Below, piece by piece: positions 1 to 40,421 of a stretch of 40,421 nt of DNA. The DNA lies in the NCBI GenBank assembly GCA_905235815.1, contig CAJOMT010000002.1, positions 1-40,421 of the forward strand, written 5' to 3'. This DNA is from an uncultured Clostridia bacterium (lineage in GTDB: Bacteria; Bacillota; Clostridia; Christensenellales; Borkfalkiaceae). Below the pieces are notes generated by a model. The model did no database searches and had not been told where the DNA came from. It was given only the letters and a program-made list of their open reading frames with translations. The position numbers were made by a program, and so were the translations under genes. Each line of letters begins with the position of its first letter. Position 1 is the first letter of the stretch.

Positions 1-8
1 ACATAATG

Positions 9-36
9 GAGATATCGCAAAGCGGTATCTTTTTTT
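9..36 (+). terminator. Rho-independent terminator of the gene upstream of the window
   Basis: Stem gatatcgc(11-18)/gcggtatc(22-29), aaa loop, followed by T7. Confidence 0.75.
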
Positions 37-118
37 GACCTATAAAGGCTGAGAAACAGAAATTTGCCTGAAAAAGCCAAAATTTATAAAAAAGTTTTGT
101 CAAATTAAGGAATTTTGT

Positions 119-148
119 TTGACTTATAATGCCCCTTCGTATTATAAT
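119..148 (+). promoter_or_regulatory. SigA-type promoter for secD-secF
   Basis: TTGACT(119-124) - 18 bp - TATAAT(143-148). Confidence 0.7.
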
Positions 149-207
149 ATTAAGGTACAATTACTGTTAATGTCGCATTGTATGCGCTAAAAGGACAGGA
201 GGCAAAG

Positions 208-1506
208 ATGAAGAAAGGCAAATCAATAGCACTTCTCGTAATTACGGGATTACTGATTGCGTTTTTCGGAGTGGCGTGTTTTGCGAATTTCGCCATACCG
301 GACGGAGTGCTGAAATTTTTCGGGGCACAGCCGAAATATAATTACGTTTCGATATTCGACCAGATAAGCAAAGGTATAGACTTAGAGGGCGGATATTATG
401 CTGTAATGGAACCTGTTACGGATGATGATGCTCTCGTGGCGTCTAAAATCAACGACGTAATAAGAACGCTTAGGGCGAGACTTGACGACAAGGGTTATAC
501 CGAAGCGACTATTTCAATACAAGACGGAACAAAGTTAAGAGTAGAGATACCGGACATAGACGATGCGGATGCAGTCTTGGAACTTTTAAGTTCTCAAGGC
601 AAACTCGAATTCAGAGATTATACCGGCAAGGTTTGGCTTGACGGTGAAAACGTCAGCGGCGCACGTGTCGGATACGATGAAAACGGAAATTACGCCGTCG
701 TTTTGGAATTTACTCCGGCAGGACAGGCGAAGTTCTCTCAAGCGACTGCGACCGTTGCGAATTTCACGGACGGCAATAACATTTTGTATATTTATCTCGG
801 GGATACGCTGGTATCTTCACCGAGCGTACAAAGTCAGATAACGAGTTCGAGTGCGCAGATAACCGGTAAGTTTGAATACGAAGATGCCGAAACTTTGGCA
901 GCGGTAATATCCGGCGGCGCTTTGGATTTGGAGTTTACCATAGGTACTACGAGTAAAATCAGTCCCACGCTCGGACAAGGCGTAGTCGATAATGCGCTTT
1001 TGGCAGCCGGTATAGGTATGCTCATTATATTTGCCATTTTGATAATATTCTATGGCGGAATGGGCGTAGCGGCGTGTATAGCGCTTTTGATTTACGTAAT
1101 ACTCTACGTTATCGTCCTTGCACTTTTCCCGTGGGTACAGTTGACGTTCCCGGGAATTGCGGGTATAATTCTTTCGATAGGTATGGCAGTAGACGCCAAC
1201 ATTATAATATTCGAGCGCATAAAGGAAGAATATGCGAGCGGAAAGACTATGAACAATGCTATAAAGACAGGTTTCAGGAGAGCGTTCATAACGGTACTTG
1301 ACTCCAACCTTACCACGATTTTAGCGTCCATAGTACTTTGGATATTGACGTCCGGATCTATTCAAGGTTTTGCAATAACGTTATTCCTCGGCGTAATATT
1401 GTCGATGTTCTCGTCGATAGTCGTAACGAGAGGGTTTATAAATTTATTGAAGCCTCTGCCGAAAAATCCTGAAAAATTTTATGGGCTTAAAAGGAGGGAA
1501 GAGTAA
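208..1506 (+). CDS. secD: Protein translocase subunit SecD
   Basis: ORF 178-1506; AGGAGG lies just before ATG at 208, so I prefer that start; SecD signatures (GIDLEGG, GMAVDANIIIFERIKEE). Confidence 0.95.
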   Translation: MKKGKSIALLVITGLLIAFFGVACFANFAIPDGVLKFFGAQPKYNYVSIFDQISKGIDLEGGYYAVMEPVTDDDALVASKINDVIRTLRARLDDKGYTEATISIQDGTKLRVEIPDIDDADAVLELLSSQGKLEFRDYTGKVWLDGENVSGARVGYDENGNYAVVLEFTPAGQAKFSQATATVANFTDGNNILYIYLGDTLVSSPSVQSQITSSSAQITGKFEYEDAETLAAVISGGALDLEFTIGTTSKISPTLGQGVVDNALLAAGIGMLIIFAILIIFYGGMGVAACIALLIYVILYVIVLALFPWVQLTFPGIAGIILSIGMAVDANIIIFERIKEEYASGKTMNNAIKTGFRRAFITVLDSNLTTILASIVLWILTSGSIQGFAITLFLGVILSMFSSIVVTRGFINLLKPLPKNPEKFYGLKRREE

Positions 1507-2648
1507 TGAAAGACCTTTCTTCAAGCGGTAAAAAGATAAAAGTTGTAAACAAGTTCTTTATATTTTTGGGTGTAAGTTTAGCGATAATTTTGGCGGGCTT
1601 ACTCGTAACGATATTTAAAGGTTTAAACATAGGTATTGATTTTTCGAGCGGTGCCGAGATAGACGTTACCGTTACCGATGAGAACGGAATAAACGATGCG
1701 GAGTTTGAAAAATTCGTCAATTCGTGGCTCATGGGCGAAAGACAAGACGGAACCAAAGGCGATCAGTTCGAAGTTGCCGCAACGCCTCGTATTTCAACTA
1801 CTCCGGGTAAAAGGACTTACGAGTTCCGTATAACCGATAAGATGAAGAAGGCGGACGGTACCGCAGTCGATATGTCCGCAATAATAACCGATCAAGAGTC
1901 GGAGTATTATAACAAGAAATTACTTGCAAGTACGGTCAATCAACTTGCGTCAGATATCCGCGAACCCATAGAAGATTATTTCAAGACCAACGTTGCGGCG
2001 TTTAGCGGTAAGACGGAAACCGAACTTGCCGAGATGATAGAGATCAACTATTCTACAACCGATAACTCGGTAATGTTATATACGGTAAGGACTGCATTTA
2101 TAGCGGCGGCGGTTGCGATTCTCGTAATGCTTATCTATATAATGTTCAGATTTACTTGGATATCCGGTTTAGCGGCGATATTGGCACTGCTTCACGACGT
2201 CTTGATAATGGTTTCGTTTATGGCGTTTACAGGCACGGCGATAAACTCCGTATTCATTGCGGCGGTAATAACTATTATAGGTTATTCGATAAACGCTACG
2301 ATAATCGTATTCGACAGAATAAGAGAACTGTTAAAGACTCCTTCGTGTAATGATATGAGCGATGCGGAAATAGCCGACGAGGCAATATCTCATACGATAA
2401 AGCGTTCAATTCTTACTACGGTTACGACTTTGGTCGTCATAGTTCTTTTGGCGATATTAGCGCCGTCATCTATAAGAGAATTCGCATATCCGATAATATT
2501 CGGTTTGATTGCGGGCGCATATTCGTCAATATTCCTTTCGGCTCCGATTTGGGTATATTTGAGAAAGCTTTTCAAACAATCCGGAAAGCGTCCCAATGTA
2601 AAGAAATCCAAAAAGAGCAGTGCGGTTGCTGAGGCGCAAGGCGTATAA
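1506..2648 (+). CDS. secF: Protein translocase subunit SecF
   Basis: SecF signatures (GLNIGIDFSSG, IIGYSINATIIVFDRIRE); TAATG overlap with secD. Confidence 0.95.
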   Translation: MKDLSSSGKKIKVVNKFFIFLGVSLAIILAGLLVTIFKGLNIGIDFSSGAEIDVTVTDENGINDAEFEKFVNSWLMGERQDGTKGDQFEVAATPRISTTPGKRTYEFRITDKMKKADGTAVDMSAIITDQESEYYNKKLLASTVNQLASDIREPIEDYFKTNVAAFSGKTETELAEMIEINYSTTDNSVMLYTVRTAFIAAAVAILVMLIYIMFRFTWISGLAAILALLHDVLIMVSFMAFTGTAINSVFIAAVITIIGYSINATIIVFDRIRELLKTPSCNDMSDAEIADEAISHTIKRSILTTVTTLVVIVLLAILAPSSIREFAYPIIFGLIAGAYSSIFLSAPIWVYLRKLFKQSGKRPNVKKSKKSSAVAEAQGV

Positions 2649-2672
2649 TTTACAATTATCAATAAAAATTCG

Positions 2673-2698
2673 GCGGACGGACAAATTCCGTCCGCTTT
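2673..2698 (+). terminator. Possible terminator after secF
   Basis: Perfect 8-bp stem gcggacgg/ccgtccgc with 7-nt loop; only a short T-tract. Confidence 0.5.
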
Positions 2699-2738
2699 GA
2701 CTTAAAAAGCAGAAACGACGGCAAATTTTACGGTATAT

Positions 2739-5012
2739 ATGATAAAAGAGAGAGAGATACCTAAAAACAGCGAAAAGACGATAGAAGATATTTCCGCAGC
2801 GGCGGGGGTATCTTATGACTTTGCGAAAATTTTGGTATCTCGTGGCATAGATACCGTAAAGAGTGCGGTCGCTTTTTTAAATCCCGACTTGAAAGATCTT
2901 CAAGATCCGTTTGCGCTTAAAGGAATGAGAGAGGCGGTAAACAGAATTCACGAGGCTAAGGAATCGGGTGAAACCGTCGTTATTTACGGCGATTACGATG
3001 CGGACGGAATTTCCGCCGTTGCAGTATTATATAAGTGCTTAAAGATTTTCGGAATAGAGGCGTATGCCGTTATTCCCGAAAGGAAAGACGGATACGGACT
3101 GACTGAGGGCGTGTACGAGCAGATACTCGAAGAAATTAGTCCGGATCTTATAATAACCGTCGACTGCGGAATAAGTGCGGCAAACGAGGTCGAGGACTTA
3201 AAAGATTTAGGTGTAGACGTAATAATAACCGATCACCACGAAATACCGGACGTCATTCCGGACTGCATAGTGGTAGATTGTCACTTAAAGGGCGAAGTCG
3301 ATAATTTTGAATATCTGTGCGGCGCAGGCGTTGCGTATAAACTCGGTTACTGTTTAATAGGCGAAAAGGCAAATGCGTATTTGGATATGGTTGCAATAGC
3401 GACTATTGCCGACAGTATGCCGCTTATCGGTGAGAACAGAATTTTGGTGAGCAAGGGCATTGAAATTTTCAAGAGCGGCAATGCTCAGAAATGTCTTAAA
3501 ATATTGGCGGAATTAAGTGAAATAAAAGAATATACGGCACATACGCTTACGTATTCAATAGCGCCGAGAATAAATGCCGCAGGCAGAATGGGCGACGCAT
3601 ATTCCGCACTGCAACTGTTCTTATCTGACGACGTTTTCGAAATGAGGACTTTAGCCGCAAAATTAAACGACTATAACGTCAAACGGCAAGCGGAATGTGA
3701 TTTATTATATAAAAGCGCAAAACAAAAGATTGCTTTAAATAGTTCGGATAAGGCAATAATCATATACGATGAAGGTTGGAATAAGGGACTTATCGGTATC
3801 GTTGCGGCAAGACTTGTCGAAGAGTACAGAAAGCCGGTAATAATGTTCTCATTAAGCGACGGGGTTTTGCACGGGAGTGCGAGGTCGGTTGCCAATATAA
3901 ATATATTCGACGCAATAAATTCGGTAAAAGATTTAACCGAGTCATTCGGCGGACATTCACAAGCGGCAGGCGTAACGTTAAAATACGAGAATTTAGAATT
4001 GTTCAAAAACAGGTTGAACGAGTATTTGAGCGCAAAATACGACATATCCGTCTTTTTACCCAAAACTGAAGTCGATATGATAATTAACAAACCTTTTACT
4101 CTGCAATTTGCTCGTGAACTTAAAAGATTAGAGCCTTGCGGAGTCGAAAATAAAAGACCGAGTTTTGCCGTGGCGTGCGAAGAATTAAATGCGGCCCCTC
4201 TCAAATACGGCTCGCCGCACTTGTCGATAAAAACCGATTACATAGATTTGTTATGGTTTGGCGGCGTAGATAATATGCCCATACTGAATTCGCCGCTTAA
4301 AAAATATTTGATTTTCGAGCCGAATATTTCGGTCTATATGGGCAATGAAAGTTTAAGAGGTTTCGTCAATTATATTGAAATATGCGCAGAACAGTCCGAG
4401 AAAATAAAGATTGAGGCGCTCGGCAAACAGTTAAAAGACATACCGAATAAAAATGTCGATTATCGACTTATAGAGGGGCTTTTTGCCGAAAACTTGATTA
4501 AACAAGCGGAAAAAGAAGTCTATGGCACGCTGTTTATAGTGAACGATTTCGAAACTATAACGAAGTTCGATTTAAGTAAATTCGAGATATGCGCAAATAG
4601 ACAAGTGAAGAAAGGAAACGTAAGCGCCGTTTGCTATGGCTTAACGGGCGACGTTCCGGACGGGTATAATAAAGTCGTCTATCTCGACAAGCCGCTTGCC
4701 GCTATCCGTACAGATGCAGAGGTGTTTGTAAATACGGACCACGTGGGGTTTAAAGACAACTTATCAACGGATAGGCAGATATTCGGAGAAATATATTTGG
4801 CTATAAAGCACGGCAATTACAGAGGAAGTTTTGAAAAGATAGCGTTTAGCGAAGATTTCGGGCAAAACCCCGCCGAAGTTTTATTTGCGCTGTACGTATT
4901 CGAAGAATTGGGGTTAGTATATTATCAAGGCAATTTATTAAAAGTAAATTCGGAGAAGCGTGTAGATCTCGCTTCTTCCAAGATATATAATGCGGTGGCA
5001 GATTATGAATGA
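2739..5012 (+). CDS. recJ: Single-stranded-DNA-specific exonuclease RecJ
   Basis: DHH phosphoesterase motifs (VIYGDYDADGISAVAVL, DHHEIPD), DHHA1 region (SFGGHSQAAGV). Confidence 0.93.
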   Translation: MIKEREIPKNSEKTIEDISAAAGVSYDFAKILVSRGIDTVKSAVAFLNPDLKDLQDPFALKGMREAVNRIHEAKESGETVVIYGDYDADGISAVAVLYKCLKIFGIEAYAVIPERKDGYGLTEGVYEQILEEISPDLIITVDCGISAANEVEDLKDLGVDVIITDHHEIPDVIPDCIVVDCHLKGEVDNFEYLCGAGVAYKLGYCLIGEKANAYLDMVAIATIADSMPLIGENRILVSKGIEIFKSGNAQKCLKILAELSEIKEYTAHTLTYSIAPRINAAGRMGDAYSALQLFLSDDVFEMRTLAAKLNDYNVKRQAECDLLYKSAKQKIALNSSDKAIIIYDEGWNKGLIGIVAARLVEEYRKPVIMFSLSDGVLHGSARSVANINIFDAINSVKDLTESFGGHSQAAGVTLKYENLELFKNRLNEYLSAKYDISVFLPKTEVDMIINKPFTLQFARELKRLEPCGVENKRPSFAVACEELNAAPLKYGSPHLSIKTDYIDLLWFGGVDNMPILNSPLKKYLIFEPNISVYMGNESLRGFVNYIEICAEQSEKIKIEALGKQLKDIPNKNVDYRLIEGLFAENLIKQAEKEVYGTLFIVNDFETITKFDLSKFEICANRQVKKGNVSAVCYGLTGDVPDGYNKVVYLDKPLAAIRTDAEVFVNTDHVGFKDNLSTDRQIFGEIYLAIKHGNYRGSFEKIAFSEDFGQNPAEVLFALYVFEELGLVYYQGNLLKVNSEKRVDLASSKIYNAVADYE

Positions 5013-7134
5013 AGTATTGAATCGTATTCAAAATATTTATAATCCACAAGAGGCGGCAATACTCGAAAAGGCGTTTAATTTTGCAAAAGACGCACATGCG
5101 AATCAAAAGCGTGCCTCGGGAGAAGAATATATAATTCATCCTATTGCGGTTGCGGGGATACTCGTAGACCTCGGAATGGACTATTCTTCCGTTGCCGCGG
5201 CGTTTTTGCACGACGTAATAGAAGATACTCCCGCAACCGAAGAAGATATAAGTGAAAATTTCGGCGAAGAAATATTGGAATTGGTAAATGGGGTAACGAA
5301 ACTCGATAAAATAGAGTTCAACTCCAAAGAAGAAGAACAGGCTGAAAATTTCAAAAAGATTTTCGTCTCGATGGCGAAAGATATAAGAGTCATCATCATT
5401 AAACTTGCGGACAGATTGCATAATATGCGCACGCTTGAATACCTTTCAGAAGAAAGGCAACAGCGAATGGCTCACGAAACGCTCGATATTTACGCTCCTA
5501 TTGCCGGTAGGCTCGGTATTTCTCAGATAAAATGCGAACTCGAAGATTTATGCTTAAAATATATTGATCCTGAGGCTTATAATTACCTTGCCGAAAATAT
5601 CAATATGGAAGTAAACGAGCGTCAGGAATTCGTTGATTTTGCAGTAGAGGCGATCAAGGGAATTTTGGCGGAGTCGAACATAGAAGGCGAAGTATTCGGT
5701 CGTCCCAAGCACTTTTACAGTATCTACAAAAAAATGAAAAGGCAGAATAAAACGTTGGATCAAATTTACGATTTAACGGCTGTCAGAGCGATAGTAGGCA
5801 CGGTAGACGAGTGTTACGAAGTATTCGGCAAAATTCATAAGCGTTGGAGACCTATACCGGGTAGGATAAAGGATTATATTGCGGTTCCGAAAGAGAATAT
5901 GTACCAGAGTTTGCATACGACGGTAGTTACCGATTTCGGAAAGATTTTCGAAATACAGATAAGGACGTATGAGATGAACCGTACCGCAGAATTCGGTATA
6001 GCGGCGCATTGGAAATATAAAGAGAACAAGGAATCAGAGGACAATTTCGATAAGAGGCTCTCGTGGATAAGAGAGATAATGGAATGGCAGGGCGGATTGA
6101 ACAATTCGACCGAGTTTTTGGAGAGCTTAAAGGGCGACTTATATAGCAACGAAGTTTTGGTCTTTACGCCGAAAGGCGAAGTTATAAGTTTAGTAAAAGA
6201 CGCAACACCGATAGACTTTGCGTATAAAATACATACGGAAGTCGGAAATAAGTGCGTAGGTGCGAAAGTAAACGGCAAAATTGTTCCGCTCGGCACGACT
6301 TTAAACGTCGGCGACGTCGTGGAAGTAATAACTTCAAAGAACTCCAAAGGCCCGTCGTGGGATTGGCTCAGAATTGCGAAATCTTCGGGTGCCAAAGCGA
6401 AAATAAAGGCTTTCTTTAAAAAGGCGATGGCTACCGACAACGAGAAAATCGGCAAGACCATGCTCGAAACAGAAGCAAAGAACAGAGGTTATTCTTTTGC
6501 CGACTTGCTTAATCCGTTAAGTTTTGAATCGATAAGTCAAAAACTTTCGTTTACGACTGAAGAAGAGATGTATGCGGCGGTCGGTTGCGGTGCGGTCAGC
6601 GTAAATCAAGTTCTGTTAAAGCTTATAGATTACTATAAGCGCAGTATGCCGCAGAGTCAATTATTGCCCGAAAATAAAGAAAAGAAGAAAGACGGCGACG
6701 TCGGCGGCGTCAGAATAAAAGGTCTTGGCGGACTGCTCGTTCGATTTGCCGGTTGTTGTAATCCGATGCCGGGCGACGATATTATAGGTTTCGTTTCGAG
6801 GGGCAGGGGAGTAACCGTGCATAGGCGAGATTGTCCCAATATGCGGAACGAAGATTCGGCGAGGTTCCTCGAAGCGGAATGGACGGGTGCGCAAGGCGTA
6901 TATACTGCGTCTATCAGAGTTGTCGGCGGCGAAGATACGCCTGTTCTCGTACTCGTATCCAACGCTTGTTCGGGGCTGGGTATAACTATAACGTCGGTAA
7001 ACGGGCGTATCGATTCCAAAAAGAGGCAATCGATAGTAGATTTCACGGTTAAACTCAATAAGAGCGAGGCGCTCGATTACTTATTCGCAAAAGTTAAGCA
7101 AAATTCTGACATAATAGACATTTGCAGAATATAA
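5005..7134 (+). CDS. relA: Bifunctional (p)ppGpp synthetase/hydrolase, RelA/SpoT family
   Basis: HD (HDVIEDT), synthetase (RIKDYIAVPKENMYQSLHTTV), TGS and C-terminal ACT regions; start at ATG 5005 overlapping the recJ stop. Confidence 0.95.
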   Translation: MNEVLNRIQNIYNPQEAAILEKAFNFAKDAHANQKRASGEEYIIHPIAVAGILVDLGMDYSSVAAAFLHDVIEDTPATEEDISENFGEEILELVNGVTKLDKIEFNSKEEEQAENFKKIFVSMAKDIRVIIIKLADRLHNMRTLEYLSEERQQRMAHETLDIYAPIAGRLGISQIKCELEDLCLKYIDPEAYNYLAENINMEVNERQEFVDFAVEAIKGILAESNIEGEVFGRPKHFYSIYKKMKRQNKTLDQIYDLTAVRAIVGTVDECYEVFGKIHKRWRPIPGRIKDYIAVPKENMYQSLHTTVVTDFGKIFEIQIRTYEMNRTAEFGIAAHWKYKENKESEDNFDKRLSWIREIMEWQGGLNNSTEFLESLKGDLYSNEVLVFTPKGEVISLVKDATPIDFAYKIHTEVGNKCVGAKVNGKIVPLGTTLNVGDVVEVITSKNSKGPSWDWLRIAKSSGAKAKIKAFFKKAMATDNEKIGKTMLETEAKNRGYSFADLLNPLSFESISQKLSFTTEEEMYAAVGCGAVSVNQVLLKLIDYYKRSMPQSQLLPENKEKKKDGDVGGVRIKGLGGLLVRFAGCCNPMPGDDIIGFVSRGRGVTVHRRDCPNMRNEDSARFLEAEWTGAQGVYTASIRVVGGEDTPVLVLVSNACSGLGITITSVNGRIDSKKRQSIVDFTVKLNKSEALDYLFAKVKQNSDIIDICRI

Positions 7135-7150
7135 AAGCGGAAAAAATATA

Positions 7151-8509
7151 ATGAATATAACGTCAAATTTGATTTGGCTTCTGCCCGAACTCAAGGAAGA
7201 AGTCAAATTTTTTAAAAATACGGACGGACTCGAAATAGTTCACCGTCATATTCAAAGCGATGAGTTTGCCGACGAGATAACGATAAACGGCAAGACATAT
7301 TCGTTTGCGTTTGAACATGCATATAGCGGAGATATTGAGAAAAAGAGGTATCTTAAAAGGTATGCAAAACTTGCGCTGTATAGGGCTATGAGCGATTATC
7401 TGGGCGAAAAATTGCCGTGGGGCGCATTGACGGGGATAAGACCTGTAAAGTTTGCATACTCTGAGGGCGAGAATTGGCGAAAAGAGATGAACGAAGTGTT
7501 CGACGTTTCCGAGCAGAAACTCGACTTGGTCGCAAGGATAATGAAAGCGCAGAGCGGAATATACGAGATAAAAGAGGGCAACTGCGATTTATTTATCGGA
7601 ATACCGTTTTGTCCGTCGAGATGTTTGTACTGTTCGTTTATGTCGAGCGAGATAGGCAAGAGTAAAAACACGGAGGAATACGTGACGGCGCTCGTGAAAG
7701 AAATAGAGAACGCCAAGCCGTTTTACGGCAATCTTCGCTCGGTATATATCGGCGGCGGAACGCCCATATCCTTGCCTATAAGTCAATTAAAGCGCATTTT
7801 AGAGGCAATCGGAGAGGTTAAATGCGAATTTACGGTAGAAGCAGGAAGACCTGACTGCATAGACGGTGAAGTGCTTGAACTTTTAAAGGACTATAACGTT
7901 ACGAGGGTGTGCGTAAATCCTCAGACGTTTAACGATTCGACGTTGCGGATAATAGGACGAAAACATACTGCGGCGGACATAATCGAAAAGTACGAATTAG
8001 TCAAAAAGTACGGTTTTGACGTAAACATGGATTTGATAGCGGGACTTCCCGACGAAAGTTTCGAAGATTTCAAGTACAGCGTAGATAAGGCGGTAGAACT
8101 TTCGCCAGATAATATAACCGTACATACGCTCTCTTTAAAAAAAGGCAGCGTTTTGAAAGAAAGGGTAGAAAGACTACCCGACGGCGAGATAGAGAAAATG
8201 ATAGATTACTCGGCCTATAAGTTGATAAACAGCGGTTTTAACCCCTATTATATGTATCGTCAGAAGTATATGGCGGGCAATTTAGAGAATACGGGATATG
8301 CAAAGAGCGGCAAAGAGTGCATATACAATATCGACGTAATGGAGGAGATTGCGGACAATCTGGCGTGCGGCGCAAATGCGGTGTCGAAAAAATTGTTTTC
8401 GGGCGGCGAAAGGATAGAGCGCTATGGTGCGCCGAAAGATATTCCGACATTTGTGGCAAAGATAGATAAAATAATCAGCGAAAAAAATGAGTTATTTTTA
8501 TCGAAATGA
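7151..8509 (+). CDS. hemZ: Coproporphyrinogen dehydrogenase-like radical SAM protein, HemZ family
   Basis: Radical SAM motif CPSRCLYCSF, GGGTP, HemZ-like long N-terminal region; located after rel. Confidence 0.85.
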   Translation: MNITSNLIWLLPELKEEVKFFKNTDGLEIVHRHIQSDEFADEITINGKTYSFAFEHAYSGDIEKKRYLKRYAKLALYRAMSDYLGEKLPWGALTGIRPVKFAYSEGENWRKEMNEVFDVSEQKLDLVARIMKAQSGIYEIKEGNCDLFIGIPFCPSRCLYCSFMSSEIGKSKNTEEYVTALVKEIENAKPFYGNLRSVYIGGGTPISLPISQLKRILEAIGEVKCEFTVEAGRPDCIDGEVLELLKDYNVTRVCVNPQTFNDSTLRIIGRKHTAADIIEKYELVKKYGFDVNMDLIAGLPDESFEDFKYSVDKAVELSPDNITVHTLSLKKGSVLKERVERLPDGEIEKMIDYSAYKLINSGFNPYYMYRQKYMAGNLENTGYAKSGKECIYNIDVMEEIADNLACGANAVSKKLFSGGERIERYGAPKDIPTFVAKIDKIISEKNELFLSK

Positions 8510-8520
8510 CTTAAAAACGT

Positions 8521-8549
8521 TTGCAATTTTATGTTTAATATGGTAATAT
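8521..8549 (+). promoter_or_regulatory. SigA-type promoter for rpsO
   Basis: TTGCAA(8521-8526) - 17 bp - TAATAT(8544-8549). Confidence 0.55.
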
Positions 8550-8555
8550 ATAGAA

Positions 8556-8632
8556 GTGCTTTGAGCAAAGTTTAACGAATACTCGACGTTTTGCTATGCT
8601 TTAAGTGAATGTTTCCATACTGGGAGGATAAA
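8556..8632 (+). ncRNA. Candidate structured rpsO 5' leader (S15-type autoregulatory leader)
   Basis: Leader between promoter and rpsO contains AGCAAA(8564-8569)+ACG(8575-8577) pairing with CGTTTTGCT(8587-8595), with a GTTTA bulge. Confidence 0.4.
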
Positions 8633-8636
8633 CAAA

Positions 8637-8900
8637 ATGGAAAAAGAAAGAAAAACCGAAATCATCAACGACTTTAAGCGCCATGACGGCGACACGGGTT
8701 CAACGGAAGTTCAAATTGCCCTTTTGACCGAGAGGATCAATCATCTTAACGAGCATTTAAAACTCAACAACAATGATAAACATTCTCGTCGCGGGCTTTT
8801 GAAAATGGTAGGTCGCAGAAAGGGCTTGCTCGACTATCTCAAATCTGTAGATATCGATAAGTACAGAGAGATAATCGCCAAACTCGGACTCAGAAAGTAA
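8637..8900 (+). CDS. rpsO: 30S ribosomal protein S15
   Basis: 87 aa with S15 signature ([46 protein letters not shown]). Confidence 0.97.
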
Positions 8901-8908
8901 TGGTTTCG

Positions 8909-8935
8909 GAGGGGTATTTAAGCACCCCTCTTTTT
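8909..8935 (+). terminator. Rho-independent terminator after rpsO
   Basis: GAGGGGT(8909-8915)/ACCCCTC(8924-8930) followed by T5. Confidence 0.85.
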
Positions 8936-8993
8936 ACTGTTCGGATTTGAAATGTTTTTGATATATAGGAGTTAAAAAGGAGAAAAAAGAACA

Positions 8994-11108
8994 ATGTTGG
9001 AAAATCACAGGATTTTTAAGACCGAAATCGGAGGAAGGGAAGTATCGGTCGACGTAGGAAAGTATGCGCAACAAGCGAACGGCGCTTGTTTCATCAAGTG
9101 CGGAGAGACCGTCGTAATGGTAAACGTAACGATGGCGCCGACTCCGAGAGAGGGAATGGACTTTTTCCCGCTTTCGGTAGATTATGAGGAGAAAATGTAT
9201 GCGGTCGGAAAGATTCCGGGCGGATTTAAAAAGAGAGAGGGCAGAGCGAGCGACAAGGCGATACTTGTTTCCCGGTTGATAGATAGACCTATAAGGCCGC
9301 TATTCCCGAAGGGATTATTTAACGACGTAACGGTAGTTGCCACCGCCATTTCCGTAGATCCGGATATTGCGCCCGAACCGCTTGCAATGCTCGGAAGTTC
9401 GATAGCGCTCAGCATATCGGATATTCCGTGGGCAGGCCCGACAGGATCTGTCGTCGTCGGAATAGTGGACGGAGAATACGTTATCAATCCGACGCTCGAA
9501 CAAAAAGAGAGGAGCGTATTGGCGCTCAACCTTTCTGGAACGAAAGACGCTATAATGATGGTCGAGGCAGGAGCGAAAGAAATAGACGACGAGCAGATGG
9601 TAGGCGCTATTTTGTTCGGCCACGAAGAAATTAAAAAGCAATGCGCATTCATCGAACAGATAGTTGCGGAAGTCGGCAAACCCAAACTCGAAATGGATCT
9701 CTATCACGTTCCGGAAGACCTTGACGCAGACGTAAGGGCTTATGCGAGCGAAAAACTCGACTATGCACTCGATACTTTCGACAGAGAAGAAAGACAAGCC
9801 CGTCAAGATGAAGTCGAAAAAGACGTATTGGAGCATTTTGCCGAAAAATACGAGGGAATGGCGAGGGAATTAAAGGATTCTCTCTACTATATAACCAAAG
9901 AAAAAGTAAGAGCGAAGATAACGAATACGGGAGTTCGTCCGGACGGCAGAGCGCTTACGGAGATAAGACCTATATGGTGTGAATGCGGAATTCTTCCGAG
10001 AGTTCACGGCAGTGCGGTATTTACGAGAGGTCAGACTCAAGTAATGACAACTTGTACGCTCGGCACGGTTTCGGAAGTTCAGAAACTCGAAGGTCTCGAT
10101 AACGAAGAATCCAAGAGATATATGCACCATTACAATATGCCCGGTTATGCGTCGGGCGAGGCGAAGCCGCTCAGAAGCCCGGGCAGGAGAGAGATCGGAC
10201 ACGGCGCTTTGGCTGAAAGGGCGTTGGAGCCTGTAATTCCGTCGGAACTCGAGTTCCCGTATGCGATAAGGCTCGTTTCTGAAGTTTTGTCCTCTAACGG
10301 TTCTACCTCGCAAGCGTCGGTGTGCGGTTCGACGATGGCGCTTATGGACGCAGGCGTACCGATAGCAAGACCGGTTGCCGGTATTGCAATGGGACTTATA
10401 AAGGATACCGAGAGCGGAAAGATTTCCGTACTTTCGGATATTCAAGGCTTAGAAGATTTCCTCGGCGATATGGACTTTAAGGTTGCAGGTACCGTTAAAG
10501 GTATCACGGCAATACAAATGGATATAAAGATTAAGGGTATAAGCGAGGAGATTTTAAGAAAGGCAATAAGTCAGGCGAACGAGGGCAGACATTTCATTTT
10601 GAACAAGATGCTCGAATGTATCCCCGAACCGAGAAAAGAACTTTCGAAGTATGCTCCGAAGATAATTTCGTTTGAAATTTCTACCGATAAGATTAAAGAC
10701 GTTATCGGCAGCGGCGGCAAGACCATAAACAAGATAATAGACGAAACCGGAGTCAAGATAGATATCGACGACGACGGAAAAGTATTTATAGCGACTTACG
10801 GCGAAGATATGGCTATGGCTGAAAAGGCAAAAGCGATGATAATGGCGATAGCGAGAGATCCGGAAGTCGGAGATATGTTTATTACCACCGTTGTAAGGAT
10901 AAATTCCAAACTCGGCGCATTCTGCGAGATTGCTCCCGGAAAAGACGGAATGATTCACATTTCCAAGATGAGCCCAAAGAGAATAAATACCGTAGAAGAA
11001 GTTCTCTCTATCGGAGACAAGGTCAAAGTCGAGATTATCAAGATAAGCGAAAAGGGTATAGACCTTAAACTTCTCGAAAAAATCGACGATGCAGAATTGT
11101 CTGAATAA
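8994..11108 (+). CDS. pnp: Polyribonucleotide nucleotidyltransferase
   Basis: RNase PH duplicated domains, KH (DVIGSGGKTINKI) and S1 domain; AAAAAGGAG SD. Confidence 0.97.
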   Translation: MLENHRIFKTEIGGREVSVDVGKYAQQANGACFIKCGETVVMVNVTMAPTPREGMDFFPLSVDYEEKMYAVGKIPGGFKKREGRASDKAILVSRLIDRPIRPLFPKGLFNDVTVVATAISVDPDIAPEPLAMLGSSIALSISDIPWAGPTGSVVVGIVDGEYVINPTLEQKERSVLALNLSGTKDAIMMVEAGAKEIDDEQMVGAILFGHEEIKKQCAFIEQIVAEVGKPKLEMDLYHVPEDLDADVRAYASEKLDYALDTFDREERQARQDEVEKDVLEHFAEKYEGMARELKDSLYYITKEKVRAKITNTGVRPDGRALTEIRPIWCECGILPRVHGSAVFTRGQTQVMTTCTLGTVSEVQKLEGLDNEESKRYMHHYNMPGYASGEAKPLRSPGRREIGHGALAERALEPVIPSELEFPYAIRLVSEVLSSNGSTSQASVCGSTMALMDAGVPIARPVAGIAMGLIKDTESGKISVLSDIQGLEDFLGDMDFKVAGTVKGITAIQMDIKIKGISEEILRKAISQANEGRHFILNKMLECIPEPRKELSKYAPKIISFEISTDKIKDVIGSGGKTINKIIDETGVKIDIDDDGKVFIATYGEDMAMAEKAKAMIMAIARDPEVGDMFITTVVRINSKLGAFCEIAPGKDGMIHISKMSPKRINTVEEVLSIGDKVKVEIIKISEKGIDLKLLEKIDDAELSE

Positions 11109-11113
11109 AGGAA

Positions 11114-11139
11114 AAAGGGACTGATTATCGGTCCCTTTT
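11114..11139 (+). terminator. Rho-independent terminator after pnp
   Basis: GGGAC(TG)/(CG)GTCCC stem at 11117-11135 followed by TTTT, A-tract upstream. Confidence 0.8.
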
Positions 11140-11162
11140 ATTTAATATATTGGAGGTAAAAT

Positions 11163-11990
11163 ATGTACAAAAAGATACTAACCATACAAGATATTTCTTG
11201 CGTTGGGCAATGTTCTTTGACGGTTGCTCTGCCCATAATTTCCGCTTGCAAGATGGAAACGTGTATTTTGCCGTCCGCCGTTTTATCTACGCATACGGCA
11301 GGCTTTAAAGGTTTTACTTTTGCCGATTTAACGGATGAAATGCCAAAGATAGCGGATCATTGGAAACGTGAAAATATATCGTTTGCTGCGATTTACACCG
11401 GATATTTGGGAAGTCAAAAGCAAATCGATTATGTGAAAGACATTCGCAATAATTTACTTGAAGATGGCGGAAAGATGATAGTAGACCCCGCAATGGCGGA
11501 TAACGGAAAACTTTATCCTGCCTTCGATATGGAATTCGTAAAGTCTATGAGAACGCTTTGCGAGGGGGCGGATATAATACTTCCGAACATTACCGAGGCT
11601 TGTTTGATTGCGGACGTAGAGTATAAAGAAACCTACGATTACGAATATATAGACGGACTTTTGAAGAAATTGCACGATATCGGCGCCAAGAAGATCGTGC
11701 TTACCGGAGTCGGATACAAGCAAGGCAAAACGGGCGTTGCCGTATACGACGGCGAAAATCATTTATATTATGAGCACGACAAGATATCCAAGGGTTGTCA
11801 CGGAACGGGCGACGTATATGCGTCGGCGTTTGTCGGTGCGCTTTTAAACGGCAAAAGCGAATTCGACGCCGCCACGATTGCGGCTGATTTTACCGTCGAG
11901 TGCATTAAGAACACGATAGACGACGAAAGCCATTGGTACGGCGTCAAATTCGAAAAATGTCTTGAATATTTGATTGACAGAATAAAGTAA
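11163..11990 (+). CDS. Pyridoxamine/pyridoxal kinase (PdxK/PdxY-like)
   Basis: Ribokinase-fold: TIQDISCVGQCSLT, VDPAMADNGKLY, GCHGTGDVYASAFVGALLNG. Confidence 0.88.
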   Translation: MYKKILTIQDISCVGQCSLTVALPIISACKMETCILPSAVLSTHTAGFKGFTFADLTDEMPKIADHWKRENISFAAIYTGYLGSQKQIDYVKDIRNNLLEDGGKMIVDPAMADNGKLYPAFDMEFVKSMRTLCEGADIILPNITEACLIADVEYKETYDYEYIDGLLKKLHDIGAKKIVLTGVGYKQGKTGVAVYDGENHLYYEHDKISKGCHGTGDVYASAFVGALLNGKSEFDAATIAADFTVECIKNTIDDESHWYGVKFEKCLEYLIDRIK

Positions 11991-12003
11991 GAATAACTTA
12001 ATT

Positions 12004-12441
12004 TTAAAGCAATGCTTTTAAGCGCTTTTCGTAACATTCTTCGAGGTCTTTAAGTTCTTGTGCGAATTTAATGACCGCTTGCGGCGCTTCTTTGTTGGCG
12101 GTAATGAGCGAGCCGAGTTCGGTAATACCGGTTACGGTACCTTTAATCATCATTTCGGCGACGTGAGAACGAGAATCGTCCTTTATCGTATCCATTTTGA
12201 CCGCAGTATACATCATTGCTTTTTTCATCGGGTTGAGGTCTTTGGTTTCGATACCTCTTTCCTTCATATAAGCGGAGATAGAGGAGATGAATTTTTCATA
12301 GCCTTCGTATTCGTCGGCGAGTTCTTTTTTCATTTCTTCGTTATCCGTTTCGGGTTCGATATCCGAAATTGCTTGCAGACCTATATGCGCATTTTTGAAT
12401 ATAGCGGTTAAAAGTTCTTTTTCTGTTGATTTTTCGTCCAT
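12004..12441 (-). CDS. Conserved hypothetical all-helical protein (possibly ferritin-like/four-helix bundle)
   Basis: ORF with AGGAG SD 7 nt before ATG at 12441; 145 aa, charge-rich helical pattern, no signal peptide. Confidence 0.7.
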   Translation of the reverse strand: MDEKSTEKELLTAIFKNAHIGLQAISDIEPETDNEEMKKELADEYEGYEKFISSISAYMKERGIETKDLNPMKKAMMYTAVKMDTIKDDSRSHVAEMMIKGTVTGITELGSLITANKEAPQAVIKFAQELKDLEECYEKRLKALL

Positions 12442-12506
12442 AATAACTCCTGAATTCAATTTATAAAAATAGTATTGCCAAAAAATGCAAAACAATGCAA
12501 AAATAT

Positions 12507-12535
12507 TTGACAAATAAAAACGAAAGTGTTATACT
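12507..12535 (+). promoter_or_regulatory. SigA promoter for rplU-rpmA
   Basis: TTGACA(12507-12512) - 17 bp - TATACT(12530-12535). Confidence 0.85.
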
Positions 12536-12540
12536 AATTC

Positions 12541-12612
12541 GGCAAGTACCGCTCGGGAAGGGCAAAAGTTGCCTTTTAAGGCACCCCGAATAATTATCCC
12601 GGCGAGGAGGTC
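12541..12612 (+). ncRNA. L21-type ribosomal protein leader (cis-regulatory RNA)
   Basis: Structured leader directly upstream of rplU: TCGGG(12553-12557)/CCCGA(12585-12589) closing, GGCAA(12561-12565)/TTGCC(12569-12573), alternative TGCC(12570-12573)/GGCA(12580-12583). Confidence 0.65.
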
Positions 12613-12615
12613 TAT

Positions 12616-12924
12616 ATGTACGCAATTATGGAAAACGGCAGTAAGCAGTACAAAGTGACCGTAGGCGACGAAGTTCAACTCGAACTCATACACGCCGCAG
12701 TTGGCGAGAAGGTGGATTTTCCCGTACTTCTCATATCCGACGAAAACGGAATCAAGGTCGCAGACGACGCAAAGGCTTACAAGGTAACCGCCGAAGTGTT
12801 GGAGCACGATAAGGCTAAAAAGATTATCGTATTCAAATACAAGGCAAAGAAAAATGAAAGAAAAAAGAAAGGGCATAGACAACCTTTTACCAAAGTTAAG
12901 ATTGTCGATATCGCATTGGCTTAA
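12616..12924 (+). CDS. rplU: 50S ribosomal protein L21
   Basis: 102 aa with L21 signature (MYAIMENGSKQYKV, KKGHRQPFTKVKI); GAGGAGG SD. Confidence 0.97.
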   Translation: MYAIMENGSKQYKVTVGDEVQLELIHAAVGEKVDFPVLLISDENGIKVADDAKAYKVTAEVLEHDKAKKIIVFKYKAKKNERKKKGHRQPFTKVKIVDIALA

Positions 12925-12939
12925 AGGAGGGCTTAAATT

Positions 12940-13212
12940 ATGTTGTTGATCAGATTATTTGCACATAAGAAAGGTGTCGGAAGCACGAGAAACGGCAGAG
13001 ACAGCAAAGCAAAAAGGCTCGGCGTTAAGCGTTCTGACGGTCAAGCGGTTTTGGCGGGAAATATTCTCGTAAGACAGAGAGGAACGAAGTTCCACCCCGG
13101 CAACAACGTGGGCATCGGCAGCGACGATACTTTATACGCTTTGACTGACGGAGTTGTCAAGTTCGAGAGACTCGGCAAGGACAAAAAACAAGTTAGCGTT
13201 TACGCAAAATAA
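12940..13212 (+). CDS. rpmA: 50S ribosomal protein L27 with short N-terminal extension
   Basis: [23 protein letters not shown]...[24 protein letters not shown]; extension MLLIRLF. Confidence 0.97.
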
Positions 13213-13217
13213 TTTAT

Positions 13218-13255
13218 AAGCGGAAACCCATTCGGTGTGTTTCCGCTTGATTTTT
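13218..13255 (+). terminator. Rho-independent terminator after rpmA
   Basis: 10-bp perfect stem AAGCGGAAAC(13218-13227)/GTTTCCGCTT(13239-13248), GA then T5. Confidence 0.85.
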
Positions 13256-13260
13256 ACTCT

Positions 13261-14079
13261 ATGAAAAAATTGATATACGACAGCGAATTTTTTGATATAA
13301 AAGACACTTTGGAGTGCGGTCAGATATTCAGATTTAAGCCTTTTAAGGACGGGTATTTGATTTTTTCGCTCGGCAATGCGTGTTATGCTTATAAAAGCGG
13401 CGACAAAACCGTGGTCGAAACTGACGACGAGGAGTATTTTTATAAATTTTTCGACCTCGGCGAAGACTATTCTCGAATTTTCGGGTATGCAATGCAGTGC
13501 GATTTCGACGTTGTAAAGAAATCCGCTTCCGCCGGCAAGGGGATAAGAATACTCAGACAAGATCCCGAAGAAATGCTCTATTCGTTTATAATTTCCCAAA
13601 ATAACAATATTCCGAGAATTAAAGGAATAATCGAGAAAACTTGTTCGGCTCTCGGCGACAGGAAAGAATTTATGGGCGAAGAGTATTACGCATTTCCGAG
13701 CAGTGAAAAATTAGCGGAAAAGGACGAGAAATTTTATTCGGAATTAGGGTACGGCTATCGTGCGGGATATATGACGGCGGTTTCGAAAGCGATGACGGAG
13801 GGGTTTAAAATAGACGATTCGCTTCCTACCGCAATGCTCAAAGCGAAACTTTTGACGCTCAAAGGCGTGGGGCCGAAAGTTGCCGATTGTATATCGCTTT
13901 TCGGGTATCACCGAACTGACAGTTTTCCCGTGGACACGTGGATAGAAAAACTTTACGTCGAGGACTTCGGCGGAACGGAGAAAGACAGAAAAAAGATAAC
14001 GGAATATTTTCAGAATCTTTTCGGGGAATATTCGGGTTACGTACAGCAATACGTGTTTTTCTACAAGCGAGGCAATTAA
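13261..14079 (+). CDS. ogg: 8-oxoguanine DNA glycosylase/AP lyase (OGG1-like, HhH-GPD)
   Basis: HhH-GPD: LKGVGPKVADCISLFGYHRTDSFPVDTWIEKL; N-terminal OGG domain (FDIKDTLECGQIFRFK); start at ATG 13261. Confidence 0.88.
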   Translation: MKKLIYDSEFFDIKDTLECGQIFRFKPFKDGYLIFSLGNACYAYKSGDKTVVETDDEEYFYKFFDLGEDYSRIFGYAMQCDFDVVKKSASAGKGIRILRQDPEEMLYSFIISQNNNIPRIKGIIEKTCSALGDRKEFMGEEYYAFPSSEKLAEKDEKFYSELGYGYRAGYMTAVSKAMTEGFKIDDSLPTAMLKAKLLTLKGVGPKVADCISLFGYHRTDSFPVDTWIEKLYVEDFGGTEKDRKKITEYFQNLFGEYSGYVQQYVFFYKRGN

Positions 14080-14083
14080 AAGC

Positions 14084-14125
14084 GGGCGGAATTTTCCGAA
14101 AGGGAGATTTCGCCCTTAAAATTAC
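14084..14125 (+). terminator. Possible weak terminator after ogg
   Basis: GGGCGGAA(14084-14091)/TTTCGCCC(14108-14115) with one G-T pair; downstream TTAAAATTACATTTTT is not a clean T-tract. Confidence 0.3.
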
Positions 14126-14176
14126 ATTTTTATAGCAAATTTTAACAAAAAAAAGGGTTTTGCAAAAATTTTGTAG

Positions 14177-14182
14177 TATAAT
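14177..14182 (+). promoter_or_regulatory. -10 element immediately upstream of dgt start
   Basis: TTGTAGTATAAT; TATAAT at 14177-14182; no convincing -35. Confidence 0.5.
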
Positions 14183-14192
14183 ATATATAGAT

Positions 14193-15191
14193 ATGAAAGA
14201 AACGACTTTTTTAAAGGAAAATGAATTTTTTTCGCCGTTTGCCACGAAATCTGCCGAAACCAAGGGCAGACTAAAAGAGGAAGAACCTTGTGATATGCGC
14301 ACGGAATTTCAGCGCGACAGGGATAGGATAATTTATTCCAAGTCGTTCAGGCGCTTAAAGAATAAGACGCAAGTTTTCTTTTCTCCGGACGGCGACCACT
14401 ATATGACGAGGCTGACGCATACGTTGGACGTGGCGCAGATAGCGCGTTCCATATCGCGTTGCCTTGATTTAAACGAGGATCTGTGCGAGGCGATAGCGCT
14501 CGGTCACGATTTAGGACATACTCCGTTCGGGCATGCGGGCGAAAGGATATTGAATAAACTTAATCCGAACGGCTTTGAACACAATCGTCAATCTTTAAGA
14601 GTCGTAGACGTTTTGGAAGACGACGGCAAGGGGTTGAACTTAACTTTCGAGGTGCGAGACGGAATTTTAGAGCATAAAAAGAGCGGTCACCCATCTACTT
14701 TGGAGGGGAAGGTCGTATCGCTTTCGGATAGGATAGCTTACGTAAATCACGATATAGACGACGCACTGCGCGCAGGGATTTTGACGATTGAAGATTTCCC
14801 CAAGGCAGATATGGAAATTTTGGGCAAGAACACGAGCGAGCGCATAAACACGATGATAAAGTCCATATATAATTTTTCGGCAGGTAAAGACGTTGTCGAT
14901 ATGGAACAAGACGTTAAAACTGCGACTGAAAACTTAAGAGATTTTATGTTTAAGTACGTGTATTTGACGCCGTTTGCGAGGTCGGAAGAAGAAAGGGCGA
15001 GCGAAATGATCAGCGCTCTATACGGATATTTTAAGAAAAATCCGGACAAGCTGCCGCAGTTTTATAAAGATTTAATGAGTAGTTGCGATATAGACACCGT
15101 CGTTTCGGACTACATATCGGGTATGACGGACAGATACGCCGTATATATTTTCGAACAGATATTTGTACCAAAGAATTTTTTTGTAAGATAG
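14193..15191 (+). CDS. dgt: dGTPase-like HD-domain nucleotidase (deoxyguanosinetriphosphate triphosphohydrolase family)
   Basis: HD motifs (RLTHTLDVAQIARSI, ALGHDLGHTPFGHAGE), start at ATG 14193; precedes dnaG as often in Clostridia. Confidence 0.88.
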   Translation: MKETTFLKENEFFSPFATKSAETKGRLKEEEPCDMRTEFQRDRDRIIYSKSFRRLKNKTQVFFSPDGDHYMTRLTHTLDVAQIARSISRCLDLNEDLCEAIALGHDLGHTPFGHAGERILNKLNPNGFEHNRQSLRVVDVLEDDGKGLNLTFEVRDGILEHKKSGHPSTLEGKVVSLSDRIAYVNHDIDDALRAGILTIEDFPKADMEILGKNTSERINTMIKSIYNFSAGKDVVDMEQDVKTATENLRDFMFKYVYLTPFARSEEERASEMISALYGYFKKNPDKLPQFYKDLMSSCDIDTVVSDYISGMTDRYAVYIFEQIFVPKNFFVR

Positions 15192-15192
15192 A

Positions 15193-16974
15193 ATGTTAAG
15201 CGACGCATTTATCGAGGAGATAAAACAAAAGAATAATATCGTAGACGTAGTCGGTAAATACTGCACCTTAAAAAAGCGAGGAAGCAGTCATTGGGCGTGC
15301 TGTCCATTGCCGAACCATTCGGAGCGTACTCCGTCGTTTTCGGTAAACGAACCCGGTCAATTCTATAAATGTTTCGGGTGCGGCAGAGGCGGAAACGTAA
15401 TAACTTTTATAATGACGATGGAAAATCTCGACTTTGTCGGGGCGGTGAAACTGCTTGCCGAGCAGTCGGGAATAGCGATGCCGGACGACGATAGGGGAAG
15501 CGAGCAGATAAAAAAAGACCGAAGCGATAGGGATAGATTATTGTCCTTGATGAAATCGACTGCGCTGTTTTATGCACATAATCTTATGGCAGACGGAGCG
15601 GACAAGCATAGAGAATATTTGCTTGAAAGAGGTTTTGATACGGCTACGGTTGCGACGTTCGGGATAGGTGCGTCTTTGGATTTTGACGGGCTTCCAAAGC
15701 ATTTAAGGGAACAAGGCTATACCGACGAGGAGATGATAAAGTGCGGCGTATGCGCTAATTACGAAAGGGGCGGCAGAAAAAATATAGGCGACGCTCTCTA
15801 CGGCAGACTTATTATTCCCATAATAAACAATATGGGTAACGTCATAGCGTTCGGTGGCAGACTTCTCGAAAAAAAGCCGAATTTTGCCAAGTATAAAAAT
15901 ACGCAAGAAACGGTATTGTTTATAAAGAACAGAACATTATATAATTTAAATAATTTAAAAAAAGAAAAGGCGAAAGGTAATTTATCGTCCGTAATAATGG
16001 TAGAAGGCTATATGGACGCAATTTCGCTGTATAGAAGCGGTTTCAAAAACGTGGTCGCCTCAATGGGTACGTCGCTAACAGTCGAGCAGGCTCGTATGTT
16101 AAAGAGGTATACCGATACGGTACTGATAAGTTATGACGGCGACGGCGCAGGGCAGAAGGCTACGATAAGAGGACTTGAAATATTAAAGGCAGAGGGGCTG
16201 GAAGTAAAGGTAGTAAATCTTCCTGACGGGCTGGACCCCGACGACGTTATAAATAAGTACGGGGCGGAAAAATACGGCGAACTATTGGAAGAAAGTATTC
16301 CTCTCGTCGATTTTAAACTCTTTAACCTGTCTGAATCTTACGATCTTAAAGACGTATCTCAACGCCGAAAATATATATCGGAAGCGATAAAGATAATATC
16401 GGCGAGCGACTCGGAGAGCGAGCGAGAAGATTTACTAAAAAAACTCAGTCGAGAGACGAGTACTACATACGAGTCTTTAAAGCGCGATATGGACAAGCAG
16501 ATAACAGGCGAGACGGCGCCGACTGTCATAGACAGCTTAGTTGGCGGCGAAAGGGCGGGCGGAACGGTAAACGCCGAGAGGTTTATACTTTGCGCAATGT
16601 TATTTTCAAAGCGGTATGCGGAAAATTTCGACGTGTTTTCGATAAATTATTCTTCGCCGACAAGGGAGAAGATAGCGGATATAATATCGAGTTACAGAGA
16701 ACAGAGCAAGGAAATTTTTCCGGCGACCGTAGCGGCTTTAATGGCAGAGGACGAACTTGCCGAGTATGAAGCGGTGCTGTCATCGGGAGATAACGTGTTC
16801 GGAAGCAGCGCCGAAACCAAGTTTTTTGAAGATTGTAAAACTTTGCTCGAAAAGGAAAAATTAAAAGAGGACTTAAAAGCGCTCAATTCGCTTTTCAAAG
16901 ATGAAACTGATACCGAAAAGCGCAAGGATATAGCAAAACTGATTGCGGAACTCACCGCTAAATTGAGAAAATAG
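15193..16974 (+). CDS. dnaG: DNA primase
   Basis: CHC2-type zinc finger ([14 protein letters not shown]...[10 protein letters not shown]), TOPRIM ([10 protein letters not shown]...[12 protein letters not shown]). Confidence 0.95.
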
Positions 16975-17017
16975 AACAGCCAAAGCATTATTTGTTTCGG
17001 CTAACGGAGGAAGAACA

Positions 17018-18073
17018 ATGTCAATAACGGAAGAACAGTTAAAAGAAGTTATAACTCAGATAGTAAACGAATATAAAGACAAGGGTTCTATCGGGTCTGA
17101 CGCATTATGCGACAAACTCGAAAAAATCGATGCGGATCCCGACCAAATCAACGATATTTACAAGGCAATCGAGGACAATAGAATAATAATCGTAGATGAA
17201 TACGCCAAGGATAAGGAACTTTACGAGCAACTCATCAAAGAAATCAGTATGGACGATCCCGTAAAGATGTACTTAAAGGACATAGGTAAAGTTCCGCTTT
17301 TGTCCGCCGACGAGGAGATAGAACTTGCCAAGAGAATGGCAGAGGGCGACGAGGCGGCAAAGCGTAGACTTTCGGAGGCGAATTTAAGGTTGGTCGTATC
17401 GATAGCGAAGCGCTACGTCGGGAGAGGAATGCAGTTTTTGGATTTAATCCAAGAGGGCAATCTGGGGCTTATGAAAGCGGTTGAAAAATTCGATTATCAG
17501 AAAGGTTTTAAGTTTTCGACCTATGCAACGTGGTGGATAAGACAAGCGATAACGAGGGCGATAGCCGACCAGGCGAGGACGATAAGAATACCCGTACACA
17601 TGGTAGAGACCATAAACAAAGAAGTAAGGGTATCGAGAATGCTTTTGCAGCAACTCGGCAGGGAACCAACGCCCGAAGAAATAGGCAAAGAGATGGGCAT
17701 ATCTCCGCAAAAGGTTATGGAGATACAGAAAATTGCGCAGGATCCCGTTTCCCTCGAAACGCCAATCGGCGAAGAGGAAGACAGTCATCTCGGAGATTTT
17801 ATAGAGGACGAACAGGCGGCGGCGCCTACCGACGTAGTAGCGTTCTCGATGCTGAAAGAGCAGTTGATCGGCGTACTCGATACTTTAACCCCCAGAGAAG
17901 AAAAAGTTTTGCGACTTCGTTACGGAATAGACGACGGCAAGCCGAGAACGCTTGAAGAAGTGGGTAAAGAATTCAACGTTACCCGTGAAAGAATAAGGCA
18001 GATAGAGGCAAAGGCGATAAGGAAACTCCGTCACCCGTCCAGAAGTAAAAAGTTAAGAGATTATATAGAATAA
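17018..18073 (+). CDS. rpoD: RNA polymerase primary sigma factor (SigA/RpoD)
   Basis: Regions 2-4 ([53 protein letters not shown]); GGAGGAAGAAC SD. Confidence 0.97.
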
Positions 18074-18074
18074 T

Positions 18075-18710
18075 ATGTTTAAACCAAGCGAGAGGTTGGG
18101 AATAATTTTTTCCCTTCTCGAAAAGGTCGAAGTATTCGCAGATATAGGTGCGGATCACGGTTACGTTGCAGAGGCAATGCTCAAAGCGGATAAGTGTGAA
18201 AGGGCTATTGTAACGGATATTTCGGCGAAGTGTCTTAAAAAGGCGGAAGAAAATTTATCGAAAAATTTCGAGGGGCGATATGTTTCAATCGTAACCGACG
18301 GACTAAAAGGCGTCCCTTTCGCCGACGAAGTATTGATAGCCGGTATGGGCGGCGAACTGATTTCGGACATAATATCGAGTGCGGATTTTTTGCCGGAAAT
18401 TTTCGTAATTCAGCCGATGAAGAATACGGATTCGGTAAGGAGAACTCTCATAAAGTCGGGCTATAAGTTCGTTAACGACTATACTTTTAAAGATAAGAAA
18501 TTTTACGACGTAATAAAAGCAAGGCGTGGAAGTGATAGTTACAGCGAAGAAGAAATAGAGTTCGGCAGGGATAATTTAAGGGATAAGAGCGCCGCTTTCA
18601 GAGAAATGATTGAAATAAAAAGAAGTAAACTGTTCTCCGCATTGCAATATGCTGAGAACAAAGAAGTTATATTGGAAGAAATAGCGAAGTTGGATAAGGT
18701 TTTAAAATGA
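18075..18710 (+). CDS. trmK: tRNA (adenine-N1)-methyltransferase TrmK family
   Basis: SAM-binding motif (FADIGADHGYVAEAML), FVIQPMKNTDSVRRTL; position after rpoD. Confidence 0.88.
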   Translation: MFKPSERLGIIFSLLEKVEVFADIGADHGYVAEAMLKADKCERAIVTDISAKCLKKAEENLSKNFEGRYVSIVTDGLKGVPFADEVLIAGMGGELISDIISSADFLPEIFVIQPMKNTDSVRRTLIKSGYKFVNDYTFKDKKFYDVIKARRGSDSYSEEEIEFGRDNLRDKSAAFREMIEIKRSKLFSALQYAENKEVILEEIAKLDKVLK

Positions 18711-19489
18711 AGATAAGAGAATTTTACGACGCCCTTTTAAAATATGCTCCGCTTGAATTGTCTAAAAGGCTTTGCGAAACGGACGGCGGCTACGATAACA
18801 GCGGCGTTATAGTTGGTTTTGATAGTAGCGAAGAATTAAGCGGCGCCGTATTTGCGCTCGATTTAAGTTTCGGCGCGGTTGACCTCGCTTTAAAAAGAGG
18901 TTGCAATCTGATCGTAACTCATCACCCTGCAATCTATTCGCCAATAAAAAGCATAGAGGCAAATTCGCCTATTTATAAGTGTATACAAAACGGCATAAGC
19001 GTTATATCCATGCATTTAAATATCGATTGCGCCGAGAGGGGAACAGACTATTATTTTGCCGAAGGCTTAGGCGCCGAAAAGCAAATTATAATAGACGATT
19101 TCGGTGGCGGAACGGGGTATGGCAGAATATCCGAAATAGAGGAAGTTACGGCTAAGCAATTACTCGACCGCTATAAAATGCGTTTTAAAAGCGAAAGCGT
19201 GATATTATACGGCGACGCCAATAGAAAGATATCGAAAATAGGCACGTTCTGCGGAGCGGGATTAGACGAGAGGACGATTGACGAGTCGCTTAAAGCGGGA
19301 GTTGATTTAGTTGCTTCGGCGGATATCAGACACCACGTATTATTAAAAGCGATAAATTCGGGGCTTGCGGTACTCTATTGCACGCATTACGCTTGTGAAA
19401 ATTACGGAATGAACAAAATTTGCGAAAATTTTGCAGTAAAATATAAAAACGAAAAAATAATTTACTTCGACGATGAAAGACTTTCATAG
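18707..19489 (+). CDS. Nif3-like dinuclear metal centre hexameric protein (DUF34/NIF3 family)
   Basis: VTHHPAIYSPIKSI, HLNIDCAERG, DIRHHVLLKA; overlaps trmK by 4 nt. Confidence 0.9.
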   Translation: MKIREFYDALLKYAPLELSKRLCETDGGYDNSGVIVGFDSSEELSGAVFALDLSFGAVDLALKRGCNLIVTHHPAIYSPIKSIEANSPIYKCIQNGISVISMHLNIDCAERGTDYYFAEGLGAEKQIIIDDFGGGTGYGRISEIEEVTAKQLLDRYKMRFKSESVILYGDANRKISKIGTFCGAGLDERTIDESLKAGVDLVASADIRHHVLLKAINSGLAVLYCTHYACENYGMNKICENFAVKYKNEKIIYFDDERLS

Positions 19490-19506
19490 TCGAAATGGAG
19501 GCAAAT

Positions 19507-20229
19507 ATGATAAATGATTTACTTGAGTATCAGAAAGTAGACGGAGAATTGAGGGAAATCGAAGTTTCGCTCAGCGGCAGCGAGGAGCGTAAAAAAGCGG
19601 TTACGGCGCAAAACGTACTGAAAAATGCAAACGACAACATAGTCAGATTGGACGAAAAGGCTGCAGAATTGGCTAAACAATACGAGAACCTTAAAGCGCT
19701 ATATGAAAGGCTCAAAGACTCTCAGTCCGATTACGAGAGCATAATAGACTCGTGCGAGGACATAAACGAGATAAATTATCTCAAAAAGAGGGCGCAGATT
19801 TTGACCGATGAGATAAATTCGTTGGTCGAGAGCATTGAAAATTTGTCCAAGGAAATAAAGGGCGTATTAGAGGAGTTTTCCCGCCTTCGTGCAGACACCA
19901 AAAAGGCGACTGCCGTCTATAAGGAGTTCGCGCCGAAATACAGCGAACTTAAAGCCTCCAAAGAGGAAGATATGGCAAAAATAAAGGTAAAACTTGCCAA
20001 AATCGAAAAGAAAATTCCCGAGGACGTTATGGATTCGTACAAGCGGCGCAGAAAGGATAAGATTTTTCCGGTCTTATATCCTGCGGATATGAGCGGAAAA
20101 ACCGCGCATTGCGGCAGGTGCGGAACAGAACTTCCCATGGCATATAGCGATAACCTTAAAAAGGGAGAATTGGTAGAGTGCGATAGTTGCCATAGACTGT
20201 TATACAGCGAGGCGGCAATAACCAAATAA
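19507..20229 (+). CDS. Coiled-coil protein with C-terminal C4 zinc ribbon
   Basis: Long coiled-coil then CGRCGTELP...VECDSCHRLLY; GGAGG SD before ATG 19507. Confidence 0.88.
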   Translation: MINDLLEYQKVDGELREIEVSLSGSEERKKAVTAQNVLKNANDNIVRLDEKAAELAKQYENLKALYERLKDSQSDYESIIDSCEDINEINYLKKRAQILTDEINSLVESIENLSKEIKGVLEEFSRLRADTKKATAVYKEFAPKYSELKASKEEDMAKIKVKLAKIEKKIPEDVMDSYKRRRKDKIFPVLYPADMSGKTAHCGRCGTELPMAYSDNLKKGELVECDSCHRLLYSEAAITK

Positions 20230-20251
20230 AACGAATGATGATGGGGATAAA

Positions 20252-21985
20252 ATGAAACTAAACTATAAAAAGACGTTACTCGTCGGGTTTGCGTTTTTCT
20301 TGATATGCGCATTCTGGCAAGCCTATGATACCATAGTTCCGTTGATGCTTGTAAACAAATTCGGATTAAACCAGACGCTGTCCGGAATTATAATGTCGCT
20401 CGATAACGTTATAGCGGTATTTTTATTGCCGATTTTCGGGACATTATCGGATAAGACGAACACGAAATTCGGTAGGCGTACGCCATACATAGTTATAGGA
20501 ACGATAGTTGCGGCGCTTGCGTTTTTCGGCTTGACGTTTGCCGACAATGCGCAACTTGCCAATATAAAGGCGAGCGATAGCACGACGTTTTATGCGGAAT
20601 TGTTTGAAGAAAATGCGAACATAACAAACGCCGAATACAGCAGCATTTACAATAAGACGGTAGATAAAGAATATTCGGTACGAGATTATGCTTCGGAAAT
20701 AGTTTTCAATAAAAAGTACGCAGAACTTACCGAAGAAGAACAGAACGGTGCGAAAGAGTGGTTTGTAAACATAAACAAGGCGTATAACGAAAATCACAGC
20801 GAGGCGGAAACTAAATACGCATATTTCGGCGGAAGGTATTATAGCGAATACGAAGAAAAAGACGGTGAGTATTACGCATTGTCCGGCGGAGACACCGTAA
20901 AAATAGAGAAATCTTCCTTAAATAGTGCGTTTACAAATCTGATAACGCCGGCAAGGAGCGCTTATGCGTGGAATAAAACGATAAGTAATCCCGTTCCGTT
21001 TATATTCTTCGGACTTTTATTGATTTTGACTCTCCTCGCCATGGCGACGTTCCGTTCGCCTGCGGTAGCGCTTATGCCGGACGTCACGATAAAACCGCTC
21101 AGGTCGCAAGGCAATGCCGTCATAAATCTGATGGGCACAATCGGCGGAATGATCGTTTTGGTGTTCGGAATAGTATTCGGAACGGGCAAGAGTTACAATC
21201 AGACGATGAGTTATACGGCGTTCATAGGCGCCGTGTGCGTATTGATGGTGCTGGCACTCGTTGCGTTTATATGGGGAGTCAGAGAGCCGAAATGGGTTAA
21301 AGAAATGGAAGAAGATTCCGTAAAATACGGAATTGAGGACGTCGAGACAAAAGAGGGCGAAGTCAAGAAATTATCCAAGGGCGAAAAGACAAGTCTTATA
21401 CTTATACTTTTATCCGTTGCGCTTTGGTATATATCATATAACGGTGTAATTTCCAAGTATTCGCTTTATGCGACCAACGTTTTGCATAAAGATTACAACA
21501 CGACGCTATTATTAGCGCAAGGTGCGGCAATCATTTCATATATACCCGTGGGGTATTTGGCGAGAAAGATAGGCAGAAAAAAGAGCATTATCGCAGGAGT
21601 GATAATGCTTACGGTCGCATTCGGCGGCGCTACGTTTATGTCGTCATCGTCGTCTGCAATTTTACTAAACCTACTTTTTGCTTTGGCAGGAATAGGCTGG
21701 GCGACGATAAACGTAAACTCTTTCCCTATGGTCGTAGAACTTGCAAGCGGCGGAAACGTAGGAAAGTTTACCGGCTATTACTACACGGCGAGTATGGCTG
21801 CGCAAATAATAACGCCCATACTTTCGGGTGGAATAATGGATTTGGCAGGCAGTATGCGCCCCTTATTCTATTACGCTACGTTTTTCTCGGCGCTTGCGAT
21901 AGTTACTATGGCGTTTGTAAAACACGGCGACAGTAAGCCTACGGAGAAAAAGACGGTTTTAGAAGAATTTGACGCAGGCGACTAA
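20252..21985 (+). CDS. MFS transporter (SLC45/GPH-like) with large loop insertion
   Basis: Multiple TM segments, GRRTPYIVIG and ATFRSPAVALMPD motifs; ~150-aa hydrophilic insertion between TM3 and TM4. Confidence 0.88.
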   Translation: MKLNYKKTLLVGFAFFLICAFWQAYDTIVPLMLVNKFGLNQTLSGIIMSLDNVIAVFLLPIFGTLSDKTNTKFGRRTPYIVIGTIVAALAFFGLTFADNAQLANIKASDSTTFYAELFEENANITNAEYSSIYNKTVDKEYSVRDYASEIVFNKKYAELTEEEQNGAKEWFVNINKAYNENHSEAETKYAYFGGRYYSEYEEKDGEYYALSGGDTVKIEKSSLNSAFTNLITPARSAYAWNKTISNPVPFIFFGLLLILTLLAMATFRSPAVALMPDVTIKPLRSQGNAVINLMGTIGGMIVLVFGIVFGTGKSYNQTMSYTAFIGAVCVLMVLALVAFIWGVREPKWVKEMEEDSVKYGIEDVETKEGEVKKLSKGEKTSLILILLSVALWYISYNGVISKYSLYATNVLHKDYNTTLLLAQGAAIISYIPVGYLARKIGRKKSIIAGVIMLTVAFGGATFMSSSSSAILLNLLFALAGIGWATINVNSFPMVVELASGGNVGKFTGYYYTASMAAQIITPILSGGIMDLAGSMRPLFYYATFFSALAIVTMAFVKHGDSKPTEKKTVLEEFDAGD

Positions 21986-21986
21986 G

Positions 21987-22499
21987 TCAGATAAATTTAC
22001 AGATAAAACAAGCGAAAATTATTGAAATAAAGGTTGATATAAGCGATATGATTATCGGTTTTATCAGCCTTTTATTTTTTACCTTTGCAAAGTAAACCGC
22101 AGATATGTAAAAAATTGTTTCGGAAGAGCCGAAAACTGCCGAGGCGCATCGCGAAATATAACTGTCGGCGCCGTATTCTTTGAAAATATTGCTAAGCAAT
22201 GCGAGACTGCCGCTACCCGAAAACGGCTTTATGAAAATCAGCGGAGTTATCTCTTTGGGTATTCCCAAAAATTCGGTTACGGGAGATAAGAAGTTGGTCA
22301 ATATGTCGGTTAAACCGCTTTTTTCAAACAATTCGGCGAGTATAAGCATAGTTGTGAGGTATGGGAAAATCGATACTAAAAGAGGTATGGTTTTCGCAAC
22401 TCCCTCCGCAAATGCGTCGTACGGCTTAACTTTTTTTATGACTGCGTAAATCATCAGAAGTATCAGCGCAACGGGGATAACGAGTGCAAAATATTTCAT
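21987..22499 (-). CDS. spmB: Spore maturation protein B
   Basis: SpmB-like (Nucleoside_recognition) FPYLTTMLILAELFEKSG, FIKPFSGSGSLALL, ASAVFGSSETIFYISAVYFAKVK. Confidence 0.9.
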   Translation of the reverse strand: MKYFALVIPVALILLMIYAVIKKVKPYDAFAEGVAKTIPLLVSIFPYLTTMLILAELFEKSGLTDILTNFLSPVTEFLGIPKEITPLIFIKPFSGSGSLALLSNIFKEYGADSYISRCASAVFGSSETIFYISAVYFAKVKNKRLIKPIIISLISTFISIIFACFICKFI

Positions 22500-23056
22500 C
22501 GCTGCTTTCTCCGAAATTTTTTGCTTAATTTTAAAAGCGTCAGCCCGACGAGCGTTGAAACGAGCGTGGAAAGGAGAGTGGGCAAAAATATATCCGAGGG
22601 CGAAACGGAGCCGTATTGTTGTCTTAGCGCAATGACGGTCGTCGGCAAGATTTGAATACTCGTTGCCGATAGCACGAATAGCGTATCCATTCCGTCGTTA
22701 TTTCCCTTTTCGGATAGCAGTTCTGCGGCGTTTATTCCGGCAGGAGTTGCTATTCCTCCAAGACCGAAAAGATTGGCGGAAATGTTTAGCGAGAGTTGTT
22801 TTTTTGTTTTCATATCGGGATTTGAAAATAATTTATCGATAGGTTTTGAAAGCAGCTTGGCAATTTTTTCAGTTATTCCGCTCTTTTCCGCAACCTCGTT
22901 TACGCCCGACCAGACCGCATATACGGCGGTGAGCGTAAGCGAAAGGGTAACCGCTTTCATCGCTCCGTCCGTCATAGATTTGAGTGCGAGTTCGGGGTCG
23001 AAAAAGGTGATGAGAATTACTGACGCCAAAAAAATTACGATAAAAATTACGTTCAT
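22496..23056 (-). CDS. spmA: Spore maturation protein A
   Basis: SpmA-like VYAVWSGVNEVAEKSGITEKIAKLLSKP, NISANLFGLGGIATPAGI, SATSIQILPTTVIALRQQYGS. Confidence 0.9.
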   Translation of the reverse strand: MNVIFIVIFLASVILITFFDPELALKSMTDGAMKAVTLSLTLTAVYAVWSGVNEVAEKSGITEKIAKLLSKPIDKLFSNPDMKTKKQLSLNISANLFGLGGIATPAGINAAELLSEKGNNDGMDTLFVLSATSIQILPTTVIALRQQYGSVSPSDIFLPTLLSTLVSTLVGLTLLKLSKKFRRKQR

Positions 23057-23090
23057 AGTACAAGTTATGTCTATAACCGCTTTTTTATAC

Positions 23091-23119
23091 TTTACATTTT
23101 ATTAAAAATGAATTATAAT
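23091..23119 (+). promoter_or_regulatory. SigA-type promoter for metG-tatD-rsmA
   Basis: TTTACA(23091-23096) - 17 bp - TATAAT(23114-23119). Confidence 0.7.
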
Positions 23120-23147
23120 TACATTGAGATGTTTAGAGAGGTGAATT

Positions 23148-25070
23148 ATGGCTGAAAAATATTATATTACCACAGCGATTGCATATACGTCGTCAAAGCC
23201 GCATATCGGCAACGTTTACGAAGCGATACTTGCCGACGCATTTGCTCGTTTTAAGCGTAGACAGGGCTATGACGTATTTTTCCAGACCGGAACGGACGAG
23301 CACGGTCAGAAGATAGAGGAAAAGGCAAAATTGGCGGGAAAGACTCCGAAGGAATACGTAGACGAAGTCGCCGCCGAAATAAAATCGATATGGGATTCGA
23401 TGAATATTTCATACGATAAATTCATCAGGACTACGGACGAATATCACGAAAAACAAGTCGCTAAAATTTTCAGAAAGTTTTATGATCAAGGCGATATTTA
23501 TAAGGGATTTTACGAGGGTAAATATTGTACGCCTTGCGAGACCTTTTATACTGAAAGTCAACTCGTAAACGGCAAGTGTCCGACTTGCGGCGGAGAAGTG
23601 CATAGCGCGCATGAAGAAGCGTATTTTTTCAAGATGAGTAAATATGCTCCGAGACTTATAGATTATATTAACACTCACCCCGATTTTATAGTGCCGGTAG
23701 CGCGCAAAAACGAAATGATGAATAACTTCTTGAATGCGGGGCTACAGGACTTATGCGTTTCGAGAACGTCTTTTAAGTGGGGAATACCCGTCGATTTCGA
23801 CGATAAGCACGTCGTTTACGTATGGGTTGACGCGCTGACCAATTATATTACGGGGATAGGCTACGATGCAGACGGCAATCATAGCGAGCAATATAAGAGA
23901 TTATGGCCCGCAGACGTACACGTTATCGGAAAGGACATAGTAAGATTTCATACGATATACTGGCCGATTTTCTTAATGGCGCTGGGCGAGCCTTTGCCCA
24001 AAACCGTTTTCGGACATGCTTGGATACTTCAAAACGGCTGGAAGATGTCAAAGTCGAAAGGCAACGTAATGTATTCGGACGATTTAACTAAGATTTTCGG
24101 AGTAGATGCGGTCAGGTATTATTCGCTTGTATGTATGCCTTACGACAACGACGGAAATTTAACGCTTGAAATGATGACGGAAAAGATAAATTCGGATTTG
24201 GCAAACGTTTACGGCAATCTCTTAAAGCGTACGATAGCGATGTCGCAAAAATATTTCGGCGGCGTGGTCGAAAATGCGGGCGCTGACGAAAAAATAGACG
24301 AAGAATTAAAAGAACTTGCCATACACGCCTACGAAAATTTTGCCAAGAATATGGACGAATACAGAATAGCCGATGCGATAGAGGGGCTTATCGCCGTATT
24401 GAGGCGTGCAAATAAGTATATCGACGAAACAATGCCTTGGGTTTTATATAAAGACGAATCGAATTATCCGAGATTAAAGACGGTCTTATATAATCTTACC
24501 GAGACGCTCGTCATAATTACGTCGCTTTTAGATCCTATTATGCCCGAAACGGCGGAAAAGGCGTTGAAACAACTGAATTCACCGTTCAGAAAATACGAGG
24601 ATATGGGAAAATTCGGATTATATGCAAGCGGCACTAAGGTTACCGACAATGCGGAGATAATTTTCAATCGTCTCGATATTGAAGAAGTTTATAAAAAGGC
24701 GGAAGAAATCGAGAATAAGTACGCTGCACCCGAAGAAAAACCCGAAATGTTACCCGAAATAAGTATAGACGATTTTGCAAAAGTGCAACTTAAAACCGCT
24801 CTCGTAACGGCGTGCGAAAAGGTTGAAAAATCCAAAAAACTTTTGAAACTTTCCTTGAAAGTCGGAGGGGATAGGCGCACGGTAGTAAGCGGTATTGCAG
24901 AATACTATAAGCCCGAGGAGTTAATAGGCAAGACCGTCGTTATGGTATACAATTTAAAGCCTGCCAAACTTTGCGGAGTGGAAAGTCAAGGTATGATACT
25001 TTGTGCTGAAAAGGACGGCAAAGTAAAGATAATTGAAAGCGAACTTCCGGACGGTTCGACCGTAAGATGA
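23148..25070 (+). CDS. metG: Methionyl-tRNA synthetase with C-terminal tRNA-binding domain
   Basis: PHIGNVYEAI (HIGH-like), KMSKSKGN (KMSKS), C-terminal EMAPII-like domain. Confidence 0.96.
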   Translation: MAEKYYITTAIAYTSSKPHIGNVYEAILADAFARFKRRQGYDVFFQTGTDEHGQKIEEKAKLAGKTPKEYVDEVAAEIKSIWDSMNISYDKFIRTTDEYHEKQVAKIFRKFYDQGDIYKGFYEGKYCTPCETFYTESQLVNGKCPTCGGEVHSAHEEAYFFKMSKYAPRLIDYINTHPDFIVPVARKNEMMNNFLNAGLQDLCVSRTSFKWGIPVDFDDKHVVYVWVDALTNYITGIGYDADGNHSEQYKRLWPADVHVIGKDIVRFHTIYWPIFLMALGEPLPKTVFGHAWILQNGWKMSKSKGNVMYSDDLTKIFGVDAVRYYSLVCMPYDNDGNLTLEMMTEKINSDLANVYGNLLKRTIAMSQKYFGGVVENAGADEKIDEELKELAIHAYENFAKNMDEYRIADAIEGLIAVLRRANKYIDETMPWVLYKDESNYPRLKTVLYNLTETLVIITSLLDPIMPETAEKALKQLNSPFRKYEDMGKFGLYASGTKVTDNAEIIFNRLDIEEVYKKAEEIENKYAAPEEKPEMLPEISIDDFAKVQLKTALVTACEKVEKSKKLLKLSLKVGGDRRTVVSGIAEYYKPEELIGKTVVMVYNLKPAKLCGVESQGMILCAEKDGKVKIIESELPDGSTVR

Positions 25071-25843
25071 GATATATAGACGTTCACGCTCATTTAAACG
25101 ATAGCCGCTACGGCGGCGATATAGCGCCCATAAAAGAGAGAATGAAAGGCGCTCACGTCGAAAGGGTAATAAACAGCGGATTTGACTATGCTTCGTCGGA
25201 ATACGCCTTGAAATTATCGCAAGAAAACGAAGGAATGTATTTTTGCCCAGGTGTGCACCCCGATAATGCCAAGACCTTTTCGCCGGAAATTTACGATAAG
25301 TTTAAAATTTTCGGCTCGGATCCGAAATGCGTAGCGATAGGCGAAATAGGTTTTGACTTTCATTGGCTTGCGTCTACCGAGGAAGAGCAAGAGAGGGCGT
25401 TTGAAAAGCAGATGGAACTTGCCGACGAACTCGGCTTGCCGTTTGTCGTACATTCGAGGGATGCGACAAAAAAAACCGTAGATTTTTTACAAGACAGAAA
25501 GAGCCTTATCAATCACGGTTTTTTAATGCATTGTTATAGCGATAGCGCCGAAACCGCTCAAATATATTTAGGGCTCGGCGCATACTTTTCTTTCGGCGGT
25601 GTAATAACCTTTAAAAATGCCAAGAAAGAGGAAATCATAAGGAGTATTCCGATAGACAGAGTGCTTTCGGAAACGGATAGCCCGTATCTTTCCCCCGATC
25701 CGTTCAGGGGAACGATAAACGAACCGACGAGAATACCGTTAATAGTCGCAAAACTTGCATCGGTCTACGGAAAGAGCGTCGAGGAAACGGCAGAAATTAT
25801 AAACGACAACGCCGATAGGTTATTTTTTAAATTATGCAATTAA
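25067..25843 (+). CDS. tatD: TatD-family metal-dependent hydrolase
   Basis: DVHAHLNDSRY, GEIGFDFHW, VVHSRDA, HCYSDS, SETDSPYLSPDP. Confidence 0.94.
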   Translation: MRYIDVHAHLNDSRYGGDIAPIKERMKGAHVERVINSGFDYASSEYALKLSQENEGMYFCPGVHPDNAKTFSPEIYDKFKIFGSDPKCVAIGEIGFDFHWLASTEEEQERAFEKQMELADELGLPFVVHSRDATKKTVDFLQDRKSLINHGFLMHCYSDSAETAQIYLGLGAYFSFGGVITFKNAKKEEIIRSIPIDRVLSETDSPYLSPDPFRGTINEPTRIPLIVAKLASVYGKSVEETAEIINDNADRLFFKLCN

Positions 25844-26658
25844 AAGAAGTACTTATAAAAAACGATTTTCACTTTAAAAAGAAATTCGGACAAAATTTTA
25901 TCACGGATAAAAATTTACTCGATAAAATAGTCGATTCGGCAGGGGTTACCGAGCAAGATACGGTGGTAGAAGTAGGCGTGGGCGGCGGAACGTTGACAGA
26001 GGCGCTCGCCAAACGTTGTAAAAGGGTAGTCGGCTACGAGATAGACAAAACTCTCGAACCTATTTTAAACGAAACTCTCGCCGCTTATGATAACGTTTCA
26101 ATCGTTTTCGGGGACGTAATGAAGATCGATACTTCGTCAATTGAAGAAAATATCGGTGAAGAATACAAACTCGTAGCGAACTTACCTTATTATATAACTA
26201 CGCCGATACTGATGAAGTTTATCGACGAGGCTGAAAAGTTGAAATCCGTATCGGTAACCGTGCAAGACGAAGTCGCAGACAGACTGTGTGCGGCGGCGGG
26301 AACTGAAAATTACGGAGCGATCACTGCGGCGATAGACGCCGTCGGCAACGCAAAGAAAGTTCTCTATATAGACAGGCGGAATTTTTATCCCATACCTAAC
26401 GTCGATTCGGCATTGGTAAGGATCGATATAGACAGAAATAAATACGATATTCCGGATAGGTCAATGTACCGAGCGGCGGTAAGGTGCGCATTTTTAAGCA
26501 GAAGAAAGACGCTCGTAAACAATTTAATGCTTTCGTTCGGGTTTTCGAGGCAGAAAGCGGAGGAGATCGTCGCCGCTATCGGAAAAGATAAACTTGTAAG
26601 AGGCGAAACTTTAACTACCGAGGACTTCATAAAATTATCCGAACAACTTAATAAATAA
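25834..26658 (+). CDS. rsmA: 16S rRNA (adenine1518-N6/adenine1519-N6)-dimethyltransferase
   Basis: KKFGQNFITDKNLL, VVEVGVGGGTLTEAL, VANLPYYITTPI; overlaps tatD by 10 nt. Confidence 0.95.
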   Translation: MQLKEVLIKNDFHFKKKFGQNFITDKNLLDKIVDSAGVTEQDTVVEVGVGGGTLTEALAKRCKRVVGYEIDKTLEPILNETLAAYDNVSIVFGDVMKIDTSSIEENIGEEYKLVANLPYYITTPILMKFIDEAEKLKSVSVTVQDEVADRLCAAAGTENYGAITAAIDAVGNAKKVLYIDRRNFYPIPNVDSALVRIDIDRNKYDIPDRSMYRAAVRCAFLSRRKTLVNNLMLSFGFSRQKAEEIVAAIGKDKLVRGETLTTEDFIKLSEQLNK

Positions 26659-26688
26659 AACCGCGTTTTGAATTTCAAACGCGGTTTT
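26658..26688 (+). terminator. Rho-independent terminator after rsmA
   Basis: AAACCGCGTTT/AAACGCGGTTT 11-bp stem with ~8-nt loop and T-tract. Confidence 0.9.
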
Positions 26689-26691
26689 GTT

Positions 26692-26720
26692 ACATTTATA
26701 CGATTAAACGGCATATATTA
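26692..26720 (+). promoter_or_regulatory. Putative SigK (mother-cell sporulation) promoter
   Basis: ACA(26692-26694) - 17 bp - CATATATTA(26712-26720), matching the CATANNNTA SigK -10 pattern; no good SigA -35. Confidence 0.45.
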
Positions 26721-26750
26721 TAATGAGAGCAATAAAAGGAGGTTATAAAA

Positions 26751-27389
26751 ATGTCGTTTTTTACAAATAATACCGGCGACAGATGTCCGGGCCGTATAAC
26801 GGGTAATGCGTTAAACGGTCTTTGTGAAAAAGTCGTAATACAGACCGATAAGGTATTCGACGCTTGCATAAGGCAAACTCAAATCGACAACGTTTTATTG
26901 ACTATAACGGATCCCATTCCTGCCGATCCCGTAACTCCGCTTACGTTTGTAAGCGCCAGAAGCAGTAGCACGGAAGAAGCGGTAATCACCGTAGTAGGCG
27001 TAACACCCATTGCGGACAGACCTAACTTTGCCCGTGTGCAGGCAACCGTTACCGTACCGATGGAAGTAGTTTATACGGACGCAAACGGCGTACAAGGGGT
27101 AGGGGGATCGAGTTTTACGTTTAACGTAGACATAGTGATGTACGTTCCCGAGCCGTCGATTATACCGTATACTATTACGGGCATCGTATCGGTAGTTGCT
27201 CCGGACGGCGAATACGTAGACGATCTCACGTTTAACGTATCGTGTTGTATTACCACTATAATGAAAGTCATTATGAGAGTGGATCTACTCGTTCCGTCTT
27301 ACGGATACGCCACGATACCGCCGTGTCAGGAATATACCCAAGACGTATGTGCGGGATTCTTCGACTTGCCGATTTTCCCGGAAACTTAA
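26751..27389 (+). CDS. Cys-containing conserved hypothetical protein, possible spore surface protein
   Basis: 212 aa, GGAGG SD, flanked by strong terminators, beta-rich, seven Cys, no signal peptide. Confidence 0.8.
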   Translation: MSFFTNNTGDRCPGRITGNALNGLCEKVVIQTDKVFDACIRQTQIDNVLLTITDPIPADPVTPLTFVSARSSSTEEAVITVVGVTPIADRPNFARVQATVTVPMEVVYTDANGVQGVGGSSFTFNVDIVMYVPEPSIIPYTITGIVSVVAPDGEYVDDLTFNVSCCITTIMKVIMRVDLLVPSYGYATIPPCQEYTQDVCAGFFDLPIFPET

Positions 27390-27413
27390 ATACATATACA
27401 AAGTCAAAATTAT

Positions 27414-27454
27414 GGGCTGCCGCATTAAACGATATTTAATGCGGCAGCCCTTTG
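27414..27454. terminator. Bidirectional terminator between convergent genes
   Basis: Perfect 16-bp inverted repeat GGGCTGCCGCATTAAA(27414-27429)/TTTAATGCGGCAGCCC(27435-27450), 5-nt loop, T-rich on both sides. Confidence 0.85.
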
Positions 27455-27457
27455 ATT

Positions 27458-28675
27458 TTATAATTTAAACGGAATCTTTTTTAATTTTGCGAATTTAGGC
27501 AAACCGTTTTCGTATTCGAGTTGTGTTTCGCCCAAAATCAGCGGTCGGGCATAATCGATAAATTCTTGTTTCATTCCGTTTTTAGTGTCGTTTATCCAGT
27601 TAAGCGGAACAGATTTTTCTGCGTTTGCGACCTTTGAGAGCGGAACGGGTACGTAATCTATCGAATAATCGTCTATTCTTTTAAAGGCAATCATCTTATC
27701 CGTTTCGCCGTTAATCGCCGCTTTTACGGCGTATTTTCCGGCGTTATAGGCTTCGCCGATATCGGTCGAAGATGCGCAGTGCGCAGCGCAGCGTTGTAAG
27801 ATATTAAATTCTATCGCCTTGCATTTAGCGCCCGTTTGAGATATTATTTCGCTCTTTAAAGCGCCGCATACGCCGCCGAGTTTAGTGTGCCCGAATACGT
27901 CGGTGTTGCTTTCGTCCTCGCCGACGTATTTCCCGTTTATGTATTTAATTCCTTCCGAAACGGCGACGATACAGTAGTTTTTCTTGTCTAAAACCGTTTT
28001 TACGTCGCTTATAAATTTTTCTTTTGAAAACGGCGTTTCGGGTAGGTATACGAGGTCGCATTCGTCAGAAAGCGCTGCCGATGCGGCGAGCCAGCCGGCA
28101 TTTCTGCCCATAATTTCCGCTATTATAACTATCGGATCGCCGTAAATACGAGCGTCCAAAGAGAGTTCGGTAATACTTGTCGCTATGTATTTTGCGGCGC
28201 TGCCGTAGCCGGGACAATGGTCTGTTTCAGCCAAGTCGTTGTCTATGGTTTTCGGTATCCCTATAACGTTTACTTCGTAGCCGACTTTTTGCATATAGGC
28301 GGATATTTTGTCGCAAGTGTCCATACTGTCGTTACCGCCGTTATAGAAAAAGTATCTGACGTCGTATTTTTTGAAAACTTCGAGGATCTTTCTGTAATCC
28401 GTATCGTCTGTTTCGAAGTTTTTGAGTTTATACCTAACCGAGCCGAACGCCATAGCGGGGGTGAATTTAAGCGCTTGCAATTCCTCGATATTTTCTTTTT
28501 TCATATCGTAGAAATTTTCGTTTAAAACGCCCTTGATACCGTGCTCTGCGCACAGTACGCCCGTAATATTGCTTTCGTCAAGCGCTTGCAAGATTCCGCC
28601 TGCCAAACTCGCATTTATTACCGCAGTCGGGCCTCCGGATTGCGCAAATATGCATCTGCCTTTCAAATTTTTCAT
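27458..28675 (-). CDS. 6-phosphofructokinase, PPi-dependent type
   Basis: PFK fold with GGNDS and PKTIDND motifs typical of non-ATP/PPi-type enzymes; start at ATG 28675. Confidence 0.85.
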   Translation of the reverse strand: MKNLKGRCIFAQSGGPTAVINASLAGGILQALDESNITGVLCAEHGIKGVLNENFYDMKKENIEELQALKFTPAMAFGSVRYKLKNFETDDTDYRKILEVFKKYDVRYFFYNGGNDSMDTCDKISAYMQKVGYEVNVIGIPKTIDNDLAETDHCPGYGSAAKYIATSITELSLDARIYGDPIVIIAEIMGRNAGWLAASAALSDECDLVYLPETPFSKEKFISDVKTVLDKKNYCIVAVSEGIKYINGKYVGEDESNTDVFGHTKLGGVCGALKSEIISQTGAKCKAIEFNILQRCAAHCASSTDIGEAYNAGKYAVKAAINGETDKMIAFKRIDDYSIDYVPVPLSKVANAEKSVPLNWINDTKNGMKQEFIDYARPLILGETQLEYENGLPKFAKLKKIPFKL

Positions 28676-28683
28676 ATAGTTTC

Positions 28684-29643
28684 TTAGCAAAGGGTAGTGG
28701 CAATATCGTAAAGTTCTCTGTTTATTTCTTTCTTAATTGCGAGTGCTTCAGTGATATTCATATCGATAGTAGCATTGTTTTTATAGCCTACGACTCTGTT
28801 CGTCTGACCGTCTATAAGGACGTCTACCGCTCTTGCTCCGAAGCGTGCGGCGAGCATTCTGTCGAACATGGTGGGAGTACCGCCTCGTTGAATATGGCCG
28901 AGAGTTGTAAGTTTTGTGTCTAATCCCGTCATAACGGGCAGACAAGAAAGTATTTTATCCACGTCGCCTGCGCCTTCTGCGAAAATGATAATATTCGAGA
29001 GTTTTCCGCGAGCCTTGTTTTTGTTAATCGCTTCGGCTATGTCTTTTATATCGTACGGAATTTCAGGTACGAGTATAAATTCTGCGCCGCCGCAAATGCC
29101 CGAATAGAGCGCTATATCGCCGCAATGTCTGCCCATAACTTTAATAATCGAAACTCTTTCGTGAGAAGTCATTGTATCCCTTAAAGAATTGATTGCCCAA
29201 AGTACGGTGTTTACGGCAGTATCGAAGCCGAGCGTAAAGTCGGTATAGGCAAGGTCGTTGTCTATCGTACCGGGTATTCCGACGACGTTTATTCCCTGTT
29301 CGTCCGAAAGGAGTTTAGCACCCGTGAAAGATCCGTCGCCGCCGATTACGATAAGTCCTTCGATACCGTGTTTTTTGAGGTTGTCCGCTGCGGTCTTTCT
29401 GACTTCCGGAAGTTTAAAATCCAAGCATCTTGCGGACTTTAAAATTGTTCCGCCTCTTTGAATAATGTCGCAAACGGACTGAGAATTCATCTGAAATATT
29501 TCATTATTGACGAGTCCTTCGTAACCTCTTTCAACGCCGTAAACTTCAAGCCCGAAATTTAATGCTCTTCTTACGCACGCTCTTATTGCGGCGTTCATGC
29601 CGGGAGCGTCGCCCCCGCTTGTTAAAATTGCTATTTTTTTCAT
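28684..29643 (-). CDS. pfkA: ATP-dependent 6-phosphofructokinase
   Basis: LTSGGDAPGMNAAIR, GGDGSF, PGTIDNDL, VMGRHCGDIAL; GGAGG SD before ATG at 29643. Confidence 0.95.
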   Translation of the reverse strand: MKKIAILTSGGDAPGMNAAIRACVRRALNFGLEVYGVERGYEGLVNNEIFQMNSQSVCDIIQRGGTILKSARCLDFKLPEVRKTAADNLKKHGIEGLIVIGGDGSFTGAKLLSDEQGINVVGIPGTIDNDLAYTDFTLGFDTAVNTVLWAINSLRDTMTSHERVSIIKVMGRHCGDIALYSGICGGAEFILVPEIPYDIKDIAEAINKNKARGKLSNIIIFAEGAGDVDKILSCLPVMTGLDTKLTTLGHIQRGGTPTMFDRMLAARFGARAVDVLIDGQTNRVVGYKNNATIDMNITEALAIKKEINRELYDIATTLC

Positions 29644-29655
29644 AATGTCCTCCAT

Positions 29656-32600
29656 TTAGTTTATAAATTTAATATCTTGTTCCTCCAAAACAGACATCAG
29701 TTCGTTTCTGAGACCTTGACAATCTCTTACCTTTTGCGATAATTTATAGTTCTTACCGTCTATTTTGAAGTATACGGATATATCTCCGCTGTATGACGAG
29801 AGAATATCTATCAAGTCGTCTTTATATATATTTGTTTCGTCGTTTAAAACCAGACATAAAAATTTTTCTGTCGGTTTAGTAGTTTCCGCCGTAGGTTTTT
29901 GGTCGTTTACGCTTTCGGCATAGTCTACCAGAACCGACGGTTTTTTATTATCTCTAAGTTGCAGTTTTCCTTTGATTTTAATGAGTTGTTCCGATTTGAT
30001 TATATTTTTATATTGTTCGTATTTTTTCGGAAAGAACACGCACTCTACCGAGCCGTATACGTCCTCTATATTGACGAACATCATAGATTGGCCGCTTCTC
30101 GTGTTGATTTTATCCACCGAACTGATTATTCCGCCCATATATACGGACATATCGTTTTTTACGTCGGTATATACCAACTCTCCGTTTTCGTCCTCCTCGA
30201 CGTTTAACAGACTTTCGGTAGTAAACGTACAGTCTTTGAATTTGTCCATATATTGGTCGAGTGGGTGTCCGGTTACGTATATTCCCGTAACGCTTTTTTC
30301 GAGGGACAATTTAGTCTTGCTGTCGTAATCGGGGAGGTCGGGGTAGACGACGCTGAAAGTGGTATCTTCTTCGAGGAGATCGCCGAAGAAACTCATCTGA
30401 TTGCTTTCTTTTTGCTTTGCTATAAGGGTAACTCTGTCAATCAAGTCCTCGTACACCGCTATGAGTTGAGTGCGGTATTTGCCGAACCTGTCGAACGTAC
30501 CTGCGTATATGAGATTTTCGACCAGCCGCTTATTGAGAACTTTACTTTCGCACCTCGAAATAAAGTTTTCAAACGAAGTGTAATCACCGTTTTCCTCTCT
30601 TTCTTTGACGATAGAGTCGATTGCTGACAAGCCTATTCCTTTAATTGCGGCGAGACCGTAACGTATTTTTTTGTCTTTTACGCTGAAAAATCCCACGCTT
30701 TCGTTTATGTCGGGCGGAAGGACTTGTATTCCCTCGTCTTTGGCGTAACTGATATAGTTGGTTATTTCATCGATATTTGTGATGCGGTTATTAAGTACCG
30801 CAGTCAAAAATTCCGCTTCGTAATAGCATTTAAGGTATGCGGTCTGATAAGTTACGACCGAATAGGCGGCGGCGTGAGATTTGTTGAACGCATATTTCGC
30901 AAAATCTTTCATCTCGTTCCAGATATTTTTTGCGACGTCTTCCGGTACGCCTCTCTTTAAACAGCCGTCTATCGCCCTTGAAACTTTTCCGTTTTTATCT
31001 ACGGATTCGGGCTTGCCGTTTATAAATACCGCTTCTTCTTTTACCATCTCGTCTACTTTTTTCTTGCCCATCATTCTGCGGACCATATCCGCTTGCCCGA
31101 GGGTGTAGCCGGCGAGGTCTTGGACGATTCTCATAACTTGCTCTTGATATACGATACAGCCGTAAGTCTGTTTTAAGATAGGCTCTAAAAGCGGGTGAGC
31201 GTAAGTTACGAGTTTCGGATTATGTTTACATTTAACGAACTTCGGAATAGAATCCATAGGTCCGGGGCGGTAGAGCGAAACTGCCGCTATTATATCTTCG
31301 AGCGAAGTCGGCCTCAATTCTTTTAAGAATTTTTGAAAGCCTGCCGATTCCACTTGGAAAATCGCTTTGGTGTTTCCGGAAGAGAGCAGTTCGTAAACTT
31401 TCGGATCGTCGTATCCGGAATTTGAAAAATCGACTTCGACGCCGTAGTTTTCTTTGACGTATTCTATCGCCATCTTTATATCGGATAAGTTTCTCAGTCC
31501 CAAAAAGTCCATTTTAAGGAATCCGAGATGTTCGAGTTCGACTCCGGTATATTGGCTCGTAATATCGTCGCCGTTTCTGCCGAGCGGCATGTGCCTGTCC
31601 AATATGTCGGCGCCGATAATAACGCCGCAAGCGTGCGTGCTCGCTTGCCTCGGCGTGTCCTCGAGCTTGATAGCGATATCGATAACCCTTTTAACTTCGT
31701 CGCTCTCGTTATACATTTCCATAAGTTCGGGAACGGAGTAGTCTACGCCGTAGTCTTTTGCGCCCTCTTTCGGGTGGTATTGTCCGAACGCTTGACGAAG
31801 AATATTGGGCCTTTTAAGTTCTATTTCTTTTCCGTTTTTGTTGAATTTAAAGGGCAGTGCTTTGGAAAGCCTGTCGGTTTCCGCATAAGGCATTTTCAAA
31901 ACTCTTCCCACGTCCTTAATTGCGTTTTTAGCCGCCATTGTTCCGAACGTTACGATTTTACAAACTCTGTCCTCTCCGTATTTGCGGCGAACGTAGTCGA
32001 TGACTTCTTGCCTTCTGCTATCCTCGAAGTCCACGTCGAAGTCCGGAGCGGAAACTCTTTCGGGGTTTAAAAATCTTTCGAAATAGAGTTCGTATTTGAG
32101 CGGATCGATGTCGGTTATTCCTATAAGGTAAGCGACGATAGAGCCTGCGCCCGAGCCCCTGCCGGGACCGACCGAAATACCCATTTTTCTTGCGGCGTCG
32201 ATATAGTCCCAAACGATAAGGAAATATTCTACGAAACCTTGTTTTATTATGACTTCGAGTTCGGTTTCTATTCTGTTTCGGATAACTTCCGTTTCTTCGC
32301 CGTATTTTTTCTTTATTCCCTCGTCTATTAGTTTTCTCAAAAATACCAAGGGTTCTTCGCCTGTTTCGGGCGTGTAATGCGGAAACATATAATGCCCGTA
32401 TACGAATGCGAAATTGCACTTATTCGCTATTTCCAGAGTGGTGGCGAGAGATTCTTCGTCGCCGGGGAAGAGTTCCGCCATTTCGTCGTAAGTCTTTAAA
32501 TAAAATTCGTCGTTGGGGAATTTCATTCTCTTCGGATCGTCGTAGTCTGCGCCCATCTGAACGCACATCAAAACGTCTTGCGAGAGAGCGTCCTCTTTTT

Positions 32601-33219
32601 CGATATAGTGTACGTCGTTTGTAACTACCGTTTTAATTCCGTATTTTTTCGAGTAGAGCCTGAGATATTTATTGACTTCGAGTTCTTCTTGCAGAAAATG
32701 ATTTTGGAGTTCGAGGTAAAAGTCGTCTTTAAATACGTCTTTGAACCATTGTACGAGGTTTTCCGCCTCGTCGAAATTTCTGTTTAAAATCGCTTGCGGA
32801 ATATTACCTGCAACGCATGCGGACAGACAGACAAGCCCCTCCGAGTGTTGTTTTAAAGTGGGGAGGTCGATTCTCGGCTTGTAATAAAATCCGTCTCTGA
32901 AAGCGATAGCGTTTAAAAGCGAAAGATTTTTATAACCGGTTTCGTCTTTTGCGAGCAATATCAGATGGTGAAGTTTGGGTTTTCCGCTCTTTACCGTGAG
33001 GTCGTCGCAAACGTAAAATTCAGTTCCGATAATAGCTTTTATACCCTCTTTTTCGCAGGCGTCGAAGAATGCGACAGCGCCGTACATATTGCCGTGATCG
33101 GTTATGGCAACGGCGGGCATACCGAGTTCTTTCGCACGCTTTGTAAGCGTCGAAATTCTTGCTGCGCCGTCGAGAATGGAGTATTCCGTATGAAGATGTA
33201 AATGTACGAATTCTTTCAT
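29656..33219 (-). CDS. dnaE: DNA polymerase III subunit alpha (DnaE)
   Basis: PHP domain (HLHTEYSILDG, ITDHGNMYG), polymerase (GPGRGSGAGSIVAYLIGITDIDPL, PDFDVDFEDSRR), OB fold near C-terminus. Confidence 0.97.
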   Translation of the reverse strand: MKEFVHLHLHTEYSILDGAARISTLTKRAKELGMPAVAITDHGNMYGAVAFFDACEKEGIKAIIGTEFYVCDDLTVKSGKPKLHHLILLAKDETGYKNLSLLNAIAFRDGFYYKPRIDLPTLKQHSEGLVCLSACVAGNIPQAILNRNFDEAENLVQWFKDVFKDDFYLELQNHFLQEELEVNKYLRLYSKKYGIKTVVTNDVHYIEKEDALSQDVLMCVQMGADYDDPKRMKFPNDEFYLKTYDEMAELFPGDEESLATTLEIANKCNFAFVYGHYMFPHYTPETGEEPLVFLRKLIDEGIKKKYGEETEVIRNRIETELEVIIKQGFVEYFLIVWDYIDAARKMGISVGPGRGSGAGSIVAYLIGITDIDPLKYELYFERFLNPERVSAPDFDVDFEDSRRQEVIDYVRRKYGEDRVCKIVTFGTMAAKNAIKDVGRVLKMPYAETDRLSKALPFKFNKNGKEIELKRPNILRQAFGQYHPKEGAKDYGVDYSVPELMEMYNESDEVKRVIDIAIKLEDTPRQASTHACGVIIGADILDRHMPLGRNGDDITSQYTGVELEHLGFLKMDFLGLRNLSDIKMAIEYVKENYGVEVDFSNSGYDDPKVYELLSSGNTKAIFQVESAGFQKFLKELRPTSLEDIIAAVSLYRPGPMDSIPKFVKCKHNPKLVTYAHPLLEPILKQTYGCIVYQEQVMRIVQDLAGYTLGQADMVRRMMGKKKVDEMVKEEAVFINGKPESVDKNGKVSRAIDGCLKRGVPEDVAKNIWNEMKDFAKYAFNKSHAAAYSVVTYQTAYLKCYYEAEFLTAVLNNRITNIDEITNYISYAKDEGIQVLPPDINESVGFFSVKDKKIRYGLAAIKGIGLSAIDSIVKEREENGDYTSFENFISRCESKVLNKRLVENLIYAGTFDRFGKYRTQLIAVYEDLIDRVTLIAKQKESNQMSFFGDLLEEDTTFSVVYPDLPDYDSKTKLSLEKSVTGIYVTGHPLDQYMDKFKDCTFTTESLLNVEEDENGELVYTDVKNDMSVYMGGIISSVDKINTRSGQSMMFVNIEDVYGSVECVFFPKKYEQYKNIIKSEQLIKIKGKLQLRDNKKPSVLVDYAESVNDQKPTAETTKPTEKFLCLVLNDETNIYKDDLIDILSSYSGDISVYFKIDGKNYKLSQKVRDCQGLRNELMSVLEEQDIKFIN

Positions 33220-33221
33220 AG

Positions 33222-34331
33222 TTAATTTATAAATTCAATTACGATTTGGTTTTGAACGTAGAGGTATTTTGGTTTTATTTTGATTCCGTTTTCGGAAACG
33301 GATAGGTATTTTGCAAGCGATTTGATTTGCTCTGCGTATTTTTTAGTGAAATCCGAGCCGAAGCGGTCGGAGAAGTCTTTAAACTTAAAACCTTCCGCAG
33401 TTCGGAGTTTTAGCATAATATATTCGAATTCCGCCTCGTCGCCCTCGATATTTTCGCTGAATATCTCTGCGACTTTACCTCGCAGAATACAAGCGGTGTA
33501 CTCGTCGATTTTTTCGGTGTTGGTAAATCTTCTGCCGGCAATAAAAGATGACGCAGATACGCCGAAACCTATGTATTCGCCTCTGTTCCAATAGTTCAGA
33601 TTGTGCCTTGATTTGTAGCCCTTTTTAGCGAAATTGGATATTTCATAGCGCTCAAAGGAGTTCTCTTTGAGATAGTGCACGGCAAAGTCGTAAAGTTCGG
33701 CTACCTCGTCGTCGGACGGCAAATCGCCGTTTAAATATTTCCCGAAGATAGGCGTTCCTTCTTCCGCTTTAAGCGCATAAGCGGATATGTGCTTAACTCC
33801 GCCCTTTATTGCCAGATCTATCGAATTTTTAACGTCGTCTTTCGTTTGGTTTTCAAGTCCCAAAAGAATGTCGGCGCTCGTGTTTTCGCCTTTCAGCATT
33901 TCTGCGGCGACCAAAAAATCTTCGGCGGTGTGTATTCTGTTTAAGTTTTCAAGTTGTTTATTGTCTGCGCTCTGCATTCCGATACTGAATCTGTTTATTC
34001 CTGCCTGCTTATAAATTTTCAATTTTTCTTCCGTCAGAGTACCGGGGTTTATTTCGAGCGTAATTTCGGCGTTTTCGTCGATATTATAAAAGTTTTTTAG
34101 TTGTTTTAATGCTCCGAAAATATATTTCGGCTCGACAAACGAAGGCGTTCCGCCACCGAAATATACGGTATCGAATTTATAGTCTTTCAAAGCGGGGGCT
34201 CTGCCTTTTATTTCTTTATAAAGGCAAGCGAAATAGAGGTCCGCCTTATGCAGTTCTTTCGGGTAAGAAGCAAAGTCGCAATAAGTGCATTTGCTCTTGC
34301 AAAATGGGATATGAATATAAATTCCGCTCAT
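33222..34331 (-). CDS. hemW: HemW-like radical SAM protein (heme chaperone/HemN family)
   Basis: YIHIPFCKSKCTYCDF, YFGGGTPS, SIGMQS; follows lepA. Confidence 0.92.
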   Translation of the reverse strand: MSGIYIHIPFCKSKCTYCDFASYPKELHKADLYFACLYKEIKGRAPALKDYKFDTVYFGGGTPSFVEPKYIFGALKQLKNFYNIDENAEITLEINPGTLTEEKLKIYKQAGINRFSIGMQSADNKQLENLNRIHTAEDFLVAAEMLKGENTSADILLGLENQTKDDVKNSIDLAIKGGVKHISAYALKAEEGTPIFGKYLNGDLPSDDEVAELYDFAVHYLKENSFERYEISNFAKKGYKSRHNLNYWNRGEYIGFGVSASSFIAGRRFTNTEKIDEYTACILRGKVAEIFSENIEGDEAEFEYIMLKLRTAEGFKFKDFSDRFGSDFTKKYAEQIKSLAKYLSVSENGIKIKPKYLYVQNQIVIEFIN

Positions 34332-34332
34332 A

Positions 34333-36147
34333 TTAGTCGTCGCTGTCGATTTTAAGTATGCTCATAAACGCTTCGCTCGGCACTTCAACCGAACCGAGTT
34401 GGCGCATTTTTTTCTTGCCTTCTTTTTGTTTTTCGAGTAGTTTTCTCTTTCTCGTTATATCGCCGCCGTAGCATTTTGCCAAGACGTCTTTTCTCATTGC
34501 TTTAACCGTTTCTCTTGCAATTATCTTTCCGCCCACTGCCGCTTGAATGGGAATTTCAAAGAGTTGACGGGGAATTACTTCTTTAAGCCTTTCGGCAAGC
34601 GCTCTGCCTCGCTGATACGCCTTGTCCTTATGCACGATTATAGAGAGTGCGTCGCAGATGTCGCCGTTAAGCATCATATCGAGTTTGACGAGTTCGCTTT
34701 TTTCGTAGCCGCAAAGTTCGTAGTCGAAAGAGGCGTAGCCTCTCGTGCGGCTTTTAAGCCCGTCAAAGAAATCGAAGATTATCTCGTTTAACGGAAGTTT
34801 ATAATTAAGTTTGACTCTTTTAGCGTCGAGATACGTCATATCTATAAACACGCCTCGTTTATCTTGACACAGTTCCATTATTGCGCCCACGTATTCGGGC
34901 GGAGTAAATATGTTGGCGGCGATTATAGGTTCTTCAGTATAATCGATATTCGATACGTCAGGGAATTTACTCGGATTGTCAACAATCACCATTTCTCCGT
35001 CTGTCTTATAGACTTTGTAGGAAACCGACGGTGCGGTAGTGATGATATCTATATCGAATTCTCTTTCTATCCTCTCTTGAATTATTTCCATATGCAAAAG
35101 ACCTAAGAATCCGCATCTGAACCCGAATCCCAAAGCGGTGGAGTTGTCCGGTTCGAACGAAAGAGAGGCGTCGTTCAGTTTCAGTTTTAAAAGTGCGTCT
35201 TTTAAGTCGTTATATTTAGAGCCGTCGAGCGGATATATGCCCGAAAACACTACGGGTTGAACTTTTTTATATCCGGGCAAGGCTTTATCCGCAGGCCTTG
35301 TCGCCTCGGTAATAGTATCGCCGACGCTTATGTCCTCAATGCTTTTAATGCTCGCCGCAATATATCCGACTTCGCCGGCGGCAAGTGATTTTTTGGGTAT
35401 AAGCTGCGGATTGAAAGTTCCGACTTCCGTAACGTCGAACTGTTTATCTCCTGTAAACGTCTTTATTTTCATACCGGGCGCAACCGTTCCGTCCATAATT
35501 CTCACAAAGCAGATAGCGCCTTTGAAATTGTCGTAATAGGAGTCGAATATGAGCGCTTTAAGCGGAGCGTCGTCGTCGCCTTTCGGCGGCGGAACTTCCT
35601 CTACTATTTTCTCTAATACCTGGTCGATATTTATGCCGTTTTTAGCGGAAATTTTCGGTGCGTTCGTGCCGTCTAAACCTATAACGTCCTCTATTTCTTT
35701 TGCCGTTTCCTCAATATTTGCGGAGGGCAGGTCAATTTTGTTTATGACGGGAATTATTTCGAGATTATTGTCGAGCGCAAGGTAGCAGTTGGCAAGCGTT
35801 TGCGCCTCTATCCCTTGCGTTGCGTCGACTATAAGTATAGCGCCCTCGCAAGCGGCGAGCGAGCGTGACACCTCGTAAGTAAAGTCGACGTGTCCGGGCG
35901 TATCTATCAGATTAAAGATATATTCTTTTCCGTCTTTTGCCTTATACGCCATTCTGACGGGAGTGAGTTTAATGGTTATACCTCTTTCTCTCTCTAAATC
36001 CATAGAGTCGAGAAGTTGTTCTTCCATATCCCTTTCTGCGACTTGACCGGTAAGTTCCATAATGCGGTCCGCAAGGGTGGATTTTCCGTGGTCGATATGA
36101 GCGATAATGCAAAAATTTCTTATGTTGTTTTTTAATTTTTCGGCCAT
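34333..36147 (-). CDS. lepA: Elongation factor 4 (LepA)
   Basis: [44 protein letters not shown]-terminal [20 protein letters not shown]. Confidence 0.97.
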
Positions 36148-36174
36148 AAACTCCTCTCTTGATATACTCTAATA

Positions 36175-36203
36175 ATTATATATAATTTATTAAATAAAAT
36201 CAA
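36175..36203 (-). promoter_or_regulatory. SigA promoter for lepA-hemW-dnaE-pfkA-PPi-PFK operon
   Basis: On minus strand TTGATT(36203-36198) - 17 bp - TATAAT(36180-36175). Confidence 0.75.
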
Positions 36204-36251
36204 GTTTTTAAAGGGCGTTTTTTTCGTTTACGGAATTTTTCATACAATTTG

Positions 36252-36281
36252 TTGACAATTTACCGTTTTTTAGTATATAAT
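36252..36281 (+). promoter_or_regulatory. SigA promoter for GDPD gene
   Basis: TTGACA(36252-36257) - 18 bp - TATAAT(36276-36281). Confidence 0.8.
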
Positions 36282-36315
36282 ATGGGCGCTAAAACAGAAG
36301 AAACGGAGGACTTTT

Positions 36316-37038
36316 ATGAATAGAATCAAAGACGACAGTTGGCTTATAACGAGGCCAATAGCGCATAGGGGACTTCACGGCGGAGAAATACCCGAAAACG
36401 GCAAGTCTGCGTTTTTGAATGCAATCGATCATAACTGTCCTATCGAGACCGACGTCCAGATTTCCAAAGACGGCGAACTTTTTTGTTTTCACGACGACAA
36501 TCTGAAAAGAATGACGGGAGTAGATTCTCTTATTTGGGATAAAACTTCCGCTGAAATAAAGGAATTAAGACTTTCAGACTCCGATGACGGCATAATGACG
36601 TTTGAGGAATTTTTGAATTTAGTCGGCGGCAGAGTACCGCTTTTAATAGAGATAAAGACCTGTCCGAGATATACCGAACTTACTAAAAAAGCGTTACAAA
36701 TTTTAGAGGGCTATAAGGGCGAATTTGCCGTGCAGTCGTTCGATCCGAGAGTAATGGGCATAGTAAAGAAAACCGCTCCCGAAATTTTGAGAGGGCAGTT
36801 GATGTATAGAATGAGGAATAAAGAGATAAATATAATAAAAGACTTTATTTTAAGAAACGGTTTACTGAATTTTATTTCCAAACCGGACTTTATCAACGTG
36901 GATTATTATAATCTCCCCATTCCGAAGCGAATACGCAAAAAAGCAAGATTGCTGTGTTGGACGATCAGGGATAAGGACGCAAAATCTATTGCCGAAAAGT
37001 TAGCCGAGAACTACGTGTTTGAACATATTGAAATATGA
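36316..37038 (+). CDS. Glycerophosphodiester phosphodiesterase family protein
   Basis: GDPD motifs IAHRGLHGGEIPENGKSAF, ETDVQISKDGELFCFHDDNLKRMTG; GGAGG SD. Confidence 0.92.
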   Translation: MNRIKDDSWLITRPIAHRGLHGGEIPENGKSAFLNAIDHNCPIETDVQISKDGELFCFHDDNLKRMTGVDSLIWDKTSAEIKELRLSDSDDGIMTFEEFLNLVGGRVPLLIEIKTCPRYTELTKKALQILEGYKGEFAVQSFDPRVMGIVKKTAPEILRGQLMYRMRNKEINIIKDFILRNGLLNFISKPDFINVDYYNLPIPKRIRKKARLLCWTIRDKDAKSIAEKLAENYVFEHIEI

Positions 37039-37082
37039 ACAAATGTACAATAATCGACTTATAGCGAGGGTTTTTAAACAAA

Positions 37083-39530
37083 ATGGTTAAAAAATACACG
37101 ATTAGCGGTATGACTTGTTCCGCATGTTCTGCGACGGTTGAACGGAGCGTAAGTAAAATTGACGGCGCGGAAAAAGTTACCGTAAACTTAATAAGCGGAA
37201 TACTTTCCGTCGAAATGCAAGAGGACTTGACGCCGTCTATAATCGCTGCGGTGAAAGCGGCAGGGTACGGCATAAAAGAAGGTTCTACTCATTCGAGGGA
37301 TAGGGGGCAAGCAAGAAAACTGAGAAATCGCCTTATCGTTTCTATTCCGCTCGTCGTTATATTGATGTATATATCAATGGGGCACATGATAGGACTCCCT
37401 TTGCCTCATTTTCTGCACGAACCGTTTTATTTTGCGCTGTCGCAAGCGATAATCGCCTTGCCGGTAATGATAATTAACGGCAAGTATTTTACGAGCGGTT
37501 TCAAGAAATTGTTTACGGGCAAGCCGAATATGGACTCCCTCGTCGCGCTGGGCGCTTTTACATCTTATGCATACGGCGTGTTTGCGCTCGTAATGATAGG
37601 GCTTAAAAAGGACGTAGACTTATATAAAAACAATCTGTATTTCGAGGGTGCGGCGATGATACTGACGCTTATCACCGTCGGAAAATACTTGGAAGAGAAG
37701 TCGAAGAATAAGACGATGAGCGCCGTCGAAAAACTTCTCGATTTAACGCCCGATACCGCCGTTATTTTGATAGACGGCGTCGAAACGGAAATAAAGACCG
37801 CAGACCTTAAAAAGGGCGATATAGTCGTATTAAAGAGCGGTTATACCGTTCCTGCCGACGGCGAAATAATAAGCGGCGGAGGCTTGGCGGACGAATCCGT
37901 CATAACGGGCGAGAGCATACCCGTTTATAAAAACGTGGGCGATAAAGTCGTCTGCGGCACGAGTTTCAGCGGCGGCTATGCGCTATTTCGGGCTGAAAAC
38001 GTCGGCGAGGACTCGACCGTTTTCAAAATAGTAAAACTCGTCGAGGACGCAAATTCGACCAAAGTTCCGATTGCGAGAGTTGCGGATAAAGTCGCCGGCA
38101 TTTTCGTCCCGACAGTAATTGCCATTGCTATTACGGCGTTTGCCGTGTGGTTGATAGCCGGCGAAAGCGTTCAGTTTGCGGTAAATATTGCGGTAAGCGT
38201 CTTGGTCGTTTCTTGCCCTTGCGCATTAGGGCTTGCCACTCCTGCCGCCTTAATGGCAGGCACGGGGAAGTCTGCCGAAAACGGCATACTCGTCAAAAGC
38301 GGAGCGGCTTTGCAGTCGCTTGCGTCCGTAAATTACGTCGTGCTCGATAAGACGGGAACTATAACGTTCGGTAAGCCCGAAATTGACGTTTACGAACATA
38401 TAGGCGGACTTTCAGATAAAGAATTTATAGGTTTATGCGCCTCGTTAGAGGGTTTGAGTTCGCATATTTTGGCTGAACCCATAGTAAAGGCGGCAGAGGA
38501 AATCGGCGCCGAAAAATATGAAATCACAAATTTTGAGAGCATAGCCGGCAAAGGCGTAAAGGGCGACTTTGGCGATAGAACAATAATAATCGGCAACCGA
38601 GAATTGATGACCGAGAGCGGCGTTTCTACAAAGGTCTACGACGATAAAGTGGCAGCCGCAGAGGGTAGCGGCTCGACGGTGCTGTTCTGTTCGTTTAACG
38701 GGCAAATGACGGGCTATATAGCGATAAAAGATAAAATAAAGCCGACGAGCGTAGCGGCGATAAATGAGTTTAAAGAGAAGAATATCGGAATTCTGATGCT
38801 GACGGGCGATAGCGACGGAGCGGCGAGCGCAGTTGCGGAAGAACTCGGTATAGAATATAGGTCAAAGGTTTTGCCGAGTGATAAGCATACTTACGTCAAG
38901 GCGTTGATGGACGAAGGCAAGTGCGTTATGATGATAGGCGACGGCGTAAACGACGCCCCCGCATTAACTCAGGCGAACGTCGGGGCGGCGATAGGCGCCG
39001 GCACCGATATAGCGATAGAGAGTGCGGACGTAGTGCTGATAAGAAACGACCTATGCGACGCAGTCGAGGCGGTGAACCTCGGCAGGGCGGTAATGCGTAA
39101 TATCAAAGAGAATTTGTTTTGGGCGTTTTTCTATAATATAATATTGATACCGATAGCGTGCGGAGCGCTATATGCGCCGACGGGCATACTGTTAAACCCG
39201 ATGCTTGCCTCGCTTGCGATGAGTTTATCGAGTATTTTCGTAGTCGGTAACGCATTGAGATTAAGATTTTTTAAATTTAAAACAAAAAATATAAAAACCG
39301 AAGGAGAAGAAACTATGTTTTGCAAAAAGAATAAGACAGTCGTGCATATCGACGGAATGATGTGCGAGCATTGCCAAAAGAGGGTAGAGACGGTGCTTTC
39401 CGAGTTCGGAAGCGTAAAAGTCGATTTAAAGAAAAAGACAGCCGAGATAATCGACTGTACCGCTGAAAACGATGAGATTGTAAAGGCGATCGACGAGGCG
39501 GGATACAAGGTAACCGAGATAGAGAGATAA
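37083..39530 (+). CDS. copA: Copper-translocating P-type ATPase with N- and C-terminal HMA domains
   Basis: N-terminal HMA (SGMTCSACSATVE), SCPCALGLATPAAL, DKTGTITFGKP, MIGDGVNDAPAL, C-terminal HMA (IDGMMCEHCQKRVE). Confidence 0.95.
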   Translation: MVKKYTISGMTCSACSATVERSVSKIDGAEKVTVNLISGILSVEMQEDLTPSIIAAVKAAGYGIKEGSTHSRDRGQARKLRNRLIVSIPLVVILMYISMGHMIGLPLPHFLHEPFYFALSQAIIALPVMIINGKYFTSGFKKLFTGKPNMDSLVALGAFTSYAYGVFALVMIGLKKDVDLYKNNLYFEGAAMILTLITVGKYLEEKSKNKTMSAVEKLLDLTPDTAVILIDGVETEIKTADLKKGDIVVLKSGYTVPADGEIISGGGLADESVITGESIPVYKNVGDKVVCGTSFSGGYALFRAENVGEDSTVFKIVKLVEDANSTKVPIARVADKVAGIFVPTVIAIAITAFAVWLIAGESVQFAVNIAVSVLVVSCPCALGLATPAALMAGTGKSAENGILVKSGAALQSLASVNYVVLDKTGTITFGKPEIDVYEHIGGLSDKEFIGLCASLEGLSSHILAEPIVKAAEEIGAEKYEITNFESIAGKGVKGDFGDRTIIIGNRELMTESGVSTKVYDDKVAAAEGSGSTVLFCSFNGQMTGYIAIKDKIKPTSVAAINEFKEKNIGILMLTGDSDGAASAVAEELGIEYRSKVLPSDKHTYVKALMDEGKCVMMIGDGVNDAPALTQANVGAAIGAGTDIAIESADVVLIRNDLCDAVEAVNLGRAVMRNIKENLFWAFFYNIILIPIACGALYAPTGILLNPMLASLAMSLSSIFVVGNALRLRFFKFKTKNIKTEGEETMFCKKNKTVVHIDGMMCEHCQKRVETVLSEFGSVKVDLKKKTAEIIDCTAENDEIVKAIDEAGYKVTEIER
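39315..39530 (+). CDS. Possible independently translated CopZ-like copper chaperone (in-frame internal start inside copA)
   Basis: AAGGAG at 39301-39306, 8 nt before in-frame ATG 39315; product MFCKKNKTVVHIDGMMCEHCQKRVETVLSEF... (71 aa). Confidence 0.45.
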   Translation: MFCKKNKTVVHIDGMMCEHCQKRVETVLSEFGSVKVDLKKKTAEIIDCTAENDEIVKAIDEAGYKVTEIER

Positions 39531-39543
39531 TTTTAGCCTAATA

Positions 39544-39594
39544 AAAATGCGGACAATATCGTGTATTTTAACGATATTGTCCGCATTTTATTTT
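39544..39594. terminator. Rho-independent (probably bidirectional) terminator after copA
   Basis: Perfect 19-bp inverted repeat 39544-39562/39571-39589, 8-nt loop, flanking A and T tracts. Confidence 0.9.
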
Positions 39595-39713
39595 GGCCTG
39601 TATTACGGTTGTTTTCCTTTTGCCCTTTTCCACAAAGTGCGTATGCTTTCATTTTTAATCATTTGCCTATATAAATCGCTTTCGGATTAGAGTTTATTTG
39701 AAAATTTAAGTTG

Positions 39714-40289
39714 TTATTTTTTTATATGCATAATATTTTTGCTTATATCAATATAAATTAAATCTTTTTTATGCAAACATTCTAAATCATCTAATAAATC
39801 TTGTTTTGTCCTAAAAACTGTAGTATATATGTCTGTTGATACAAAACTATTAATCAAATCATTTATGGTAAATTCTTCTATGCCCAGTTTATTCAATTCT
39901 TTTAAATATATATATAAAGCGGCTTCTGTTTCGGTTAGGCAATTTATTGTTTTTTTTATATTAATAGGCAGATAAATTGCAGAAATAAGGCTGCCGAAAG
40001 GAGTTATACCAAGTAAGAACGATATAATATGCAAGGTAAGCTCCGAGATGTTAATCGAAATATTTTTTATTAACGTCATTAAGCATAAATAGCCATTATT
40101 GCCTGTACCACTATATGAAACATGTTCACAGAAAATATTTTTAGGTAAATTTTGATTTTTTAAACTTTTTAGGATTTTCTCCGCATCTTCTACACTGTTA
40201 ATTTCCAAAATTTCACTTAAATATTTTTTTGCGAACTGTTCACTTTTGTTGTAAAAAACTATCTTTTCATTTGTGTATTGTTTATTCAT
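39714..40289 (-). CDS. Hypothetical protein with hydrophobic central segment and winged-helix-like C-terminus
   Basis: 191 aa, AGGAAA SD upstream of ATG 40289; AT-rich; ISELTLHIISFLLGITPFGSLISAIYLPI hydrophobic stretch. Confidence 0.7.
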   Translation of the reverse strand: MNKQYTNEKIVFYNKSEQFAKKYLSEILEINSVEDAEKILKSLKNQNLPKNIFCEHVSYSGTGNNGYLCLMTLIKNISINISELTLHIISFLLGITPFGSLISAIYLPINIKKTINCLTETEAALYIYLKELNKLGIEEFTINDLINSFVSTDIYTTVFRTKQDLLDDLECLHKKDLIYIDISKNIMHIKK

Positions 40290-40305
40290 AATTTTTCCTG
40301 TATTT

Positions 40306-40421
40306 TTACCCGCGTGTCCAGTAATAGTCGCAATAGCCTGATGTTAAGGCATTTGCGGCGAAAGAAGCATTTGTTACATCAACATCGTATAATGAATACA
40401 TCGTAACGTGCCAACCGATCG
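40306..40421 (-). CDS. 3' end of a truncated hypothetical CDS running off the window
   Basis: Minus-strand open frame ...IGWHVTMYSLYDVDVTNASFAANALTSGYCDYYWTRG* reaching the window edge; 16 nt upstream of the next gene. Confidence 0.55.
   Translation of the reverse strand, partial: IGWHVTMYSLYDVDVTNASFAANALTSGYCDYYWTRG

Follow-up and report, generated by a model that had tools for sequence, protein, structure and literature searches.

Does a copper ATPase gene whose reading frame continues into a chaperone-like domain, and which carries a Shine-Dalgarno (SD) sequence and a start codon just ahead of that domain, make one protein or two? In many Firmicutes, copZ is a separate gene beside copA. 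In E. coli, the copA gene is said to undergo frameshifting, an observation credited to Meydan 2017 and Drees 2017. The question is raised here by a stretch of 40,421 nucleotides (hereafter, the window) from an uncultured clostridial bacterium, near the end of which copA and a copZ-like sequence form a single open reading frame.

The Fused Gene and Its Domains

The copA-copZ fused ORF (37083..39530, forward strand, as are all of the window's features described below) encodes 815 aa comprising an N-terminal HMA domain, a Cu(I) P1B-1 ATPase core, a linker, and a C-terminal HMA domain. The ATPase scores 542.6 bits against the copper-subfamily model TIGR01511 (cut-off 397) and has relatives in the PDB (3j09, 3rfu, and 7r0g), while in an 18-sequence alignment the CPC, DKTGT, GDGxND, YN, and MSxSS motifs are invariant and TGE is nearly so. 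The ORF product is thus identified from its sequence as a Cu(I) P1B-1 ATPase (CopA); for Cu(I) export itself there are no assay data. The first-pass annotation held that the ORF runs on past the ATPase into a complete second HMA domain, and this is borne out by a frame free of stops across both HMA domains and the core, together with a full PF00403 match (residues 9-65; 45.4 bits versus a cut-off of 24.8) in the final 71 aa.

The two HMA domains differ in their metal-binding motifs. The N-terminal domain (residues 5-62; 37095..37268; PF00403) carries GMTCSAC, of the ATPase-type CxAC, whereas the C-terminal domain (39339..39509) carries GMMCEHC, of the chaperone-type CxHC. Among relatives, CxAC is found in 121 of 130 N-terminal domains and CxHC in 236 of 252 fused C-terminal domains, as well as in 16 of 19 split CopZ proteins. 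Because the tail shares CxHC with split CopZ, as opposed to the CxAC of the N-terminal domain, it looks, by its motif, like a captured CopZ. The predicted free chaperone (39315..39530; 71 aa; PF00403), inferred from the conserved internal start described below, has PDB relatives that include CopZ (1k0v, 1cpz, and 2qif) and the C-terminal domain of Archaeoglobus fulgidus CopA (3fry). It misses the CopZ equivalog cut-offs of NCBIfam (best NF047957, with 48.9 bits versus 85), and for this reason we refer to it as CopZ-like.

Between the last transmembrane helix and this domain lies an A-rich, poorly conserved linker (39258..39314). AlphaFold assigns pLDDT values below 50 to residues 736-749, among them the internal Met 745, and a confident, complete beta-alpha-beta-beta-alpha-beta fold to residues 751-814; on this model the distal linker is probably disordered, and the C-terminal domain satisfies the structural requirement for CopZ, namely one HMA of ferredoxin-like fold bearing MxCxxC. 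Just 3' of the copA stop, a very stable hairpin leading into a T-rich tail (39544..39594; MFE -34.2 kcal/mol, z -9.9) is a probable intrinsic terminator, and its position would give both predicted products a common mRNA end.

The Internal Shine-Dalgarno Sequence and Start Codon

The internal SD, AAGGAG (39301..39306), is followed after a spacer of 8 nt by an ATG (39315..39317; codon 745) in the ORF's own frame. Its anti-SD duplex energy of -8.8 kcal/mol makes it stronger than the SD of the gene itself (-6.5 kcal/mol), and both elements are conserved in relatives, the start as ATG, GTG, or TTG. The coordinates first reported for the SD, spacer, ATG, and 71-aa product were all confirmed exactly.

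An internal promoter giving a copZ-only transcript was considered and rejected; no sigma-70-like site was found just 5' of the internal start, and such sites are no more numerous in the region than in shuffled sequences. A frameshift of the E. coli type was also rejected, as the window gene has no suitable slippery heptamer just after its N-terminal HMA domain; within its first 300 codons, X XXY YYZ heptamers are limited to CCCTTTG (codon 105) and AAAGGGC (codon 243).

Conservation of the Internal Start

The first-pass annotation proposed aligning copA homologs from related genomes as a check on its reading, and such a comparison was made with 252 distinct fused C-termini from relatives, mostly metagenome-assembled genomes. 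The search profile was built from fused genes and therefore favors them, a bias that affects estimates of prevalence but not the nucleotide-level tests. Split pairs also occur, and in 236 of the 252 fused genes (94%) the last HMA domain is preceded by a start codon and an SD, the latter counted at an energy of -5 kcal/mol or better.

Such a pattern might have a trivial cause. If only the fusion matters, with the C-terminal HMA having a regulatory, metal-binding role like that in Archaeoglobus CopA, then the Met and the SD would be incidental to a linker rich in Lys, Glu, and Gly. C-terminal HMA domains of CopA are already known (3fry), and Lys/Glu-rich linkers do raise the background of SD-like sequences; when the protein is held fixed and codons are redrawn from each gene's own usage, 80.7 of 242 candidate starts (33%) are expected to have an SD of -7 kcal/mol or lower. 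The observed count in fused homologs, however, is 210 of 242 (87%; z = 20.8). Of the 4779 other in-frame ATGs in these genes, just 6.3% reach -7 kcal/mol. Furthermore, each of the three codon phases is represented among the SD cores (141/73/17), which means that the core does not simply follow from a Lys-Glu or Gly-Glu motif. Even within the window's genus, most genes read AAA GGA G and two (L005 and L006) read AAG GAG. The SD is also coupled to a start codon, given that 204 of 211 genes with a linker SD core (97%) have an in-frame ATG, GTG, or TTG 4-11 nt further on, compared with 217 of 1295 SD cores (17%) elsewhere in the same ORFs. Finally, at least five genes have a strong SD followed by GTG (L181, L182, L374, and L377) or TTG (L408) at the start position, a pattern characteristic of initiation codons and not of a site where the protein requires Met. 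An incidental SD and Met is, on this evidence, very improbable.

Two features of the mRNA point the same way. Predicted folding at the start is weaker than in synonymous recodings (-5.85 versus -8.42 kcal/mol; p about 1e-13), and folding in the start region is weaker than at other in-frame ATGs (-5.4 versus -18.1 kcal/mol). The comparative data thus indicate that selection on the internal start signal acts through the DNA sequence and not via the protein. Conservation of the SD and start at the nucleotide level fulfills, as a matter of sequence evidence, a criterion for functional in-frame internal initiation; for the short product there are no detection data.

An internal SD could instead act as a pause signal, allowing the last membrane helix to insert before the cytosolic domain is made, with no second protein produced. 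The location of the window's SD, roughly 15 codons past the last transmembrane helix, would suit such a role. Pausing would not call for a start codon, whereas 97% of the genes with a linker SD core have one in frame at SD spacing, and GTG or TTG can stand in for ATG. In addition, linker length ranges from 11 to 112 residues, and in three genes that encode a tandem of C-terminal HMA domains (L211, L221, and L404) the SD-start pair stands ahead of the second domain only, so that the signal tracks the final domain rather than the membrane helix. We regard pausing alone as a highly doubtful explanation. Two further genes (L239 and L248) have two C-terminal HMA domains in a row and no SD-start pair.

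The signal is absent from 16 fused genes, two of them from the window's own genus (L013 and L014). Some start-less fusions are accompanied by a replacement copZ; in L085, a separate HMA gene stands right behind the fused, start-less HMA, and replacements are possible in three other genomes (G382, G046, and G349). No obvious replacement copZ was found for the start-less fusion of G036, and the correlation between start-less fusions and replacement genes is only suggestive.

Distribution and Age of the Fusion

The fused gene is present in most of the window's genus and widely in its family and order. At the class level, 179 of 391 genomes have a match at E 1e-62 or better, and among the class matches listed, most are open across both parts. 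Named carriers of the fusion include Ruminococcus albus and Hornefia butyriciproducens, and it also occurs in contigs from Oscillospiraceae, Lachnospiraceae, Blautia MAGs, a Tissierellia MAG, and a Spirochaetia MAG. Linkers differ in sequence among the fused genes and cannot be aligned. As a side observation, one CopA from the window's genus (L017, in G009) ends directly after the last membrane helix; no HMA was found downstream of it or anywhere in that draft genome, which is 86% complete.

The first-pass annotation offered, as an alternative to dual products, a recent copA/copZ fusion that had kept the old ribosome-binding site. In this account, loss of a stop in the window's lineage joined the two genes, and what remains of the former copZ start, the SD and ATG, is not under selection. 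Relatives do make stop loss a likely origin for the fusion, since the tree set contains 18 separate copA|copZ pairs, and in one relative (L030) the two genes share an ATGA overlap, the SD being located within the 3' end of copA. What the account fails to accommodate, besides the strong synonymous-level selection described above, is the age of the arrangement, which is common to genus, family, order, and class. On a FastTree phylogeny of 317 ATPase cores, whose modest support renders the counts of changes approximate, the division into fused and unfused genes requires 9 changes, and the presence or absence of an internal start among the fused ones requires 13. One clade of 175 genes, with a total length of 62.9 protein changes per site, contains 170 fused genes, of which 158 have the start and SD. 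By inference, and to an order of magnitude only, a neutral five-base SD core would have been lost many times over such a tree, and a neutral Lys/Glu-rich linker of about 30 codons, many of them one step from a stop, would also be expected to have been lost repeatedly. Because of these expected losses, it seems that the read-through fusion and the internal start are both under selection to be retained. Given that the two persist through deep divergence, the recent fusion with a relic site is rejected, and we assign it very little credence.

Finally, the possibility that the two genes are in truth separate, with the intervening stop or frameshift masked by a sequencing or assembly error, which the first-pass annotation also raised and which a draft source genome of 179 contigs might suggest, is ruled out for practical purposes by the same open fusion, with different linkers, in well over 200 independently assembled genes.

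Neighboring Genes and Other Small HMA Proteins

A gene for a csoR-like, metal-sensing repressor lies directly 3' of about 52 of the 252 fused genes (by pattern match, with three checked against PF02583). No csoR match was found in the window's genome, nor was any other CopZ-type HMA. The only third HMA in that genome is a protein with the motif DLDCANC, which is encoded on contig C60 (L003; 1120-3139), where an ArsR-type regulator, the 78-aa DLDCANC HMA protein, and a cadA-like ATPase stand in a row. The three make up a distinct Zn/Cd-type system that includes a free HMA protein. Relatives L322, L323, L415, L419, and L428 also encode a related protein with the motif LDCANC. A second recurrent family of small HMA proteins, of about 91-99 aa, is distinct from CopZ, has a CxMCExH metal site, and ends C-terminally in a YEKKGLFSFLKK-like tail; its members are found downstream of copA in L085, and in L410, L414, L418, L426, and L427.

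A Model for Two Proteins from One Gene

We consider it very likely, judging from sequence comparisons alone, that the fused copA-copZ gene makes two proteins from one mRNA by internal initiation. Ribosomes starting at 37083 would produce the 815-aa copper-exporting ATPase, with its CopZ-like domain tethered C-terminally by a flexible linker, while other 30S subunits would bind the internal SD at 39301-39306 within an unstructured, A-rich stretch. Ordinary 30S initiation at 39315 would then release a free 71-aa copper chaperone that could supply the pump with Cu(I). Three elements of this model are inferred: that ribosomes do initiate at 39315, how much of each product is made, and that the free one delivers Cu(I). 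An SD and an ATG inside an ORF are no proof of initiation, and no profiling, proteomics, reporter, or other translation data are available. Also weighing against the model are the 16 fused genes without the signal, not all of them in genomes with an obvious substitute copZ, the score of the 71-aa product below the CopZ cut-offs, and the predominance of metagenome-assembled genomes in the set. Nonetheless, the proposal made at the outset, that of a fusion accompanied by a free chaperone made at an internal start, receives strong support from the conservation in 236 of 252 genes, the selection at synonymous positions, the GTG/TTG swaps, and the placement before the last HMA domain. The weak folding around the start, the chaperone-type motif of the tail, the split pairs in relatives, the lack of another CopZ-type HMA in the window's genome, and the csoR-like neighbors of some fused genes also speak for it.

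Taken more broadly, it is quite probable that much of a bacterial class (apparently Clostridia) has merged copA with copZ, that selection has preserved the fusion in its open state together with its internal start, and that tethered and free chaperones would come from one mRNA, in an arrangement that would be ancient and convergent with E. coli frameshifting. No prior description of internal translation of CopA/CopZ, of such internal starts, or of clostridial fusions was found in the open-access literature; as subscription journals were mostly not covered, an earlier report is not excluded. If the model is true, a free chaperone is hidden as the apparent tail of CopA in hundreds of gut and environmental species. 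The separate, overlapping, fused, and doubly fused genes described above form a natural series for studying how neighboring genes merge while keeping independent products, and they make it possible to test why copper pumps need a tethered plus a free chaperone domain.

Comparison with Known Systems

Like the copA-copZ operons of Firmicutes, the fused gene places the same two activities next to one another, with the copZ part following copA and having its own SD and start, and in some cases with a csoR-like gene 3' of the pair. Unlike those operons, there is no stop between the two parts, and the pump therefore also bears a tethered chaperone domain. We know of no reported free C-terminal domain from Archaeoglobus fulgidus CopA. 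That protein nevertheless resembles the window's CopA in having both N- and C-terminal HMA domains (3fry).

In-frame internal starts within large genes are known from unrelated systems. For example, Cas11 is translated from inside cas8, as has been shown experimentally for Haloferax Cas11b, among others (PMC11899642). The likeness lies in a small protein that is also part of a large one; the proteins and their function are unrelated, and the internal product is experimental there and only predicted here.

A parallel in function is seen in E. coli, where a programmed -1 frameshift in copA yields the complete Cu(I) ATPase together with a free chaperone roughly 70 aa long (PMC5009743; PMC7558416). 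In both cases, one gene would provide a Cu(I) ATPase and a free, one-HMA chaperone of about 70 aa, the latter being a prediction for the window. The means differ, however, in that frameshifting frees the N-terminal HMA domain in E. coli, whereas internal initiation would supply the C-terminal one here. A pump and a chaperone from a single copA are thus already known by way of E. coli frameshifting, and the fused gene, if our reading is true, represents a different and widespread route.
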